Shown here one piece after another: positions 1 to 64,000 of a stretch of DNA of 64,000 bases. The stretch is from Robiginitalea biformata HTCC2501 (GTDB taxonomy: Bacteria > Bacteroidota > Bacteroidia > Flavobacteriales > Flavobacteriaceae). Location: assembly GCF_000024125.1 (NCBI RefSeq), contig NC_013222.1, positions 2,458,501 through 2,522,500 on the forward strand, in the 5' to 3' direction. Each line of letters starts with the position of its first letter. Position 1 is the first letter of the stretch. Under the pieces are notes generated by a model that saw nothing but the letters and a program-made list of their open reading frames with translations, was not told the origin of the DNA and searched no databases. A program made the position numbers and the translations under genes.

Positions 1-1
1 G

Positions 2-1429
2 GTAGCCGACTCTGGTGCGGACCGCAGCCAACTGCCACCCCTGGGGCCACCCAAATCCTCCCGGTTCCCTGAATTGCAACGGGCCGAGCTGTCAAACGGC
101 CTGAAAATCGTGCTCGCGCAGCGCAGCGGGGTGCCCACCATTGTGATGAATATGCTGTTCGACGCCGGGTACAAGACGGACTTCCGTTCCAGCCCGGGTA
201 CGGCTTCCCTGGCCATGAACCTGATGGACGAGGGGACTGAAAACATGAACTCCCTGGAGATTAGCGAGAAGCTGCAACTTCTGGGGGCCAGTTTATCGAC
301 GGGTTCGAACCAGGACATTTCCAACGTGTATATGAATACCCTGAAGCCCACCCTGCAAGGGAGCCTGGAGGTCTTTGCGGATGTATTGCTCAACCCGGCC
401 TTCCCCCAAAAGGAATTCAACCGGCTGCAAACCGAACAGATCAACGATATCAAAAGCGAAAAGTCGCAACCCGTGGCCATGGCGCTCCGGGTGATGAACA
501 AATTCCTGTACGGGGAGGGCCATCCCTACAGCAACCCCTATACCGGGACCGGGTATGAATCTACCGTGGCTGCACTGACCCGGGAAGATGCCAGGGAATT
601 CTACGACACCTGGATCAAGCCCAACAATGCTACCCTGGTGGTTACCGGGGATGTATCCATGGCAGAACTCCGGCCGATGCTGGAGAAAAGCCTGGGCAAA
701 TGGCGACGCGGCCAGGTACCCGAGATCTCCTTTCCGGAGCCCAAAACGGGGACCAAGAATACGCTGTACCTGATGGACCGGCCGGAATCCCAGCAGTCCG
801 TAATAATTGCCGGCAACCTGACGGAGAAGTACGGGGACCTGCCGGAGGTGGCCCTCGGCCAGATGGTGAGCATCCTGGGCGGGGATTTTACCTCGCGCAT
901 CAATATGAATTTGCGGGAGGACAAACACTGGTCGTACGGGGCCGGCGGCTTTGTCCTGGGGGCCCGGAACGAACGCCCTTTTATTGTGTATGCACCCGTT
1001 CAGACCGACAAGACGGCCGAATCCGTGTCTGAGATCCGGAAGGAGTTGTCCGAATTCGTCAGTACGCGGCCTGCCACGGCGGCGGAACTGGAAAAAGTCA
1101 AGACCAACGAAGTGCTTAAACTCCCGGGACAATGGGAGACCAACGCGGCCGTTGCGGGATCCGTGGCCAATATGGTCCGCTATGATTTACCGGACGACTA
1201 CTACCAGCAATACGACGCCAACGTGCGAAACCTGAGCCTGGACGACGTGCGTTCGGTAAGCAACACGGTGGTCCGCCCGGCGGATGTCAACTGGTTTATG
1301 GTAGGGGACAGGGCCAAGATCGTCGAAAAACTCGATGGCCTGGGCTTTGACCAGATCATCGAGATCGATGCGGACGGGAACCCGAAGACTCCGGCGTTAA
1401 AGCAGACGGAAGTGGAGATTAAAAATTGA
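2..1429 (+). CDS. M16 family zinc peptidase-like protein, C-terminal part (5' end outside window)
   Basis: The reading frame is open from base 2, so this is the C-terminal part of a longer protein. A TTG at 74 is unlikely to be the true start because coding-like sequence continues upstream. It shows the M16 two-lobe pattern: an N-terminal lobe that would carry HxxEH has instead LMDEGTENMN at about residues 58-67 (zinc ligands absent), and a second lobe follows the WIKPNNATLVVTGD segment. In the pitrilysin/processing-peptidase family this is the usual non-catalytic second half, with the active HxxEH half encoded upstream. The likely role is a periplasmic or membrane-anchored peptidase. The missing N-terminus prevents a firmer call. 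Confidence 0.85.
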   Translation, partial: VADSGADRSQLPPLGPPKSSRFPELQRAELSNGLKIVLAQRSGVPTIVMNMLFDAGYKTDFRSSPGTASLAMNLMDEGTENMNSLEISEKLQLLGASLSTGSNQDISNVYMNTLKPTLQGSLEVFADVLLNPAFPQKEFNRLQTEQINDIKSEKSQPVAMALRVMNKFLYGEGHPYSNPYTGTGYESTVAALTREDAREFYDTWIKPNNATLVVTGDVSMAELRPMLEKSLGKWRRGQVPEISFPEPKTGTKNTLYLMDRPESQQSVIIAGNLTEKYGDLPEVALGQMVSILGGDFTSRINMNLREDKHWSYGAGGFVLGARNERPFIVYAPVQTDKTAESVSEIRKELSEFVSTRPATAAELEKVKTNEVLKLPGQWETNAAVAGSVANMVRYDLPDDYYQQYDANVRNLSLDDVRSVSNTVVRPADVNWFMVGDRAKIVEKLDGLGFDQIIEIDADGNPKTPALKQTEVEIKN

Positions 1430-1546
1430 TATTGGCACGTGGTTACCACTAGTCTTTACAGTGTAAAGTTTAGAATTACTACCCCTTCGGGCTGGAGCAA
1501 AAAGCCGGTTCTATGAAGGGACAATAAGCGGCAAGGGAAAAAGAAC

Positions 1547-1576
1547 AACCCGCCGGGCAGGAAGGCTTCGCGGGTT
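1547..1576. terminator. Hairpin terminator between convergent genes
   Basis: Arms AACCCGC (1547-1553) and GCGGGTT (1570-1576) form a hairpin. It is followed by ATTTTCTT on the + strand and, read the other way, by a T-rich stretch opposite 1536-1546. It therefore could terminate both the M16 gene and the leftward E1 gene. Confidence 0.6.
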
Positions 1577-1636
1577 ATTTTCTTGCTAATTGCGGGTACT
1601 GTCCGAACGGATTGAACCGAACAAATTGCGGGCAGG

Positions 1637-4048
1637 CTACATCAGTTCCGGAAAATCCTCCGGGGAAGCCTCGTGCATGATGGCGTAGACTTTCTCGAAA
1701 ACGTCTTCCGTATTCGGCTTGGAAAAATAGTCCCCGTCGCTGGCGTAAGCCGGGCGGTGGGGCTGGGCCGTCAGCGTCTGCGGGGCGGAATCCAGGTAGC
1801 GGTAGCCCCCCTGATTTTCGACGATCTCCTGCATCAGGTAGGCCGCGCAGCCCCCGGGTACGTCTTCGTCCACCACCAGGAGCCGGCCTGTCTTTTTGAG
1901 GCTCTCCACAACCTGGTGGTCCAGGTCGAATGGCAGGAGTGACTGGGCGTCGATCACCTCGGCGGAAATCCCCACCTCCAGGAGTTCCCGGGCCGCCTGC
2001 ATTACCACGCGTAACGTGGAGCCATAGGATACCAGGGTGATGTCCGAACCTTCCCGGAGGGTTTCCACCCGGCCGATTGGGGTGCAAATCTCCCCCAGGT
2101 TGGTCGGGATGTCTTCTTTGAGGCGGTACCCGTTCAGGCTTTCGATGATCAGAGCGGGTTCGTCGCTCTTCATCAGCGTGTTGTAAAACCCGGCCGCGCG
2201 GGTCATGTCGCGGGGAACCAGGATGTACATCCCCCGGAGCAGGTGGATTATCCCGCCCATCTGCGACCCGGAGTGCCAGATGCCTTCCAGGCGGTGGCCC
2301 CGCGTCCTTACGATCAGTGGGGCTTTTTGTTTTCCGACGGTCCGGTAGAGCAGGGTGGCCAGGTCGTCGCTGAGCGTTTGCAGGCAGTAGAGCAGGTAGT
2401 CCAGGTACTGGATTTCCGCAATGGGACGCAGCCCGCGGAGCGCCAGGCCGATGCCCTGCCCGATGATGGTGGTTTCCCGGATGCCCGTGTCGGCCACGCG
2501 CAGCGGCCCGTATTTTTTCTGCAAGCCTTCCAGGCCCTGGTTGACATCGCCGATGGCCCCGCTGTCCTCGCCGAAAATAAGCGCCTCCGGATATTTGCTG
2601 AACAAGGCGTCAAAATTATCCCGCAGGATAACCCGCCCGTCCGCCTGTTCCGGATTCTCCGGATACGCGGGTTTTACTTCCGGGATTTCCGTGGCCTTCC
2701 CGGGCAATTCGGAATAGAGGTGGGAACTGAAAAGGGGCTGGGTCTCCTCCTTAAACCGTTTGATCCAGGCCAGCAATTGCCGGCGGGCGTCGTGATCCTC
2801 CCCGATCAGATAGCGGACGGCCTTGCGCGCCCGGGTAATCAGGTCGCGTTTCAGGGGCTCCTCCACGGCTATCAGGTCGTTCTTGAGCCGCTCGATAAAA
2901 CGGCGGTTGGGACTGGCGGAGGCAGCCGCTTCCAGCAGCCCCACCAATTCCTTTTTCTGTTCCCGGTGCGGTTGGAGGAATTCCGCCCAGGCGTCTTTCT
3001 TGGCGCTTCGCACCTCCTTTTTCACAGCCTTTTCCAGGTCGCTTAATTCCTCTTCCGAAACAATGCGGTTTTCCAGGATCCACTCCCGGAAGCGCGTGTT
3101 GCAATCGTGTTTTTTCTCCCATTTCAGCCGCTCGTCCGATTTGTAGCGCTCGTGGGAGCCGGAGGTGGAATGCCCCTGGGGCTGGGTGAGCTCCGTGACG
3201 TGAATCAGGACGGGGACATGGTTCTCCCGGGCGATGTCCGCGGCATTTTCATAGGTGTGGATCAGGGCGGTGTAATCCCATCCCTGCACCTTGAAGATTT
3301 CATAGCCGGGCGCTGTTTCGGTGCGCTGGAAACCCTTGAGGATTTCCGAAATATCTTCCTTGGTGGTCTGGTACTCGGCGGGTACGGAAATTCCGTAGGC
3401 ATCGTCCCAGACGCTGACGATCATCGGCACCTGGAGGACCCCGGCGGCATTGATGGTTTCAAAAAAATGACCTTCGCTGGTGGAGGCGTTCCCGATGGTG
3501 CCCCAGGCCACCTCGTTCCCCTGGTTGGAAAACCCGTCGGAAGGGACGGATTCCAGGTTCCTGTAAATCTTGGAGGCTTGTGCCAGGCCCAGGAGGCGCG
3601 GCATCTGGGCCGCGGTGGGGGAGATGTCCGGGCTGCTGTTTGGCTGGGCCGTCAGGTCTTTCCAGCTCCCGTCCTCATTGAGGCTGTAGGTGCCGAAATG
3701 CCCGCCCATTTGCCTGCCGGCGCTCATCGGTTCCAGGGAAATGTCCGTGGTGGCATACAGCCCGTGGAAAAAATCCTTGGGGGTCAACAGGCCCAGGGCC
3801 ATCATAAAGGTCTGGTCGCGGTAGTAGCCGCTGCGGAAATCCCCGTTGCGGTAGGCGCGCGCCATGGCGAGTTGCGGCAATTCCTTGCCATCCCCGAAGA
3901 TGCCGAATTTTGCCTTGCCGGTAAGGACTTCCCGCCGCCCGAGTATACTGCATTCGCGGCTCAGTACGGCCGTTCGATAGTCCTGCAGTATTTGCTCTTT
4001 GAAATCTTTGTAGGAAATGTCCTTTTCCGGGTCTAGCTCAACTTTCAT
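1637..4048 (-). CDS. 2-oxoacid dehydrogenase E1, fused alpha-beta subunits
   Basis: An 803-residue thiamine-diphosphate decarboxylase. The alpha half (about 1-400) has a TPP segment with SEGHFFETIN, and the beta half (about 480-803) starts near RVILRDNFDALF and contains FGEDSG and a transketolase C domain. Such E1 enzymes decarboxylate 2-oxoacids and pass the acyl group to an E2 lipoyl protein; branched-chain oxoacids are the usual substrate for alpha-beta fusions in Bacteroidota, but this is inferred. The ORF could begin at 4099. I chose the ATG at 4048 because a TTG-N20-TATTTTTG promoter lies at 4069-4099, inside the longer version. No E2 or E3 gene is nearby. Confidence 0.85.
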   Translation of the reverse strand: MKVELDPEKDISYKDFKEQILQDYRTAVLSRECSILGRREVLTGKAKFGIFGDGKELPQLAMARAYRNGDFRSGYYRDQTFMMALGLLTPKDFFHGLYATTDISLEPMSAGRQMGGHFGTYSLNEDGSWKDLTAQPNSSPDISPTAAQMPRLLGLAQASKIYRNLESVPSDGFSNQGNEVAWGTIGNASTSEGHFFETINAAGVLQVPMIVSVWDDAYGISVPAEYQTTKEDISEILKGFQRTETAPGYEIFKVQGWDYTALIHTYENAADIARENHVPVLIHVTELTQPQGHSTSGSHERYKSDERLKWEKKHDCNTRFREWILENRIVSEEELSDLEKAVKKEVRSAKKDAWAEFLQPHREQKKELVGLLEAAASASPNRRFIERLKNDLIAVEEPLKRDLITRARKAVRYLIGEDHDARRQLLAWIKRFKEETQPLFSSHLYSELPGKATEIPEVKPAYPENPEQADGRVILRDNFDALFSKYPEALIFGEDSGAIGDVNQGLEGLQKKYGPLRVADTGIRETTIIGQGIGLALRGLRPIAEIQYLDYLLYCLQTLSDDLATLLYRTVGKQKAPLIVRTRGHRLEGIWHSGSQMGGIIHLLRGMYILVPRDMTRAAGFYNTLMKSDEPALIIESLNGYRLKEDIPTNLGEICTPIGRVETLREGSDITLVSYGSTLRVVMQAARELLEVGISAEVIDAQSLLPFDLDHQVVESLKKTGRLLVVDEDVPGGCAAYLMQEIVENQGGYRYLDSAPQTLTAQPHRPAYASDGDYFSKPNTEDVFEKVYAIMHEASPEDFPELM

Positions 4049-4068
4049 ATCTGGGGACGTATTTCCCG

Positions 4069-4099
4069 CAAAAATACCAAAGCCGCGGTAAATTTGCAA
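4069..4099 (-). promoter_or_regulatory. Bacteroidota-type promoter of the E1 gene
   Basis: On the minus strand TTG (4099-4097), 20 nt, then TATTTTTG (4076-4069), an exact TAnnTTTG match. The start codon follows 20 nt downstream, giving a short leader. The 107 bases between 4099 and the next gene are AT-rich and hold no other gene. Confidence 0.7.
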
Positions 4100-4205
4100 T
4101 GTGATCTCTAGTTTTTCATTATAGATTTTTCAACAAATTCTCCCAATAATTAAAATCCGTTGCAGAAGATTCAATAATAATTGGAAAAATTAAGAAATCC
4201 TTAAT

Positions 4206-7052
4206 TTAAAACCATTTCCGCGTAAAGAGGCCGGTCAGTGTCCTCGGGCTGATGGTAATGATAAACCGGATGCGCGTATCGTAGTCGGGCTGGGCAATTT
4301 CCCACCCGTTGTTTGAGTAGAAGGGGAAGTATAATTCAAAATAATCCGTTACCAGGTTCAGGCGAACCCCGGCGTCGTAGACAAACCGGGCAGAATCCCC
4401 CTGGTTGCCCAGAAATCCCATATCCCCGTATACCTCGATCCACCGCCAGAGGTTGAAACTCGCATTTCCCGTCAGCATCCAACTATTTGCAAAAGGCTGC
4501 TGCAATTTAGATTTGAACCCGCCTTCGGCGATAATGATCTGCTGGCTGAAAATACCCGTGTCCTCGGACCGACCCAGATAGTTGTAGTCGAAGAGATAGT
4601 CCGTGGGCCGGTCCAGGGCAAAGCTGAAAAAATCCGATTCCGTTTTATTTCGCAGGAATACCCCTGCGAAAAAGCGCAGGTTGATCTGCCGGTTGCTCTC
4701 CAGGAGTTTGCGGTATTCCATATCGAAGGAGAGCTTGGTGAAATCTGCGGAATGCTGGGCGTCCGCAAACCAGGAAAAGTAGTTGATGATGCCGTTTTCC
4801 AGGTGGTTGTAGCGAAGGTTGAGCACGCTGTAGTCCGGGTCGGTTTCCAGGTCGCCCAGGGCCGGGTCGATGGTCCGGAAAACGTTCACGTACCGGAGCA
4901 ACAGGCTGGACCGCTCATTGGAGATCAGGTCGGCAGGCCGCCAGCCAAAACTGATAGAGGGGGTCAGGGTGGAATACCGGGAATTTACCTGGAAATGCGA
5001 GGTAGACCCGGAAATGGCGTAGTTGGTGACGTAAAACCCGCTTTTGCCGTGATAGTGCCGGTAGGTAAACCGCCCGTAACCCACCAGGGCCTGCTCCTTC
5101 ATGGCGTAGGTAGGGGCGAAATCGAATACAAAAGGCCGCTGCAAGAGGGTTTTGTTGGTCAGCCGGATGCCCGGGGTAAGCCCGTCGTAAAAATTGTAGT
5201 TCGCCACAGGCATATAGAAAACCTGGTTGTAATAGGGGTTCTCGGAATCCTTGAAAAACTGGAATTTCAGTTTTTTGTTCCCGGAGAAAAACCCACCGAG
5301 GGATTTCCAGTTATCCCGTTGGTTGAATTCCGGGATATTCTGGTCGTAATTGAGTACGAGCCGTTCCTCCCCGCTTTGGGGAATCTGTACAGTCCGCGCG
5401 CCGCTGAACCCGTCGAACCAGTATTTGGAGACTACCGAATCCTCCGCTATCCCGAAGAGCGAAATCGGCACTTCGGTGCCCGTTTTGTTTTTCAGCGTTA
5501 CCGACAGGGAATCCCCGGTCTGTTCCACCCGGTGGATCTTAAAATCGATCTGCTTGCTCGTGGTGACATACGTGTCAAAAAACCAGTCGATATCGTGCGT
5601 GGCGTATTTTTCCACGGACTCCCGGAAGTCCGAGGGGGTTACCCGTTCCAATTTGTGTTCGTTCCAGAAGTCCTTAATGGCTTTTTGTACGGGTTCCTCC
5701 CCCATGTAATCGGCCAGATAGGCGAGGCCCAGCCCGGCTTTATAGGTGTTCCCGATCTTTTGGTTGAACTTGATCAGGGAGTCATTCGGGGTGGCCAGGG
5801 CCTGGTCCCGGTTGCTGCGGGCCATCAGCATATACAGGAGGGAATACTGGTCGTTGAAATCCATCTGTGCCAGGTGGAAGTTCCGCACGAGCCACCAGTT
5901 GGAAATCTTGCCCAGCAGTTTCTGGTCCGGGTAAAACTCCTCCACAAACCGGATCATCAGGTAATTGACAATGGCATCGCTTACCCATTTGTCCTTCCTC
6001 GGGTCCAGGAAGAGGGTTTCCCGCATGTAGCTGCCCAGGGCCGTCTTGAGGAATTTCATCTCAAACTGGAATTGTTCCTCGTATGGGCGGATAAAGGAAG
6101 GCAACTGGTTGAGGCCGTACAGCGGGTTCTTGTTGAAATCCGTTTCGCTCACCAGCAATTGTTCATAGGGAAAATCCCCGAGGTTTTGGTGGATGAAGCG
6201 GGTGATGCGGTCGATGGAAATGCCCTGCAGCATTTCCGGGTATTTCTGGGATTCGATATCCGTAACAACAAAGAGGAACGGGGTCACATGCTTTTTAAAG
6301 GGCTTGTGGTGGTTCAGGATGATGTCGCAGCTTTTCCGCTGGCTGCCCCTCAGGGTGGCCACCTGCCGTTCCGGGAACTGGCTCAGGTTGATGTCGACAA
6401 AATTGGTCCCCAGGTACAGGGAATCCGGGAAGGTAAAATCGATGCGCGTATCGGCGATGTCCGTATAGAGGTCCTCCAGGTTCTTGTTGTTGTAGAGGTG
6501 CCAGGTGCCGTCGTATACGGCCGGGGTCAGGTACCAGTCCCTGAGGTAATAGCTTCCGTCCGGCCCATAGCCGTAAGGGGTATATCGGTTCGGCGGTAGC
6601 TTTACCGTGTAGGTGATAAACAGGCGGGTGGAATCGCCGGGGGCCAGAGGCTGCCCGAGACGGAACTCCACGAGGTCTTTGCCCGGCAGGCGGTTCCAGT
6701 TGAGCCCGCGGTACACCTCGTCCACAACGGTCAGGATTTCCGTTTCACCCCGGTCTTCCCTTTTGGCCAGGTGGAGCGATTTTTTGAATTCCTCGGCAAA
6801 CCGCTCCGCCAGGGCAGTACTCTTATCCGAATAGGCGTGGTTCCAGTCGTTGAAGAAGAGGCTGGGCAGGGAATCGGCCGACTGGTTGACATAGGTGAAT
6901 TCCTGTTGGATTTCGATCAGGTGGGTGTCTTCCACCAGGTTGGCGCGGATGGTGTTCCGGTGCTGGGCTGCTGCCGGATGCAGGCAACCGGCCATGAGCA
7001 GGAGGAGCAGGGGAAGTATTCCCCGGTTGGCAAAAAGGATCCGCGTATACAT
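4206..7052 (-). CDS. Degenerate M1-type peptidase domain fused to an outer-membrane beta-barrel
   Basis: 948 residues. A signal peptide (LPLLLLLMAG) ends in either a lipobox-like MAGC or an AAAQ signal-peptidase I site. Residues about 35-540 follow the M1 aminopeptidase layout (beta-sandwich, then a gluzincin-like helical domain). However, the position of HExxH reads EMKFL (about 331-335) and the downstream WLNEG motif reads WVSDA, so zinc ligands are missing. Residues about 590-948 are alternating amphipathic strands ending in aromatic Phe, as in outer-membrane barrels. The ATG at 7052 was chosen because it directly precedes the signal peptide and lies 4 nt after the upstream stop. It is probably cotranscribed with uvrA and the LOG gene. 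Function is unknown: perhaps a surface receptor or scaffold. Confidence 0.75.
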   Translation of the reverse strand: MYTRILFANRGILPLLLLLMAGCLHPAAAQHRNTIRANLVEDTHLIEIQQEFTYVNQSADSLPSLFFNDWNHAYSDKSTALAERFAEEFKKSLHLAKREDRGETEILTVVDEVYRGLNWNRLPGKDLVEFRLGQPLAPGDSTRLFITYTVKLPPNRYTPYGYGPDGSYYLRDWYLTPAVYDGTWHLYNNKNLEDLYTDIADTRIDFTFPDSLYLGTNFVDINLSQFPERQVATLRGSQRKSCDIILNHHKPFKKHVTPFLFVVTDIESQKYPEMLQGISIDRITRFIHQNLGDFPYEQLLVSETDFNKNPLYGLNQLPSFIRPYEEQFQFEMKFLKTALGSYMRETLFLDPRKDKWVSDAIVNYLMIRFVEEFYPDQKLLGKISNWWLVRNFHLAQMDFNDQYSLLYMLMARSNRDQALATPNDSLIKFNQKIGNTYKAGLGLAYLADYMGEEPVQKAIKDFWNEHKLERVTPSDFRESVEKYATHDIDWFFDTYVTTSKQIDFKIHRVEQTGDSLSVTLKNKTGTEVPISLFGIAEDSVVSKYWFDGFSGARTVQIPQSGEERLVLNYDQNIPEFNQRDNWKSLGGFFSGNKKLKFQFFKDSENPYYNQVFYMPVANYNFYDGLTPGIRLTNKTLLQRPFVFDFAPTYAMKEQALVGYGRFTYRHYHGKSGFYVTNYAISGSTSHFQVNSRYSTLTPSISFGWRPADLISNERSSLLLRYVNVFRTIDPALGDLETDPDYSVLNLRYNHLENGIINYFSWFADAQHSADFTKLSFDMEYRKLLESNRQINLRFFAGVFLRNKTESDFFSFALDRPTDYLFDYNYLGRSEDTGIFSQQIIIAEGGFKSKLQQPFANSWMLTGNASFNLWRWIEVYGDMGFLGNQGDSARFVYDAGVRLNLVTDYFELYFPFYSNNGWEIAQPDYDTRIRFIITISPRTLTGLFTRKWF

Positions 7053-7056
7053 CCAA

Positions 7057-7743
7057 TCAGAAGTTTGGGCTGAGCATGTGCCCTTTATAAAAGCCGTCGA
7101 TAATTTCCACAACCTCCTCCGGGGTATCCACCAACTGGATCAGGTCCAGGTCCGTGGGGCTGATGTTGCCGGCCTCCAGCATCGTACCCTTGATCCAGTC
7201 GAGCAAACCGCCCCAGAATTTTGTGCCGAAGAGCACAATGGGGAAACGCCCAATTTTTTCTGTCTGGATCAGGGTCATCGCCTCAAAGAGCTCGTCCAGG
7301 GTGCCGAACCCGCCCGGCATGACCACAAATCCCTGGGAATACTTTACAAACATCACCTTGCGGACAAAAAAGTAATCAAAGTCCAGGCTTTTATCCGGAT
7401 CGATATAGGGATTGTCGTGTTGTTCAAAGGGCAGGTCGATGTTCAGGCCCACGGAAGTGCCCCCAGCTTCGTTGGCGCCCCGGTTCCCGGCCTCCATGAT
7501 CCCCGGCCCCCCGCCGGTGATAATCCCGTAACCCGCTTCTGAGAGTTTGCGGGCAGTATCCACGGCCTCCTGATAATAGGGGTGGTCGGGCTGGGTCCGG
7601 GCCGAACCGAAGATGCTGACGCACGGGCCGATCACGCTGAGCTTTTCATACCCGTTGACGAATTCCCCCATGATCTTGAAGATCGCCCAGGAGTCGTTGG
7701 TCTTGATTTCGTTCCAGCCTTTTGTGTGTTTTTCTTTTCTCAT
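7057..7743 (-). CDS. TIGR00730/LOG family protein (nucleotide phosphoribohydrolase-like)
   Basis: 228 residues with the family signatures GGGPGIMEA (about 78-86) and PGGFGTLDE (about 143-151). These form the phosphate-binding and catalytic site of LOG-type enzymes, which hydrolyse nucleoside 5'-monophosphates to free base and ribose 5-phosphate; older databases call them lysine decarboxylases. It is cytosolic, with no signal or membrane segment. It lies 28 nt downstream of uvrA and 4 nt upstream of the barrel protein, so it is likely in one transcript. The true substrate cannot be told from sequence. Confidence 0.88.
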   Translation of the reverse strand: MRKEKHTKGWNEIKTNDSWAIFKIMGEFVNGYEKLSVIGPCVSIFGSARTQPDHPYYQEAVDTARKLSEAGYGIITGGGPGIMEAGNRGANEAGGTSVGLNIDLPFEQHDNPYIDPDKSLDFDYFFVRKVMFVKYSQGFVVMPGGFGTLDELFEAMTLIQTEKIGRFPIVLFGTKFWGGLLDWIKGTMLEAGNISPTDLDLIQLVDTPEEVVEIIDGFYKGHMLSPNF

Positions 7744-7771
7744 GTTTGTATAACGTCTGACAGGCAGGACC

Positions 7772-10642
7772 TTATTGTTCCTCCTGCGTTTGGGATGCCA
7801 ATTGGCGGTCCGGGAACAATTCCCGTTTCAAATACCGGGCCGTATGGCTTTTGGGGTCCTTACTGACGGCCTCCGGGGTGCCGGTTGCAACAATCTCCCC
7901 CCCGCCTCGGCCGCCTTCGTAACCCACGTCGATGATGTGGTCCACCATTTTGATCACGTCCAGGTTGTGCTCGATAACCAGGACGGTGTTTCCCTTGTCT
8001 ACCAGCCGGTTGAGCACTTCCATCAACACCCGGATATCTTCAAAATGCAGGCCGGTGGTAGGTTCGTCCAGAATATAGAACGTATTTCCCGTATCCCGTT
8101 TGGACAACTCCGTGGCGAGTTTCACCCGCTGGGCCTCCCCTCCGGACAAGGTGGTGGATTGCTGGCCCAGGGATATGTACCCGAGCCCCACATCCTGGAT
8201 GGTCTTTAGCTTCCGGTAGATCTTCGGGATATGCTCAAAGAATGTCACCGCTTCGTCAATGGTCATTTCCAGTACGTCCGCAATGGATTTTCCCTTGTAG
8301 CGGATCTCCAGGGTTTCCCGGTTGAACCGCTTGCCGTAACAGCTTTCGCATTCCACATACACGTCCGGGAGGAAGTTCATTTCGATGACCCGGAGGCCGC
8401 CGCCCTGGCAGGTCTCACACCGGCCACCCTTGACGTTGAAACTGAACCGTCCGGGCTTATACCCCCGGATGGAGGCTTCCGTGGTTTTGGCAAAAAGCGC
8501 CCGGATCTCGCTGAACACCCCCGTATAGGTGGCCGGGTTGGACCGGGGCGTCCGCCCGATGGGCGCCTGGTTGATATCGATTACCTTGTCCGCGTGCTCA
8601 AGGCCTTCGATTTTTTCGTACGGCATGGGGCGTTTGACCCCGTTGAAATAATGCGCGTTCATAATCGGGTAGAGCGTCTCGTTGACCAGGGTGGATTTAC
8701 CGCTGCCGGACACGCCGGTAACCCCGATCATCTTCCCCAGCGGGAATACGGCCGTGACCCCTTTGAGGTTGTGTCCCGTACACCCACTGAGGACAATCTC
8801 CTTCCCGTTGCCTTTCCGGCGTTTGGCCGGCACCGGGATTTCGCGGCTCCCGTTCAAATAGGCCGCGGTAAGCGTGTCGTGAAGCCGCAGCGTTTCCGGG
8901 GGACCTTCCGAAATGATCTCGCCCCCGTGTTTTCCGGCCATGGGGCCGATGTCGATGACGTGGTCGGCCTTCTCAATCATGTCCTTGTCGTGCTCCACCA
9001 CGATCACCGAATTCCCGAGGTCGCGCAGCGCTTTCAGGGAATTGATCAGACGGTTGTTGTCGCGCTGGTGCAACCCGATACTGGGTTCGTCCAGGATATA
9101 GAGGACCCCCACCAGTTGGGAACCGATTTGCGTGGCGAGGCGTATCCGCTGTGCCTCGCCCCCCGAGAGGGTTTTCGAACCCCGGTTGAGCGAGAGGTAT
9201 TCCAGGCCCACGTCCAGCAAGAAGCCCAGGCGGGTGTTGATCTCCTTGATAATCTCCCCGGCAATCTGCAACTGGTCGCCCTTGAGCCGCTCCCTGAGAT
9301 CCCGGAAAAAAGCAGCGAGTTGGCCGATATCCATTTGGGCGAGTTCGGCGATATTCCTGCCGTCTACCCGGAAATACAGGGATTCCTTCCGGAGGCGGGC
9401 ACCCCCGCAGTCCGGACAGGACACCTTGTCCATATAATCCCGGGCCCACCGTTTGATGCTGGTGGAATCGCTGTCCCGGTACTGGTTGACGATAAAATGG
9501 GCAATCCCCTCGTATTCGATCTTGTATTGCCGGCGCACACCCAGTGTTTTGCTGTCCACCTCAAAGCGTTCGTTCCCGCCGTGGAGGATCACCTCCAGGG
9601 CCTCGTCCGGGATTTTTTCAATCGGGTCGCCCAGGTCAAAGCCGTATCGCAGGGCAATCGTCTCGAGCTGCTTGAAGGCCCAGGATTTTTTATAAGTGCC
9701 CAGGGGCGCCAGACCGCCGCCCTTGATGGATTGGGAGGCGTCCGGGATGATTTTCTTCCGGTTTGCCTCATAGACATGCCCCAGGCCGTTGCATTCGGGG
9801 CACATCCCCTTGGGTGAATTAAAGGAAAAGGTATTCGGTTCGGGTACAGGGTAGGAAATACCCGTTTCCGGGCACATGAGGTCCCTGCTAAAATACCGGG
9901 GCTGATCGCTTTCCGCTTCCAGGACCATCATCACGCCGTCCCCGGCATAAAGGGCCGTGCGGATACTCTCGTCCAGCCTGCCTGCCGTTTCCGCATCTGA
10001 GGCCGCCTGCAGGCGGTCTACCACGATTTCAATATCGTGGGTCTTGTACCGGTCTACCTTCATGCCTTTCTCCAGGTCGCGAATCTCCCCATCTACCCGT
10101 ACTTTCACGAAACCCTGTTTGGCGATTTGCTCAAATAGTTCCCGGTAGTGCCCTTTGCGCGACCGGATCACCGGGGCGAGCACAGTGATTCGCTTCCCTT
10201 CAAAATCACTGACGATCAGGTCGCGGATTTGCCGGTCCGTATAGCTGACCATCTTTTTGCCGGTATGATAGCTGTAGGCATCCGAAGCCCGGGCAAACAG
10301 GAGCCGGAGGAAATCGTATACCTCCGTGATTGTCCCCACAGTAGACCGGGGGGATCGGGAGGTTGTTTTTTGCTCAATGGCAATGACCGGCGAAAGACCG
10401 TCGATTTTATCGACATCCGGCCGTTCCAGACTGCCGAGGAATTGCCGGGCATAAGCGGAAAACGTCTCGATGTACCGTCGTTGACCTTCAGCGTATATGG
10501 TATCGAATGCCAGGGAGGATTTTCCGCTACCCGAAAGGCCGGTAATCACCACCAGCTTTTCCCTGGGAATCTGTACGTCGATATCCTTGAGATTGTGCGT
10601 CCGGGCACCCTGTACATCAATCGTTTCTTCCGTTTCTGCCAT
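7772..10642 (-). CDS. uvrA: Excinuclease ABC subunit A
   Basis: 956 residues (E. coli 940), the damage-recognition ATPase of nucleotide excision repair. Walker A motif GLSGSGKSS is at about 35-43, a second Walker [10 protein letters not shown] near 635, and two ABC signatures are present ([12 protein letters not shown] and [12 protein letters not shown]). The second zinc finger is intact as CETC...CESC. In the first, the leading CxxC reads CPET, so one cysteine is missing, while CPEC remains; I recall the same in other Bacteroidota. The start is the first ATG, 18 nt downstream of a TACTTTTG box. It heads a leftward run of three genes. Confidence 0.97.
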
Positions 10643-10660
10643 TTAGTTTCTGAAAGGTTG

Positions 10661-10668
10661 CAAAAGTA
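10661..10668 (-). promoter_or_regulatory. -7 promoter box of uvrA
   Basis: TACTTTTG on the minus strand is an exact TAnnTTTG match, 18 nt before the uvrA ATG. No convincing TTTG sits at -33. It lies in the 119-base divergent region shared with the Tudor-like gene. Confidence 0.6.
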
Positions 10669-10708
10669 CGATTTTACGCGCGAAATCCGAAGCAGGTATG
10701 CCCTGTGT

Positions 10709-10739
10709 TTTGCTTATTCCCGGTACTCTGCTAATTTAG
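10709..10739 (+). promoter_or_regulatory. Promoter of the Tudor-like gene
   Basis: TTTG (10709-10712), 19 nt, TAATTTAG (10732-10739): one mismatch to TAnnTTTG with correct spacing. The same TAATTTAG variant recurs ahead of the genes at 22008 and 32048. Confidence 0.5.
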
Positions 10740-10761
10740 CACGCATCTAAAATTCAGAACA

Positions 10762-11289
10762 ATGCAATTACTCGGAATAGGTTCAAGAATCGACCACGAA
10801 GAACACGGCAAAGGCGTTGTCGTCAATGTGAGTTCGCGGCACTATTGGGTTTCCTTTTTGGACTCCGGCCTGGAGACAATCCCTATCGATTCCGAATTCG
10901 AAGTGATCGAAGCCCTCCACGACGACGTGGATACGGTGAGTTTCACGGATGTGGAAACCAGTCTGATCGGAATCCTGCGTCGCTGGAGCGATGCCACCAG
11001 CCTCGTGCCGATTGCCGACAAATGGAAAGGGGGGACATTGACCCTGAAGCCGGGGGATGCGAACCTGTCGGCCAAGGAATTGCCTATCGATACCTTCTTT
11101 CATAAAATCGTTATGGTGCGCGACCGCTTGCGCGTAATGGAACAACGGATTAATTCCCATAAAGGCCTGGACGATTCAGATAAAGTAGACCTGCAGCAAT
11201 ACATCACCCGGATCTATGGGAGCCTGACGACGTTTAATGTGCTGTTCAAATCCCAGAGCGACCAGTTCGTCGGGGAACGCGCCAGGTAA
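10762..11289 (+). CDS. Conserved hypothetical protein with Tudor/SH3-like N-terminus
   Basis: 175 residues, no signal peptide or membrane segment. The first 45 residues (GSRIDHEEHGKGVVV, then YWVSFLDSGLETI) resemble the small beta-barrel at the C-terminus of UvrD/PcrA helicases that binds RNA polymerase. The rest is predicted helical and unknown to me. It is transcribed divergently from uvrA over 119 bases. The UvrD resemblance is by eye from the G-x-G-x-V spacing and aromatic-Asp-Ser-Gly pattern and could be a generic SH3-like fold. Confidence 0.6.
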   Translation: MQLLGIGSRIDHEEHGKGVVVNVSSRHYWVSFLDSGLETIPIDSEFEVIEALHDDVDTVSFTDVETSLIGILRRWSDATSLVPIADKWKGGTLTLKPGDANLSAKELPIDTFFHKIVMVRDRLRVMEQRINSHKGLDDSDKVDLQQYITRIYGSLTTFNVLFKSQSDQFVGERAR

Positions 11290-11293
11290 AGCC

Positions 11294-11989
11294 TTATACG
11301 GCGGGGCGATAGGCCCTTTGGGGGGAGGACCCCACGAGGTGCGATTCCGTCTGCGGCCCCCGTAGAATCGCGTCCCGCACGCCGGGGCAGTGCCGGATGA
11401 CAGCAACTGTGCCATTCTCGCTTTTCAACCCATATTGCCGCCTGGAGTCAAAGACGATCCAGGGGGAATTGCCGAAGCGCAGCCTGAAATAGCGGGAGAG
11501 CAGGGGGAGCACGTCGTGGCGGGGGGCGATTATTCCACAGGGGACCCCGGAAGCACTGTGATTAAAAGCCAGGCTGGATTCAATAGCGAGTTTTTCCCCT
11601 TCTACCTGTGACGCCCAGGCCTCGAGACGGTTGCGAATTGCCAAACGGCTGTGCTGTTCCGCTTCGCATTGCTGTTCCGTTTCGCCTTCCTGCTGCAGCA
11701 GACATTTTAAATAATTGAAGATGGCCAATTCCTTCCCATCTCCGGCAGCCAGGAAGGCAAAATAAACCAGCCGCTGCAAGCCGGAACCCCTGTTGCCGAT
11801 GGCGTCCCAAAAGGCCTTTGCAAGCTGTCTGTTGGGAGCGATTTGCCGTTCGCTGACAAATAACCCGCCCTGGGGCACGGGTTTTGCAGTTATCCGGGCA
11901 ACCTGGAGCTGTTTTTCCAATCCGGTTGCCACTGCGGTCATAAACCCTTCGAATGTTCCGTCGTAAATCAAACAACTGCCTGTTTCCAT
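11294..11989 (-). CDS. TIGR03915 family putative DNA repair/modification protein
   Basis: 231 residues beginning METGSCLIYDGTFEGFMTAV, the characteristic YDGTFEGF opening of TIGR03915 (DUF4130) proteins. WIVFDSRRQYGL near the end matches the usual W-I-x-D-x-R-R-x-Y-G segment. In other bacteria this protein sits with a radical-SAM partner (TIGR03916), and a DNA repair role is suspected but unproven. No partner gene is present here. The ORF could extend to 12475, but that extension runs antisense through the repressor gene and its promoter, so I chose the ATG at 11989. The last 40 residues do not match the family as I recall it. It ends 4 bases from the convergent upstream gene. Confidence 0.75.
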   Translation of the reverse strand: METGSCLIYDGTFEGFMTAVATGLEKQLQVARITAKPVPQGGLFVSERQIAPNRQLAKAFWDAIGNRGSGLQRLVYFAFLAAGDGKELAIFNYLKCLLQQEGETEQQCEAEQHSRLAIRNRLEAWASQVEGEKLAIESSLAFNHSASGVPCGIIAPRHDVLPLLSRYFRLRFGNSPWIVFDSRRQYGLKSENGTVAVIRHCPGVRDAILRGPQTESHLVGSSPQRAYRPAV

Positions 11990-12047
11990 TTGCTTTGTAT
12001 TCAGTGATTCCTTAACAATCCTTCTGGGAAGGAATCCATTTATAATT

Positions 12048-12119
12048 GGGATATATTCCAAAAATATGTAAATATTCCGAAATATGGAATAAATCCGAAA
12101 AATATTTTGGAAATATTCC
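12048..12119. promoter_or_regulatory. Clustered ATTCC/GGAAT operator-like sites
   Basis: Five copies of ATTCC or GGAAT occur in 72 bases: GGGATATATTCC (12048-12059), ATATTCC (12072-12078), ATGGAAT (12084-12090) and GGAAATATTCC (12109-12119, an inverted GGAA-ATA-TTCC). The last lies between the -33 and -7 boxes of the repressor gene. The arrangement suggests self-repression and control of the divergent TIGR03915 gene. Confidence 0.55.
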
Positions 12120-12135
12120 AGATAATGTATCTTTG
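12106..12135 (+). promoter_or_regulatory. Promoter of the XRE/S24 repressor gene
   Basis: TTTG (12106-12109), 18 nt, TATCTTTG (12128-12135), a full match to the Bacteroidota consensus. The spacer carries the GGAAATATTCC inverted repeat. Confidence 0.75.
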
Positions 12136-12176
12136 AAAGGAAACGGGCCGTAAAGAGCGGCCATATACAGGAACAT

Positions 12177-12932
12177 ATGGAACAGGAAATCAGCACCAGG
12201 CGGTTTACGGAAGTCCGGCGGCAATTGGGGTACACCCAGGCGGAATTTGCGGAATTGCTGGGGATACCCAGCACCACCGCCGATATCGAACGGGGCAGGA
12301 CCAAATTGTCCGGCATGGTGGTTTCCGAGTTGCTGAGGCAGTTTAAAATCAACCCGCTTTGGCTATTCGGTTCGAGTGAACGGCAATACCTGGAACCCGC
12401 TTCGGTCAATGTAATGCCCAAGGTGGTTACCGTGGATTCCGCCGACAGGGAAAACATGGTCCTGGTCAACGCCAAGGCGGCCGCAGGCTACCCGCAGAAT
12501 ATCCAGGACAGCAGCTGGTTCCGCCGGTTGCCTGCCTTTGACCTGCCCATCCCGCAATTCCGGAATGCCACCTACCGGGGGTTCCAGGTGGAAGGGGACA
12601 GTATGCTCCCGAACCTGCGACCCGGGGACTGGGTACTGGCCCGCGCGGTTTCGGACTGGAAAGAAGTTAGCCCGAACCGGATCTATGTCATTGTGCTGGA
12701 GGATGCCGTACTTGTAAAGAAGGTGGAAAAATTACCGGGGACCGGACGATTCCGGCTGATTTCCCTCAACGAATCCTATGCGCCCTACGAAATCTCCGAG
12801 TCCCAGTTGCAGGAAGTCTGGGAAGTGAGCAGCAAGATCACCTTCGGGGTGGATGCCACCACCGAGACCGGGCTGCTGCGCCAATTGCAGGAATCCATGG
12901 ATGAGCTCAAACAGAAACTCGCCAGGGCCTGA
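12177..12932 (+). CDS. XRE-family HTH / S24 (LexA-like) self-cleaving repressor
   Basis: 251 residues. The HTH covers about 8-62 (LGYTQAEFAELLGIPSTT). An S24 peptidase domain follows, with Ala-Gly cleavage site AAAGYP (A103-G104), nucleophile serine in EGDSMLP (S142) and general-base lysine in AVLVKKVEK (K181 or K182). All parts needed for RecA-stimulated self-cleavage are visible. It is divergent from the TIGR03915 DNA-metabolism gene over 187 bases, which fits an SOS-type or stress regulator. Phage origin is possible for such proteins, but no phage genes are near. Its promoter contains a probable self-operator. Confidence 0.9.
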   Translation: MEQEISTRRFTEVRRQLGYTQAEFAELLGIPSTTADIERGRTKLSGMVVSELLRQFKINPLWLFGSSERQYLEPASVNVMPKVVTVDSADRENMVLVNAKAAAGYPQNIQDSSWFRRLPAFDLPIPQFRNATYRGFQVEGDSMLPNLRPGDWVLARAVSDWKEVSPNRIYVIVLEDAVLVKKVEKLPGTGRFRLISLNESYAPYEISESQLQEVWEVSSKITFGVDATTETGLLRQLQESMDELKQKLARA

Positions 12933-12950
12933 GTAGTTCAAGGGCTGCTT

Positions 12951-12984
12951 AAAAAAACCTACCCGGCACAACCTGGCCAGGGTA
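12951..12984 (-). terminator. Terminator of the ggt operon
   Basis: Read leftward: TACCC-T-GG (12984-12977) pairs with CCGGGTA (12966-12960), with one bulge, followed by GG and seven T (12957-12951). Confidence 0.5.
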
Positions 12985-13060
12985 TTGTTCCTACGGTATT
13001 TTTATTTTCGGTGGGTTACCCGTTTCCCGCCTTTTCTTAGCTACCTCCCGGTTTTGTCAT

Positions 13061-14779
13061 TCAGAACCCTACCGCCGTATCATCACCCCTGTGGTCCGCA
13101 CCCCCTTCCAGACGACCGTCCGGCAGGACCCGGATCCCATCTACTTTTCCGATAATCGGGGTGTAGTCCTCATTCAGGATGTAACCCCGTGCCCTGAGGC
13201 TGTCCTTCAGGCTTTCAGGGAAGCCTTCCGGTTCAAATACCAGCAGGTCAGGGAGCCATTGGTGGTGGAACCGAGGGGCATCCACGGACTGCTGCATACT
13301 CAGTCCAAATTCATAGACATTCAGGATGGTCTGGGCAACGGCCGTAATGATGGTAGACCCCCCCGGGGTCCCCACAGACATCCAGAGTTTCCCGTCCCTT
13401 TCCACCAGGGTGGGGGTCATGCTGCTGAGCATCCGCTTTTCGGGCGCAATGCTGTTGGCTTCCGCCCCGATCAGGCCAAACATATTGGGGACCCCCGGTT
13501 TCGCACTGAAATCGTCCATTTCATTGTTGAGGAAAAACCCGAGGGGCGCACAGTAAAGTTTGGAACCATAAGCCCCGTTGAGAGTAACAGTGGCGGAAAC
13601 GGAATTCCCGGAGGCGTCGACAATGGAATAGTGGGTGGTTTCCATACTCTCATAGGCCGCGAGTTCCCCTTCCGCGATTTCCGAGGAGGGGGTGGCTGCA
13701 TCGAAACTGAAACTGGCCATCCGTCCCCGCAGGTAGTCCTCACTGAGAAGCGTATCCAGGGGGATGTCTACGAAGTCCGGGTCGCCCAGGTAATAATTCC
13801 TGTCGGCATAGGCGCGCCGGGCCGCCTCGGTAAACAACTGGATGCTGCGGGCTGAGTGCATGCCCATCCCGGACAGGTCGTAGGGTTCGATCATTTTCAG
13901 GATCTGGTTCATGGTGACCCCGCCACTGCTGGGCGGAGCCATAGAGATGATTTTCAGATCCTTGTAGGTGAATTCCACCGGGTCGCGCCACTTGGCCTGG
14001 TAGCGCGCCAAATCTTCTTCCGTGATATAACCGCCGGCCTCCTGGATAAAGGCCGCCAGAATACGTGCGGTCTCCCCCTTGTAAAATTCGTCCCGCCCGT
14101 TCCGGGCAATGCGCTCCAGGGTCTCCGCCAGGGCAGCATACCGCAAGGTGTCCCCGGGACGGCAATGGTTGGCGAACAGGATGCTGTCGCCGTTGACCGC
14201 GATCATATCGGCCCGTACCCGTTCCAGGCGCCGCGCCTGATTCTCGGTCACCACCACACCCTTGCGCGCAAGTTCGATGGCCGGCGCCAGGAGGGTATCC
14301 ATCGGCAGGGTCCCGAAACGCTCGTGTACCTCAAATATCCCGGCAATGGCGCCCGGCACCCCGACAGCTGTGGCGCCCATCCGGCTTTTGGCCGGGTCCG
14401 GGTTTCCCAGGGAGTCCAGGTACATATCCGCCGTGGCGGCCAGGGGCGCTTTTTCCCGGTAGTCGATGCTGCCGGTGGTCCCGTCGGCCAGGCGGTATAC
14501 CATAAAGCCGCCTCCCCCCAGGCTCCCTGCAAAGGGGTAGGCCACGGTAAGGGCCATCTCCGTGGCGATCATCGCGTCAAAGGCATTCCCGCCTTTCTGA
14601 AGGATTTCAACGCCGATCCGGGAGGCTTCCGCCCGTGCCGAAACCACCATGGCCTTCTCGGCCACCAGGCCCGTGGGTTCTGGCGGTGCCTTGCGGCAAC
14701 CCGCAGTTCCAAGTATCAGGAAACAAATAAGAAATGCCCGGAGGACTGTCCGGGTAGGAGGGATAAAGGTCAGTCTCAA
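13061..14779 (-). CDS. ggt: Gamma-glutamyltransferase
   Basis: 572 residues, an N-terminal nucleophile hydrolase that transfers or hydrolyses gamma-glutamyl groups of glutathione and related peptides in the periplasm. The N-terminus has a hydrophobic signal ending GTAGC, compatible with a lipoprotein. The autocleavage threonine is in METTHYSIVD, which begins the small subunit, and GSLGGGGFM is the conserved large-subunit segment. The start is a TTG whose last two bases form part of the TGA stop of the upstream gene, so translation is coupled. The next ATG is at codon 44 and would remove the signal peptide. Confidence 0.92.
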   Translation of the reverse strand: MRLTFIPPTRTVLRAFLICFLILGTAGCRKAPPEPTGLVAEKAMVVSARAEASRIGVEILQKGGNAFDAMIATEMALTVAYPFAGSLGGGGFMVYRLADGTTGSIDYREKAPLAATADMYLDSLGNPDPAKSRMGATAVGVPGAIAGIFEVHERFGTLPMDTLLAPAIELARKGVVVTENQARRLERVRADMIAVNGDSILFANHCRPGDTLRYAALAETLERIARNGRDEFYKGETARILAAFIQEAGGYITEEDLARYQAKWRDPVEFTYKDLKIISMAPPSSGGVTMNQILKMIEPYDLSGMGMHSARSIQLFTEAARRAYADRNYYLGDPDFVDIPLDTLLSEDYLRGRMASFSFDAATPSSEIAEGELAAYESMETTHYSIVDASGNSVSATVTLNGAYGSKLYCAPLGFFLNNEMDDFSAKPGVPNMFGLIGAEANSIAPEKRMLSSMTPTLVERDGKLWMSVGTPGGSTIITAVAQTILNVYEFGLSMQQSVDAPRFHHQWLPDLLVFEPEGFPESLKDSLRARGYILNEDYTPIIGKVDGIRVLPDGRLEGGADHRGDDTAVGF

Positions 14780-15360
14780 AAGGATGCTATTTTATTGCGG
14801 GAAAAGATAATCAATTCCCCAAAAAACGAATGGAATTCTTCCCGGAAAGCCTCGTAGTGCCAGCCCAGGTCGTCTATGGCCTGGTCCATCCCGGATTTGT
14901 TGTTGGTCCTGCGGTTCATCCCCTGCAATACGCGGGCAATCCCCTCCATGCTCGCGTAATTCACGAGCCAGTTGTCAGCCACCATATAGGGGTAGAGTCG
15001 CTGGATGTTTACGGGCAACCAGTCAAAATTCTCCTCCAGGAGTGCGTAGAAATTGTCCGCAAATTCCGTAAGGGGGGTATCCGAATAGCGCTCCCAGTCC
15101 CGGGCCAGGAAATGGTCGTAGTAGATATCCACAATCACCCGGCTGTAATGGCTGTACCGCTTGTGCAGGCGTTTGCTGCTGCGCCGGGTGGTCGGATGGG
15201 CATCGGTAAACGTATCGATGGCCCGGTGCAGCAGGATCCCCTGCCCGACCCGTTCCGGGTAGTCTTTGTACTTCCTGCCGCGGATGCTGTCTGCGATGAA
15301 ATTGCCGAGGGCGAGCTCATCGTCCCCGAAGGAAAGGTAAATATGGGCCAGGTAGTTCAT
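14776..15360 (-). CDS. ACP phosphodiesterase family protein (DUF479/AcpH-like)
   Basis: 194 residues starting MNYLAHIYLSFGDDELALGNF, the typical opening of the family that removes 4'-phosphopantetheine from acyl carrier protein. LLHRAIDTFTDAHP (HRxxDxxTDxHP) carries the metal-binding residues. The ORF is open to 15513, but that extension crosses the glmM start. The ATG at 15360 matches family starts. It is the first gene of a pair with ggt, overlapped by 4 bases; no functional link between the two is evident. Confidence 0.85.
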   Translation of the reverse strand: MNYLAHIYLSFGDDELALGNFIADSIRGRKYKDYPERVGQGILLHRAIDTFTDAHPTTRRSSKRLHKRYSHYSRVIVDIYYDHFLARDWERYSDTPLTEFADNFYALLEENFDWLPVNIQRLYPYMVADNWLVNYASMEGIARVLQGMNRRTNNKSGMDQAIDDLGWHYEAFREEFHSFFGELIIFSRNKIASF

Positions 15361-15417
15361 GAAGCCGAATGCAGGCCTTAAAAGTACGGATTCATTCGCA
15401 TTACCAGTCGTTCCCTG

Positions 15418-15425
15418 TATATTTG
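15418..15425 (+). promoter_or_regulatory. -7 promoter box of glmM
   Basis: TATATTTG, an exact TAnnTTTG match, 18 nt before the ATG at 15444. It supports that start over the earlier ATG at 15369. No clear -33 box. Confidence 0.6.
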
Positions 15426-15443
15426 CGCGAAAAGCAGAGTAAC

Positions 15444-16832
15444 ATGACATTGATAAAATCCATATCCGGAATCCGGGGAACCATTGGCGGCCACCCCGGG
15501 GAGAACCTGACACCCCTGGATACCGTGCGCTTCGCTGCCGCCTACGGCACCTGGCTTCGGGAGCACCGGCCCGGCAAACGGCTGCAGGTAGTAATCGGCC
15601 GGGATGCGCGGTTATCCGGAGAGATGGTCCAGGACCTGGTAGTGGCCACGCTCACCGGGCTGGGAATCGATATCCTGGACCTTGGATTATCCACCACGCC
15701 CACCGTCGAACTGGCAGTACCTATGGAAAAAGCCGATGGGGGGATCATCCTGACTGCCAGCCATAACCCCAAGGAGTGGAATGCCCTGAAGTTGCTCAAT
15801 GACAAAGGGGAATTTCTGGATGCGGAAGCGGGTACGGAAATCCTGAAGCTCGCCGAATCGGAGGATTTTGATTTTGCCGGGGTGGACGAGCTCGGTCAAC
15901 GGACAATCAACGACGCTTACCTGGACATCCATGTGGACGAGGTGCTCGCCCTGGAATGGGTGGATGCCGATGCGATCCGGAAAATGAATTTCCGCGTGGT
16001 AGTGGACGGGGTGAATTCTTCCGGGGGAATCGCCATCCCCAAACTGCTGGAAGCGCTTGGCGTGGAAGTCGTGAAATTATACTGCGATCCCACCGGGGAG
16101 TTTCCCCACAACCCGGAACCCCTCAGGGAGCACCTGGGGGACATCTGCAAAAAAGTGGTGGAGGAGCAGGCCCACCTGGGGATTGTGGTGGACCCGGATG
16201 TGGACCGATTGGCGTTTATCGACGAGCAGGGCAACATGTTTGGAGAGGAGTATACCCTGGTGGCCTGTGCCGACTATATCCTGGGCAAGAACCCCGGGAA
16301 TACGGTATCCAACCTGTCATCCACCCGGGCGCTCCGGGATGTGACCCTCTCGCACGGGGGGCGTTATACGGCAGCCGCCGTGGGGGAAGTCAACGTAGTG
16401 GAAGCCATGAAGGAAACAAAGGCCGTAATCGGGGGCGAAGGCAACGGGGGGGTAATTTACCCGGCCAGCCACTACGGCAGGGATGCCCTGGTGGGGACCG
16501 CCCTCTTCCTGATGCTGCTGTCCGAACGCGGCGTTTCGGTAAGCGAGCTGAGGAAATCCTACCCGGCCTATTTTATGAGCAAAAACAAGATTCAACTGAC
16601 CCCGGACCTGGACGTGGATGCCATCCTCCGGGGAATGGCCAAAAAATACGAGACCGAGGAACTCCACACCATCGACGGGGTGAAAATTGATTTTTCGGAC
16701 TGTTGGGTACACCTGAGAAAGTCCAATACCGAGCCGATTATCCGGATTTACACAGAAGCCTCCAGCCAGGAGGCCGCCGACAACCTGGCGGGAAAAATCA
16801 TCGGGCAGATCCGCGCCCTGGCGGGGCTTTAA
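15444..16832 (+). CDS. glmM: Phosphoglucosamine mutase
   Basis: 462 residues of the alpha-D-phosphohexomutase family. The phosphoserine loop is TASHNP (about 106-111), the magnesium loop DPDVDRL, the sugar-binding loop GEGNGG and the phosphate-binding loop RKSNTEPIIRIY near the C-terminus. GlmM converts glucosamine 6-phosphate to glucosamine 1-phosphate for peptidoglycan and lipid A. Family members with phosphomannomutase activity look very similar, so the substrate is the likely rather than proven one. The start was chosen from the promoter at 15418 and from MTLIKSISGIRGT matching family N-termini. Confidence 0.88.
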   Translation: MTLIKSISGIRGTIGGHPGENLTPLDTVRFAAAYGTWLREHRPGKRLQVVIGRDARLSGEMVQDLVVATLTGLGIDILDLGLSTTPTVELAVPMEKADGGIILTASHNPKEWNALKLLNDKGEFLDAEAGTEILKLAESEDFDFAGVDELGQRTINDAYLDIHVDEVLALEWVDADAIRKMNFRVVVDGVNSSGGIAIPKLLEALGVEVVKLYCDPTGEFPHNPEPLREHLGDICKKVVEEQAHLGIVVDPDVDRLAFIDEQGNMFGEEYTLVACADYILGKNPGNTVSNLSSTRALRDVTLSHGGRYTAAAVGEVNVVEAMKETKAVIGGEGNGGVIYPASHYGRDALVGTALFLMLLSERGVSVSELRKSYPAYFMSKNKIQLTPDLDVDAILRGMAKKYETEELHTIDGVKIDFSDCWVHLRKSNTEPIIRIYTEASSQEAADNLAGKIIGQIRALAGL

Positions 16833-16850
16833 GATTCTGAAGTTTCTTCG

Positions 16851-17771
16851 TCAGGAACCCGAGGTCACTTCCTTTGGCCGGGCCGGGAGGTGTTTTGGTC
16901 GCTTGTTGCGATGCTTCCACCGCTTGTGGGTCCAGAAATAATATTCGGGGGCTTCAAGGATGGAACGCTCAACCTCCCGGAAAAAGGCATCGGTAATACC
17001 GAAGTCCGGCACCGATTGCGGGTCGTCTGACAGCAGGATGATCTCACTCCGGTAAAATCCCCGGCCCGTCTTGCGCACTTTCAGGTATACGGCCGGCAGG
17101 TCGTGCTTTTTACAGAGTTCCTCCGCCCCGGTATGCATGGGCACCGTAATTCCCATGAAGTCCCCCCAATGCACCGCCTTTTTGACCATCGGTGACTGGT
17201 CGCTGATAAAGCCGATGGTGGCGAGTTCCCGCTGCCGAACAATTTCAGCCACTCCCTTCCGCGTCTCCCGTGTCGGGATCAGGGTGGTACCCCATTTGGC
17301 GCGGATCCGGCGGACGAGTTTATCGAAATACGGGTTGCCCAGGGGCTGATACACCCCGTACCCCCGGGAACGGATATGGGAGTCCAGAGACAGGGCCCAT
17401 TCCCAACTGGCGTAATGGGGCATCAAGAGGATGACGATCCGGTTTTGCCGTTCCAGTTGATGCAGGATTTCCAGGTTGTCGATCTGAAACCTTCTCTGCA
17501 TTTCCCGTTCGGAAATAGCCAGTGTCTTGATCATTTCCAGGAACATATCGCACATGTGGGCATAGAAACGTCGTTCAATGGTCCGGCGCTCGGATTCCGG
17601 CCGGTCCGGGAAAACCAGGGCGAGGTTTGCGCGAACAACCTGCCGGCGGTACCGCACGGCGTGGAACAGGAGGAAGAATACTCCGTCGGATAACAGGTAG
17701 AGAAGCGGGAAGGGCAACCGCGCCACCAGCCAGAGTAGGGGGTAGGCCACCAGATAAACGGCTCGTTGCAT
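16851..17771 (-). CDS. LpxL/HtrB-type lysophospholipid or lipid A acyltransferase
   Basis: 306 residues, with an N-terminal membrane anchor (YLVAYPLLWLVARLPF) and the acyltransferase motif HYASWEW (H-x4-E) near residue 120. The family transfers acyl chains to lipid A precursors at the inner face of the cytoplasmic membrane. The ORF offers an ATG at 17789. I chose 17771 because a TATATTTG box on this strand lies at 17794-17787, inside the longer version. It ends convergently, 18 bases from glmM. Confidence 0.85.
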   Translation of the reverse strand: MQRAVYLVAYPLLWLVARLPFPLLYLLSDGVFFLLFHAVRYRRQVVRANLALVFPDRPESERRTIERRFYAHMCDMFLEMIKTLAISEREMQRRFQIDNLEILHQLERQNRIVILLMPHYASWEWALSLDSHIRSRGYGVYQPLGNPYFDKLVRRIRAKWGTTLIPTRETRKGVAEIVRQRELATIGFISDQSPMVKKAVHWGDFMGITVPMHTGAEELCKKHDLPAVYLKVRKTGRGFYRSEIILLSDDPQSVPDFGITDAFFREVERSILEAPEYYFWTHKRWKHRNKRPKHLPARPKEVTSGS

Positions 17772-17786
17772 GATCAGGAATATGGG

Positions 17787-17804
17787 CAAATATAGCTATA
17801 TTTG
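17787..17804. promoter_or_regulatory. Palindromic back-to-back -7 boxes between divergent genes
   Basis: CAAATATAGCTATATTTG is a perfect 18-base palindrome made of two exact TAnnTTTG boxes, one per strand, separated by GC. The rightward copy would serve the rhomboid gene, the leftward copy the acyltransferase. No good -33 element is seen for either. Confidence 0.55.
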
Positions 17805-17826
17805 GCCCCAAAAATAAGGGCCCCGC

Positions 17827-18474
17827 ATGAATTTACACCTGGCTACCATCATCCTGATTGCCGCCAATATCCTGGTGAGTATCAAAGGCTTCAACGATTT
17901 GCAGTTCTTTGACCGGTATAAGTTCAACATCAGCGCTATACGGGCGGGTCAGCGGGAGCGGACCATTACTTCGGGTTTCCTGCACGTGGATGTGGCCCAC
18001 CTTTTTGTGAACATGTTCACCCTGTATTTTTTTGCCGATGTGGTTATCGACTGGTTCGGGCCCTCCCGGTTTCTGATCACCTACCTGGTAAGTTTACTGG
18101 CCGGGAGCCTGCTGGCCATGTATTTTCACCGGGACGAACCTTTTTACAGCGCCGTGGGCGCCAGCGGTGCGGTGACGGGCGTACTTTACGCGGCCATCCT
18201 GCTGGAACCCGAGATGCGCCTTGCCCTGATGTTTATCCCGATCCCGCTCCCTGCCTATATCCTGGGGATAGCCTACCTGTTGTATTCCATCTACGGCATG
18301 AAAAGCCGCCTGGGGAATATCGGGCATACGGCGCACTTTGGGGGTGCGGTTGGCGGGTACGTCATTACACTCCTGTTCAAGCCGGATATTATCACAAGCC
18401 ACCCTACCATGGTCATCCTGCTGGCACTCCCCATCGTTTTGCTCTTTATCCTCCAGAAACTCGGAAAGATTTAG
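17827..18474 (+). CDS. Rhomboid family intramembrane serine protease
   Basis: 215 residues and about six membrane segments. HLFVNMFTLYFF (HxxxN oxyanion residues) is in helix 2, the nucleophile is in GASGAVTG (about residue 118), and the catalytic histidine is in IGHTAHFGGAVGG. All family catalytic elements are intact. The protein cleaves transmembrane substrates within the cytoplasmic membrane; the substrate is unknown. It is divergent from the acyltransferase over 55 bases. Confidence 0.9.
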   Translation: MNLHLATIILIAANILVSIKGFNDLQFFDRYKFNISAIRAGQRERTITSGFLHVDVAHLFVNMFTLYFFADVVIDWFGPSRFLITYLVSLLAGSLLAMYFHRDEPFYSAVGASGAVTGVLYAAILLEPEMRLALMFIPIPLPAYILGIAYLLYSIYGMKSRLGNIGHTAHFGGAVGGYVITLLFKPDIITSHPTMVILLALPIVLLFILQKLGKI

Positions 18475-18583
18475 GAATTCCCCTACGGGAATCCCGCCTG
18501 ACAGCTAAAATCCCCCCTGTTTTATACGATTCCGGTCTTCCCGGCGTTAGGGACATACCCAAAGCCTTAAAAAGACCTACTTT

Positions 18584-20206
18584 ATGAAACATGTGGTATG
18601 GGCCATATGCGCCCTTGCACTCCTGGCCGGGTGCAGCGACCAAACGACTATTTATCAGGACAACCTTCAGGACGACCTCGTACTGGAGACCAACCCCAAT
18701 GCGCTTGCGGCAGCCATCAGCTACAGCCAGGCCGGCGTGCTGGGGATCTATGAAGAAAACAACGCCAGCGGCAAGGCTCCGGATGAGGCCGGGGACTACC
18801 CGTTGACGCTTATCGCGTCCGTTTCCCCTCCATCCTACCAGGCCGGGGACAATTTGACCGCTTCCCATGTGGACCTGGATGGCGCGTTTGCGTATGTAGC
18901 CTACAACACCGTCGGGGAAACCTATTCGGGTGCTGTGGATGTGGTGAATATCTCCGACCCCCATAACCCGAGGGTAACTGCTCGGCTTTTTTACCTGAAC
19001 GCCGATATCAATTCCCTGGCGTACGCCAACGGCTATCTCTATATCGTCGGCGGGGTAGATGCCGAAACCTCGGCCACGGCCACAGCCAACTCGTTTGTGG
19101 CGCGTATTCCGGCGAGCAACGGGACGCTTTCCACGGATGCCATCACCTATGGCTTCCAACAGGGCTATAACGCCACCGATGTGTTGGTGCTGGCCGACCG
19201 GATCCTGGTGAGCAGCGGCAAGGAAGGCAGTATTACAGCCTACAATCCCACCGACCTGACAATCCTGGACGAAGCCTTCGTGGCGGACGCCCGTTCCGTG
19301 GCGGCCACGCCTACGGGAATTGCGGTACTGGATGCGGGTACCGGGGTGCGCCTTTGGAATACGGACCTCACGGAAAACTCCGTGGTGGCGGTTACCACAG
19401 ATTTGGGTGAAGCCACCAAGAAAACACTGACTGTGGGGGACGGGACGCTCCTGGTTGCGGAGGCGGACCGCGGAACCGGCCTGTACGATTTGGGAAGCGG
19501 GGAACTTCTGGAATATCTTCCCATCCCGATTCACCCGGACGGGGTGGAAGCCGATGCCGTGGTTACCAATGCAGTGGTATCCAACGAGGCCGTCATATTC
19601 ATGGCCAACGGGGGTGCCGGTCTCTGCATTTCGGAGGAAGACGCAAACGGCGCCGACCTGGTGGGCATTGTGGAACTGGACGGTTCCGTCAACTATGTGG
19701 CTTCCCAGGGCGATTACGCCTTTGCGGCCACCGGGGAAGGCGGGCTGCAGATCATCAAGCTCAACCGGCCCAGCGAGAGCCTGGAAAGCCGGTGTGAGGG
19801 ACTCGATAAATACCGGGGTTCTTCCAGGATGGAAATCGCTTCGGGTACCTCTGAGGCATACAGCGGGCAAAAACGACTCAATACCATCGATGTCTTCGGG
19901 GAACTCCTGCTCTGCGGTTCCTGGACGGTCAATAACGACGTGGAAATTGCGGCAGACGCCTCGATGAGCCTTTACGGCACCCTGGCCGTCGGCAAGTTTT
20001 ACCGAAAGCGCGATATCACCGTAGGCGAAGGCAGTGTCCTGGTGATTGAAGGGGATGTCACCATCTACGGAGACCTCATCCTGGAAGACGGTGCCAGCGT
20101 AGAATTCCTCGGGACCGAATCTGTCCTGGATGTTTTCGGACAGGTTGTTCAGAAGGGCAACGCAACCATTACCGGTACCTTCCGGGATGTGCGCGGGGTA
20201 TTCTAG
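18584..20206 (+). CDS. Predicted surface lipoprotein with LVIVD-like beta-propeller
   Basis: 540 residues. A type II signal peptide ends LLAGC (Cys at about 16). Repeated segments such as GAVDVVNISDPHNPRV, and YVASQGDYAFAATGEGGLQIIKL near the end of the propeller, resemble LVIVD repeats of bacterial extracellular beta-propellers. After about residue 425, a region of short repeated strands (DVEIAADASMSLYGTL, SVLVIEGDVTIYGDLIL) looks like a right-handed beta-helix cap. The specific function is unknown. It ends 14 bases from the convergent TlpA gene. Upstream (18475-18583) I see a small hairpin ATTCCC/GGGAAT at 18477-18492 but no clear promoter. Confidence 0.7.
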   Translation: MKHVVWAICALALLAGCSDQTTIYQDNLQDDLVLETNPNALAAAISYSQAGVLGIYEENNASGKAPDEAGDYPLTLIASVSPPSYQAGDNLTASHVDLDGAFAYVAYNTVGETYSGAVDVVNISDPHNPRVTARLFYLNADINSLAYANGYLYIVGGVDAETSATATANSFVARIPASNGTLSTDAITYGFQQGYNATDVLVLADRILVSSGKEGSITAYNPTDLTILDEAFVADARSVAATPTGIAVLDAGTGVRLWNTDLTENSVVAVTTDLGEATKKTLTVGDGTLLVAEADRGTGLYDLGSGELLEYLPIPIHPDGVEADAVVTNAVVSNEAVIFMANGGAGLCISEEDANGADLVGIVELDGSVNYVASQGDYAFAATGEGGLQIIKLNRPSESLESRCEGLDKYRGSSRMEIASGTSEAYSGQKRLNTIDVFGELLLCGSWTVNNDVEIAADASMSLYGTLAVGKFYRKRDITVGEGSVLVIEGDVTIYGDLILEDGASVEFLGTESVLDVFGQVVQKGNATITGTFRDVRGVF

Positions 20207-20220
20207 GATTTACCGGAGTA

Positions 20221-21330
20221 CTAGGGCAGCAACTCGGCTATTTTCTCTTCGAGTGCGTCTCCCCGGAGGTTTTTGGCTACGATCACCCCGTTTTCATCCA
20301 GGATAAAACTGGCCGGGATGGCGCTCACGTTGTAGAGTTCGGCAATTTCATCGAAGTACCGGACGTTAGACACGTGCTGCCAGTCCAGGTTATCATCGGC
20401 AATGGCCTGTTTCCAGTCTTCCGCATTGCGGTCCAGGGAAACCCCCAGTACCTTGAAGCCCTTATCCTTGTATTTGTTGTAAACCCGGACGATATTCGGG
20501 TTCTCCGCCCTGCAGGGACGACACCAGGCAGCCCAGAAATCCACCAGGGTTACCTTCCCGAGGGCTTCGCTCAGGGCAAGCGGGTCACCGTCCGGGGTCG
20601 GGGCGGAAAAAGCGGGCGCTTTTGCCCCGATGGCGGTGCGCTTTGCAGATTCCAGTTTTTCGGATATACCCGATCCGTGCGTGGTTTCCCGGATCTCCTC
20701 TGAGAGGGTCCCGTAGAGTTCCTCCACCTCGGCCACGGGAACGGCATTGCTCTGGAGCATCCGGTTTAAGACCAGTGCGGAGATCAGGGCATCCGGGTTT
20801 TCTCGAACAAAATCCTTCTCGTACTGCGTCATGCGGTCCAGCAATTCAAAGTATTCGTCCCGCAGCGACTCAATCATCACCGTGTCTTTTTCCATTACCG
20901 CTTTACGCATATCCTCATTCATCGAGAGCCGCTGCCGGGATTTTTCCCGTGCGCCCTGTATATAAGCTGCATACGCATCGTTCTGGGGAGTCCCGCTCAG
21001 TTCGGCTGCCTGCAGGCTGTCTTTGTGCGCCCGAACATCGATGGTCCCATTCTCGAGGATTAGCGGGATGCCCCCGCGAACCCCTTTGACAAAGAGGTAG
21101 TACAATTCCGGTTGATCGGCTGTCCCGGCAAAGGAAAAACGGCCGGCATCCAGGGTAGCCGTATCCACATCCACGGGTTGCATATTTTCATCGCTTTTTC
21201 GCAGGATCACCTGGGTTCCGTCTGCGAGGTCTCCCTCCAAACTCCCTTCAATTCGGAAACCTTCCGAGCCCCCGTCATTACAGGCCGCAATGGCCAGTCC
21301 ACATGCGATAATCAATAGCGTTTTCTTCAT
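20221..21330 (-). CDS. TlpA-family thioredoxin lipoprotein
   Basis: 369 residues. A type II signal peptide ends AIAAC. An N-terminal DUF4369-like domain (about 25-130) is followed by a helical linker and a C-terminal thioredoxin fold with WCRPC (about residue 275) and cis-proline context AIPASF. It should be a membrane-tethered periplasmic thiol-disulfide oxidoreductase, reducing apocytochromes or other envelope proteins. Such DUF4369-thioredoxin fusions are widespread in Bacteroidota. It has its own promoter at 21350 and is separated from the upstream gene by a terminator. Confidence 0.88.
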   Translation of the reverse strand: MKKTLLIIACGLAIAACNDGGSEGFRIEGSLEGDLADGTQVILRKSDENMQPVDVDTATLDAGRFSFAGTADQPELYYLFVKGVRGGIPLILENGTIDVRAHKDSLQAAELSGTPQNDAYAAYIQGAREKSRQRLSMNEDMRKAVMEKDTVMIESLRDEYFELLDRMTQYEKDFVRENPDALISALVLNRMLQSNAVPVAEVEELYGTLSEEIRETTHGSGISEKLESAKRTAIGAKAPAFSAPTPDGDPLALSEALGKVTLVDFWAAWCRPCRAENPNIVRVYNKYKDKGFKVLGVSLDRNAEDWKQAIADDNLDWQHVSNVRYFDEIAELYNVSAIPASFILDENGVIVAKNLRGDALEEKIAELLP

Positions 21331-21349
21331 TTTTTCACAAATTGAAGCC

Positions 21350-21357
21350 CAAAGGTA
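21350..21357 (-). promoter_or_regulatory. -7 promoter box of the TlpA gene
   Basis: TACCTTTG on the minus strand, exact TAnnTTTG, 19 nt before the ATG. No TTTG at the expected upstream distance. Confidence 0.55.
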
Positions 21358-21370
21358 GGCAGTCGGTCAG

Positions 21371-21411
21371 GAATAAAAAAACCCTTAACAAAAGCTTATG
21401 TCAAGGGTTTT
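21371..21411 (-). terminator. Rho-independent terminator after the small barrel gene
   Basis: Read leftward: AAAACCCTT (21411-21403) pairs perfectly over 9 bp with AAGGGTTTT (21386-21378), continuing into a run of T. This is the clearest intrinsic terminator in the left half of the window. Confidence 0.85.
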
Positions 21412-21429
21412 CAGGTCGTTGTACGGTTA

Positions 21430-21924
21430 TCAGAATTGGTATCGGATTCCCAGTGCGATATCGAAATCAAAATTATCCGAAAACCCATCGTAGCCCGTCA
21501 GCCCGAGTTCCGGCCGGAAATCCAGGGAGAGGAGCAGCGGAATGTCGAAATTGTATTCGATACCGATGTCGCCGGCGGCAAAAAGGAACAGGCCCCCATC
21601 GTCATCCACAGGGAAACCCGGATCGAAATCCACGCTCCCAAGGCCCCCGCCAACCCCGTAATACCAGTTGAAGTTGCCATCCAGTATACGTACCCACTGG
21701 TAGATGCCGGTGAGTTTAAATGCGTCGAAGTTCCGGGAATCGCGCCATCCCAGATCCACCTCTACCCGGTTGGATCGGGCGATGGATTTCTGGTAGGAGA
21801 TTTCCGCCCCGAAACCGTCGCTGTCACCCAGCCGCAATCCGAGTGCGTGGTCCGAAATACTCTGGGCACTCAGCCCGGTCGTAAGCAGAACGGAAAAAAT
21901 CGTTAGAATTCGTAACACTTTCAT
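21430..21924 (-). CDS. Small predicted outer-membrane beta-barrel protein
   Basis: 164 residues. The signal peptide is LTIFSVLLTTGLSAQ, cleaved near AQS. The mature part alternates polar and aromatic residues in about eight strands and ends IRYQF with a C-terminal Phe, the usual BAM recognition end. No specific family is recognised. It is a monocistronic unit with a TATTTTTG promoter box at 21948-21955 and a strong terminator at 21371-21411. Confidence 0.65.
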   Translation of the reverse strand: MKVLRILTIFSVLLTTGLSAQSISDHALGLRLGDSDGFGAEISYQKSIARSNRVEVDLGWRDSRNFDAFKLTGIYQWVRILDGNFNWYYGVGGGLGSVDFDPGFPVDDDGGLFLFAAGDIGIEYNFDIPLLLSLDFRPELGLTGYDGFSDNFDFDIALGIRYQF

Positions 21925-21947
21925 ACAATTCGGTTTTATTTTGCTGC

Positions 21948-21955
21948 CAAAAATA
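21948..21955 (-). promoter_or_regulatory. -7 promoter box of the small barrel gene
   Basis: TATTTTTG on the minus strand, exact TAnnTTTG, 23 nt before the ATG at 21924. Confidence 0.6.
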
Positions 21956-22007
21956 GGCCATCTCAGGTGGCCTTCCGTTAATAAAAACTTAATTTAGACG
22001 TCAAAAA

Positions 22008-24929
22008 TTGCCCGGATTGGAGATTTCTGAACTCAAACAACTTGCGCAGTCGCTCGGAGGGACGCTGCATTGGGACGAACTGCACCAGGCCCTCTATGCA
22101 ACGGATGCCTCGGTTTACCGCATGAAGCCCCTGGCTATGGCTTTTCCCAGGGATTCCTCGGATATCGCAAAGCTGATCCGTTTTGCCGGGGCCCACGGGG
22201 TTGGTTTGATACCCCGGACGGCCGGTACTTCCCTGGCCGGACAATGCGTGGGGCCGGGAATCGTTGTGGACGTATCCCGCCACATGACGGAAATTCTGGA
22301 GCTCAATGCGGAAGAGCGCACCGTCCGCGTGCAACCGGGGGTGGTCCGGGACGAACTCAATGACTTCCTGAGGCCCCACGGCCTGTTTTTCGGGCCAAAC
22401 ACCTCTACCTCCAACCGCTGTATGATCGGGGGGATGGTCGGGAATAACTCCAGCGGTACGACCTCCATTCAATATGGCGTGACGCGTGATAAAGTCGTTG
22501 CCCTTACCGCACTGTTATCCGATGGGAGCGAAATAGACGTCCGGGATCTCAACCCCCGGGAATTCCACGAGAAAGCCCAGGGCGAAACACTTGAAGCAAA
22601 TATTTATAAGGAGATACATAAGGAACTATCCAATAAGGAGATACAAAATGAAATAGTTCGAGAATTTCCGCATCCCGACATCCACCGCAGAAATACGGGC
22701 TACGCAGTGGACGCGCTGCTGGATACCGCTGTTTTCGGACGGTCCGATGCGCCCTTTAACCTGGCGAAAATCCTCAGCGGCAGCGAGGGGACGCTGGCAT
22801 TTACCACGGAGATTACCCTCCGGCTGGACCCACTGCCCCCAGGTGTTTCCGCTATGCTTGTGCCGCATTACCGTACGCTCGATGACAGCCTGTCGGACGT
22901 GGTGCCGGCCATGACGCACGACCTGCACCTCTGCGAGATGATGGACAAAGTGATCCTGGATTGCACACGGAACAATCGGGAACAAAGCGAAAACCGCTTC
23001 TTTGTGGAGGGCGACCCGGCGGCCCTGCTCATGCTCGAAGTGCGGGCCGGGGATGCCGATGCCCTGGAAACGCGGATACGCGCCCTGCAAGAGACCCTGA
23101 AAACCGCCGGGAGGGCCTATGCGGTTCCCGTCCTGTACGGGGAAGATATCCGCAAAGCAGTTGATTTGCGCAAGGCGGGGCTTGGGTTGCTGGGAAATAT
23201 GGTGGGCGACCATAAAGCCGTTGCGTGTATCGAAGACACGGCTGTTGCCCTGCCGGACCTCAGGGATTTTATCGGGGAATTCACGAAAATCATGGAGGGC
23301 TACGGGCAACAGGCCGTGTATTACGCCCATGCGGGGGCAGGAGAGCTTCACCTCCGGCCCATCCTGGACCTCAAAAAATCGGCGGACGTGGCCCTTTTTC
23401 GCTCAATCACCACAGACGTGGCCCGACTGACCAAAAAGTACCGGGGCTCCTTCAGCGGGGAACACGGTGACGGGATAGTCCGTGCGGAATTTATCCCGAT
23501 GATGATCGGGGAGGAAAATTACCAGTTGCTGCGGCGAATCAAAACGGCCTTTGACCCAAAAGGCGTTTTCAACCCCGGGAAAATCGTCGACGCGTTTCCT
23601 ATGGATCGCTCCCTGCGTTACGAGCCGGACCGTGAGGAACCCGAACCCGGTACACTTCTCGATTTTTCGGACAGCCAGGGAATATTACGCGCCGCCGAAA
23701 AATGCAATGGCAGCGGGGACTGCAGGAAGTCGCATACGATGGCCGGAGCCATGTGTCCGAGTTACCAGGCCACCCGCCGGGAGTCCGATACAACACGCGG
23801 CCGGGCCAATACGCTGCGGGAAATGCTTACCCAATACCCGGGAAACAACGGTTTTAACCGGCCGGAACTCAAGGAAGTGTTTGATCTTTGCCTGAGCTGC
23901 AAGGCCTGTGCCCGGGAGTGTCCGAGCAACGTGGATGTGGCCACACTGAAGGCGGAATTCAGCTATCAGTACCAGAAGGCCAACGGCTTTTCGCTCCGCA
24001 ACCGGCTATTTGCCTACAACACCCGGATAAATGCCCTGAACAGCCGGGTGGCCGGCCTGGCCAATGCCCTGACGGGGAACAATGCCGTGGGCCGGGCTCT
24101 AAAGCGCCTTGCGGGGGTGGCCCCGGAGCGGACCCTGCCGCCCGTCGGCCGCGCCGATTTTGACGGCCACCTGCGACGGCTGCAGGCCGAATACCGACCT
24201 GAAGGCCGCCCGGTAGCCCTGTACATTGACGAGTTTACCCGTTACCTGGATACGCGGCAGGGGAAAGACGCCGTGGAATTACTGACCCGCCTGGGATACC
24301 GGGTAGAACTGTTTTTTGCGGAAAGCGGCCGAACGTTTATCTCCAAGGGGTTTCTGGAACAGGCCCAGCGCCTTGCCCGGAGAAACAGTTCCGCCCTGTC
24401 CGCCCTGGCTGAAAAAGGAATTCCGCTATTGGGGCTCGAGCCGTCGGCGATCCTTACCTTCCGGGACGAATACAAGCGTATGGGGCTGCCGCCCGAAACC
24501 GCCAGCCGGATAGCGGGGAACGCCTTCCTTATTGAGGAATTCCTGGCGGGCGAGGCTCGGGAAGGCCGCATTGGAAGCGACCGGTTTACCCGGGAATTCC
24601 GGGAGGTGAAGATCCACAACCACTGCTACCAGAAAGCGCTTTCGGACCAAAAGATCACCTTCGACATATTGAACCTGCCGGAAAATTACCGGGTGTCCAT
24701 AATTCCTTCGGGCTGCTGTGGGATGGCGGGCTCATTCGGATACGAAAAAGAGCACTACGGGGTGAGTATGGCAGTGGGCGAGCTGCGGCTTTTCCCGGCT
24801 ATCCGAAAATCGGAGGATACCGTATTATTGGCGGCCAACGGGACGAGCTGCCGGCATCAGATCTACGACGGAACAGGCCGGCGGGCCGAACATCCGGTAA
24901 CACTGCTTAAGGAGGCGTTAATCGCCTGA
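22008..24929 (+). CDS. FAD-linked oxidase / 4Fe-4S / CCG-domain fusion (D-lactate dehydrogenase-like)
   Basis: About 970 residues. The PCMH-type FAD domain has PRTAGTSLAGQCVGPG (about 68-83) and the FAD-oxidase C domain has SFSGEHGDGIVRAEF. Two iron-sulphur cysteine sets follow (CNGSGDC near 565, CLSCKACARECP near 628) and a CCG-type domain with SGCCGMAGSFG near 900. Such fusions oxidise D-lactate, glycolate or related 2-hydroxyacids and feed electrons to the membrane chain; the substrate is not decided by sequence. The start is a TTG at 22008 or 22017 (no ATG precedes the conserved region). A TAATTTAG box at 21990-21997 suggests a very short leader. An AT-rich repeated patch lies at 22583-22665. 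Confidence 0.85.
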   Translation: MPGLEISELKQLAQSLGGTLHWDELHQALYATDASVYRMKPLAMAFPRDSSDIAKLIRFAGAHGVGLIPRTAGTSLAGQCVGPGIVVDVSRHMTEILELNAEERTVRVQPGVVRDELNDFLRPHGLFFGPNTSTSNRCMIGGMVGNNSSGTTSIQYGVTRDKVVALTALLSDGSEIDVRDLNPREFHEKAQGETLEANIYKEIHKELSNKEIQNEIVREFPHPDIHRRNTGYAVDALLDTAVFGRSDAPFNLAKILSGSEGTLAFTTEITLRLDPLPPGVSAMLVPHYRTLDDSLSDVVPAMTHDLHLCEMMDKVILDCTRNNREQSENRFFVEGDPAALLMLEVRAGDADALETRIRALQETLKTAGRAYAVPVLYGEDIRKAVDLRKAGLGLLGNMVGDHKAVACIEDTAVALPDLRDFIGEFTKIMEGYGQQAVYYAHAGAGELHLRPILDLKKSADVALFRSITTDVARLTKKYRGSFSGEHGDGIVRAEFIPMMIGEENYQLLRRIKTAFDPKGVFNPGKIVDAFPMDRSLRYEPDREEPEPGTLLDFSDSQGILRAAEKCNGSGDCRKSHTMAGAMCPSYQATRRESDTTRGRANTLREMLTQYPGNNGFNRPELKEVFDLCLSCKACARECPSNVDVATLKAEFSYQYQKANGFSLRNRLFAYNTRINALNSRVAGLANALTGNNAVGRALKRLAGVAPERTLPPVGRADFDGHLRRLQAEYRPEGRPVALYIDEFTRYLDTRQGKDAVELLTRLGYRVELFFAESGRTFISKGFLEQAQRLARRNSSALSALAEKGIPLLGLEPSAILTFRDEYKRMGLPPETASRIAGNAFLIEEFLAGEAREGRIGSDRFTREFREVKIHNHCYQKALSDQKITFDILNLPENYRVSIIPSGCCGMAGSFGYEKEHYGVSMAVGELRLFPAIRKSEDTVLLAANGTSCRHQIYDGTGRRAEHPVTLLKEALIA
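22606..22645. repeat. 13-base direct repeat, 27-base period, inside the FAD oxidase gene
   Basis: ATAAGGAGATACA occurs at 22606-22618 and 22633-22645. The period of nine codons gives a repeated KEI-x-x-E peptide pattern. It sits in an AT-rich patch of a G+C-rich gene. Confidence 0.75.
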
Positions 24930-25781
24930 ACCGTCTGTGGTTTTCTTGTCTTTATTAGTCTCGGTAATCTCCAGAATACTGGAGATGAGCTGGTTCATGT
25001 CCATCCCTTTGAGTTCTTCGTCAGCAAAGAAAGGGAGGAGCTTGTCTTCCTGGTATTTGTAGAGTTTCCAGCGCTTGAAATGGTATTCGAGGGCCGTCAG
25101 GCTCTCCACCCAATCCCCGGAATTCAGATAGAGACAATTTCCTTTTGGGGTCTCTCTCCACGCTTTCTTCGGATGGTGGATATGTCCGCATATCACAGTG
25201 TCGTAGCGGTTTTCCAGGGCCAGGTCTACGACAGATTTTTCAAAGCGTTCCCGGTGTCCGGCAGCAGCCCGGTTTTGCCCAGCGCGACGTGCCAGGGAAT
25301 AAGGCCCGCGGCCTGTCAGGCGGCGCACCCGGTTGAAGCCCCGGTTGGCAAGGAACAACAGCCGGTAACCCAATGCGCCCAGGCGGACGACCCACTTGGT
25401 TTGCGTACCCGCCAGGTCGCAGATATCTCCGTGAAAGATCCAGGTTTTGCGGCCGTCCAGGTTGAGCAGGAGTTTATCCCGGATCTGCAGGTTCCCCAGG
25501 GTGGTCCCGGTAAACTTCCGGAAGACCTGGTCCCGGTTCCCGGTCAGATAATACACAGTGGTACCCGAGGCAGCCAGTCCGAGGATTTTCTTAAGCACCT
25601 TGAAGTGGGAGGGAGGGAAGTACGCCTTGTCGAACCGCTCGAAATCGAAAATATCCCCGTTTAAAACCAGGGTTGCCGGGCGAATACTGCTCAGGTAGGC
25701 GAGCAGGGAGTCGGCCTGGCATTCCCGGGTCCCCAGGTGGACATCCGAAAGGACTACTATTTGCGGCTTGCGCTTTTTCAA
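24918..25781 (-). CDS. Metallophosphoesterase, LpxH-like
   Basis: 287 residues. Calcineurin-type motifs in order: SDVHLG (about 12-17), NGDIFDF, TGNRD, FHGDICD and GHIHHP. Annotations of such proteins as UDP-2,3-diacylglucosamine diphosphatase are common, which would place it in lipid A synthesis, but it is longer than classical LpxH. The usual GNH(D/E) motif reads GNRD, replacing the catalytic histidine by arginine. The start is a TTG at 25781, backed by a TAATTTTG promoter box at 25803-25810. Its last 12 bases overlap the end of the convergent FAD oxidase gene. Confidence 0.8.
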   Translation of the reverse strand: MKKRKPQIVVLSDVHLGTRECQADSLLAYLSSIRPATLVLNGDIFDFERFDKAYFPPSHFKVLKKILGLAASGTTVYYLTGNRDQVFRKFTGTTLGNLQIRDKLLLNLDGRKTWIFHGDICDLAGTQTKWVVRLGALGYRLLFLANRGFNRVRRLTGRGPYSLARRAGQNRAAAGHRERFEKSVVDLALENRYDTVICGHIHHPKKAWRETPKGNCLYLNSGDWVESLTALEYHFKRWKLYKYQEDKLLPFFADEELKGMDMNQLISSILEITETNKDKKTTDGSGD

Positions 25782-25802
25782 TGGAGTTCAGGTATTTGGG
25801 GT

Positions 25803-25810
25803 CAAAATTA
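25803..25810 (-). promoter_or_regulatory. -7 promoter box of the metallophosphoesterase gene
   Basis: TAATTTTG on the minus strand, exact TAnnTTTG, 21 nt before the TTG start. The rest of 25811-25921 is an AT-leaning divergent spacer with nothing else I can support. Confidence 0.55.
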
Positions 25811-25921
25811 TGACGTCCGGTATATAAACGGAAATCCCGCAGATGAATTCTTCCCTTCCCCAAGGTTAAGTTTACGTAAGGCAAGCCGCTTTTGAGTTTA
25901 AGCGACTATTATTCGATGCCC

Positions 25922-25953
25922 TTTGGTTCGCAAGGTGTTAAGAAGTAACTTTG
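25922..25953 (+). promoter_or_regulatory. Promoter of aroC
   Basis: TTTG (25922-25925), 20 nt, TAACTTTG (25946-25953): full consensus with ideal spacing. It rules out the longer ORF start at 25951. Confidence 0.75.
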
Positions 25954-26028
25954 GGGCTTGTTAAATCCCGGGAATCCGACGTCCCATTCCATCCGGAATC
26001 GGGTGCCCCGCGTCCAAATTACACTACG

Positions 26029-27093
26029 ATGGCAGGAAACAGCTTTGGTACGGTTTTCAGGCTCACCACCTTCGGGGAGTCACACGGTAAAGGATTGGGC
26101 GGGGTAATCGACGGTTGCCCGGCCGGTTTGAAGATCGACCTGGAGGCCATCCAGAAAGACCTGGACCGACGCAGGCCCGGGCAGTCCGCCATTGTTACCC
26201 AGCGCAAGGAGTCCGACCAGGTGCAGTTTTACTCGGGGATATTCGAGGGGGAAACCACCGGGACCCCCATCGGTTTTCTGATTCCCAATGCCGATCAGAA
26301 ATCAAAAGATTACAGCCACATCGCCGGTACATACCGGCCCTCCCATGCGGATTATACCTACGATCAGAAATACGGCAAGCGGGATTACCGCGGTGGCGGG
26401 CGCAGTTCCGCCCGGGAAACGGTTTGCCGGGTGGTGGCCGGGGCGATTGCCAAACAGCTCCTGGGGGATGTATCGATCCAGGCTTATGTTTCCCAGGTGG
26501 GAAACATGGCCCTGGATACCCCGTATGGGGAACTAAACCTGGAGGAGGCCGAAAACAACCCGGTCCGCTGCCCGGATCCGGAAATGGCATCCCAAATGGA
26601 AGCGCATATCCGGGAGGTCCGTAAATCCGGGGATACGATAGGCGGGGTGGTCAGTTGCGTCATCCGGGGCGTGCCCGCCGGGTGGGGGGAGCCCGTTTTT
26701 GATAAACTACACGCCTGCCTGGGCGGGGCCATGCTTTCGATCAACGCGGTGAAGGGCTTTGAATACGGCAGCGGCTTCCAGGGCGTCACCATGCGGGGCA
26801 GCGAGCACAATGACGCCTTTAACCCGGACGGCAGTACCCGGACAAATCACAGCGGGGGTGTACAGGGCGGAATCAGCAACGGCATGGATATCTATTTCCG
26901 TGTGGCCTTTAAGCCGGTGGCCACCCTGCTGCAATCCTACGACACCATCGACAAAGAAGGCCGGGAGGTCACCGTCCAGGGGAAGGGAAGGCACGACCCG
27001 TGCGTCGTCCCGCGGGCCGTCCCTATTGTGGAGGCCATGGCAGCCCTGGTCCTCGCGGACATGTCGCTGCTGGCCCGGCTCTCCCAAATCTGA
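26029..27093 (+). CDS. aroC: Chorismate synthase
   Basis: 354 residues, the last common step of the shikimate pathway: FMN-dependent elimination of phosphate from EPSP to chorismate. Signatures are [18 protein letters not shown] (about 14-31), [18 protein letters not shown], and [13 protein letters not shown] in the C-terminal half. The ATG at 26029 gives the family N-terminus [20 protein letters not shown]. No other aro genes are adjacent. The gap to the symporter gene is 64 bases. Confidence 0.97.
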
Positions 27094-27157
27094 AAGCCTG
27101 AATTTGGGGGGATTCCCGCATAAATAGTATCTTCCGGGCTCAAACCAAATAACCTAT

Positions 27158-28483
27158 ATGAGGAAGCTCGACCTGCACTGGCAAATCCTGATCGGGATGT
27201 TGCTGGGTATCGTTTTCGGATTTGTAATGACTTACCCGGACTGGGGGGCCGAATTTGTCCAGGACTGGATCAACCCCTTCGGGACAATATTTGTCAAACT
27301 CCTCAAACTCATTGCCATACCGCTGATCCTGGCCTCCCTGGTCAAGGGGATTTCCGACCTGAAGGACATCTCCAGTTTCCGGAATATCGGCCTGCGGACC
27401 ATCGGGATTTATATCGTGACCACAGTGGTGGCCATCAGTATCGGTCTGATCCTGGTCAATATCATGAAGCCCGGGAACGGCATTTCAGAGGAAACCATCG
27501 CCCAGCTCGAGCAAACCTACGCCTCGGATGCCGGGGTTACATCCAAACTGGAGGAAGCGAGCCGGCAGCGGGAGAGCGGACCCCTGCAGTTCCTTGTGGA
27601 TATGGTGCCCGACAACGCTTTTCAGGCCCTGAGCGACAATGCGCTCATGCTGCAGGTGATTTTCTTTACCATTTTCCTGGGGATCAGTATGCTGCTTATC
27701 GGGGAGAAGGATGCCGAGCCATTGAAAAAGTTTTTTGACGCCCTGAACGAAGTGGTCCTCAAAATGGTGGACCTGATCATGCTGACGGCACCAGTAGCCG
27801 TCTTTGCGCTCCTTGCCAACGTGGTGGTCTCCTCGGGAGATCCGGATCTGCTCCTGGCACTGCTCAAGTACGCCGGAGTGGTTGTCCTCGGGCTCTTCCT
27901 GATGATCGTCTTCTACAGCCTCGTGGTCGCTACCTTTACCCGCTACAACCCATGGACCTTCCTGAAGAAGATCAGCCCCGCCCAATTGCTGGCCTTTTCC
28001 ACGAGCTCGAGTGCTGCTACCCTGCCGGTTACCATGGAGCGCGTGGAGGAACATATCGGGGTGGATAAGGAGGTCTCGAGTTTTGTGCTGCCCGTAGGTG
28101 CCACCATCAACATGGACGGAACCAGCCTGTACCAGGGGGTTGCCGCCGTTTTCATCTCCCAGGCGCTCGGTTTTGAGCTGAGCCTTGCTGGGCAGCTGAC
28201 CATCATCCTCACCGCATTGCTGGCCTCCATCGGATCCGCCGCCGTGCCTGGCGCCGGGATGGTGATGCTGGTGATTGTCCTGGAGTCCATCAATTTCCCC
28301 GCAGACAAACTAGCCATTGGCCTGGCGCTGATATTCGCCGTCGACCGGCCGCTGGACATGCTCCGTACAGTAGTCAACGTTACCGGGGATGCCACGGTTT
28401 CCATGATGGTAGCCAAATCGGTGGGGAAACTCGGGAAACCCAAGGTCAAAAACTGGGACGATCACCTGGACGAAGTTCGCTGA
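27158..28483 (+). CDS. Dicarboxylate/amino acid:cation symporter (DAACS, SLC1 family)
   Basis: 441 residues with eight transmembrane helices and two re-entrant hairpins. Family motifs are STSSSAATLP (hairpin 1), NMDGTSLYQG (helix 7), GSAAVPGAGMVM (hairpin 2) and DRPLDMLRTVVNVTGD (helix 8). These transporters take up glutamate, aspartate or C4-dicarboxylates using a Na+ or H+ gradient. The loop around residues 110-150 is longer than in GltPh. A TATCTTCC box at 27129-27136 may be a weak promoter. Confidence 0.92.
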   Translation: MRKLDLHWQILIGMLLGIVFGFVMTYPDWGAEFVQDWINPFGTIFVKLLKLIAIPLILASLVKGISDLKDISSFRNIGLRTIGIYIVTTVVAISIGLILVNIMKPGNGISEETIAQLEQTYASDAGVTSKLEEASRQRESGPLQFLVDMVPDNAFQALSDNALMLQVIFFTIFLGISMLLIGEKDAEPLKKFFDALNEVVLKMVDLIMLTAPVAVFALLANVVVSSGDPDLLLALLKYAGVVVLGLFLMIVFYSLVVATFTRYNPWTFLKKISPAQLLAFSTSSSAATLPVTMERVEEHIGVDKEVSSFVLPVGATINMDGTSLYQGVAAVFISQALGFELSLAGQLTIILTALLASIGSAAVPGAGMVMLVIVLESINFPADKLAIGLALIFAVDRPLDMLRTVVNVTGDATVSMMVAKSVGKLGKPKVKNWDDHLDEVR

Positions 28484-28534
28484 GCCACCGGAGTCCGGCC
28501 GGTTTCAGTTCTGGCGGAGAATGCTTAACGAAAA

Positions 28535-29575
28535 ATGCGCAATATGAATATCTGTTTCCTGATGTATCCCTGGGAAGAAATCGACCCGGACAACGATACG
28601 AGCCTGGCGCTCATCCACGAATGCGTGCGGCGCAACCACGGGGTGGCTGTTTGTACCCCGGCCAACCTCACCATCCGGAACAGCGTCACCAGCGCGTTCT
28701 GTACGGTGATCAACCGGATGGAAAAGATACCCGGTAATTTGAAAGCCTTCTACAAGAAGGCGACTACCCGGGAGGAGATGCTTCCTCTGGCCGGATTCGA
28801 CGTGATATTCATGCGTGCCAACCCACCCCTGGACCCACTCATGCTCAACTTCCTGGACTCGGTAAAGGACGATGTGTTTATCGTCAATTCCCTCCGGGGG
28901 TTGCGGGAGGCCAACAACAAGTTGTATACGGCAGCGTTTGGCGATACGCACAGCAACATCATACCCAATACGCACGTATCCAAAAACAAAAATTACCTGA
29001 TCCGGCAGATCAAAGAATCGGAATCCGACCGGATGATCCTGAAGCCGCTTAACGGATACGGGGGTTCCGGGGTGATTCTCATTGAAAAGTCGGCCATGTC
29101 CAATATCAATTCGCTGCTGGATTTCTACATCACCAATTCGGACGGCACTTCAAATTACGTCATCCTCCAGGAGTACATCGAAGGGGCCGACCAGGGGGAT
29201 ATCCGGATCCTGCTTCTCAATGGGGAGCCAATTGGCGCCATGCGCCGCATCCCGGGCTCCGGCGACCACCGTTCGAATGTTTCCGCAGGGGGTTCCGTGG
29301 CCAAGCACACGCTGACCAAACAGGAAAAGGCGCTTTGCAAGCAGATTGGCCCAAGGCTGGTCAGCGACGGGCTCTATTTTGTGGGGATCGACGTGATCGG
29401 CGGGAAGCTGGTAGAGGTGAATGTGATGTCCCCGGGCGGGATTACCTACATCAACAAGGCTTATAAAACCAAGGTGCAGACCAAGGTTATCGATTTTATT
29501 GAAAGCAAGGTGATGGACAAGTTGAAGGCCTTTGACCGCCGTTCCCGCCTGCGTAAAGAGGTTGACGATGCTTAG
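28535..29575 (+). CDS. GshB-like ATP-grasp ligase (glutathione synthase family)
   Basis: 346 residues. The N-terminal Rossmann-like part (MNICFLMYPWEEIDPDNDTS) and ATP-grasp segments LKPLNGYGGSGVILI, RIPGSGDHRSNVSAGG and EVNVMSPGGITY match bacterial glutathione synthase, which ligates glycine to gamma-glutamylcysteine. No glutamate-cysteine ligase is in the window, so the true substrate may differ. ATG codons at 28535 and 28544 are both possible starts. It is the first gene of a three-gene overlapped operon with an N-formylglutamate amidohydrolase homologue and a DUF1704 peptidase. This conserved company hints at an amino-acid ligation/removal system. Confidence 0.8.
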   Translation: MRNMNICFLMYPWEEIDPDNDTSLALIHECVRRNHGVAVCTPANLTIRNSVTSAFCTVINRMEKIPGNLKAFYKKATTREEMLPLAGFDVIFMRANPPLDPLMLNFLDSVKDDVFIVNSLRGLREANNKLYTAAFGDTHSNIIPNTHVSKNKNYLIRQIKESESDRMILKPLNGYGGSGVILIEKSAMSNINSLLDFYITNSDGTSNYVILQEYIEGADQGDIRILLLNGEPIGAMRRIPGSGDHRSNVSAGGSVAKHTLTKQEKALCKQIGPRLVSDGLYFVGIDVIGGKLVEVNVMSPGGITYINKAYKTKVQTKVIDFIESKVMDKLKAFDRRSRLRKEVDDA

Positions 29576-30392
29576 GCTCCCGGTGGCGGAGATGCTCCGC
29601 CGCATTGAACGGGGAGAACCCTTTGAAGCCGTAGCCGATGACTATTCCTTCAGGCTGAAAATCGAAGAGTACGCCCCCCTGGTGTGCGGGGCTGTCCACG
29701 ACGGGCACCAGTTCCGCAAAGCACTATGGGGTATCTGCACGCATACGGAATACGAGCGATGGTATGAGGAGGACCCCTGTACCCGGGACATGGTAGCCGA
29801 CCACCCGATAGTCCTGGCGGGCTGTGACAGCCGGTTTGAATACGACCTGAACCGCCCGCCGGAGTCTGCTATTTACGAGGACGCCTGGGGCAAACCCCTG
29901 TGGAAGCGACCCCTTCCCGGGAGGGAGCATCAGCTCAGCCTGGGAAAACATCAGGCCTTTTACCAGGTAGTCCATGCCCTGGTCGGCAAGCTCGAGTCCC
30001 TGCACGGCGCCGTTCTGGTCATCGACATGCACAGCTATAATTACCGTCGCTGGCAGCGGGAGGTACCCACCTGGAACCTGGGGACTCGCAATATCGACAA
30101 TGCGCGTTTTGGACACCTGGCCGAGGCCTGGCGGGCAAAACTGGCGGATATCGTATTGCCCCACGCAATCCCCTCCACCGCCCGGATCAACGATACCTTT
30201 CAGGGCAACGGATACTTTCTGAAATTCATCACCCGAAACTTCGGAAACACCCTGGTGCTCGCCACCGAGATCGCCAAGGTGTATTGCGACGAGACAAGCG
30301 GCATCCTCTATCCGGAAGTCGTGGCGGCTGTACGCCGGCAATTGAAAGAATTAATACCTTTGCAGCTCGCCGCATTCCGAAAATCCCTATGA
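29568..30392 (+). CDS. N-formylglutamate amidohydrolase family protein
   Basis: 274 residues (PF05013-like) with metal-site segments AVHDGHQF (about 46-53) and VIDMHSYN (about 150-157). The family hydrolyses N-formylglutamate in histidine degradation or acts on related N-acyl or amide substrates. No histidine-degradation genes are nearby, so a hut role is unlikely here. It overlaps the ligase gene by 8 bases and the next gene by 4, so the three are translationally coupled. The start ATG at 29568 was chosen over 29532, which would extend further into the upstream gene. Confidence 0.78.
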   Translation: MLRLPVAEMLRRIERGEPFEAVADDYSFRLKIEEYAPLVCGAVHDGHQFRKALWGICTHTEYERWYEEDPCTRDMVADHPIVLAGCDSRFEYDLNRPPESAIYEDAWGKPLWKRPLPGREHQLSLGKHQAFYQVVHALVGKLESLHGAVLVIDMHSYNYRRWQREVPTWNLGTRNIDNARFGHLAEAWRAKLADIVLPHAIPSTARINDTFQGNGYFLKFITRNFGNTLVLATEIAKVYCDETSGILYPEVVAAVRRQLKELIPLQLAAFRKSL

Positions 30393-31561
30393 CCGAACCC
30401 CGAATACACCCCGACCTGCAGCACCAGTACGCCCGGGTCCTGGAAATCGATACCCACCTGGACCGCCTGGTAAAGCGCATCGAATTGCTGCAGTACGTCA
30501 ACCCGCTGAATACGGAAAAGGAAAAACACCGGTTTTTCGCATCGAAATTTACGGAGGAGCCGCAATTTAAGTATCCCAAACTCAAGTTCGACCCCTATAA
30601 GTTGCACCGTCTCTTTTTTTCCCATCGGCTGGATCGCATTGAGGACCCCGTGATCCGGGACATGTATAAGGAGGTCATCTACTTTTACGCGAATATGGTG
30701 CAGTGTATCGAAACGATCGGGCACGGAAAACGGTTCTACTACAATTCCCTGAGAGTCTACGGCACGCCGACGGAGAAAGACGTGGAAAACGCCCGGTTTA
30801 TCCTGCATTTTGAAGACGAACCCGCTTTCGGGAACATGGAAAAACGGCACAGCCCGGAAGCGGCCCGGGCCTACTTTGAGAAATTCGCAAAGCAATACGA
30901 TTTTCCTCTGGACATCCGGTTCTCGACGCATATTGCGGCGGAGGCCATGGTGAGCAATAGCAGCCGCAGCCTGCTTATCAAGCGGAACGCCCGGTTCAGC
31001 GATAACCAGTTGCTCACCCTGGCACACCATGAAATTGGGGTGCACCTGGTCACAACTTTCAACGGGCTGGCGCAACCCCTGAAAATATTTTCCAATGGAT
31101 TGCCCAAAAACGTGGAGACCCAGGAAGGCCTGGCCGTTTTCAGCGAATACATGGGCGGCGCCCTTACTTTAAAAAGACTTAAAGAGATATCATACAGGGT
31201 ATTAGCATCTGATAGTTTAAGTAAAGGTTACAGCTTTGCAGATACCTTCGATCTGATCCACAACCAGTATAAGCTGGACCGGGATGCGGCATTTACGATT
31301 ACGCTGAGGGCGCATCGGGGGGGTGGTTTCACCAAAGACCGGCTCTACCTGAGTGGGTTGCGCAAGATCTATAAGCGCTATTTGCGGGAGGAATCCATGG
31401 ACCGGATGCTCACCGGCAAGGTTGCCCTGGATTTCGAAAAGCAGATTGCCTACCTGCAGGACATCGGCCTGGCCGTGAAAGGGCCGCACGACTGCCTGAG
31501 TTTTCGGGATAAGCGCAATACCAATCCCACACTGGACTTTATCCTTAACAACCTGAAATAA
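30389..31561 (+). CDS. DUF1704 / QEGLA-motif metallopeptidase (MATCAP-like)
   Basis: 390 residues. Catalytic zinc motif HEIGVH (HExxxH, H214-E215-H219) and downstream ETQEGLAVFSEY (E246), the pair that defines the family named after the QEGLA motif. The eukaryotic relative MATCAP removes the C-terminal tyrosine from tubulin, so a carboxypeptidase-type activity is plausible. The bacterial label 'flavohemoglobin expression-modulating' has no clear support here. The start ATG overlaps the upstream TGA (ATGA). An AT-rich patch at 31163-31240 lies in the catalytic half. A convergent hairpin at 31566-31590 follows. Confidence 0.85.
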   Translation: MTEPRIHPDLQHQYARVLEIDTHLDRLVKRIELLQYVNPLNTEKEKHRFFASKFTEEPQFKYPKLKFDPYKLHRLFFSHRLDRIEDPVIRDMYKEVIYFYANMVQCIETIGHGKRFYYNSLRVYGTPTEKDVENARFILHFEDEPAFGNMEKRHSPEAARAYFEKFAKQYDFPLDIRFSTHIAAEAMVSNSSRSLLIKRNARFSDNQLLTLAHHEIGVHLVTTFNGLAQPLKIFSNGLPKNVETQEGLAVFSEYMGGALTLKRLKEISYRVLASDSLSKGYSFADTFDLIHNQYKLDRDAAFTITLRAHRGGGFTKDRLYLSGLRKIYKRYLREESMDRMLTGKVALDFEKQIAYLQDIGLAVKGPHDCLSFRDKRNTNPTLDFILNNLK

Positions 31562-31565
31562 CGGG

Positions 31566-31590
31566 GCATTGGGCTGTTAAGGCCCGATGC
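31566..31590. terminator. Hairpin between convergent gene ends
   Basis: GCATTGGGC (31566-31574) pairs with GCCCGATGC (31582-31590), 9 bp including one G-T, with a 7-base loop. It fills the 34-base gap between the QEGLA gene and the DCC gene. There is no long T run, so strength is uncertain. Confidence 0.5.
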
Positions 31591-31595
31591 ATCCA

Positions 31596-32048
31596 TTAAT
31601 CCAGGAACTTTTCCTTTATTTCCGGGGTGGGCAGCATGCAATCCTGCCGTTTGCCGAACCAGCCGTACCGGTTGCGAGCCACCAGGTCGTAAACCCAGTC
31701 GCGAACCGCACGCGGGATCCAGCCGGTGAGGAACGGCAGCCAGCGGTACCCCTTCAGGTCCCTTGCAATTTCCAGAGCGGCGTCGGATTTGATGTAATAG
31801 GCTACCCCGGGGTCGATCAGGATGATGGAGTCTACCTGTTCCGTGTCAATGCCCCTTTCCCGGGTCAGTTCCCGGGCTGTTGGCCCCTGCAACGGCGCCA
31901 TCAGGAAAACATCTTGCCTGTCTCGCTGGATGATGCGCTGGACTGCAGCGTTGCAAAGGTTGCAAACACCGTCGAACAGGATGATTTTTTTGCCTTCAGG
32001 GAAATCCATGTCGCGAAGATACGTCGGGGTTTGCGATTTCTGCTGCAT
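31596..32048 (-). CDS. DCC-family (DUF393) thiol-disulfide oxidoreductase-like protein
   Basis: 150 residues with the family opening LFDGVCNLCNAAV (DxxCxxC near residue 26). It has a thioredoxin-like fold presumed to act in redox chemistry; biochemical function is poorly known. Two starts are possible: ATG at 32048, with TAATTTAG at 32071-32064, or ATG at 32009, with TATCTTCG at 32021-32014, which would give a nearly leaderless message. Homologues usually begin just before the DGVC motif, favouring 32009, but I list the longer form. Confidence 0.75.
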   Translation of the reverse strand: MQQKSQTPTYLRDMDFPEGKKIILFDGVCNLCNAAVQRIIQRDRQDVFLMAPLQGPTARELTRERGIDTEQVDSIILIDPGVAYYIKSDAALEIARDLKGYRWLPFLTGWIPRAVRDWVYDLVARNRYGWFGKRQDCMLPTPEIKEKFLD

Positions 32049-32152
32049 GGAATTTGCGGAGGGCTAAATTATCTTGAATGAGGGGCGGGGAGGGGTACCC
32101 CTAATAGGATAAATCGCCGCTTTATATCCACAGATTAAATGAAGCTACCCGG

Positions 32153-32164
32153 CTGCATATGCAG
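32153..32164. other. 12-base palindrome just after the mutS2-like stop
   Basis: CTGCATATGCAG is a perfect palindrome 2 bases beyond the end of the mutS2-like gene. No T run follows, so it is a weak terminator candidate at best. The rest of 32049-32166 holds no gene I can support. Confidence 0.3.
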
Positions 32165-32166
32165 TA

Positions 32167-34341
32167 TCACCCCTTCTTGCCTTTTTCCACCAATTCCAAC
32201 TGGTCCACACTCACATTGGTGGTAAATATGCCGTAGTTGACAATCGCTTTGTCCTTCTCGATGCTGTCAATACTGCCCACGGATTTGCCGTCTTGCAGCC
32301 GCACCCTGTCGCCCACCTTCAGCACGGGCTTCGGCCGGGACTTTTTGCGCTTTTCTTCCTGTTTCTTTTTCGCAGCCTTTTGGCTTCGTATCTCCTTTAT
32401 CTCCTTCTTAATCTGTTGGTTGGCCTGCTCTTTCTTTTTGATCTCGGCCCGGGATTCAGCCGATGGCTTTTTGCGCTTGCTGTTCTCGGTTTCCACGATG
32501 CGCAAGAGCTCAGAGATAAGCGGGCGCTTCTTTTTCTCCCGGAAATACCGTTCGGCCGCCTTGTCCACCCGGGTGCCCAGGTGGATCATCCGCTGGTGGT
32601 AATCATAAAGCTCCTGGTAGCTGCTGAGTTTTTCCTTCAATTTGCTGTTCAGGGTCTCCAACTTTTCGGCCTCCTCCCGCGCTTTGCTCTCTTCTTCCTG
32701 AAGCCGGTCCCCGGTCTTAGCCATTTTGCTGCGTTCCTTCTGGAGTTTGGCGATACTCTCGTCGAATCGCACCTTGCCCCGGGATACTTTCTTTTTGGCT
32801 TTGTTGATCAGGCTGAAAGGGATGCCGTTTTTCTGGGCTACTTCAAACGTGAAGGAGCTCCCCGGCTGGCCCACCTCCAGGCTGAATACCGGCTCAAGGG
32901 TTTTTCGGTCAAAGAGCATGTTTGCATTGCTGGCATGGGGCAATTCCCCCGCCAATGCCTTTAAATTGGCGTAGTGCGTGGTGATCACGCCAAAAGAGCC
33001 CCGTTCGTAGAAGGTTTCCAGGAAGGTTTCCGCCAGGGCGCCGCCGAGTTCCGGGTCGCTGCCCGTGCCGAACTCATCGATCAGGAAAAGGGTTTCCGCA
33101 TTGCATTTTCGCAGGAAGCGGTTCATGTTTTTCAACCGGTAGGAATACGTGCTCAGGTGGTTTTCGATAGACTGGTTGTCGCCGATATCGGTGAGCACCT
33201 GATCGTAGAGCCGGCAGGAACTTCGCTCGTGGACGGGGATAAGCAGGCCGCTTTGCAGCATCACCTGCAGGAGTCCGATGGTTTTCAGGGTGATACTCTT
33301 CCCGCCTGCATTCGGCCCGGAAATTACGATAATCCGGTTCTCCGGGTGCATCCCGATGGTCTGGGGCCAGGTTTTCAGGCCCTGTTTCCGGTTGCTGAGC
33401 AGGAGCAACGGGTGGTAGGCATCGCGGAGGTAGTGCTTCCGATCCGAATTGATCTCCGGGAGGATCCCCCCGTAAGATGCCGCATAACGTGCCTTAGCTG
33501 CCGTCAGATCGATTTCCGTCATGACATCCTGGTAGGTGGCCAGATCCGGAATAAAAGGCCTTAAATCGGCTCCCAGGGCCCGGAGGATTTTGTGGATTTC
33601 ATCCTTTTCGTCGAGTTCCAGCAATTGGAGTTCCCGGTTATGCCGTTCGGTAGCCTCCGGTTCGACATAGACAATACTGCCGGTCTTGGAAGTGCCAAGC
33701 ACATTGCCCTTTACCTTGCGACGGTACATCGCTTTCACCGCGAGTACCCGCCGGTTCTCGACCACCGACTCCCGAATTTCGTCCAGGTAATCCGCTTGCT
33801 GGTAGCGCGACAGGGCGGAATTGAAACTCTTGTTGATTCCGGCCCGCGCCTGTTCCATTTTCCGGCGGATCTCCCGCAGATTGTCCGAGGCGTCGTCGCG
33901 GATTTCCCCGAAACGGTCAATCACCCCGCCGATTCGCTCCGGGATTATCGCGTGGAATTCCGCCCGGGCAACCCATTGGTTCAGATACGGATAATAGTCT
34001 GCAAACTTTTTAAAAAACCGCTGGTGGTCCCGTATCAAACCAGCCAAATCGGACATATGCCGGAAAGCCTCGATGGGCAGCAAACTGTTTTCCACCTTGA
34101 GCATCCCCAGGAAGGAGTCTACCGGTTCAAACCCGTGATTCGGGATCTGGTTGTCGTTTTCAAACGACGCCAGGTATTCCGAGGCGCGAGCCAGGCTATC
34201 CTGCAGGAGCCCGGCATCGCGGAAAGGGGTAACCGACCGGGCCGCCTGCCTGCCGGGGCCCGTATGGCAGAATGCCTCGAGTTGTTTCCGGATTTCCGGG
34301 AATTCCAGGTCTTCAAGCGTTTTTGCAGTGATTTTCTTCAT
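32167..34341 (-). CDS. MutS2-like DNA-binding ATPase lacking the Smr domain
   Basis: 724 residues. MutS-type core and clamp regions, then ATPase motifs ISGPNAGGKSITLKT (Walker A, about 340-350) and LFLIDEFGTGSD (Walker B, about 420). A long charged coiled coil (about 530-665) is rich in Lys and Glu, and a small KOW/SH3-like end (VGDRVRLQDGKSVGSI) follows. The usual C-terminal Smr nuclease domain with LDLRG is absent. MutS2 proteins act on recombination intermediates or, as RqcU, split stalled ribosomes. The ORF runs to 34695, but the ATG at 34341 follows a promoter box at 34359-34366. Confidence 0.85.
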   Translation of the reverse strand: MKKITAKTLEDLEFPEIRKQLEAFCHTGPGRQAARSVTPFRDAGLLQDSLARASEYLASFENDNQIPNHGFEPVDSFLGMLKVENSLLPIEAFRHMSDLAGLIRDHQRFFKKFADYYPYLNQWVARAEFHAIIPERIGGVIDRFGEIRDDASDNLREIRRKMEQARAGINKSFNSALSRYQQADYLDEIRESVVENRRVLAVKAMYRRKVKGNVLGTSKTGSIVYVEPEATERHNRELQLLELDEKDEIHKILRALGADLRPFIPDLATYQDVMTEIDLTAAKARYAASYGGILPEINSDRKHYLRDAYHPLLLLSNRKQGLKTWPQTIGMHPENRIIVISGPNAGGKSITLKTIGLLQVMLQSGLLIPVHERSSCRLYDQVLTDIGDNQSIENHLSTYSYRLKNMNRFLRKCNAETLFLIDEFGTGSDPELGGALAETFLETFYERGSFGVITTHYANLKALAGELPHASNANMLFDRKTLEPVFSLEVGQPGSSFTFEVAQKNGIPFSLINKAKKKVSRGKVRFDESIAKLQKERSKMAKTGDRLQEEESKAREEAEKLETLNSKLKEKLSSYQELYDYHQRMIHLGTRVDKAAERYFREKKKRPLISELLRIVETENSKRKKPSAESRAEIKKKEQANQQIKKEIKEIRSQKAAKKKQEEKRKKSRPKPVLKVGDRVRLQDGKSVGSIDSIEKDKAIVNYGIFTTNVSVDQLELVEKGKKG

Positions 34342-34358
34342 CGTAACAGGCAACCTGG

Positions 34359-34366
34359 CAAAGGTA
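34359..34366 (-). promoter_or_regulatory. -7 promoter box of the mutS2-like gene
   Basis: TACCTTTG on the minus strand, exact TAnnTTTG, 17 nt before the ATG at 34341. Confidence 0.6.
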
Positions 34367-34443
34367 GTCAATGCCGGTAAAAAGCGGAATGGCGAATTGC
34401 TGAAAAGGACGGCGCGCCCGCCCGTCTTCCGCCGGGTATTTTG

Positions 34444-34451
34444 TACCTTCG
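34444..34451 (+). promoter_or_regulatory. -7 promoter box of ung (TTCG variant)
   Basis: TACCTTCG, one mismatch from TAnnTTTG, 40 nt before the ung ATG. TAnnTTCG also precedes the genes at 32009 and 41548. Confidence 0.4.
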
Positions 34452-34491
34452 CCGAATAGCCCCGTCTCCCTGAAAAACCAACTGATTCCTC

Positions 34492-35157
34492 ATGGAAGTA
34501 CGCATAAACCCGGCCTGGAAACCGCTTTTGCAACCGGAATTTGAGAAACCCTATTTCCGGAAACTCACCGATTTTGTCCGTCGGGAATACAACGAGCACA
34601 CTTGTTACCCGAAAGGGGCGGAGATCTTTGCAGCCTTCTCCCACTGCGATCCCGATGCTGTCAAAGTGGTTGTCATCGGTCAGGACCCCTATCACGGACC
34701 GGGGCAGGCCAACGGGCTGTGCTTCTCAGTTCGCGAGGGACTAAGCCATCCGCCTTCTTTGGTGAATATATTCCGGGAAATTGAGCGGGATCTCGGGCAG
34801 CCCTGCCCGCAGAGCGGGGATCTTGGCCGGTGGGCCCGACAGGGGGTGTTGTTGCTCAACGCCACCTTGACCGTTCGCGCCCACAAGGCGGGAAGCCACC
34901 AGAAACAGGGCTGGGAAATTTTCACCGATGCGGTAATCACTAGGCTTTCGGAAGATCGCGACAGCCTGGTGTTCCTGCTCTGGGGCGGATTTGCCAAGCG
35001 CAAGGCACCCCTGATCGACGCGGCGAAACACCATATCCTGACCTCGGGCCACCCGTCCCCGCTGAGTGCCAATCGGGGGCTGTGGTTTGGCAACGGCCAC
35101 TTCAGAAAAACAAATGAATTGCTGGAAGCGGGGGGGAGGAGCCCAATCGAATGGTGA
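34492..35157 (+). CDS. ung: Uracil-DNA glycosylase, family 1
   Basis: 221 residues (family about 220-230). The water-activating motif is GQDPYHG (about 63-69) with catalytic Asp, followed by LLLNATLTV and the minor-groove loop GHPSPLS (about 186-192). It removes uracil from DNA to start base excision repair. It is divergent from the mutS2-like gene over 150 bases. After the stop, a small hairpin CCTGC-ACGA-GCAGG (35167-35180) lies before the convergent next gene. Confidence 0.97.
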   Translation: MEVRINPAWKPLLQPEFEKPYFRKLTDFVRREYNEHTCYPKGAEIFAAFSHCDPDAVKVVVIGQDPYHGPGQANGLCFSVREGLSHPPSLVNIFREIERDLGQPCPQSGDLGRWARQGVLLLNATLTVRAHKAGSHQKQGWEIFTDAVITRLSEDRDSLVFLLWGGFAKRKAPLIDAAKHHILTSGHPSPLSANRGLWFGNGHFRKTNELLEAGGRSPIEW

Positions 35158-35229
35158 TTGGAGGCTCCTGCACGAGCAGGCCGCCTTTACGGGCGTGCAT
35201 CCCGGGAAAATTCCCCGCCTAGAAAGGGT

Positions 35230-36102
35230 TTATTTGGGATTCCCGGAGGTGGGCTCCCATAAGAAATCCTCCTTCCTGATATTGTTGGACAATAAGTTTA
35301 ATTCAAATAATGTATTGATTACATTATCAAGAACATGTACTTCAACCTGTTGCTGACTCCACTCGGTGATTTTTAGCCAGGAACGTATATCCTCCAATTT
35401 CTGATCATACCGGAGCGCCAGGGTCTGGTCGATATCCGGGATGGCTTTGAAGCGAGAGGTGTAGCTATTGATGACCTGCAGCAGGGTTTGCAGGACCCCG
35501 GGCTTTGAACGCGCATATTCGCCTCGGGCAACCAAAACAAAACAAGGCCATGGGGTTGGGCAGACCCCGACCCGCCGGAACACATCGGAATCGACCAGGG
35601 CCTGGGTGGTAAACCGTTCCCACATAAAATAATCGGCTTCTCCCGCAGACAGGGCGCTAACTGCCCCGTCCAGGGTATCGACCACCTCAAAACCCATGGA
35701 TTGCGTATCCCAGCCCATGTTCCCGGCAAGGACATAAGCCATCAGGTGGCTGCCACTTCCGTACCGGCTGATGGCCGCCCGGCCGTTTTGAAGCTCTCCG
35801 ACCTCCTGGAAATCGCTTTTACTGCCCACATGGATGCCCCATTGCAGCGGAGATCCCACATATTCCTGGACAATGACGGCATCCAGCCCCCCGGAAGCCG
35901 CTTTGACAAATCCTTCAGTGAGTATCAGGGCGAGATCTGTCTCCCCTGCTTCGAGCATGGCGCACATGCGCCCGGTTCCCTGGGGCACATCCGTCCATTC
36001 GAGGTGGATGCCCTGTCGGGCAAAGGCGCCGTCCTGAAGTGCGAGGTGCCAGGGCAGGTTGAAATGTTCCGGGACTCCGGCTATTCGTGCCATATTTTCC
36101 AT
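35230..36102 (-). CDS. Periplasmic-binding-fold protein of the NMT1/THI5 type, no signal peptide
   Basis: 290 residues. The N-terminal segment GVPEHFNLPWHLALQDGAFARQGI and WTDVPQGTGRMCAMLEAGETDLAL match the substrate-binding fold of THI5-like and Ca3427-like proteins. There is no signal peptide or lipobox, so it is probably cytosolic rather than an ABC-transporter receptor. It lies 10 bases after the nucleoside phosphorylase gene in the same direction, which suggests base or pyrimidine metabolism. A TTG at 36111 is possible, but the ATG at 36102 is preferred. The last 30 codons fall in an AT-rich island (35262-35350). Confidence 0.7.
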   Translation of the reverse strand: MENMARIAGVPEHFNLPWHLALQDGAFARQGIHLEWTDVPQGTGRMCAMLEAGETDLALILTEGFVKAASGGLDAVIVQEYVGSPLQWGIHVGSKSDFQEVGELQNGRAAISRYGSGSHLMAYVLAGNMGWDTQSMGFEVVDTLDGAVSALSAGEADYFMWERFTTQALVDSDVFRRVGVCPTPWPCFVLVARGEYARSKPGVLQTLLQVINSYTSRFKAIPDIDQTLALRYDQKLEDIRSWLKITEWSQQQVEVHVLDNVINTLFELNLLSNNIRKEDFLWEPTSGNPK

Positions 36103-36112
36103 AGAATTCAAT

Positions 36113-36979
36113 TTATACCAGGATTTCCAAAGTGCGGGTGATCAACCGGTCGATAGTCCGTGACGGGTCTTCGGAAAACTCCCCGTTTGCCCGGTTGGCC
36201 AGGATAGCGCTCAGGGAGGCGGCCTGGTGGCCCAGCAAGCCGGCCAGCCCGAGGATGCCAGCTGTTTCCATCTCCATATTGGTAATCCGGAGGTCCCCAA
36301 ACCGGAACTCAGCCATCCGGGCCAACCAGTCCGGTTGTTGAAGGGGCAGGCGCAACCTGCGGCCCTGGGGGGCGTAAAACCCCGGGTTGGTAGCCGTCAT
36401 CCCGCGGATGACTTCCGACGTACTCAATAAATCCGTAAGCCCGGGATCGGGGGTCACCACGTAGGGCACCGCTTTCATAACAGACCATTGCATCGCCTCC
36501 AGAAAGCGGTACTGGATATCTGCCCGTTGCAGGTGCTCGCTGTCATAGTAGTGCAACAAGCCGTCAAACCCGATGGCATACTCGCTGATTACGAAGGAAT
36601 CCACGGGAATATCCTTTTGCAGCGCCCCGGAGGTACCGATACGGACCAGGCGAAGGCGGGTTGTCGCCGCCCTGGGTTGCCGGGTCTCAAAGTCAATGTT
36701 GAAAAGCGCGTCGATTTCGTTCAGGACAATATCGATATTATCCGTTCCGATGCCCGTGGAAACGACACTCAGGCGCTGTTTGCCCAACGTGCCCGTGTGC
36801 GTGGTGAATTCGCGCTTGGACACGGAGAATTCAACGGAATCAAAATGGCGTGAGACCTGAGGGACCCGTTCGGGATCGCCCACCAGGATGATGGTTTCGG
36901 CGAGATCCCCCGGCCGTAGATTGAGGTGGTAGACGGAGCGATCCGCATTCAAAATGAGTTCGGAGGGCTCCAGGGACAT
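36113..36979 (-). CDS. Nucleoside phosphorylase (uridine/purine phosphorylase family)
   Basis: 288 residues of the NP-I fold. GDPERVPQVSRHF (phosphate loop), STGIGTDNIDIVLNEI, RIGTSGAL and NMEMETAGI (ribose and purine site) are all present. It splits nucleosides with phosphate to a base plus ribose 1-phosphate for salvage; uridine phosphorylase is the closest-looking group, but substrate choice is inferred. It starts one base after the stop of the DUF1835 gene and is followed by the THI5-like gene. Confidence 0.88.
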   Translation of the reverse strand: MSLEPSELILNADRSVYHLNLRPGDLAETIILVGDPERVPQVSRHFDSVEFSVSKREFTTHTGTLGKQRLSVVSTGIGTDNIDIVLNEIDALFNIDFETRQPRAATTRLRLVRIGTSGALQKDIPVDSFVISEYAIGFDGLLHYYDSEHLQRADIQYRFLEAMQWSVMKAVPYVVTPDPGLTDLLSTSEVIRGMTATNPGFYAPQGRRLRLPLQQPDWLARMAEFRFGDLRITNMEMETAGILGLAGLLGHQAASLSAILANRANGEFSEDPSRTIDRLITRTLEILV

Positions 36980-36980
36980 A

Positions 36981-37913
36981 TCAGAGCTTTAGGATGCGCC
37001 CGGAATCCGAATTGTAAAGGAAGTTGTATTTCAGGGCGCCGCCCAGGTAGGCATCACTATCGCGGATCATCGAGTAATAACTCGTTTTCCGGTCCAGGAT
37101 GTCCTTGCCGGTTTTATTGAGCCGCGCAGGGCTGATAGAGGAAAAGAGCGGCTTGAGACTGGATAGGATGCGTTCGTATTGAGAATCGCCGAAACCATAC
37201 CACCCCTGGTTGGTCAGCAGGGACTTCATCAGGGCTTTCTTGCTTTTCGGTTTCTCCTCGGCAACTACCTGGAGGACCCGGTTTTCCAACTCGTTAAGCC
37301 CGTTGCTGATGGTCGGGAAGCGCTTGAGGTGGACCAGGATGCTGTTTTCCAGGTAATCAAATTTGTAATTCTCAAAATCCGTCAGGTTTTCCAGCCGGAT
37401 CGGGTTGTCGCTGCAGTAGAGTTGCCACACGTAGTCCGCGTATTCAATATCGTCCTGTGAGAGTTCTACCCGTTTGTCGAAGAGTTTGTGGATTTGTTCC
37501 TCGCTCAATTCGGAAAGGCCGTGGTACTTGCCGTCGGATTCCTGGTCGCCGCTGCAGGCCAGCGTGATCCGGGCGTGACGCCGGTGCGTTTTCAGCCAGC
37601 TGATGACCGCCAGCATGTTGATCTGGCAAAAAAGGTCGTATTCAAACCACAAAATAATCTCGTCCTGCTGTTTGTGGTTGCAGAGCGAGCGGTATTCCTT
37701 CAGCGTTTTTTCGATGAACCAGGATTTGCTGACGTTGTAGTTCTTGTGGAGGAATTCAAACCGGGTTTTCCAAAAGGCTTCGCTGCCCACATTGGTCTCC
37801 GTCTTCCCCTCGCACAGCATCTCCCGCCAGGTGATAATGTCGCCCTTCAACTTCAGTTCTTGTAATCGCTGGGTGAAATTATCCCCGTTGGTAATGTGCA
37901 ATTGGGAACTCAT
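36981..37913 (-). CDS. DUF1835 domain-containing protein
   Basis: 310 residues. The opening LHITNGDNFTQRLQELKLKGDIITWREMLCEG and the central EIILWFEYDLFCQINMLAVISWL are characteristic of DUF1835. It is cytosolic with no catalytic motif that I can assign. It is first in an operon with the nucleoside phosphorylase (1 base gap) and the THI5-like protein. A TAGTTTTG box at 37980-37973 on this strand would give a leader of about 50 bases. Confidence 0.8.
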   Translation of the reverse strand: MSSQLHITNGDNFTQRLQELKLKGDIITWREMLCEGKTETNVGSEAFWKTRFEFLHKNYNVSKSWFIEKTLKEYRSLCNHKQQDEIILWFEYDLFCQINMLAVISWLKTHRRHARITLACSGDQESDGKYHGLSELSEEQIHKLFDKRVELSQDDIEYADYVWQLYCSDNPIRLENLTDFENYKFDYLENSILVHLKRFPTISNGLNELENRVLQVVAEEKPKSKKALMKSLLTNQGWYGFGDSQYERILSSLKPLFSSISPARLNKTGKDILDRKTSYYSMIRDSDAYLGGALKYNFLYNSDSGRILKL

Positions 37914-37994
37914 TTTCGGACTGTTTTGGTTGCGGTTCTATCGAGTAAATGTAATACTTCGTCGATAAAAAGCAAAACTAATTAACAGATACCC

Positions 37995-38009
37995 GGCGGA
38001 TTATCCGCC
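37995..38009 (-). terminator. Hairpin overlapping the SUI1 stop codon
   Basis: GGCGGA (37995-38000) and TCCGCC (38004-38009) form a tight stem around the TAA stop. No T run follows, so it may only stabilise the 3' end. Confidence 0.35.
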
Positions 38010-38339
38010 TACCCGCTTTACGTTAAAACCTTTGCTTTTAAGAAGTTGCATAATCTGGTCCCGGCAGTCGCCCTGTATGAGGATGCGGTCGTCCTTGTAG
38101 GAGCCTCCAACCCCCAGGTGCTTCTTGATTTCCCGGGTAAGGGAAGCGAAATCCGAATCGGCACCCGTATAGCCCTCAAGGACCGTTACCGGCTTGCCGC
38201 GGCGCTTCTCGTAAATACAGCGGATGGGGTCTTCCTGCAGCCAAACGGGGTTTGGGTCGGGATTCCCCGAATCGGATTCCGATTCCGGTTCCGGTTCGTG
38301 GTCGGGAAACAGGTTTTTCAGTTGATCTCGCAGGTCCAT
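38001..38339 (-). CDS. eIF1/SUI1-like translation factor (YciH family)
   Basis: 112 residues. An acidic, low-complexity stretch (about 14-30) leads into the SUI1 fold with GYTGADSDFASLTREIKKHLGVGGS and ILIQGDCRDQIMQLLKSKGFNVKRVGG. YciH proteins bind the 30S subunit and can discriminate start codons or repress translation under stress. It follows the 2OG dioxygenase gene by 6 bases, so the two are cotranscribed. Confidence 0.9.
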   Translation of the reverse strand: MDLRDQLKNLFPDHEPEPESESDSGNPDPNPVWLQEDPIRCIYEKRRGKPVTVLEGYTGADSDFASLTREIKKHLGVGGSYKDDRILIQGDCRDQIMQLLKSKGFNVKRVGG

Positions 38340-38345
38340 GTGCAG

Positions 38346-39296
38346 CTATTTTTTCACCAAGCCGAGCTCCACCAGCCGTTCGTGCAGGAATTCCCCCGCG
38401 GTGATGTCCTCAAAGCGTTTCGGGTTTTCCTCGTCGATGCAGTGCTCCAGGCAATCCAGGGGCATCGTGCTGATGGGGTGCATAAAAAACGGGATGGAAT
38501 AGCGGGAAGTACCCCAGAGTTCCCGGGGCGGGTTGACCACCCGGTGGATCGTCGATTTCAGCCGGTTATTCGTCAGGCGCGATAGCATATCGCCCACATT
38601 GATCATCAGCTGGTCCGGGGCGGCAATTGCGTCGATCCATTCGCCCTTGTGGTTTTGTACCTGCAGGCCCTTGCCGTGCGCGCCCATGAGCAGGGTGATC
38701 AGGTTGATATCTCCGTGGGCCGCTGCCCGGACGGCATCTTTGGGTTCCTCCGTGATGGGCGGGTAGTGGATGGGCCTCAGGATGGAATTCCCGTTGTGGA
38801 TGAATTCGTCAAAATAATTCTCGGGCAATTCCAGGCGGAGCGCAAGGGCCCGTAAAACATACTGCGCGGTTTTCTCAAGCATCTTGTAGGCTTCCCGGCC
38901 CACTTTGTTAAACTCCGGCAATTCTTCAACCAAGACATTATCCGGGTATTCCGCTTCGAGCTCCGGGTCGTCCTCCACGTATTGCCCAAAATGCCAGAAT
39001 TCTTTCAGGTCGCCCGCTTTTCGCCCCTTGGCGTGCTCTTTTCCAAAGGAGGTATACCCCCGCTGGCCTCCTATGCCCTCAATTTCGTATTTGGCCTTGA
39101 CCTCCTGGGGCAGGTTGAAGAAATTCTTCACCTGACTGTAGAGCTCCTCCACGAGCTCTTCCGAGAGGAAATGCCCGCTAAGCGCTACAAAGCCAATGTC
39201 TTCAAATGCCCCGCCGAGCTGTTCGACGAAGGCGTTTTTGCGCTGGGGGTCCCCGGAGATGAAGTCGCGCAGGTCGGCACTGGGAATCTGGTTCAT
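38346..39296 (-). CDS. 2-oxoglutarate/Fe(II) dioxygenase, isopenicillin N synthase-like
   Basis: 316 residues. Fe ligands appear as HGDINLIT (H-x-D) and STIHRVVNP (second His), with the 2-oxoacid-binding RYSIPFF downstream. The N-terminal DIOX_N domain includes FEDIGFVALSGH. The family hydroxylates or cyclises small molecules; the substrate is unknown. The ATG at 39296 was chosen because a TAACTTTG box at 39324-39317 lies upstream and the longer ORF crosses it. Confidence 0.88.
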   Translation of the reverse strand: MNQIPSADLRDFISGDPQRKNAFVEQLGGAFEDIGFVALSGHFLSEELVEELYSQVKNFFNLPQEVKAKYEIEGIGGQRGYTSFGKEHAKGRKAGDLKEFWHFGQYVEDDPELEAEYPDNVLVEELPEFNKVGREAYKMLEKTAQYVLRALALRLELPENYFDEFIHNGNSILRPIHYPPITEEPKDAVRAAAHGDINLITLLMGAHGKGLQVQNHKGEWIDAIAAPDQLMINVGDMLSRLTNNRLKSTIHRVVNPPRELWGTSRYSIPFFMHPISTMPLDCLEHCIDEENPKRFEDITAGEFLHERLVELGLVKK

Positions 39297-39316
39297 AGGC
39301 TGCGTTTTTACTGGCC

Positions 39317-39324
39317 CAAAGTTA
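39317..39324 (-). promoter_or_regulatory. -7 promoter box of the dioxygenase gene
   Basis: TAACTTTG on the minus strand, exact TAnnTTTG, 20 nt before the ATG. Confidence 0.6.
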
Positions 39325-39357
39325 ATAAAATAATAGGCCATCCTGCCGGCGAATATG

Positions 39358-39379
39358 TAGATTTGTGGGTAAATACCCA
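39358..39379 (+). promoter_or_regulatory. -7 box and adjoining inverted repeat ahead of the second E1 gene
   Basis: TAGATTTG (39358-39365) is an exact TAnnTTTG. It is directly followed by TGGGTAAATACCCA (39366-39379), an inverted repeat with a 2-base centre, placed where transcription would start. It could be an operator. Confidence 0.5.
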
Positions 39380-39390
39380 TTGCATACCCT

Positions 39391-41388
39391 ATGGAAAAGA
39401 CCCCGCTTGCTTTCGACTACGAAACCTTCCAAGTGCCCCGCGAGATGCAGCTCAGACTCTACCGGGAAATGTTGCGCCCCCGGCTGATTGAGGAAAAGAT
39501 GTTGATCCTGCTGCGTCAGGGGAAGATTTCGAAATGGTTTAGCGGCATCGGGCAGGAGGCCATTGCAGTGGGTGTGGCGGCCAGCCTGAAGCCCGAGGAA
39601 TTCATCCTTCCCATGCACCGGAACCTGGGGGCGTTTACCTTCAGGGACGTACCCCTGAACCGGTTGTTTGCCCAATGGCAGGGCAAGGCTAACGGATTTA
39701 CCAAGGGCAGGGACCGGAGTTTCCATTTTGGGAGTATGGAGCATCGGATTGTCGGCATGATCTCCCACCTGGGCCCGCAACTGGGGGTGGCCGACGGGAT
39801 TGCCCTGTCGGACCTTTTACAGGGGCGCAGTCGGGTGACGGCTGTGTTTACGGGGGAAGGAGCCACCAGCGAGGGGGATTTTCACGAAGCCCTGAATATT
39901 GCGTCGGTATGGGGGTTGCCGGTGCTGTTCTGCATAGAAAACAACGGGTACGGGCTGTCCACCCCCGTTTCCGAGCAGTATAATTGCGAAAACCTGGCCG
40001 ACCGGGGCGCCGGCTACGGGATGGAATCGCATATTCTGGACGGCAACAACATCCAGGAGGTTTACGCGAGAATCAGCGAACTATGCGCCAGTATGCGGAA
40101 GGAACCCCGTCCGGTCCTGGTGGAGTTTAAAACTTTCCGGATGCGCGGACACGAGGAAGCCAGCGGCACGCGCTACGTCCCGGAGGAGATGATGGAGCAT
40201 TGGGGGAAACGGGACCCGCTGGAAAACTACGCGGCCTTCCTTCGGGAGTCCGGGGTCCTCAGCGAAGTTCGCGAGGTGCGGATTAAAAAGGAAATTCAGG
40301 AGGAGATTGATAACGCTTTGGACGAGGCATTTGCAGAACCCGCTGTTGAATTCAATGAAAGTATTGAGTTAAATGATGTGTTTAAACCATTTGTATTTAA
40401 ACAAGTTGAAAAAGGATTAAATGCAAATAATATCCGCTTGGTAGATGCCGTCTCTCAGGGACTCAGGCAGAGTATGCAGCGGCACGACAACCTGGTGCTC
40501 CTTGGGCAGGACATTGCGGAATACGGTGGAGTCTTTAAAGTGACGGAAGGGTTTGCGGAGGAGTTTGGGACAGACCGGGTCCGGAACACACCCATTTGCG
40601 AATCGGGTATCGTCTCCACGGCCATGGGGCTCTCCCTGGGGGGTATGAAAGCGGTGGTCGAGATGCAGTTCTCGGATTTTGTCACGTCGGGGTTCAACCC
40701 GATTGTCAATTACCTGGCCAAGGTGCATTACCGTTGGGGGGAGCCGGCAGATGTGGTGATCCGGATGCCCTGCGGTGCCGGAGTGGGGGCGGGTCCGTTT
40801 CACTCCCAGACCAACGAGGCCTGGTTTACCAAAGTCCCCGGCCTTAAAGTTGCTTATCCGGCATTCCCGGCCGACGCCAAGGGATTGCTCGCCACGGCCA
40901 TCGAGGACCCGAATCCGGTGTTGTTCTTTGAGCACAAGGGTCTCTACCGGTCGCTATACGGGGATGTGCCCCAGGATTACTTCACCATACCTTTCGGGCA
41001 GGCAGCGCGTTTACGGGAAGGGGAGGGCCTGAGCGTAATCACCTACGGCGCCGGGGTGCACTGGGCTATCGAAGCCCTGGATGCGCTGGGGGTCACCGAT
41101 GCCGACCTAATTGACCTGCGGACGCTCTGCCCGCTGGACACCGGGACGGTATTTGAATCCGTCCGCCGGACCGGGAAGGTCTTGCTCCTGCAGGAGGACA
41201 CGCTCTTTGGCGGTGTATGTTCGGACCTTGCCGCCATGATAGGCGAACATTGCTTTGAATACCTGGACGCGCCGGTTCGCCGGGTGGCTTCCCTGGAAAC
41301 CCCCGTGCCTTTTGCCCGTAACCTGGAAGCGGGTTTCCTGCCAAAAAAGCGGTTACGCCGGGCCCTGGAAGAACTGATTGCTTACTGA
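39391..41388 (+). CDS. Second fused alpha-beta 2-oxoacid dehydrogenase E1
   Basis: 665 residues. The alpha half (about 1-310) has the TPP motif GEGATSEGDFHEALNIASVWGLPVLFCIENN. The beta half (about 345-665) has LLGQDIAEYGGVFKVTEGF and a transketolase C domain. Shorter and more canonical than the E1 at 1637-4048, it most resembles branched-chain 2-oxoacid or acetoin-type E1. The linker (about residues 318-350) is encoded by a strikingly AT-rich island, 40345-40435, in which I count 21 G/C of 91 bases. E2 and E3 are not adjacent. Confidence 0.9.
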   Translation: MEKTPLAFDYETFQVPREMQLRLYREMLRPRLIEEKMLILLRQGKISKWFSGIGQEAIAVGVAASLKPEEFILPMHRNLGAFTFRDVPLNRLFAQWQGKANGFTKGRDRSFHFGSMEHRIVGMISHLGPQLGVADGIALSDLLQGRSRVTAVFTGEGATSEGDFHEALNIASVWGLPVLFCIENNGYGLSTPVSEQYNCENLADRGAGYGMESHILDGNNIQEVYARISELCASMRKEPRPVLVEFKTFRMRGHEEASGTRYVPEEMMEHWGKRDPLENYAAFLRESGVLSEVREVRIKKEIQEEIDNALDEAFAEPAVEFNESIELNDVFKPFVFKQVEKGLNANNIRLVDAVSQGLRQSMQRHDNLVLLGQDIAEYGGVFKVTEGFAEEFGTDRVRNTPICESGIVSTAMGLSLGGMKAVVEMQFSDFVTSGFNPIVNYLAKVHYRWGEPADVVIRMPCGAGVGAGPFHSQTNEAWFTKVPGLKVAYPAFPADAKGLLATAIEDPNPVLFFEHKGLYRSLYGDVPQDYFTIPFGQAARLREGEGLSVITYGAGVHWAIEALDALGVTDADLIDLRTLCPLDTGTVFESVRRTGKVLLLQEDTLFGGVCSDLAAMIGEHCFEYLDAPVRRVASLETPVPFARNLEAGFLPKKRLRRALEELIAY

Positions 41389-41523
41389 GGCGGGGTAACC
41401 GGCGGCACGCTTCCCCCTTTACGATTTTAGCGGGGACACAATTCTGCGGATCGGGCAAAGTTTCTACCGGGATTTCGCGCATCTTTCGATATAGGCAACG
41501 TCCGGAAACGGGCTTAGACCGTA

Positions 41524-41531
41524 TATATTCG
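41524..41531 (+). promoter_or_regulatory. -7 promoter box of the lipocalin/OmpA operon (TTCG variant)
   Basis: TATATTCG, one mismatch from TAnnTTTG, 16 nt before the ATG. The rest of 41389-41523 shows nothing else I can support. Confidence 0.45.
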
Positions 41532-41547
41532 AACAAAACAATCATTT

Positions 41548-42030
41548 ATGAAACGCATACTCCCAATGATACTCCTGGTGGCAATGGGGATCCAATCCTG
41601 CTCCGTTTCCAAAGCCGTACGGGAAAAACGCAACATGATAAGCGGTACGTGGACCCTCACGGATATCGTTTACGCCAATAACGAAGGGACATTTAAGGCA
41701 ACCCTGTTTGACGATGCCGATGCCATATGCTATGAAGGCAGCGAATGGTATTTCCGCGACAACAACAGCACGGGGCGCTATACCATTGAGTCCGGCAGTC
41801 TCTGCAATGGGGGCGACCGGTTTTTCCGTTGGTCTGTCATTGAGCAACCTGAAAGCTACAACCCGACCTTCCAGTTCAAATTCATCGACGAAAACCGAAA
41901 GGACATCTCGGGCGGCTACGGGTACCGGCTGACAATCGAAAACCTGACGGCCACCGAAATGCAAATGCGCTCCAATGTCCGGGTAGACGGCCAGCCTGTG
42001 AGCGTTGTATATCAATTTATCAAAAAATAA
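41548..42030 (+). CDS. Lipocalin-like lipoprotein
   Basis: 160 residues. A type II signal peptide ends GIQSC. The mature part has the lipocalin-type opening ISGTWTLTDIVY and further paired strands, with two cysteines that could form a disulfide. Small lipocalin-like lipoproteins are common in Bacteroidota; the ligand is unknown. It lies 3 bases upstream of the OmpA-family gene, so they form an operon. Confidence 0.7.
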   Translation: MKRILPMILLVAMGIQSCSVSKAVREKRNMISGTWTLTDIVYANNEGTFKATLFDDADAICYEGSEWYFRDNNSTGRYTIESGSLCNGGDRFFRWSVIEQPESYNPTFQFKFIDENRKDISGGYGYRLTIENLTATEMQMRSNVRVDGQPVSVVYQFIKK

Positions 42031-42033
42031 TCC

Positions 42034-42729
42034 ATGAAAACCTATCGTATGCGCATGGCGAGCTGGATGCTGATCCTCGGGCTCGTATTCGGTTGCAATA
42101 CCGTTAAAAATGCAAACAACAAACAGAAAGGCGCTGTTATCGGCGCCAGTAGCGGCGCGGTCATCGGCGGGGTCGTCGGCAACAATGTGGGCAAAGGCAA
42201 TACCGTACTCGGCGCCATCATTGGCGGGGTAGTCGGCGGAGTTGCCGGCGGATACATCGGGGACCGGATGGACCGGCAGGCCGAAAAAATAGAAGAAGAA
42301 CTTCCAGGTGCGGAGGTAAAACGCGTAGGGGAGGGGATCAATGTCACCTTCACCCAGGACCAGGGGGTCCACTTCGCCACGAACCAGTCGGCTATTGAAG
42401 GCGCCTCGGTAACCACCCTGAACAAACTGGCGGGGATTTTTAAGGAATACCCGAAATCCGTGATCCTGGTGGAAGGACATACCGACAGCGCCGGGCCGGA
42501 GGATTACAATATGAGCCTCAGCCAGCGCCGGGCAGAGTCTGTGGTCAACTACCTGGTTGCCCAGGGGATAGACAAGGACCGCTTTACGGTTAGGTGGTAC
42601 GGGGAAACCCAGCCCCGTGCCGACAACTCCACCGCGGAGGGCAAGGCCCAAAACCGCCGTGTGGAAATGGGGATCATCGCCAGTGAGGCCCTCAAGGAGG
42701 AGGCCCGGAAGGAAACGGGCGGAAACTGA
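42034..42729 (+). CDS. OmpA-family lipoprotein with glycine-zipper segment
   Basis: 231 residues. The signal peptide ends VFGC. A glycine-zipper region (about 33-82, GAVIGASSGAVIGGVVG and IGGVVGGVAGGYIG) is followed by an OmpA C-terminal peptidoglycan-binding domain with VEGHTDSAGPEDYNMSLSQR and AQNRRVEM. It should anchor the outer membrane to the cell wall. The operon ends in the terminator at 42767-42792. Confidence 0.9.
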   Translation: MKTYRMRMASWMLILGLVFGCNTVKNANNKQKGAVIGASSGAVIGGVVGNNVGKGNTVLGAIIGGVVGGVAGGYIGDRMDRQAEKIEEELPGAEVKRVGEGINVTFTQDQGVHFATNQSAIEGASVTTLNKLAGIFKEYPKSVILVEGHTDSAGPEDYNMSLSQRRAESVVNYLVAQGIDKDRFTVRWYGETQPRADNSTAEGKAQNRRVEMGIIASEALKEEARKETGGN

Positions 42730-42766
42730 TCGCCAGCTTCCCCGATTTGAATCCAAATAAAATTAG

Positions 42767-42792
42767 TCCCGGCTCCGGCCGGGATTTTTTTT
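42767..42792 (+). terminator. Strong rho-independent terminator
   Basis: CCCGGC (42768-42773), loop TCCG, GCCGGG (42778-42783), extended by a T-A pair and followed by A and eight T (42785-42792). It isolates the polyketide cluster from upstream transcription. Confidence 0.9.
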
Positions 42793-42813
42793 GATTTCGC
42801 GTAACTTAAGAAA

Positions 42814-43929
42814 ATGGAATTCACGGAAATCGCCATTGCGGGAGGGGGTCTGGCCGGCCTGACTGCGGCCATCGAGTTGAGGTGCATGGGGCGGGACGTT
42901 ACGGTTTTTGAAAAGCATCCCTACCCGCGCCACAAAGTTTGCGGGGAGTACCTGTCGGCCGAAGTACTTCCGTATCTGGAATCCGTCGGGGTGGACATCT
43001 CGGACGCCCCCCGGATTACCCGCCTGCGGCTCCAGTCCGAAAGAGGCAGGCCGGTATTTGCCGATCTGCCGCTTGGGGGGCTGGGCATCAGCAGGTATGC
43101 GTTGGACCACCGGCTCTGCGAGGCGGCTTCCGGGCTGGGTGTCCGCCTGCGGTTTGAAACCATTCGGGAAATCAACCCCGGGGAAACAGGCAGCTCGCTG
43201 CGTACGGATGCAGGAAATTATCGGGCCGGTCGCATCCTGGCCACCTGGGGCAAACGGAGCAACCTGGACCGGCAGCAAGACCGGCCGTTTTTTGCAAGAA
43301 AATCCCAATGGATGGCGATTAAAAACCATTACCAGGCCGATTATCCATCCGACCAGGTGGGGCTCTATACTTTTCGCGGGGGGTATGGCGGTTTGTCGGT
43401 TACGGAAACCGGAGCCCTCAATTTTTGTTTCCTGATCCGCCAGAAACGATTCGCGTATTATAATTCACCGGAAACCTGCGCAAAAGAAATTATTGCAGCG
43501 CACCCCGGGTTGCGGGAGGCGTTAGGGGAGGCGAAACCATTGTTTTCACGTCCATTGGCCATTTCACAGATCTCCTTTGACGCCAAGAAGCGCCACAGGA
43601 ACCAGGTATTATTTGCCGGGGATGCTGCGCAGCTGATCCACCCCTTAACCGGCAATGGTATGGCGATGGCTATCCTGGGGGGCAGGATGCTGGCCCGGCA
43701 ACTCGGACAACAGGCGGGTGTCCCAGGCCCCGGAAATGGGGTGGCGAATGAAGATTATTCAGGGAAATGGGATACCGCTTTCAGGGGTCGGTTGTTATCC
43801 GGCCGTGCATTGCAATGGCTCCTGACGCGTTCCCGAATGACGGATGTCCTTGTGCGGATGGCCGGTTCTTTCCCGGGGTTGCTGCCGCTTATTGTTTCGA
43901 AAACCCATGGACCCCCCGTTCATCCATGA
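42814..43929 (+). CDS. FAD-dependent oxidoreductase/hydroxylase of the type III PKS cluster
   Basis: 371 residues. The dinucleotide-binding motif GGGLAG is at 10-15, KVCGEYLS near 41-48 (a cysteine motif of the geranylgeranyl reductase-like group), and the FAD-ribityl motif GDAAQLIHPLTGNGM near 270. In gene order and family it parallels SrsC, the flavin hydroxylase that turns alkylresorcinols into hydroquinones in Streptomyces. This role is inferred from context; a reductase function is the alternative. It is the first gene of the cluster, 21 bases after a strong terminator; a weak TAACTTAA at 42802-42809 is the only promoter-like box. Confidence 0.75.
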   Translation: MEFTEIAIAGGGLAGLTAAIELRCMGRDVTVFEKHPYPRHKVCGEYLSAEVLPYLESVGVDISDAPRITRLRLQSERGRPVFADLPLGGLGISRYALDHRLCEAASGLGVRLRFETIREINPGETGSSLRTDAGNYRAGRILATWGKRSNLDRQQDRPFFARKSQWMAIKNHYQADYPSDQVGLYTFRGGYGGLSVTETGALNFCFLIRQKRFAYYNSPETCAKEIIAAHPGLREALGEAKPLFSRPLAISQISFDAKKRHRNQVLFAGDAAQLIHPLTGNGMAMAILGGRMLARQLGQQAGVPGPGNGVANEDYSGKWDTAFRGRLLSGRALQWLLTRSRMTDVLVRMAGSFPGLLPLIVSKTHGPPVHP

Positions 43930-44642
43930 GCCGCTTTAAAATGCGGAGCCAGGCCGCTGAACAAATGGACGACCTGGAACTCGACGAGGGCCGACTCGCC
44001 CTGGCACTCGCGGATATTCGACGGGTTAACCGGTTGCTTGGTGGGCATGCCACGAGCCTGGCAGGCCTCAGGCCTTTTCTCAGCCTGGAAAAGGCAGGCC
44101 CGGTGCACGTGCTGGATGTGGGCTGCGGGGACGGGGAATTCCTTCGCTATCTGGCTGCCTATTGTCGGAGGGAGGCGATCCCCTGCCGCCTGACGGGGTG
44201 GGACTTTAACCCAAAGACTCTGGACCAGGCACGGCAGGCTTCCGCCGGATATCCGGAAATCGCCTTCCGGCAGCGCGACCTGCGCAACCAGCCGGAATTC
44301 CCGGAAGGAACCCTGGTCATCTGCAACCTGTTCCTGCATCATTTTACGGATACCCAAATACGGGAGCTGTTGGCGCATTGGCTCTCTCAGGGCCCGAGGG
44401 CCATCGTCGTAAATGATTTGCACAGGAATTCGGCAGCATATTATTTGTTCTGGTTTTTTGGGCTTATTTTTATGAGGTCGCCGATTGCCCGCAGCGACGG
44501 GCGCATATCCATACTGCGGGGCTTCAGGCGAAAGGATTTCAGTCGTTTGGCGGCAGGATTGCCCCTGGGGCGCACCCGCCTGGTATGGCGGTGGGCCTTT
44601 CGGTACCTGTGGACGCTGGAACCTAAAAAGAAATTGCTATGA
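43926..44642 (+). CDS. Class I SAM-dependent methyltransferase of the type III PKS cluster
   Basis: 238 residues. Motif I is VLDVGCGDGEF (62-72), the post-I acidic segment TGWDFNPKTLDQAR, and LVICNLFLHHFTD is the motif IV region. A hydrophobic stretch YYLFWFFGLIFM near 174-185 may associate with membrane. It probably methylates the phenolic product. Note that Streptomyces SrsB is an ICMT-type membrane methyltransferase, so this would be a different enzyme in an equivalent position. Both ends overlap neighbours as ATGA, so translation is coupled. Confidence 0.82.
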   Translation: MSRFKMRSQAAEQMDDLELDEGRLALALADIRRVNRLLGGHATSLAGLRPFLSLEKAGPVHVLDVGCGDGEFLRYLAAYCRREAIPCRLTGWDFNPKTLDQARQASAGYPEIAFRQRDLRNQPEFPEGTLVICNLFLHHFTDTQIRELLAHWLSQGPRAIVVNDLHRNSAAYYLFWFFGLIFMRSPIARSDGRISILRGFRRKDFSRLAAGLPLGRTRLVWRWAFRYLWTLEPKKKLL

Positions 44643-45697
44643 ACGACGTATCGATCGTTACGGCCCAACGGGCGTTGCCCGCTTTCAGCCGAACTACCGA
44701 CGAGATATTGCCCTACCTGGACCAGTGGCTCCGGGACGAACCGGACCGGCTGCGAAGGAAGGCAAGGAAGATCTTTGAAGGTGCCGGGGTAGATCGCAGA
44801 TACGGGATTATGGATGTCGCCGAGGTATTTACCCCCTCGAGTTTTGAGGCGAAGAACCGACTGTATGCGGCAGGGGCCAGGGAGCTCGGGAACCGTGCCC
44901 TTCAGGCAGCGCTGGAGGCGGCAGGTTGGGAGCCGGATTCTCTGGATATTCTGATTACAGTTAGTTGTACGGGCATCATGATCCCATCGCTGGATGCCTA
45001 CCTGATCGATGATCAGGGGCTTCGGGGCGATATCATTCGTCTTCCGGTTACCGAAATGGGCTGCGTTGGAGGTGTCTCCGGCCTGATTTACGCCCGGCGT
45101 TTCCTGCAAGCCGGCTCGGCGAGCCGGGCCGCAGTCCTGGCTGTGGAATCGCCTGCGGCGACCTTCCAGCACAACGACCGATCCATGGCGAACATCATCA
45201 GTGCCGCCATTTTCGGCGATGGGGCGAGCTGCGTGCTGCTCAGCAACGAAGCGGGGCAGGCCGGCCCGCGGATACTCGCCGAAGGAATGTATCATTTCCC
45301 GGAATCGACCGGATTGATGGGTTTTGACCTGACCAACCGGGGACTCCGGATGATCCTGGATCCAGATGTGCCCCACGCCATCGGCCGGAATTTTCAGCAG
45401 TTTCTCGGGCCGTTTCTGGCCCGGTCCGGCCTTGAAATTACCGACCTCCGGCATCTGATATTCCACCCGGGAGGGAGAAAGATCGTGGAAACCGTGTCGG
45501 AACTATTCCGGGACCAGTTGGCCAATATGGACAAAACCCGGGAGGTCCTGCGCCATTACGGCAACATGAGCAGCGCCACCGTCCTCTATGTTTTGCAGGC
45601 TTATCTGGAGGATCCCAGCCTGCCACCGGGCCCCGCCCTCATCCTGAGTTTCGGCCCGGGGTTTACCGCTCAACGGATGCTGATCGAGTTCTCGTAG
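44639..45697 (+). CDS. Type III polyketide synthase (chalcone synthase-like)
   Basis: 352 residues. The Cys-His-Asn triad is intact: C142 in TEMGCVGGVSG, H276 in LIFHPGGR and N309 in HYGNMSSATV. Bacterial members extend a fatty acyl starter with malonyl-CoA and cyclise it to alkylresorcinols, alkylpyrones or phloroglucinols. The surrounding enoyl reductase, dehydratase, ketosynthase and carrier protein could supply a special starter. The product cannot be read from sequence. The start overlaps the methyltransferase stop (ATGA). Confidence 0.93.
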   Translation: MNDVSIVTAQRALPAFSRTTDEILPYLDQWLRDEPDRLRRKARKIFEGAGVDRRYGIMDVAEVFTPSSFEAKNRLYAAGARELGNRALQAALEAAGWEPDSLDILITVSCTGIMIPSLDAYLIDDQGLRGDIIRLPVTEMGCVGGVSGLIYARRFLQAGSASRAAVLAVESPAATFQHNDRSMANIISAAIFGDGASCVLLSNEAGQAGPRILAEGMYHFPESTGLMGFDLTNRGLRMILDPDVPHAIGRNFQQFLGPFLARSGLEITDLRHLIFHPGGRKIVETVSELFRDQLANMDKTREVLRHYGNMSSATVLYVLQAYLEDPSLPPGPALILSFGPGFTAQRMLIEFS

Positions 45698-45749
45698 CTT
45701 GATTAAATATCTGAGTTAAAAACTTTGTATACAATTACATATAGATATT

Positions 45750-46535
45750 ATGTTAATGAATACTTCAAGAGACTGCGCCCTGGTTATCGGAGGCAGTAAA
45801 GGGCTTGGCCTGGCAACGGTGGAGAAGATAGCAGCTACCGGTTATCCGGTTGCGGTTGTTCATCGCGACCCGCGCAAAGACCTCGAAGCCGTCCGGGAAC
45901 ATTTCGAGGCATTGCAAAACAACGGAGCCCATTTGTTGCACCAGAATACGGATGCCATCGGGGGGGAGGGGAGAGACCAGTTTCTCAATGCCCTCGAGGA
46001 TTGGCTCACACCCGGTCGGAAAGTTGGCTTGGTCGTATTCAGCATTGCCAAAGGCAACCTGAAGCGTATGGTGGAGTCAGACGGCCTGACGGGGCGGGAC
46101 CTGGCCATTACCTCGGAAGCCATGGCCTTTGCGTTTTACGACTGGGCCCGGGAATTGAAAGGCCGCGGGATGCTGGGTGAGGGAGCCTGCCTGGTTGCAT
46201 TTACCAGCGAGGGAAGTCAACGGGTTTTACCGGCCTATGGGGCCGTGGGAACGGCCAAAGCTGCCCTGGAGGCCCTGGTCCGCCAAATGGCCGTGGAATG
46301 GGCCCCGGAGGGAATCCGCGTCAATTGCCTGCAGGCAGGGGTTACCCAAACGGATTCGCTGATGCGCATCCCCGGGGTAAAGAAATTGCTGGATCGCGCA
46401 AGCCGCCGGAACCCGAGTGGCCGCCTGACCCGGCCTGCCGATGTGGCCAACGCCGTTTACCTCCTCAGTCAGCCCGAAGCGGCCTGGATAACCGGCAATG
46501 TCCTCTGCGTGGACGGAGGCGAGAGGCTCTGCTAA
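45750..46535 (+). CDS. FabL-like enoyl-ACP reductase (SDR family)
   Basis: 261 residues. The nucleotide-binding motif is GGSKGLG (14-20). The catalytic pair is spaced Y163-x6-K170 (YGAVGTAK), the spacing of enoyl reductases FabI/FabL, not the Y-x3-K of ketoreductases. The C-terminal half strongly resembles Bacillus FabL as I recall it. This points to reduction of enoyl-ACP in a dedicated chain-building pathway; a ketoreductase role is less likely. It follows the PKS after a 52-base AT-rich gap that might hold a promoter, but I find no clear TAnnTTTG. ATG codons at 45750 and 45756 are both possible starts. Confidence 0.82.
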   Translation: MLMNTSRDCALVIGGSKGLGLATVEKIAATGYPVAVVHRDPRKDLEAVREHFEALQNNGAHLLHQNTDAIGGEGRDQFLNALEDWLTPGRKVGLVVFSIAKGNLKRMVESDGLTGRDLAITSEAMAFAFYDWARELKGRGMLGEGACLVAFTSEGSQRVLPAYGAVGTAKAALEALVRQMAVEWAPEGIRVNCLQAGVTQTDSLMRIPGVKKLLDRASRRNPSGRLTRPADVANAVYLLSQPEAAWITGNVLCVDGGERLC

Positions 46536-46573
46536 ACAGCGCAGCAAAGTATTCTTTAGTGAAGGACGATGAG

Positions 46574-47026
46574 ATGAAGGACGAGTTACAGGAAATATTG
46601 AATCGATTGCCCTACAGGGAACCGTTCCGTTTTGTGGACGAATTGGATTACGTCTCTGATACCGGGGCGTCCGGCCGCTATACATTCCGGCCCGAAAGCT
46701 GGTTCTACCCCGGCCACTTTCCCGGCAGCCCTGTTACCCCCGGCGTACTGCTCACCGAATGCTGTGCCCAGATCGGGTTGGTTTGCCTGGGGATTCACCT
46801 TTCCGGGTTGCCGGGTAATTCGGCGGCGGCACCGGGCTTTGCACTGTCAGATTCCAGGATGGAATTCCTGCTGCCGGTTTCCCCGGGCGAAACTGTCCGG
46901 GTGGTGAGCGAAAAACTTTATTTCCGATTCGGAAAGCTGCGTTGCGATGTCCGGCTGTTTTTGACGGACGGGCGTTTGGCGTGTAAAGGCCGGTTATCGG
47001 GAATGCTAATAAATTCTGCTGCATGA
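46574..47026 (+). CDS. 3-hydroxyacyl-ACP dehydratase (FabZ/FabA-like hotdog protein)
   Basis: 150 residues. Hotdog-fold catalytic residues are H48 in GHFPGSPVTPG and E62 in LLTECCAQIG, the FabZ arrangement. It dehydrates 3-hydroxyacyl-ACP to the enoyl form that the preceding gene product would reduce. The ORF is open from 46298, but the ATG at 46574 fits the family length and lies after the reductase stop. It overlaps the ketosynthase start by 4 bases. Confidence 0.85.
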   Translation: MKDELQEILNRLPYREPFRFVDELDYVSDTGASGRYTFRPESWFYPGHFPGSPVTPGVLLTECCAQIGLVCLGIHLSGLPGNSAAAPGFALSDSRMEFLLPVSPGETVRVVSEKLYFRFGKLRCDVRLFLTDGRLACKGRLSGMLINSAA

Positions 47027-48297
47027 ACCGACGCGTCGTGATTACCGGGCTGGGTATATGCGCCCCCAATGCTATAGGCACAGCGGGGTTCCGGGAGGCT
47101 ATGCGGCTCGGAACGAGCGGGATTCGGCATATTGCCGAACTCGACCGGTTGGGATTTCGATGTACGATGGGAGCCGCCCCGGAAATTCCCGCGGAGGTCC
47201 TCGAAACTACCTTTACGAGCCTGGAGCGGCGGGGTCTGACGGCATCCGGCCTGATTTACGGAGCGCTGGCGGGTATGGAGGCCTGGGAGGACGCCCGCCT
47301 GTATCCGGAGGGATCGGACGAGCCGGATTGGGATTCCGGGGTGCTTTTCGGGACCGGCCTGCTGGGGGCAGACACGTTCCGGGCGGCAGTTAACCGTATC
47401 GATGCCCACGAAGTGCGCCGCCTGGGCAGTACTACCGTCCCTCAGATTATGGCGAGCGGGGCGAGTGCCTGGCTGTCGGGGAAACTCGGGTGCGGGAACT
47501 GGTCCGGGGCAAATTCCTCGGCCTGCAGCACAGGTGCCGAGGCCTTGCTACTTGCCTGTTGGCATATTCGCAATGGTCGTGCCGAGCGCATGCTTGCGGG
47601 GAGTTGCTCCGATTCGGGACCGTACATCTGGGGTGGGTTTGACGCGATGCGTATTTTATCATCGGCGGACCCCGCGGTACCGGAAGCTGCCTGCCGGCCG
47701 CTGTCGGCCACCGCGTCGGGATTTGTTCCCGGTTCGGGAGCCGGTGCCCTGGTTCTGGAATCCCTGGAAAGTGCAAATGCCCGGGGAGCCCGCATATATG
47801 CGGAAATCCTGGGGGGAGCCGTCAACAGCGGGGGCCAGCGGGGAGGAGGTACGATGACGGCAGCCAATGCCGGAGGCGTGCTGCGGTGTATCCGGGGAGC
47901 CCTGGCCGATAGTCGGGTAGACGCCGGTTCCATCGACCTGATCAACGGGCACCTGACGGCCACGGCCCGGGACCCGGAAGAAATCGACGGGTGGTCTGCT
48001 GCCCTGGGCCGGTCCGGCAGCGATTTTCCGTTTATCAACTCCTGTAAGGACCTGCTGGGCCACGGCCTGGCGGCATCGGGAAGCATGGAAGCCGTGGCGT
48101 CCGTCCTGCAGCTGGCAGACCAGGAGGTGTTCGGCAACACGAATGCCCAGGACCTGCACCCGGAAATCGCCGCGCGCATAGACCGTACCCGGGTCCCGGT
48201 GGCGAGCCGGCCTGCAGCCCTGAATTATCTGGCAAAAGCCAGCTTTGGCTTCGGCGATGTCAATGCATGTATTATTTTTAGACGGTATGAACCCTGA
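47023..48297 (+). CDS. Beta-ketoacyl-ACP synthase (KAS I/II-like)
   Basis: 424 residues. Nucleophile C168 is in SSACSTGAEAL, first histidine H310 in NGHLTATARDPEE, and Lys342/His347 in CKDLLGHGLAASG, so the Cys-His-His set is complete. The first His loop reads NGHLTATARD where FabF has N-A-H-G-T-S-T-x-x-x-D, a variation typical of secondary-metabolite ketosynthases. It has no partner chain-length factor, so it should act as a homodimer with the adjacent carrier protein. The start is coupled to the dehydratase (ATGA). Confidence 0.9.
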   Translation: MNRRVVITGLGICAPNAIGTAGFREAMRLGTSGIRHIAELDRLGFRCTMGAAPEIPAEVLETTFTSLERRGLTASGLIYGALAGMEAWEDARLYPEGSDEPDWDSGVLFGTGLLGADTFRAAVNRIDAHEVRRLGSTTVPQIMASGASAWLSGKLGCGNWSGANSSACSTGAEALLLACWHIRNGRAERMLAGSCSDSGPYIWGGFDAMRILSSADPAVPEAACRPLSATASGFVPGSGAGALVLESLESANARGARIYAEILGGAVNSGGQRGGGTMTAANAGGVLRCIRGALADSRVDAGSIDLINGHLTATARDPEEIDGWSAALGRSGSDFPFINSCKDLLGHGLAASGSMEAVASVLQLADQEVFGNTNAQDLHPEIAARIDRTRVPVASRPAALNYLAKASFGFGDVNACIIFRRYEP

Positions 48298-48315
48298 ATC
48301 CAAGAACGTCCGCAC

Positions 48316-48570
48316 ATGAAAACACACCCGCACTATGAAACCCTGCAGCAAATTATCCGGCCATATTTGCCCGAAGATGTGGATCCGGACACGGTGGGTC
48401 CGGACAGCCGCCTGGTGGCAGATCTGAATATCAATTCGGCCCACCTGGTGGATATCGTCCTGGATGTTGAGGATCGGTTTGATATCCGGCTGGAAGATGC
48501 GGATATGCAGGAAATGGCCACCGTGGCCGATGCGCTGGGGGTTATTGATTCCAAGTTAAACAACCCCTGA
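48316..48570 (+). CDS. Acyl carrier protein of the type III PKS cluster
   Basis: 84 residues, acidic four-helix ACP pattern. The phosphopantetheine attachment serine is most likely S41 in DLNINSAHLVDIV; the residue before it is Asn instead of the usual Asp of DSL. Helix III follows in VEDRFDIRLEDADM. It would carry the chain built by the neighbouring ketosynthase, dehydratase and reductase. It lies 18 bases after the ketosynthase and is the last gene of the cluster. A hairpin overlaps its stop codon. Confidence 0.88.
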   Translation: MKTHPHYETLQQIIRPYLPEDVDPDTVGPDSRLVADLNINSAHLVDIVLDVEDRFDIRLEDADMQEMATVADALGVIDSKLNNP

Positions 48571-48595
48571 AGGCCGATGAACAGTCCCTTCAGGG
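48565..48595. terminator. Hairpin at the end of the polyketide cluster
   Basis: CCCTGAAGG (48565-48573) and CCTTCAGGG (48587-48595) form a perfect 9 bp stem with a 13-base loop that includes the end of the ACP gene. It lies between convergent genes. There is no T run, so it may be a weak shared terminator. Confidence 0.5.
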
Positions 48596-48602
48596 AGCGC
48601 GG

Positions 48603-48998
48603 CTAGGATTCGTCCAGGCCGGCGGAATTCGCCTCGAAGAATTGTACGAGTTCCGACGGGGTACTGAGCTGCCCGATGCGATCCCCGCTTACCACAATCG
48701 GGTACTGCAACAATACGGGGTTCTCGTTGAGCATCTTCAGCCAGTCATCCGGATGCAGGTTCCCGCTTCCGGTATCCGGGGCATCCGGATGATCCAAAGC
48801 CAGCAACTCGTCAAACGGTTTGTCCAGCCGATCCTGCAAACTTACCCAAAGCGTATTGCCGAGTTTTGTTTTGGAAATATCCAGGTCCTGAATCGCCTTG
48901 TTGGAGCCCTGGAGATATCCCAAAGCCTGTTTTCCCAATCGGGTTTCCGAATTGTAGATCAGTGTAAGCTGCTTGTCGTCAGTTGCCAAAACGCTCAT
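48603..48998 (-). CDS. ArsC/Spx-fold protein without cysteines
   Basis: 131 residues. The pattern of LTLIYNSETRLGKQALGYLQ, later DDWLKMLNENPVLLQYPIVVSGD and a Gly-rich C-terminal loop matches the ArsC/Spx/YffB thioredoxin-like fold (LxxNPxLLxxPIV). The Cx2C or single catalytic cysteine at the N-terminal loop is missing; the protein has no cysteine at all. A redox or arsenate reductase role is therefore unlikely; a binding or regulatory role like Spx is possible. It lies 29 bases downstream of the ribosome-hibernation gene, same strand. Confidence 0.72.
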   Translation of the reverse strand: MSVLATDDKQLTLIYNSETRLGKQALGYLQGSNKAIQDLDISKTKLGNTLWVSLQDRLDKPFDELLALDHPDAPDTGSGNLHPDDWLKMLNENPVLLQYPIVVSGDRIGQLSTPSELVQFFEANSAGLDES

Positions 48999-49027
48999 TG
49001 CATTTTAATAGATTAATCATCCGGCAG

Positions 49028-49330
49028 TTACCGGTTTTTCATTTTTTCCTTCCGCTTTCGGAGTTGCCGTTCCAAATCATCGGCTGCCTCGGCAATAGAA
49101 GCCTCGTAGCTTCCCGTGCTTGCCTCCGCAAACAACCGCGGCCCGGGAATGCTCAAACGGATATTGCAGATTTTACCCGTATCGGGTTCTGAGGTGTTTT
49201 CCTTTTTGAAAAAGATATCGGCCCGTACGATAAAATCGTATTTATCGACCATTTTTTCGACCTTTTTACCAGCCATTTGCTCGAGTCTCAGGCTCGCCTT
49301 GACCCCATCGTATTCAAAATTGATATCCAT
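49028..49330 (-). CDS. HPF/RaiA-family ribosome hibernation factor (short form)
   Basis: 100 residues. The beta-alpha-beta-beta-beta-alpha pattern with VEKMVDKYDFIVRADIFFKKE and a basic C-terminal helix (DLERQLRKRKEKMK) matches ribosomal-subunit interface proteins. It would stabilise inactive ribosomes in slow growth. It is probably cotranscribed with the ArsC-fold gene. Upstream, TATCTTAC at 49351-49344 is a weak promoter-like box. Confidence 0.82.
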   Translation of the reverse strand: MDINFEYDGVKASLRLEQMAGKKVEKMVDKYDFIVRADIFFKKENTSEPDTGKICNIRLSIPGPRLFAEASTGSYEASIAEAADDLERQLRKRKEKMKNR

Positions 49331-49530
49331 ATGCAGTATTTATGAGTAAGATACATTCCCGGGGGGCCTTTTCCAAATATTCCGCCTGGTAAAATGTACC
49401 GGATTGCAAGTTGCAGAAGCCCTCTTTGCGTTAACGAAAAGATAAGTAAGGGAAATCCTTATGTTAGGAAGTCCGGACAAGGCCGAAAATTCGTAACTTT
49501 TATACATGGCAATCCTAACACTTCCAGTAT

Positions 49531-49824
49531 ATGTCTGCGTTCACACATCCATCCGGCACCAGGGATAGCCGCATTCCGGGAAGCGAGCGGATCAAGCGGT
49601 TACTTCGCGAAGCCGGGCATCTGCGCGCCCTGATCGCAGGCTACCACTGCGAACCCAAAACGGAGCAGCAATTCTTAATCCGCAATTCCCTGACCGAACG
49701 ATTGCGATCGTTCGAATCGGCCTGCCGGCAACTGGACAACCGCTCCGTGCCGCAGCAACTTCAGGAAGTTTTCAGTAAACTGCAGCACGATACCTTTGCG
49801 TATATCCGGGACGCCCGGATTTGA
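49531..49824 (+). CDS. Hypothetical protein
   Basis: 97 residues, helical and basic, no signal peptide, no recognised family. Its only support is an ATG-started frame of normal codon use, a TAACTTTT box at 49494-49501 upstream, and a good fit between the divergent HPF gene and the convergent TerC gene, where it ends one base before the TerC stop. The upstream gap 49331-49530 (200 bases) is AT-leaning and contains an inverted pair TGTTAGGA/TCCTAACA, but no RNA gene that I can recognise. Confidence 0.5.
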   Translation: MSAFTHPSGTRDSRIPGSERIKRLLREAGHLRALIAGYHCEPKTEQQFLIRNSLTERLRSFESACRQLDNRSVPQQLQEVFSKLQHDTFAYIRDARI

Positions 49825-49825
49825 T

Positions 49826-50827
49826 TCAGCCCGCCGGTTGATCCTTCTCCGGGCCGGAATCTTCCCCGCCGGGTCCCGGCAGTTCGCCGTTTGTTTTGTC
49901 GGAGGTCAAAACAGATGTCAGGATCCCAGTTGCCAGGCTGACCACAATGACCGAGAGGGAAATCCACTCGGGCACTTCCACCTGGTGGGCGAATAACATT
50001 TTCAGGCCCACAAAGGCCAGGATCACCACCAGGCTGTAATTGATATGCCGGAATTTCTGCAGCATCCGGGATATTAAGAAATACATGGAACGCAGTCCCA
50101 GGATGGCCAGGATGTTTGAACTGAATACCAGGAAGGGGTCGGCCGTAATGGCCAGGATGGCCGGGATGCTGTCAAGCGCAAACAGGATATCGGTGAGTTC
50201 AATGACTACCAGGGCGACAAACAGGGGGGTGGCCGCCCGGATGCCCATGCGCCGGATAAAAAAATCGTGTCCGTGTGTCCGGGAGGTTACCGGAAAAATC
50301 CTTTTTACCTGTCGGAACACCAGCGATTTCTTCGGGTCGAACTCCTGCTCGTGGGAACGGAGCATTTTATAGGCGGTATACAGCAGGAACACCCCGAAAA
50401 CGTAAATAATCCAATCGAATTTATTGATCAAAGCCACTCCGAAAATGATCATGATCCCCCGAAAAACAATGGCCCCCAGGATTCCCCAGAACAATACGCG
50501 GTGCTGGTAAATAGGGGGGATAGAGAAAGAGGAGAAGATTACGGCGATCACAAAAACATTGTCGATGCTCAGGGAGAGTTCAATGAGGTACCCCGTGATG
50601 TATTTGAGCATTGCATTGCCTGGTGTCAGCCCGGTGGGGTTGTCCACCATCCCTTCGGAAAACAACCAGTAGACCACCCCGCTGAACCCCAGGGCCACCG
50701 AGACCCAGAGGCTTGTCCAGGCAGCGGCCTCCTTGGAGCGGATGATGTGGTCTGTTTTGTTGAAGACGCCCAGGTCCAGGGCAAGAAAAATAACTATCAG
50801 GGCTATAAAAAGGACCCATATCAGCAT
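49826..50827 (-). CDS. TerC/Alx-family integral membrane protein
   Basis: 333 residues and about eight or nine transmembrane helices. TerC signatures are LIELSLSIDNVFVIAVIF and LVVIELTDILFALDSIPAILAIT, with acidic residues inside helices that likely bind manganese. Relatives (Alx, TerC, MeeF/MeeY) export Mn2+ or metallate exported enzymes. The charged C-terminal tail is cytosolic. The ATG at 50827 was chosen because the TATCTTTG promoter box at 50847-50854 lies within the longer reading frame. Confidence 0.9.
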   Translation of the reverse strand: MLIWVLFIALIVIFLALDLGVFNKTDHIIRSKEAAAWTSLWVSVALGFSGVVYWLFSEGMVDNPTGLTPGNAMLKYITGYLIELSLSIDNVFVIAVIFSSFSIPPIYQHRVLFWGILGAIVFRGIMIIFGVALINKFDWIIYVFGVFLLYTAYKMLRSHEQEFDPKKSLVFRQVKRIFPVTSRTHGHDFFIRRMGIRAATPLFVALVVIELTDILFALDSIPAILAITADPFLVFSSNILAILGLRSMYFLISRMLQKFRHINYSLVVILAFVGLKMLFAHQVEVPEWISLSVIVVSLATGILTSVLTSDKTNGELPGPGGEDSGPEKDQPAG

Positions 50828-50846
50828 ATGCCATTCCAATTTAGCG

Positions 50847-50854
50847 CAAAGATA
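50847..50854 (-). promoter_or_regulatory. -7 promoter box of the TerC gene
   Basis: TATCTTTG on the minus strand, exact TAnnTTTG, 19 nt before the ATG. Confidence 0.6.
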
Positions 50855-50942
50855 CACATCCCGTGCAATTGCCGCGGCTCAATCCGCAGCGGTGTTGTCT
50901 TTTTAACGAAATCCCGGCAGGTTCGTGCAAAAATTCCCATGG

Positions 50943-52157
50943 CTAGCGGGCCAGTCGCCGGCCGCGCCTCATACGGTAATTGCTGTAGGTGAGCAAAACC
51001 AGCGACAAGGCCCCGCAGATAAAGAATCCCTGGAAGAGCGGCAGGGCGGATGTCACCACAAAACTGCCGATCCACGCACTGATGGGCACGGACATCAGCG
51101 TGGCGATGAACCCGGTGATCGCAGCGCCGATTCCGGCAATATGGCCCAGGGGCTCCATCGCCATGGATCGAAGGTTTCCAAACAGGAAGCCGACGGTAAA
51201 GAATTGCAGGGCCAGGAATACCATTAAAAAGGCCATGTGCGGGTTGTTCCCATTGGCAAATAAAAGGGCGTAGCACAGGGAATTCAATGTAAAGCCCACC
51301 AGGGAGACGGTGATCAGGCGACGCATACCAAACCGGACCACCAGCCAGCCGTTGATCAGCGTGGCCGTACCGATGGTGATGGCCAGCCCGGCAAACAGAT
51401 ACGGGAACATTTCCGGCATCCGGTACTGCACCTCAAAAATTTGCTGGGAAGTGCTCAGGTACACCAGGAACGAGCCGGTAATAAACCCCCAGATCAATGT
51501 AAATAACATGGTCCGGCGGTAGGCGAGTACTTCCCTAAAACCGCTGAATATGCGATTGAAACGGAAGGTGTTCCGGTTTTCCCGGGGGAGGGTTTCCGGC
51601 TGACGCCTCCAGAACCAGAGGGACACCAGGAGGCTGAATACCACCTGCAGATAAAAAATAGCCTCCCAGCCCAATGTGTCGAGCACCAGCTTGCCGAAGG
51701 CGGGCGCCACCACGGGGACCAAAATAAAAACCACCGTAACGAATGACATGATGCGCGCCATATAGTCGCCACTGAAGCGATCCCGGATCATGGCAATGCT
51801 GATGGTCCGGGGAGCGGAAAGGGACATCCCCTGGAGGATCCGGCCTACGATCATCCATTCGAGGCTCCTGGCAAATACACAGAGTGCACTCGCGCCGATA
51901 AAGACTGCAAAACCGATATAGACCACGGGCTTGCGCCCCACGCTGTCCGAGATTGGGCCAAAAAGAAGCGGGCCGGTGCCCATTCCGAGAAAAAACAGGG
52001 TAATCAGCAACTGGTTGGCGGCGGGATCCGAATTCCCAACGGCAATACCGATGATGTCGAGTGCCGGCAATAAGGCGTCCAGGGCGAGGGCCACGATCGA
52101 CATGAGTGCCGCCATCAGGGCGATAAACTCCGTGTGGTTCCCGCGGTTGTTTTCCAT
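50943..52157 (-). CDS. Bcr/CflA-type MFS drug efflux transporter
   Basis: 404 residues and 12 transmembrane helices. The helix 2-3 motif A is GPISDSVGRKPV and motif C-like segments are ILQGMSLSAPRTISIAMIRD and ILVPVVAPAFGKLVLD, as in the DHA1 Bcr/CflA group. Likely proton-driven export of a drug or sulfonamide-like compound. The ORF reaches 52223; the ATG at 52157 removes a non-conserved polar stretch and follows a TACCTTTA box at 52170-52163. Confidence 0.87.
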   Translation of the reverse strand: MENNRGNHTEFIALMAALMSIVALALDALLPALDIIGIAVGNSDPAANQLLITLFFLGMGTGPLLFGPISDSVGRKPVVYIGFAVFIGASALCVFARSLEWMIVGRILQGMSLSAPRTISIAMIRDRFSGDYMARIMSFVTVVFILVPVVAPAFGKLVLDTLGWEAIFYLQVVFSLLVSLWFWRRQPETLPRENRNTFRFNRIFSGFREVLAYRRTMLFTLIWGFITGSFLVYLSTSQQIFEVQYRMPEMFPYLFAGLAITIGTATLINGWLVVRFGMRRLITVSLVGFTLNSLCYALLFANGNNPHMAFLMVFLALQFFTVGFLFGNLRSMAMEPLGHIAGIGAAITGFIATLMSVPISAWIGSFVVTSALPLFQGFFICGALSLVLLTYSNYRMRRGRRLAR

Positions 52158-52229
52158 GTGGTTAAAGGTAGGGATTCCCCGATGGGTTTCGAATTTTTCG
52201 CCTGAAGGGATTACGTTGTCCAACCGGGT

Positions 52230-52367
52230 CTAGAAGACCTCAAACACATAACCCAGAAGCCAATAGAGTATCAGGAATACAACGATGGTGCCAATGCACC
52301 CGCATTTGCCCCCGCCGATTTTCTTGGCGCCTATACCGGCCAGGATGGCCCGAAGCAGGTTTTTCAT
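52230..52367 (-). CDS. Small single-span membrane protein
   Basis: 45 residues: a basic, glycine-rich N-terminus with GKCGC, then one transmembrane segment (TIVVFLILYWLLGYVFEVF). It is too short to classify and matches no family that I can name. Support comes from a perfect TATCTTTG promoter box at 52382-52389, 14 bases upstream of its ATG, and from its own stop well separated from the efflux gene. The longer reading frame to 52667 crosses the promoter and the molybdoenzyme gene and is not used. Confidence 0.6.
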   Translation of the reverse strand: MKNLLRAILAGIGAKKIGGGKCGCIGTIVVFLILYWLLGYVFEVF

Positions 52368-52381
52368 ACTTTTCTTTTCCT

Positions 52382-52389
52382 CAAAGATA
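52382..52389 (-). promoter_or_regulatory. -7 promoter box of the 45-residue membrane protein
   Basis: TATCTTTG on the minus strand, exact TAnnTTTG, 14 nt before the ATG at 52367. Confidence 0.6.
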
Positions 52390-52484
52390 CGGCAGCAGAC
52401 GGAGTGGGGGGAGCCTGGTCGCAGCAAAACGCGCCCGATTGGCCGGGACGCGCCCCGAAAAACGCAGAAATCGTATCTTTCGAT

Positions 52485-54830
52485 ATGGAAGAACAGCCCC
52501 CAAGAGGCGTCCGGGTTCGCGGCCCGGAAGCATTCACCGGGCTCCGGCTGGAGCCTCCGAAGGAATACGCTGCGGGCATCCCCGCAATCGGCAAAGCCCT
52601 GGAACACAGCTTTCGCGAAATGGGAGTGCTGCGATCGGTAAGGCCTTTGCTTAGCCTGAACCAGCAAGACGGTTTCGATTGCCCGAGTTGCGCCTGGCCG
52701 GACCCCGAAAAACCCTCCAGGGTTGCGGAATACTGCGAAAACGGGGCCAAGGCCCTGGCGGACGAAGCCACGAGAAAAGGGATCGGCGCCGAATTTTTTG
52801 CGAAGTATTCCGTAGCCGAGCTATCCCGCCGGAGCGACTACGAGCTCAATGCCCTTGGCAGGCTCACCGAACCCCTGATCCTTCGGGAAGGCTCGAGCCA
52901 CTATCAGCCCGTGACCTGGGAGGAAGCCAACCAACTGGTCGCCGGGTCGCTCAATGGCCTCATCAGCCCGGATGAAGCCATTTTTTACACCTCCGGCCGC
53001 TCGAGTAATGAAGCGGCTTTCCTCTATGGGATGTTTGCCCGGGCACTGGGTACCAACAACCTTCCGGACTGTTCCAATATGTGCCATGAATCCAGCGGGG
53101 TAGCCCTGGGAGAAACGCTGGGCATCGGCAAGGGGAGCGTCAAACTGGAAGACCTCTACGGGGCCGACCTGGTCCTGGTTGCCGGCCAGAACCCGGGAAC
53201 CAACCACCCGCGGATGCTTTCGGCACTTGAAAAATGCAAGGCGCGGGGCGGGCGGATCATCAGCATCAACCCCCTGGAGGAAGCGGGTTTAATCCGGTTC
53301 AGAAACCCCCAAAAAGCCTCAGGCATCCTGGGAAGGGGTACCGGATTAACGGACCTGCACCTTCCCGTCCGGATCAACCAGGACATCCCACTGGTCAAGG
53401 CCTGGCTCAAACTGTTGCTCGAACGGCACACCAAAGGCGAGAATGTGTTAGACGACAGTTTTATAAGTTCTTACACCAGAGGATTTAAAGCTTTACAGGA
53501 AGATTTGCAAAACTATCAAATCGGAGACCTGATTGCCCGCACAGGCGTAGACCCGGAGTCCGTACGCCGGGGCGCGGATTGGCTGGCCACATCCAAAAAT
53601 ATTATTATCTGCTGGGCCATGGGAATCACCCAGCACCAGAATGGGGTGGCTACCATCCGGGAATACGTAAACCTCTTATTGCTGAAAGGTTCCCTGGGAA
53701 AACCATTTGCGGGCACCTGCCCGGTTCGCGGGCACAGCAACGTCCAGGGCGACCGGTCTGTGGGGATCCAGCATTTTGTTGACCGGGAACTGAATGCCCG
53801 GATCAAAGAACACCTTGGGTTTGAACCTCCCGGCAAGAAGGGGTGGGATGTAGTGGAATCCATCCGCGCCATGCACGAAGGCCGGGCCAGGGTATTTATG
53901 GCGCTTGGCGGCAACTTCCTGATGGCGGCCCCGGACACGGATTATACCGCCAGGGCCCTGCAGCAGTGCGACCTGACCGTCCAGATTAGTACCAAACTCA
54001 ACCGAAGTCATCTGGTAACCGGACGTACGGCGTTGATCCTTCCTACGTTGGGGCGCTCTGAGAAAGAAGAGGCAGGAGGGGGGAAGGACTTCCTCACTGT
54101 GGAAAACTCCATGGGCCGGGTAAGGCGGACCAAGGGCATCCTCCGGCCCGCTTCCCCGGAGTTAAAAAGCGAACCGCGAATCATTGCCGATATGGCGGCT
54201 ACCTGCCTGGGGGAGGGACATCCGGTACCCTGGGGGGAATTTGGCTCGGACTACGGAAAAATACGAAGTGCCATCGACCGGGTGGCCAAGGGGTTCAAGG
54301 ATACGTCCCGGCGCTCGGAAGGCGCCGGATACTACCTGCCCAACAATGTTCGGGATCTCGATTTCAGCAGCCTGCCCGGGGGCAAAGCGCAAATCACCTG
54401 CAACCCCTTGCCGGAGCACCATTTGGCACCGGACGAATTGCTGCTGATGACCATCCGCTCCCACGACCAGTTCAATACGACCATTTACGGCATGGACGAC
54501 CGGTACCGGGGTATCTACAACGAACGACGCGTGATCCTCATGCACCCGGAGGACTTGGCGGGACGGGGCCTCCAACCCCGGGAGGTGGTTCGCATTACCA
54601 GCACCTACGACGGACAAATCCGCGAAGTGCGCAATTTCCTTGCAATCCCCTATAAAATCCCAAAGGGCTGTGCGGCCGCCTATTTTCCGGAAACCAACCC
54701 GTTGGTTCCGAATAACCGCTTTGCGGCGGGGAGCCAGACCCCCATCAGCAAGTCGGTGCGCATCCGCGTAATCCGGGAAGTTCCTTCCGGATATCCGGAC
54801 GCGGACCAGGGGGCAGCGCCGACCAAATAG
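52485..54830 (+). CDS. FdhF/YdeP-type molybdopterin oxidoreductase
   Basis: 781 residues. An Fe-S or structural cysteine pair is in CPSCAWPDP (C66, C69) near the N-terminus. The molybdopterin domain holds FYTSGRSSNEAAFLYG and DCSNMCHESSG (C196, C200), and the C-terminal MopB_CT-like domain has RSHDQFNTTIYGMDDRYRG. This layout matches the TIGR01701/YdeP group, related to formate dehydrogenase alpha subunits but of uncertain substrate. The start ATG follows a TATCTTTC box at 52474-52481, so the message may be nearly leaderless. No cofactor-synthesis or electron-transfer partner is in the window. An AT-rich island lies at 53440-53522. Confidence 0.85.
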   Translation: MEEQPPRGVRVRGPEAFTGLRLEPPKEYAAGIPAIGKALEHSFREMGVLRSVRPLLSLNQQDGFDCPSCAWPDPEKPSRVAEYCENGAKALADEATRKGIGAEFFAKYSVAELSRRSDYELNALGRLTEPLILREGSSHYQPVTWEEANQLVAGSLNGLISPDEAIFYTSGRSSNEAAFLYGMFARALGTNNLPDCSNMCHESSGVALGETLGIGKGSVKLEDLYGADLVLVAGQNPGTNHPRMLSALEKCKARGGRIISINPLEEAGLIRFRNPQKASGILGRGTGLTDLHLPVRINQDIPLVKAWLKLLLERHTKGENVLDDSFISSYTRGFKALQEDLQNYQIGDLIARTGVDPESVRRGADWLATSKNIIICWAMGITQHQNGVATIREYVNLLLLKGSLGKPFAGTCPVRGHSNVQGDRSVGIQHFVDRELNARIKEHLGFEPPGKKGWDVVESIRAMHEGRARVFMALGGNFLMAAPDTDYTARALQQCDLTVQISTKLNRSHLVTGRTALILPTLGRSEKEEAGGGKDFLTVENSMGRVRRTKGILRPASPELKSEPRIIADMAATCLGEGHPVPWGEFGSDYGKIRSAIDRVAKGFKDTSRRSEGAGYYLPNNVRDLDFSSLPGGKAQITCNPLPEHHLAPDELLLMTIRSHDQFNTTIYGMDDRYRGIYNERRVILMHPEDLAGRGLQPREVVRITSTYDGQIREVRNFLAIPYKIPKGCAAAYFPETNPLVPNNRFAAGSQTPISKSVRIRVIREVPSGYPDADQGAAPTK

Positions 54831-54885
54831 GGCTTACAAGCAGCAAAATACCAATTTGCAGAGGAGAGGCGGAAGCAGCAAACCA

Positions 54886-55788
54886 CTAATTCTCAGGAGT
54901 CAGGTGGAAGCGGTATGTAAAGCGGAAATTGAATAAAAACCCGCCTCGAATGGATTCATTCAGGACGGTTCGCGGATCGCGGATAAAAATATTGGCAATC
55001 GATATGGCCACCTTGTCATCGGCGGCATAGATCCGATAAGAGCGGTTTAAGGAGTATCCGCTGCGCACCGCAAAAATCAGCGAGGGGGTGAGGCGGTATT
55101 GCAGGTACGCGCTCAGGTCGTTGGAAATTCTTTGTACGTAAGCCTTCCCGAAGTCCGCATTCTCGATGGGGAACGAACTCCCGAGCCCGTCAAAAGTCAG
55201 TCCGGCACGCAACCGGGGCACAATTCTCAGGTTGATATCCCCCCGCGACGGCAACAGGGCGCTGAACTCCCATAAATCGTCCGGATGGCGGTAATAGTAC
55301 CCCCCGATAGGCACAAACATGATCCCGTATTCTTCGGTGTTCATATAAAAGCCAAAACTAAAATTCTTGTGAGTCGCCAGTTTTTTCTGAACCAGTTGCA
55401 GGGTACCCAGCTGGAATTTTGTCCGGCCGTACTGGAAGGAAGAGGATTGACGGGGGATTAGCAGGTGAAGGGTGGACCAGTAATTAGGGTGTTCGATATT
55501 CAGGCCCAGTAACCCCCCCAGGTTGTATAATGCCATGGATTCGGAGCCGGGGTAGGGTTTCAGTCGGTTCAGGGTACCCAGGGCCCCGGTAATCAGCGCA
55601 GTCTTCTCCGACAGGGGGATGGGCATGAACAAATTCAGGTCGGCATGGTCGATGCGGGTTTCGCCCGGGCCGGCTTCATAGCCGGTTTCCGGGGAAATCC
55701 CGTAACTCAAATTCAGGACATCCACATATTCCTGCCCGTGCCCGTAAAAGGCCAGGAATAAACAAATGCCGGCAAGGAGTTTTTTCAT
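54886..55788 (-). CDS. Predicted outer-membrane barrel protein (DUF6268-like)
   Basis: 300 residues. Signal peptide LLAGICLFLAFYGHGQ. The mature sequence alternates in barrel strands, with NLSYGISPETGYEAG at the start and FRFTYRFHL close to the C-terminus. The pattern fits the uncharacterised DUF6268 group. It ends 55 bases from the convergent molybdoenzyme gene; that gap holds no structure I can support beyond a repeated AAGCAGCAAA. Confidence 0.6.
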   Translation of the reverse strand: MKKLLAGICLFLAFYGHGQEYVDVLNLSYGISPETGYEAGPGETRIDHADLNLFMPIPLSEKTALITGALGTLNRLKPYPGSESMALYNLGGLLGLNIEHPNYWSTLHLLIPRQSSSFQYGRTKFQLGTLQLVQKKLATHKNFSFGFYMNTEEYGIMFVPIGGYYYRHPDDLWEFSALLPSRGDINLRIVPRLRAGLTFDGLGSSFPIENADFGKAYVQRISNDLSAYLQYRLTPSLIFAVRSGYSLNRSYRIYAADDKVAISIANIFIRDPRTVLNESIRGGFLFNFRFTYRFHLTPEN

Positions 55789-55881
55789 CGGTGTGAGAAT
55801 TCGGGCAAGATAGGCATCCCCCGAGAGTGTAACAAATGGCTCAATTTGCCTTCTAATGAACGAGAACCCATACCACCTATT

Positions 55882-57552
55882 ATGAAAACCCGGATAAAAA
55901 TTATTTTCGCGAGCCTTCTGTTAACTCTCCAGGCCACGCTGTATGCACAGCACCAGCAGCCGGCCGCGTCGGAAATGTCCCCGGCAAAATGGCAGGAAGA
56001 CCTGGAGTTTCTTCAGCAGACCGTTCATGCCGATTATCCGTTTTTGTTTAAAAAAACGACCCCGGAGGCCTTCGATGCTGCCGTTGCCGAACTGCACCGC
56101 GGGATTCCGGGTATGGCCCCCCATGAAATTATGGTGGGTCTCGCCCGGATTGTAGCCTCTTTTGAATACGGGCATACTTCCCTGGGCTATTGGGAGGGAA
56201 AAGTGCCCTACCACCAGCTTCCCGTGGTACTCTATAAGTACGACGACGGCATCTACCTGCAGGGGGTCCACCGGAACTACGAGGCTTTGGCAGGCGCCCG
56301 CTTGCTCGCCATCGAGGGGGTGCCGGTTGCAAAGGTCCAGGAACTCATGCTGCCGGTAGTCCCTGCCGAAAACTCCCAATACGTTAAGGCCTACGGACTC
56401 CATTACCTGACTTTTCCGGAATTCCTGCACGCCCAGGGGGTGATCCCCGAGTTGAAGACGGACATAACACTGCACCTCGAAAAGGAGGGCAAACTGATGG
56501 ATGCAGTGGTTACCGCTATTCCCGCCGAACGCTTCCCGAGGCAGTACGGCATGGTGGTTCCGGGGGAGGATTGGGTGGAATCCCGGGACGTGTCGGAGAC
56601 CCCTTTGTATCTTAAAAACCTGGAAAGGATCTATTATTTTGAATACCTGCCAGCTGAAAAAGCGGTCTATGTCCGGCACAGCCAGATCCAGGATGACGAA
56701 ACGGAGGATATACCCACTTTCTATAACCGGCTGTTCCGGTTTATCGAGGAGAACGATGTGGATAAGCTCATCCTGGATGTCCGGCTTAACGGCGGAGGGA
56801 ACAACTACAAGAACAAACCGATTGTCACCGGGGTCATCCGGAGCAAAATCGATGCGCCCGGGAAATTCATGGTGATCATCGGCCGGCGGACATTTTCGGC
56901 CTGTATGAACCTGGTGAATGAACTCAGCACCTATACCCATGCGGTTTTCGTCGGGGAGCCTACCAGCGAAAACGTGAATTTCTACGGGGACAACCGGCCG
57001 GTGACCCTGCCGCATTCCGGAATCAACGCCTATTTGTCTTTTGCCTGGTGGCAGGACAAGCCCCAATGGGAAAACGCCGAATGGCTGGCCCCGCATATTG
57101 CAACGGGAATGACCTTTGAACAGTATCGAACCAACCAGGACCCTGCGCTGCAGGCGGCCCTCGCCTTTAATGATTCTACATTTATCCGCGACCCCATGGC
57201 CCACCTGACCCGGCTGTTTATGGGAGGTGAAGTCGAAAAGGTGCGCTCCGAGGCGGCCCGGATGATTGCCGACCCGAATTACGATTTCTTTGATTTCGAA
57301 GGGGAATTTGACCAAACGGCAGCCAATTTGTTAAAGAGCGGACGCCTGAATGAAGCGCGCTATGTAAACGATCTCAGCCTGGAATTCTTCCCCGATTCCC
57401 CCAGGGTCTGGTTCCGGCAAGGGGAAGTCCTGGACGCCCAGGGAGATGGGCCAGGCGCTCGTGCCGCATATCGCCGAGTGCTATTGCTGGACCCGGAAGG
57501 CTCCCTCGGAAAAGCAGCCGCCGGGGCACTGAAAGGCAAGATCGGGGAATAG
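55882..57552 (+). CDS. S41-family serine peptidase with C-terminal TPR-like tail
   Basis: 556 residues. Signal peptide IIFASLLLTLQATLYAQ. After an N-terminal helical domain, the tail-specific protease core has ILDVRLNGGGNNYKN and the likely nucleophile segment RRTFSACMNLVNEL (Ser in FSAC). The C-terminal 80 residues (NEARYVNDLSLEFFPDSPRVWF...) look like TPR units. It is probably a secreted or periplasmic peptidase; the classical Ser-Lys dyad is not obvious, so activity is inferred. The start is the ATG at 55882, before the signal peptide. Confidence 0.82.
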   Translation: MKTRIKIIFASLLLTLQATLYAQHQQPAASEMSPAKWQEDLEFLQQTVHADYPFLFKKTTPEAFDAAVAELHRGIPGMAPHEIMVGLARIVASFEYGHTSLGYWEGKVPYHQLPVVLYKYDDGIYLQGVHRNYEALAGARLLAIEGVPVAKVQELMLPVVPAENSQYVKAYGLHYLTFPEFLHAQGVIPELKTDITLHLEKEGKLMDAVVTAIPAERFPRQYGMVVPGEDWVESRDVSETPLYLKNLERIYYFEYLPAEKAVYVRHSQIQDDETEDIPTFYNRLFRFIEENDVDKLILDVRLNGGGNNYKNKPIVTGVIRSKIDAPGKFMVIIGRRTFSACMNLVNELSTYTHAVFVGEPTSENVNFYGDNRPVTLPHSGINAYLSFAWWQDKPQWENAEWLAPHIATGMTFEQYRTNQDPALQAALAFNDSTFIRDPMAHLTRLFMGGEVEKVRSEAARMIADPNYDFFDFEGEFDQTAANLLKSGRLNEARYVNDLSLEFFPDSPRVWFRQGEVLDAQGDGPGARAAYRRVLLLDPEGSLGKAAAGALKGKIGE

Positions 57553-57634
57553 GTCGTAATTATCGGGACTTTACCCGTATTTTTTCCGTATAGGGTCCAT
57601 GCGCAGTATTTTGTAGACAGAACACGTTATTGAA

Positions 57635-57952
57635 ATGAAATGGATATGCTGCGCAGCTCTTTGCTGCCTGGGGCATGGCCTGTTTGCGCAACATGCGCCC
57701 CAATTGGATTCAATCCGCCGCGCCCGGGAGGAAGCCGGGCCGAAGATGCTGGAATTCCAGCCGGAACACCATGCGCTGAACACGCTGCGAAGGATCCGGC
57801 TCGAGGAATTTAAAGCCCGCCTGGATACCCTGGATATCCCGGAATCCAAACGGTACCGCATAATGCGCGACCTGTATCGCGGCAGGGAATCCCGCCTGCT
57901 CGCCCGGTATTTACCGTCAGATACCTCTGCGGCGTTCAGGGAACCGGAATAA
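57635..57952 (+). CDS. Small secreted hypothetical protein
   Basis: 105 residues. Signal peptide WICCAALCCLGHGLFAQ with cleavage near FAQ-H. The mature part is highly charged and helical, rich in Arg and Glu. No family is recognised. It follows the S41 peptidase by 82 bases in the same direction. The following gap, 57953-58122 (170 bases), is AT-rich and holds no gene that I can support. Confidence 0.5.
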   Translation: MKWICCAALCCLGHGLFAQHAPQLDSIRRAREEAGPKMLEFQPEHHALNTLRRIRLEEFKARLDTLDIPESKRYRIMRDLYRGRESRLLARYLPSDTSAAFREPE

Positions 57953-58122
57953 AAAAACCTGTGTATAGAGCAGCTACCGGGCTGTATTTATGGAGATTGC
58001 CACCGCGAGGTTGGGTCCTGCAGCCCGGCAATGCCTTATTTTTTACATTTTTAACCTGTCAGGCAGCTTTTTAATAATTATTTGGCAAAATTTTTGATGT
58101 ATTCGCAGTAATTTCACTATGC

Positions 58123-58698
58123 ATGCGAAAAATCAATCGTCATATTGTCTATATAGCCCTGTATGCCGTGTGGGTTTCCGGTATCATTTGGCTGGTAGGG
58201 GGCTGCCAGTCTACGGCGGCACCACTTTCCGCGGAAGAGCAGGCCCGTTTGGACAACCTGGTGGAGAACCGGGAGTTTGTTTTTGACGCAAAATACGCCA
58301 TGCCGCTGTCTTCCCAGGCATACATCAGCGCAGCCAATATGGGCTTTACGATGGCCCGGGGCAATTCACCCACCAACATCAACCTTACGGGGGATGGGTA
58401 TTATTTGAGAATGTATGGTGAATCCGTAGAAATTTACCTGCCGTATTTCGGAACACGCGAAAACATTACCAATTACAACAATATGGGCAGTATCGATATA
58501 AAGGCATCCATTGAAGACTTCCGGGAAAGGCGTACACCAAAAGGCCATGAAATGGAGTTTTTTGCCCGGGAAGGTTATGAAAGGTTCCGTCTGATCCTCA
58601 ATATATTCCCCAATAGTCAATCACAACTATCGCTTTTCAGCCCGCAACGGGATGTTATCCGGTACGTGGGAAAACTCCATCAATCCAGTGAGAGGTGA
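58123..58698 (+). CDS. DUF4251 domain lipoprotein
   Basis: 191 residues. A hydrophobic N-terminal segment ends WLVGGC, a lipobox-like site. The mature domain (ENREFVFDAKYAMPLSS, then VEIYLPYFGTRE and DFRERRTPKGHEMEFFA) matches DUF4251, a small lipid-binding-like fold found in Bacteroidota envelopes. Function is unknown. The gap after it (58699-58827) is AT-rich and has an imperfect inverted repeat around 58796-58818. Confidence 0.78.
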   Translation: MRKINRHIVYIALYAVWVSGIIWLVGGCQSTAAPLSAEEQARLDNLVENREFVFDAKYAMPLSSQAYISAANMGFTMARGNSPTNINLTGDGYYLRMYGESVEIYLPYFGTRENITNYNNMGSIDIKASIEDFRERRTPKGHEMEFFAREGYERFRLILNIFPNSQSQLSLFSPQRDVIRYVGKLHQSSER

Positions 58699-58827
58699 GA
58701 GGTTGTTTTTTTCTATTTAACATAATATAAATTATAGGACAAATAGTATCCGTTCCTTTAAAGCGCTATAGGCGTTGATTTCATAGCGAGCGGTTCCGGG
58801 TTCATATGATACCCGAACTTTCTGAAG

Positions 58828-59175
58828 TTATAATACGGAGTTTTCATCCGGGGTGTCGTCCGTATCGTAATACTGCATAAGCACTTCCAATGTATTTGCC
58901 CGTTCATCCCAGAATTTTCTCAGGGGCTTCAGGAATTCGTAAATTTCACGGACTTTCTCCGGATTCAGGCCGTAGATCATTTCGCGTCCTTTTTTGCGCT
59001 GGCTGAGCAATTCGCATTCCACCAGGATCCGCAGGTGCCTGGAAACCGTTTGACGGGCGGTGGGAAAATGTGTCGCGATTGCCCCGGAAGCCATGGGCGC
59101 TGGTGCTACCAATTGGATGATTTCCCTACGTGTCGGGTCGGCAATGGCCTGGAAAACGTCCCTTCGAAGCTCCAT
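58828..59175 (-). CDS. ArsR-family winged-helix regulator
   Basis: 115 residues. The winged HTH covers about 8-90, with DPTRREIIQLV and recognition helix TARQTVSRHLRIL. It has no cysteine or histidine metal site of the SmtB type; the group that pairs with SRPBCC (AHSA1) proteins looks like this, but no such partner is adjacent. It has a full promoter (TTG-N20-TATATTTG, 59223-59193) with a perfect 16-base palindrome in the spacer, so self-repression is likely. Confidence 0.88.
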   Translation of the reverse strand: MELRRDVFQAIADPTRREIIQLVAPAPMASGAIATHFPTARQTVSRHLRILVECELLSQRKKGREMIYGLNPEKVREIYEFLKPLRKFWDERANTLEVLMQYYDTDDTPDENSVL

Positions 59176-59192
59176 ATGCAGTTATTTGTCTT

Positions 59193-59223
59193 CAAATATA
59201 CATGAAGCTATATAGCTTCGCAA
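59193..59223 (-). promoter_or_regulatory. Promoter of the ArsR gene with palindromic operator in the spacer
   Basis: On the minus strand TTG (59223-59221), 20 nt, TATATTTG (59200-59193). The spacer holds GAAGCTATATAGCTTC (59204-59219), a perfect 16-base palindrome, the typical size for an ArsR dimer site. Confidence 0.75.
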
Positions 59224-59293
59224 TTATATATTATAAAACGCTGATAAACTGATGTTTATTGTTGGAAATATCCGGTTCTGCAACTGGCAATCG

Positions 59294-60571
59294 CTAAGTC
59301 AGCGATTCGATGACCTCCAGGGTTTTGTCGATTTCCGCTTTGGAATTGTAGATATGGACGGAATGACGTACCATTTGCTCCCCTACCGAACGGGGCTGTA
59401 ACCGCTCCCGTTCCCAGAGCGTGCGTTGCAGGTCAGGCCCTGTGTATCCCGCTACGGAATAGGTCGTGATACCGGCAGCCATTTCTTCATTAGTGGAAGA
59501 ATGAATCCTTACATTCGGGAGCGTCTTCAACCCGCTGCGGAGGTACTGGCCAAGTTCCCGGATACGATCCAGCCAGGCTGCTTCCCCGATGGTTTCATAA
59601 AAATCCACGGCTGCTGCGTACCCCGCAATCTGGGCGGGATTGCCCGTGCCGTATTGCATCAGGCGGAACCCGTGATCCTCCTGATTGTCCCATTGATAAC
59701 TGGCCAGGGTACTCCAAATCCGGTCGGCCACCCGGTTGCTGATATAGAGCAAGCCGCTACCCGGCGGTGCCAGGAACCATTTGTGCAGGCTGGAATAATA
59801 GGCGTCGCATCCTATTCGGGCTACATTTACCGGCACATGCCCCACGCATTGGGCCCCGTCAAGGACGGTGAAAATATTCCGCCTGCGGGCTTCGGCGCAA
59901 ATTTCCTGAACCGGTAAAATAGTACCGTATCCCGACACCATATGCGGGATGGCGATCACCCGGGTTTTTGGGGTGACTTCCCGGAAGATGGCGTCGACGA
60001 CCTCCGACGGGTCGTTGGCCGGCTCCGGCAGGGTGGCCTGTTTGTAAATACAGCCCTTGCGCCTGGCGAGCAACTGCCAGGCGGCAAAGCCTCCCCCGTG
60101 TTCCTGGTTCGTATTTAATAGCTCGTCCCCCCGCTGCAGGTCGAGCCCCATCCCCACAAAGTTCATCCCCATCGTGGCGTTCTGCGTAATGGACACTTCC
60201 CGGAAATCCGCGTGGATGATGGCCGCCAGCCGTTTGCGGAGCTCCTCGTACGGGAAATAACCGCTCAGCAATTCGGGCCCGGAGCCCTCTTTGTAATCAA
60301 TCGTCGCCGCCTCGGTATTCCAGTACATCATGTGCCGGATCATGGTTTCCAGGACATAGCCGGGCGTCGGCCCCATGGTGCCGTTGTTGAAGTAGGTCTG
60401 GCCTTCTTTCAAGGGGAAGTGCCTGCGCACCAGGCGCCAGTAGTCCTCCCCTTTGGAAGGCATTCCTCTGAGGTTCTCCAGGGACCAGTTGCGGGAATTA
60501 TCAAAAGACAGGAACGGCAGTGACAGGGTGGCCAATGCACCTTTTTTCAGGAAATGCCTGCGCGGGTTCAT
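59294..60571 (-). CDS. Tat-exported class V aminotransferase-fold protein (isopenicillin-N epimerase-like)
   Basis: 425 residues. The N-terminus NPRRHFLKKGALATLSLPFL is a twin-arginine (Tat) signal. The PLP fold has the Schiff-base lysine in SSLHKWFLAPPG and FNNGTMGPTPGYV near the N-terminal active site. The family contains epimerases, desulfurases and lyases; the specific reaction is unknown. Periplasmic export of a folded PLP enzyme fits the Tat signal. It is the last of a leftward series; the upstream gene begins 41 bases away. Confidence 0.82.
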   Translation of the reverse strand: MNPRRHFLKKGALATLSLPFLSFDNSRNWSLENLRGMPSKGEDYWRLVRRHFPLKEGQTYFNNGTMGPTPGYVLETMIRHMMYWNTEAATIDYKEGSGPELLSGYFPYEELRKRLAAIIHADFREVSITQNATMGMNFVGMGLDLQRGDELLNTNQEHGGGFAAWQLLARRKGCIYKQATLPEPANDPSEVVDAIFREVTPKTRVIAIPHMVSGYGTILPVQEICAEARRRNIFTVLDGAQCVGHVPVNVARIGCDAYYSSLHKWFLAPPGSGLLYISNRVADRIWSTLASYQWDNQEDHGFRLMQYGTGNPAQIAGYAAAVDFYETIGEAAWLDRIRELGQYLRSGLKTLPNVRIHSSTNEEMAAGITTYSVAGYTGPDLQRTLWERERLQPRSVGEQMVRHSVHIYNSKAEIDKTLEVIESLT

Positions 60572-60611
60572 AGCGGTTGGTTTGCCTAAAAATAGGCAAA
60601 AATCCAGGCGG

Positions 60612-61469
60612 TTACTCCTCCTCCACCAACTTGTCGTCCTTCCAGGTGCCGCTGGCTACCACCTCCCCTTCCGCGTTGTAAAATGTTCCGGGCCCGTTGC
60701 GGCGGTCGTTCTCCCAGGTTCCGGTGAATTTTTCACCATTCGGCCAGTAATAGGTGCCCTGACCGCTGCGGCGGTCGTTTTTAAATTCACCCACGTAGTA
60801 TTCGCCATCCTGCCAGTAAAAGGCCCCCCGACCGTGGCGGAGATTGTCCTGCCACTCCCCTTCGTAGCGGCTGCCGGTGTCCAGGATGGCCACCCCATAG
60901 CCATTGGCCTGGCCATTGGCAACCTGGCCCACATAGTGCAGGGGGTTCCCTTTGGAGCTCGTAAAAGTCAGGTATTCTCCCAGGGATTTACGCTGGAGCT
61001 GCTGCCGAAGGCCTGCAATCTGCACGCGGGCCTTTTCCAGTGCAAACGAAAGGGAATCGCTGTTGCGGAGTTCCCTGCCCAGCTGCGAAATGCTGTCTGC
61101 CACCCCGGCGAGGCCCGCCAGGCTGTCACGAACCTGTTCCCCGGCCATGTGGATCCGGCTAAGGCGATCCAGTTGCCGGGCCAGGTCCCTGCGAAGGGCC
61201 ACGCCCAGGCTATCGGTCCCCATGGTCTGTAGTTCCCGGTCGTAAGCTTCTGCGGCCCCGCGATAGTCGCCCTGTCCGGCCAGGGAGTCAATCCGGCTCA
61301 GCCGGTTGACCAGCGACAGCGCGCTGTCTTGCTGCGCGAGGCGTTCTTTCATGTCGGCGATCTTTTCCCCCTGGCTCACCGTTAAGATCAGGCCGGCAGT
61401 CAGTAGCAGGATGACGGCGGCCAGCATGCCGTAGATGATTTTTCGTTGGATTCGGACTTTATCGTTCAC
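60612..61469 (-). CDS. MORN-repeat membrane-anchored protein
   Basis: 285 residues. One N-terminal transmembrane helix (IYGMLAAVILLLTAGLILTV), a periplasmic coiled coil (about 35-155), then about five MORN repeats such as YEGEWQDNLRHGRGAFYWQ and YVGEFKNDRRSGQGTYYWP. MORN repeats bind lipids or proteins. No enzyme domain is visible. It lies between the DUF2490 gene and the aminotransferase gene, same direction. Confidence 0.85.
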   Translation of the reverse strand: MNDKVRIQRKIIYGMLAAVILLLTAGLILTVSQGEKIADMKERLAQQDSALSLVNRLSRIDSLAGQGDYRGAAEAYDRELQTMGTDSLGVALRRDLARQLDRLSRIHMAGEQVRDSLAGLAGVADSISQLGRELRNSDSLSFALEKARVQIAGLRQQLQRKSLGEYLTFTSSKGNPLHYVGQVANGQANGYGVAILDTGSRYEGEWQDNLRHGRGAFYWQDGEYYVGEFKNDRRSGQGTYYWPNGEKFTGTWENDRRNGPGTFYNAEGEVVASGTWKDDKLVEEE

Positions 61470-61512
61470 GTCTATCAGGTTTACAAGGGCTTGTTTGCAA
61501 GGGCAACAGGTG

Positions 61513-62337
61513 CTAGTCGGTCAGGTGGATTTCAGGCAATTTGTTTCGAACCTTCCGGAAATCGGGTGAAAAATACAGGTGGCAGCGAATTGTCCAGTTC
61601 TGCTTATAATTTCCCCCATTCACCAGGTCCTGGCCCTGGGAATACATCAACCCTGCAGCAACGGTCAGCCTCGGTGTGAGGATATACCCCAGGGTGGTGG
61701 TAATCCGCAAATCTTCCATCGGGCTGGCCACGACCTCCTTGCCGCTTTGCATGATCAGCTCGCTTTCCGGGGCCACGTACCACGCTCCGGGGGCCAGCTT
61801 TGGTTTGTTCAATGGGATTTTCAACCGAAGCATATACCGCCAGCGGTTGCGGAAGATGTATTCGCTGTTGTCTGCAAACCCCTGGGTCCAGCGGTGTTCG
61901 ATACGGATCCTGTGGTATACCATGAAAGTGGAAACCGGCATGGCGAATTGATACTGGTGCCAGATGCGCCATTCCGGCACAACTTTCCGGTCTTCCGAAG
62001 CCTCGTCCGTGTTGAAATTGATGCGGAGCACCCCCCCGAGGGCTGCATTGAAACTCTTGTTGTAGATATACCCGATTGCATGCCGGTTGTAGACCTGTCC
62101 GACCTGCCCGATAAAGGGCGTGTTTTCGGTTTCCTGGAACCGGAAGTGTGTCTGCGCCACCCAGAACAGCCGTTTGGAAATCCGGATATTCCCGTAGGTG
62201 TTCACCCATACTTTGGAAACCGGCTCTTTGTATTTCGAAGTTTCGGGGAGAATGACATCCTCCTGCGCGCGCACTGCGGCAATCCCGGTGACAACCAGGA
62301 CCAGGACCGAAAATATGGAGTTTCTCAGTCCGGTCAT
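61513..62337 (-). CDS. DUF2490 outer-membrane barrel-like protein
   Basis: 274 residues. Signal peptide IFSVLVLVVTGIAAVRAQ. The mature sequence (VWVNTYGNIRISKRLFWVAQTHFR, FRNRWRYMLRLKIPL) matches DUF2490, a predicted outer-membrane beta-barrel. It overlaps the upstream MORN-like gene by 4 bases, so the two are translationally coupled. Function is unknown. Confidence 0.8.
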   Translation of the reverse strand: MTGLRNSIFSVLVLVVTGIAAVRAQEDVILPETSKYKEPVSKVWVNTYGNIRISKRLFWVAQTHFRFQETENTPFIGQVGQVYNRHAIGYIYNKSFNAALGGVLRINFNTDEASEDRKVVPEWRIWHQYQFAMPVSTFMVYHRIRIEHRWTQGFADNSEYIFRNRWRYMLRLKIPLNKPKLAPGAWYVAPESELIMQSGKEVVASPMEDLRITTTLGYILTPRLTVAAGLMYSQGQDLVNGGNYKQNWTIRCHLYFSPDFRKVRNKLPEIHLTD

Positions 62338-64000
62338 TCCTGCAGGTTTTTTTCGGGAAAAGCCAATTCCAGTCGTTCGGCGACGATGGCCGGGTCGTTT
62401 TCCCTCCGGAGCCTGCGTTCCAATCGGGAAGTGTCTTCGTCCCGGAGTTTCACAATGCGGCTAAAGGCGGATTTCAGGAAATTCCCGGCTGCCTCCGCAT
62501 ATTCGCAGCTAATTTCAGGATCAATACGCCTGAGGGTTTCCGGGATAAGCACATCCGTATAGGCCGTGGTAATCCGTTTCTTGACCGATTCCTCCATCAG
62601 CGTGGCCGTAAAAGGATTCCAGACCTGGTCCGTGTAGGCCTCCTGAATAGCCTGTCGCCTTTCGGGCAACCGGTAGATTTCTTTGGCCAGGCTGTCCAGG
62701 GCTCCCAGGCAGCCGAGGAGATCCGTGCCGTAAGCCAGTTTCTCCCGGGCGCTGTCCATCGAGGAATACACCCTCAGCCGGTTCTCAGCGCTTCGCCGGA
62801 TGGCTACCAGGGCCTGATGCTCCTGTACGGTACTCCCAGGGACCAATGAATCTGCCAGGGCTTCCAGGTCATCGATCAGGACAATCAGGCGTTCCTCAGT
62901 ACGGGCGAATTCCTGCTCCTGCCGCTCGGCATTCAGGCGTGCGGTCAGGAGTTCTTCGATACGTTCCAGGTTTCCCCTGGCGTATCCCACCAGGTTGGCC
63001 AGGTATTCCAGCGTATTGGAGGGTGTCCCCAGCTCCACTTCATCAGTATCCCGGTAATTCTGTGACTCCGTTGTCGTATCGGTGGGCACCTCCCCAATCC
63101 TGCCCGGGGGGCTTCCCGCCCAGAGCCCGGAGATGAGTTGATCCCGGGGGACATATTCGAGAATCCCCATCTCAATATATTCAAGTAGTGATTCAGATGG
63201 ATCTATATAATCACTTTTAAACATACGGGTTACCTCCAATAAAAAACCCACTTCTGAATTGGAGCGCTCCAATATTTTCAATCCGGCATTATCCAATAAT
63301 TCCCGGGCAATCCGGGCGGCGACCGGGATATCCCGCCGGAGTCGGCTAACGCGTGTGGAATCTGCAGGGTTCAAAGGAAACCACGGCACCCGAACGCGGA
63401 AACCCGGGCGGTAGTCCGAATTCCCCAGTGCCGAGAGTATCGTGTCGATGCGGCTGTAATAGTGATTATTCCGGGTCAATAACCTGTTCACCTTCCCACT
63501 TGAAATATCGGTCGTGGGGGTATTCAGTTGTATAAGTTTCAGAAAGCGCGCATCGAGATCGATGGCTCGGGAATTTGCAAAGGACTGACTCCAGACCGGG
63601 ATGCGCTCAGATGAGGCGCCCCTGCTAACATCGATATACCGCAGTCGGCCTTCGTCGAATACCCACTCCTCGCCTACCCCGGCACCCGCATCGGAATACA
63701 GCGTCCAGGTATCGTGGGCCAGGCCGTTGCGAAGAAATCGGCCAACCAGGATGTCTGTGGTGTCCCGCAACCGAAAACTCTGCTGGGGAACCCCATTGCG
63801 GTAGGAAACTGAACTTCTGAATAATTCCCGTGCCACCTCAGATCCGGTTATCCGGCTTACCGTATGAACCCATTGACCGTCCGGCCTGCCCGAAACCAGG
63901 GTGCCGGAGGCCTCGTGTTGTACCCCGCTGACTTTCAGGGTATACTGCAGGCCCACCACATCGGTAATACTGTCCGAGCGGTAGGTTCCAAAGCGGAATT
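62334..64000 (-). CDS. Large hypothetical protein with MORN_2/YwqK-like N-terminal repeats (start outside window)
   Basis: At least 555 residues; the frame stays open through the right edge, so the N-terminus is missing. A GTG at 63959 is not a convincing start. The first 90 visible residues contain repeat units of the form GTLVSGRPDGQWVHT and VGRFLRNGLAHDTWTLYSD, as in MORN_2/YwqK proteins. The rest is helical with charged coiled-coil segments and has no family that I recognise. It is coupled to the DUF2490 gene by a 4-base overlap. An AT-rich island lies at 63171-63300. Confidence 0.65.
   Translation of the reverse strand, partial: FRFGTYRSDSITDVVGLQYTLKVSGVQHEASGTLVSGRPDGQWVHTVSRITGSEVARELFRSSVSYRNGVPQQSFRLRDTTDILVGRFLRNGLAHDTWTLYSDAGAGVGEEWVFDEGRLRYIDVSRGASSERIPVWSQSFANSRAIDLDARFLKLIQLNTPTTDISSGKVNRLLTRNNHYYSRIDTILSALGNSDYRPGFRVRVPWFPLNPADSTRVSRLRRDIPVAARIARELLDNAGLKILERSNSEVGFLLEVTRMFKSDYIDPSESLLEYIEMGILEYVPRDQLISGLWAGSPPGRIGEVPTDTTTESQNYRDTDEVELGTPSNTLEYLANLVGYARGNLERIEELLTARLNAERQEQEFARTEERLIVLIDDLEALADSLVPGSTVQEHQALVAIRRSAENRLRVYSSMDSAREKLAYGTDLLGCLGALDSLAKEIYRLPERRQAIQEAYTDQVWNPFTATLMEESVKKRITTAYTDVLIPETLRRIDPEISCEYAEAAGNFLKSAFSRIVKLRDEDTSRLERRLRRENDPAIVAERLELAFPEKNLQE

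Follow-up and report, generated by a model that had tools for sequence, protein, structure and literature searches.

A conserved seven-gene cluster in Robiginitalea and other Flavobacteriaceae that appears to couple a type III polyketide synthase to its own acyl supply for a tailored lipid

The window analysed here, a stretch of 64,000 nucleotides from Robiginitalea biformata HTCC2501, carries seven consecutive genes at positions 42814-48570, all on the + strand. The ORF list, with classes assigned by Pfam and NCBIfam, agrees with the initial annotation on their number, strand and enzyme classes. Their order is FAD enzyme, methyltransferase, type III polyketide synthase (PKS), FabL-like reductase, FabZ-like dehydratase, FabF-like ketosynthase (KS) and acyl carrier protein (ACP), with one signal on each side:

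42765..42786, + strand, intrinsic terminator upstream of the cluster (hairpin and T-run; RNA fold z -4.14)
42814..43929, + strand, putative tailoring FAD enzyme of the GG-reductase / flavin monooxygenase / halogenase superfamily (Pfam, NCBIfam, AF2 fold comparison)
43926..44642, + strand, class I SAM methyltransferase, tailoring (PF13649, 53.7 bits)
44639..45697, + strand, type III PKS with C142-H276-N309 and Phe229 at the ring-closure position (PF02797/PF00195)
45750..46535, + strand, FabL/FabI-like SDR, probable enoyl-ACP reductase, Y163-x6-K170 (NCBIfam FabL best, below cut-off; PDB 3oic)
46574..47026, + strand, FabZ-like 3-hydroxyacyl-ACP dehydratase, H50/E64 (Pfam, NCBIfam, residue conservation)
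47023..48297, + strand, FabF-like KS, C168-H310-H347 (Pfam, NCBIfam, residue conservation)
48316..48570, + strand, ACP, Ser41 in an Asn-Ser-Ala motif (PF00550)
about 48565..48595, + strand, downstream hairpin, not significant (z -1.01)

The methyltransferase most likely starts at 43926 rather than at the 43767 of the ORF list, which lies within the FAD gene. The FabZ-like gene most likely starts at 46574, and its residue numbers count from the codon at 46568. As noted at the outset, neighbouring genes overlap by ATGA at three of the six junctions (FAD/methyltransferase, methyltransferase/PKS and dehydratase/KS). A terminator before the cluster and a hairpin behind it had also been described. 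The former stands, and probably belongs to the OmpA-like gene at 42034-42729. The latter exists but is weak as a signal, because it folds no better than shuffled sequences (28 of 200 fold as well) and has no T-run. Matches to the Bacteroidota-type promoter consensus occur three times within the window, none of them close to the cluster, and there is no Rfam match across 42000-49500. The upstream genes were also considered as pathway members. In 66 of 119 loci the same strand carries a fused E1-type 2-oxoacid dehydrogenase, a 160-residue protein and the OmpA-like gene. This idea was rejected, since 23 of 25 genomes picked for lacking the cluster still have the E1 gene (adjoining the OmpA gene in five of those 23), and in genome G032 TerC comes after the OmpA gene and the cluster does not separate them. 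These flanking genes are taken as inherited context.

The predicted fold of the FAD enzyme (AF2 model, pLDDT 89.4) is nearest to flavin halogenases, followed by squalene epoxidase, a GG-reductase-like protein and hydroxylases. Flavin-dependent halogenases are marked by a WxWxI(P) motif. This motif is absent here, and a halogenase assignment was rejected in spite of the nearest fold. Within residues 46-98, no Lys position is shared by more than 65 of 122 sequences. Sequence and model thus place it as a putative tailoring enzyme of the wider superfamily. The methyltransferase matches only Methyltransf_25/11/12/31/23 in Pfam, i.e., class I SAM families, and no PDB chain was matched by sequence at E 0.001.

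The third protein matches PF02797 (71.3 bits) and PF00195 (55.0 bits), both above the cut-offs, and C142, H276 and N309 are found in 123 of 123 aligned orthologues. With CHS-type domains and the Cys-His-Asn triad, it is a member of the type III PKS superfamily. Its best NCBIfam model is DpgA (NF042429), at 149 bits against a curated cut-off of 425, and identification as DpgA was rejected on that score. In a tree that took in PKS18, Pks11, CylI and THNS, it groups with Pks11, CylI and THNS. The PKS18 tunnel residue Cys205 is Pro in all 18 seven-gene PKSs, which makes a tunnel exactly of the PKS18 type doubtful. The Phe found at the position of PKS18 Ala209 is uninformative, because Pks11 (Tyr) and CylI (Trp) are also bulky there.

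The Y163-x6-K170 motif of the reductase is kept in all 90 aligned orthologues. This motif and the PKS triad, both part of the initial annotation, are present and invariant. Four positions past the Tyr, these sequences have S, G or A and in no case K (n = 90). Y-x6-K, as in FabL, contrasts with the Y-x3-K of FabG. The protein scores 146 bits against the NCBIfam FabL model (NF005975, cut-off 328), and its best PDB match is 3oic, an enoyl-ACP reductase. Sequence comparison thus suggests a FabL relative, not an equivalog, and a probable enoyl-ACP reductase. In the ACP, the Asn-Ser-Ala around Ser41 replaces Asp-Ser-Leu. Housekeeping FabF, ACP and LpxC-FabZ are encoded elsewhere in the same genome, with 30-33% identity to the cluster KS, ACP and dehydratase. 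No ketoreductase, loading enzyme or thioesterase is found among the seven genes; a separate FabG (L235) is present, as expected from the earlier suggestion that one could be borrowed. One locus, L192, carries a second SDR inside the cluster, which is FabG-like (TIGR01830, 161 bits, cut-off 298). There is no common eighth gene, and the extra genes inside some clusters mostly differ each time and look unrelated by eye.

The genes stay side by side in many Bacteroidota of marine and soil origin. All seven genes are retained in 81 of the 116 related loci with enough flank, whereas 28 lack the reductase alone (30 lack it overall). The reductase gene is present, for example, at the locus of Maribacter flavus (L153) and missing at that of Flavobacterium frigoris (L182). 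Gene order in relatives had been named beforehand as a point on which the annotation could fail, and it held. The arrangement is more than chance, because most of the 119 neighbourhoods compared show the same gene order and 82 of 236 sampled Flavobacteriaceae genera have the cluster KS. Among 299 Flavobacteriaceae genomes, the PKS occurs in 103 and the KS in 101; they are together in 101, the PKS lacks a full KS in two, and the KS is never without the PKS. In three genomes the dehydratase-KS-ACP trio is located elsewhere as a unit and is still retained. Genome G138, given as 99% complete, has the PKS half and no KS trio. That the PKS has a private acyl supply is well supported, because the KS never occurs without the PKS, the split trio is retained, and housekeeping FabF, FabG, FabZ and ACP are separate. 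Gene order, co-occurrence and split clusters that retain both halves likewise uphold the original proposal of one dedicated pathway in which the FAS-type genes are tied to the PKS.

The operon is conserved, its active-site residues are intact, the PKS and the KS-containing trio nearly always occur together, and its FAS-type enzymes are dedicated paralogues. It is reasonable to think that the seven genes serve to make one tailored lipid, phenolic (or pyrone-like), and we infer a phenolic lipid as the product. An acyl chain would be built up or extended on the private ACP by the KS and the dehydratase, joined by the FabL-like reductase in those loci that have it, with FabG borrowed for ketoreduction and FabD for malonyl loading. 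The PKS would then take the acyl-ACP starter, add malonyl units (three would give a resorcinol) and cyclise the chain, and the ring would be oxidised by the FAD enzyme and methylated by the methyltransferase. Where the cluster lacks the reductase, either a housekeeping enoyl reductase may complete the chain or the chain may stay unsaturated. ArsB/C and germicidin synthase are precedents for a type III PKS that takes its chain from an acyl-ACP (PMC6274091). Counted against this explanation are DpgA as best PKS model, with its small product, THNS in the same tree group, the Pro at PKS18 Cys205, the lack of a ketoreductase, loading enzyme or thioesterase, and G138 without the KS trio.

Some of these points would fit the reverse order, in which a small aromatic or pyrone is formed first, by the PKS from malonyl-CoA in the manner of DpgA or THNS, and then serves as the aryl primer of a chain that the KS, dehydratase and reductase lengthen on the ACP. 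DpgA as best match, THNS within the same supported group and the Pro in place of the tunnel Cys agree with it, as does a KS that is FabF-like and not of the priming FabH-like kind. However, the DpgA score is far below the cut-off, and the seven genes encode neither a ligase nor an enzyme for CoA-to-ACP transfer. Two members of the tree group, Pks11 and CylI, are reported to use acyl chains (PMC6274091, PMC8086630), and CylI to accept ACP-bound ones (PMC8086630). In addition, the FAD enzyme and methyltransferase have kin in same-class three-gene clusters without nearby KS, dehydratase or ACP. We regard the reverse order as unlikely.

Lactonisation by the PKS would give a methylated alkylpyrone and not a phenol. 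In ArsB, SrsA and further enzymes, the formation of resorcinols has been tied to a Trp at the ring-closure position (PMC6274091, PMC5916927), and this residue is replaced by Phe229 in 123 of 123 orthologues. Phe nevertheless remains aromatic, CylI yields an alkylresorcinol with Leu at this position (PMC8086630), and the partner FAD oxidase and methyltransferase suit a phenol better. An alkylpyrone is, in our opinion, quite improbable.

Other Bacteroidota have three-gene T3PKS-MT-FAD modules (e.g., L104, L113 and L118), which make up 22 of the 39 loci inspected and have no KS, dehydratase or ACP nearby. Their abundance, together with G138, could mean that the FAS-type genes are mere neighbours of an ordinary three-gene route supplied by primary metabolism. 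This explanation is nearly refuted, as 101 of 103 genomes with the PKS also have the KS, the KS never occurs alone, even where the trio lies elsewhere, and the cluster PKS belongs to another lineage. The FAD enzyme and methyltransferase of the modules are homologous to those of the cluster (mean identity 35% and 31% in 12 same-class loci), whereas their PKS carries Trp instead of Phe229, and a single clade of cluster and same-class three-gene PKSs was rejected (p 0.001). Since the tailoring enzymes are related and the PKS lineage differs, gain of the private chain builder may have gone along with a swap of the synthase. KS, dehydratase, ACP and SDR genes in Bacteroidota might also recall a flexirubin or aryl-polyene pathway. 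A variant of either is hardly credible, as DarA/DarB, ammonia-lyase and FabG-type ketoreductase are absent among the seven genes (Pfam, NCBIfam), in line with the first annotation, and the most conserved gene is the type III PKS (151 of 352 columns at ≥95% conservation).

The cluster had initially been filed with srsABC of Streptomyces griseus, which also combines a type III PKS, a methyltransferase and a flavin oxygenase, and in which three core genes suffice (PMC6669644). This filing is unsupported, because SrsB is of the isoprenylcysteine carboxyl methyltransferase type (PMC6669644) and the cluster enzyme matches class I SAM families only. The hierridin operon hidABC of cyanobacteria, with planctomycete relatives, is alike in gene content, in having adjacent type III PKS, methyltransferase and oxidoreductase genes; operons of this type yield alkylresorcinols (PMC10896814, PMC8086630). 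Its order is MT-oxidoreductase-T3PKS (hidA-hidB-hidC or hidC-hidA-hidB; PMC8086630), in contrast to FAD-MT-T3PKS here, and FAS genes, present in our cluster, are not part of the descriptions in the sections cited (PMC10896814, PMC8086630). Azotobacter has, in its ars operon (ArsA-D), a fatty acid synthase devoted to passing acyl-ACP to type III PKSs (PMC6274091). That synthase is a multidomain type I FAS, whereas the cluster encodes single-domain type II KS, dehydratase and ACP proteins. The cylindrocyclophane (cyl) cluster also hands an ACP-bound chain to a type III PKS, CylI, of the same broad group. However, its supply is a fatty acid on the ACP CylB, via a halogenase and type I PKSs (PMC8086630), and the cluster has no such genes. 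We found no description of the seven-gene cluster in the open-access literature searched. The initial annotation did not include the three-gene modules and their distinct PKS, the loss of the reductase from some loci, or the unusual Asn-Ser-Ala motif of the ACP.

Tentatively, these clusters could represent an undissected pathway family. An ancestral T3PKS-MT-FAD phenolic-lipid module would have had its synthase swapped for a Phe-bearing type III PKS of another lineage that needs a private Asn-Ser-Ala ACP and its own type II chain builder, and presence or loss of the reductase would set whether the chain is saturated or unsaturated. Type III PKS clusters account for about one tenth of predicted natural-product clusters in Flavobacteriaceae (10.74%, PMC10734526; 9%, PMC7440613). 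The PKS of the present cluster occurs in 103 of the 299 genomes of the family sampled here. Dissecting the cluster would open a common orphan type to tests in hosts that can be grown, and would provide a natural experiment on the way in which a type III PKS becomes reliant on a carrier protein of its own.

The window corresponds to C1:2458501-2522500 of a single-contig genome of 3,530,383 bases, and the closest named relatives of its type III polyketide synthase (PKS) belong to Robiginitalea, with 78% identity to R. sp. SC105. The initial annotation was right about the seven-gene set, whose classes were matched in Pfam and NCBIfam.

Genes of the cluster (42814-48570, + strand) in order, with the top NCBIfam match in bits and its cut-off
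FAD enzyme: matches FAD_binding_3; GG-reductase superfamily, 89 bits, cut-off 159
Methyltransferase (MT): class I SAM enzyme
Type III PKS: both chalcone-synthase domains; DpgA, 149, cut-off 425
Short-chain reductase-like enzyme (SDR): FabL, 146, cut-off 328
Dehydratase (DH): FabZ, 52, cut-off 113
Ketosynthase (KS): FabF, 242, cut-off 494
ACP: under every NCBIfam cut-off among the matches listed

Among the matches listed, none of the seven genes reaches an NCBIfam cut-off, whereas in this genome the housekeeping FabF, ACP, FabG and LpxC-FabZ all score above a cut-off. Identity to the housekeeping counterparts is 33% for the cluster KS, 33% for DH and 30% for ACP. Active sites are conserved across the alignment rows, window included: Cys-His-Asn in 123/123 PKSs, Tyr and Lys in 90/90 SDRs, His and Glu in 116/116 DHs, and the KS Cys in 118/118, with both His in 117/118 and one gap. 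The ACP Ser is kept in 117/117 rows, 115 of them within Asn-Ser-Ala, whereas the housekeeping ACP has Asp-Ser-Leu. Only 27 bases (42787-42813) lie between the upstream terminator stem and the first start codon, leaving scant promoter room. The longest gap of the operon, an A+T-rich stretch between PKS and SDR (45698-45749), possibly holds a separate transcription start for the downstream half. Upstream, a fused E1-type dehydrogenase, a 160-aa protein and an OmpA-like gene (39391-42729) stand beside the cluster in 66/119 loci; one genome (G032, locus L276) shows an empty site, where TerC comes after the OmpA gene and the cluster is missing.

A strong PKS match (E below 1e-80) was found in 103 of 299 Flavobacteriaceae genomes, the window's own counted, and the next genome stood at 1.5e-43; in G150 the gene is in two pieces. 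Neighbourhoods were compared in 39 of the 102 other PKS-positive genomes and in the 80 best-matching named loci among 578 confirmed, a choice biased to close relatives. The same seven genes in the same order occurred in 32 of the 39 (one with KS in two frames); four lacked only SDR, one lacked DH and two had only FAD-MT-PKS-SDR. Among the best 80, the exact order was found in 50 and, with a second SDR added, in one more; 22 lacked SDR with the others ordered, and seven were cut by a contig end or missing one or two genes. With three loci of other families these make 122 loci (118 distinct PKS cores), of which 116 were counted after excluding six with less than 4.5 kb downstream. Gene order among relatives is not scattered: 81 of the 116 keep all seven genes, 28 lack SDR alone, three DH alone and one SDR and ACP, two have only FAD-MT-PKS-SDR, and one, at an upstream contig end, also lacks SDR. 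Since SDR is absent from 30/116 loci, with at least 12 presence changes on a quick PKS tree, it is dispensable or replaceable. A Salinimicrobium nanhaiense cluster carries a second, FabG-resembling SDR between SDR and DH (L192:8955-9752); here the absent ketoreductase may have been added naturally.

In this set of 299 genomes, 101 have the cluster KS at E below 1e-70, and each of them also has the PKS. The Fisher value for this co-occurrence is too strong, as related genomes are not independent. Two genomes have the PKS only: in G293 the KS gene is interrupted by a contig end, and G138 (L249), given as 99% complete, has FAD-MT-PKS-SDR and only a housekeeping-type FabF, which makes it a case for testing how far the pathway depends on DH-KS-ACP. 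On the one contig of G190 the two halves are apart, FAD-MT-PKS-SDR at about 2.94 Mb and DH-KS-ACP at about 2.58 Mb; G144 and G276 are split likewise, but across contigs. That both halves are retained though apart is good genomic evidence that they would serve one pathway, and the suggestion that the added enzymes build a private starter for the PKS is well supported by the comparative evidence. Internal stop codons reported in the cluster KS genes of G205, G249, G279 and G287 may represent recent decay or sequencing errors.

PF02797 is present in 170/345 Bacteroidota genomes. Among 39 such loci outside Flavobacteriaceae, hand-picked rather than random, the six- or seven-gene form is present in three, while 22 have PKS, MT and FAD genes with no KS, DH or ACP match within the fetched 10-17 kb (one, L125, with an SDR match about 4.5 kb off), and 14 have a PKS without the complete trio. 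In the PKS tree, which has long branches on Steely1, PKS18, CylI and one further row, all 18 seven-gene rows fall into a single clade (100/100), nested in a 100/98 group with THNS, Pks11, CylI and nine solitary PKSs, and all 22 three-gene rows stand apart from it. A single clade of seven-gene and same-class three-gene PKSs against six reference chains was rejected (p 0.001), for a group chosen after tree inspection. A solitary PKS of another Flavobacteriaceae genome (L103:8098-9231) groups with THNS (100/100).

A Trp controls aldol versus lactone closure in ArsB and others (PMC6274091, PMC5916927). The aligned place holds Phe in 123/123 seven-gene PKSs, Trp in 22/22 three-gene PKSs and in 14/15 other sampled PKSs, and Leu in CylI; Phe marks the class and offers a handle for testing, but is not diagnostic of the product. 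PKS18 tunnel Cys205 is Pro in 18/18 seven-gene and Cys in 22/22 three-gene rows. Ala209 is Phe in seven-gene rows, but Pks11 and CylI likewise have bulky residues there. These tunnel positions give no reading of starter length.

Mean identity of the window PKS is 59% to seven-gene and 28% to same-class three-gene loci. The corresponding values are 40% (16 seven-gene FADs) and 35% (12 same-class three-gene loci) for FAD, and 37% and 31% for MT. Shared tailoring is claimed for the same-class loci because FAD is much remoter in the more distant groups, whose 10 three-gene loci score 78 bits on average (range 27 to 135). In quick trees with SH-aLRT support only and no outside references, seven-gene rows form one group for FAD (95) and MT (80), the former within a 98-supported set also holding three-gene rows. 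The simplest reading, held tentatively and at somewhat less than even confidence, is that the tailoring pair was retained while the synthase was exchanged and a private chain builder joined the set; the reference-free FAD and MT trees and a weak tunnel argument lower that confidence slightly. The alternative is that one PKS lineage diverged fast, or that similar tailoring enzymes were recruited separately.

Filing the cluster under the Streptomyces srsABC pathway, as had been proposed, is not supported, its MT being a class I SAM enzyme; it falls under PKS-plus-tailoring pathways, a known kind. Two Flavobacteriaceae surveys give antiSMASH counts of type III PKS clusters and, in their accessible parts, do not describe the seven-gene architecture (PMC10734526, PMC7440613). 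Searches of open-access literature turned up no description of it, and one elsewhere is possible. The seven-gene cluster is common, orphan and testable.
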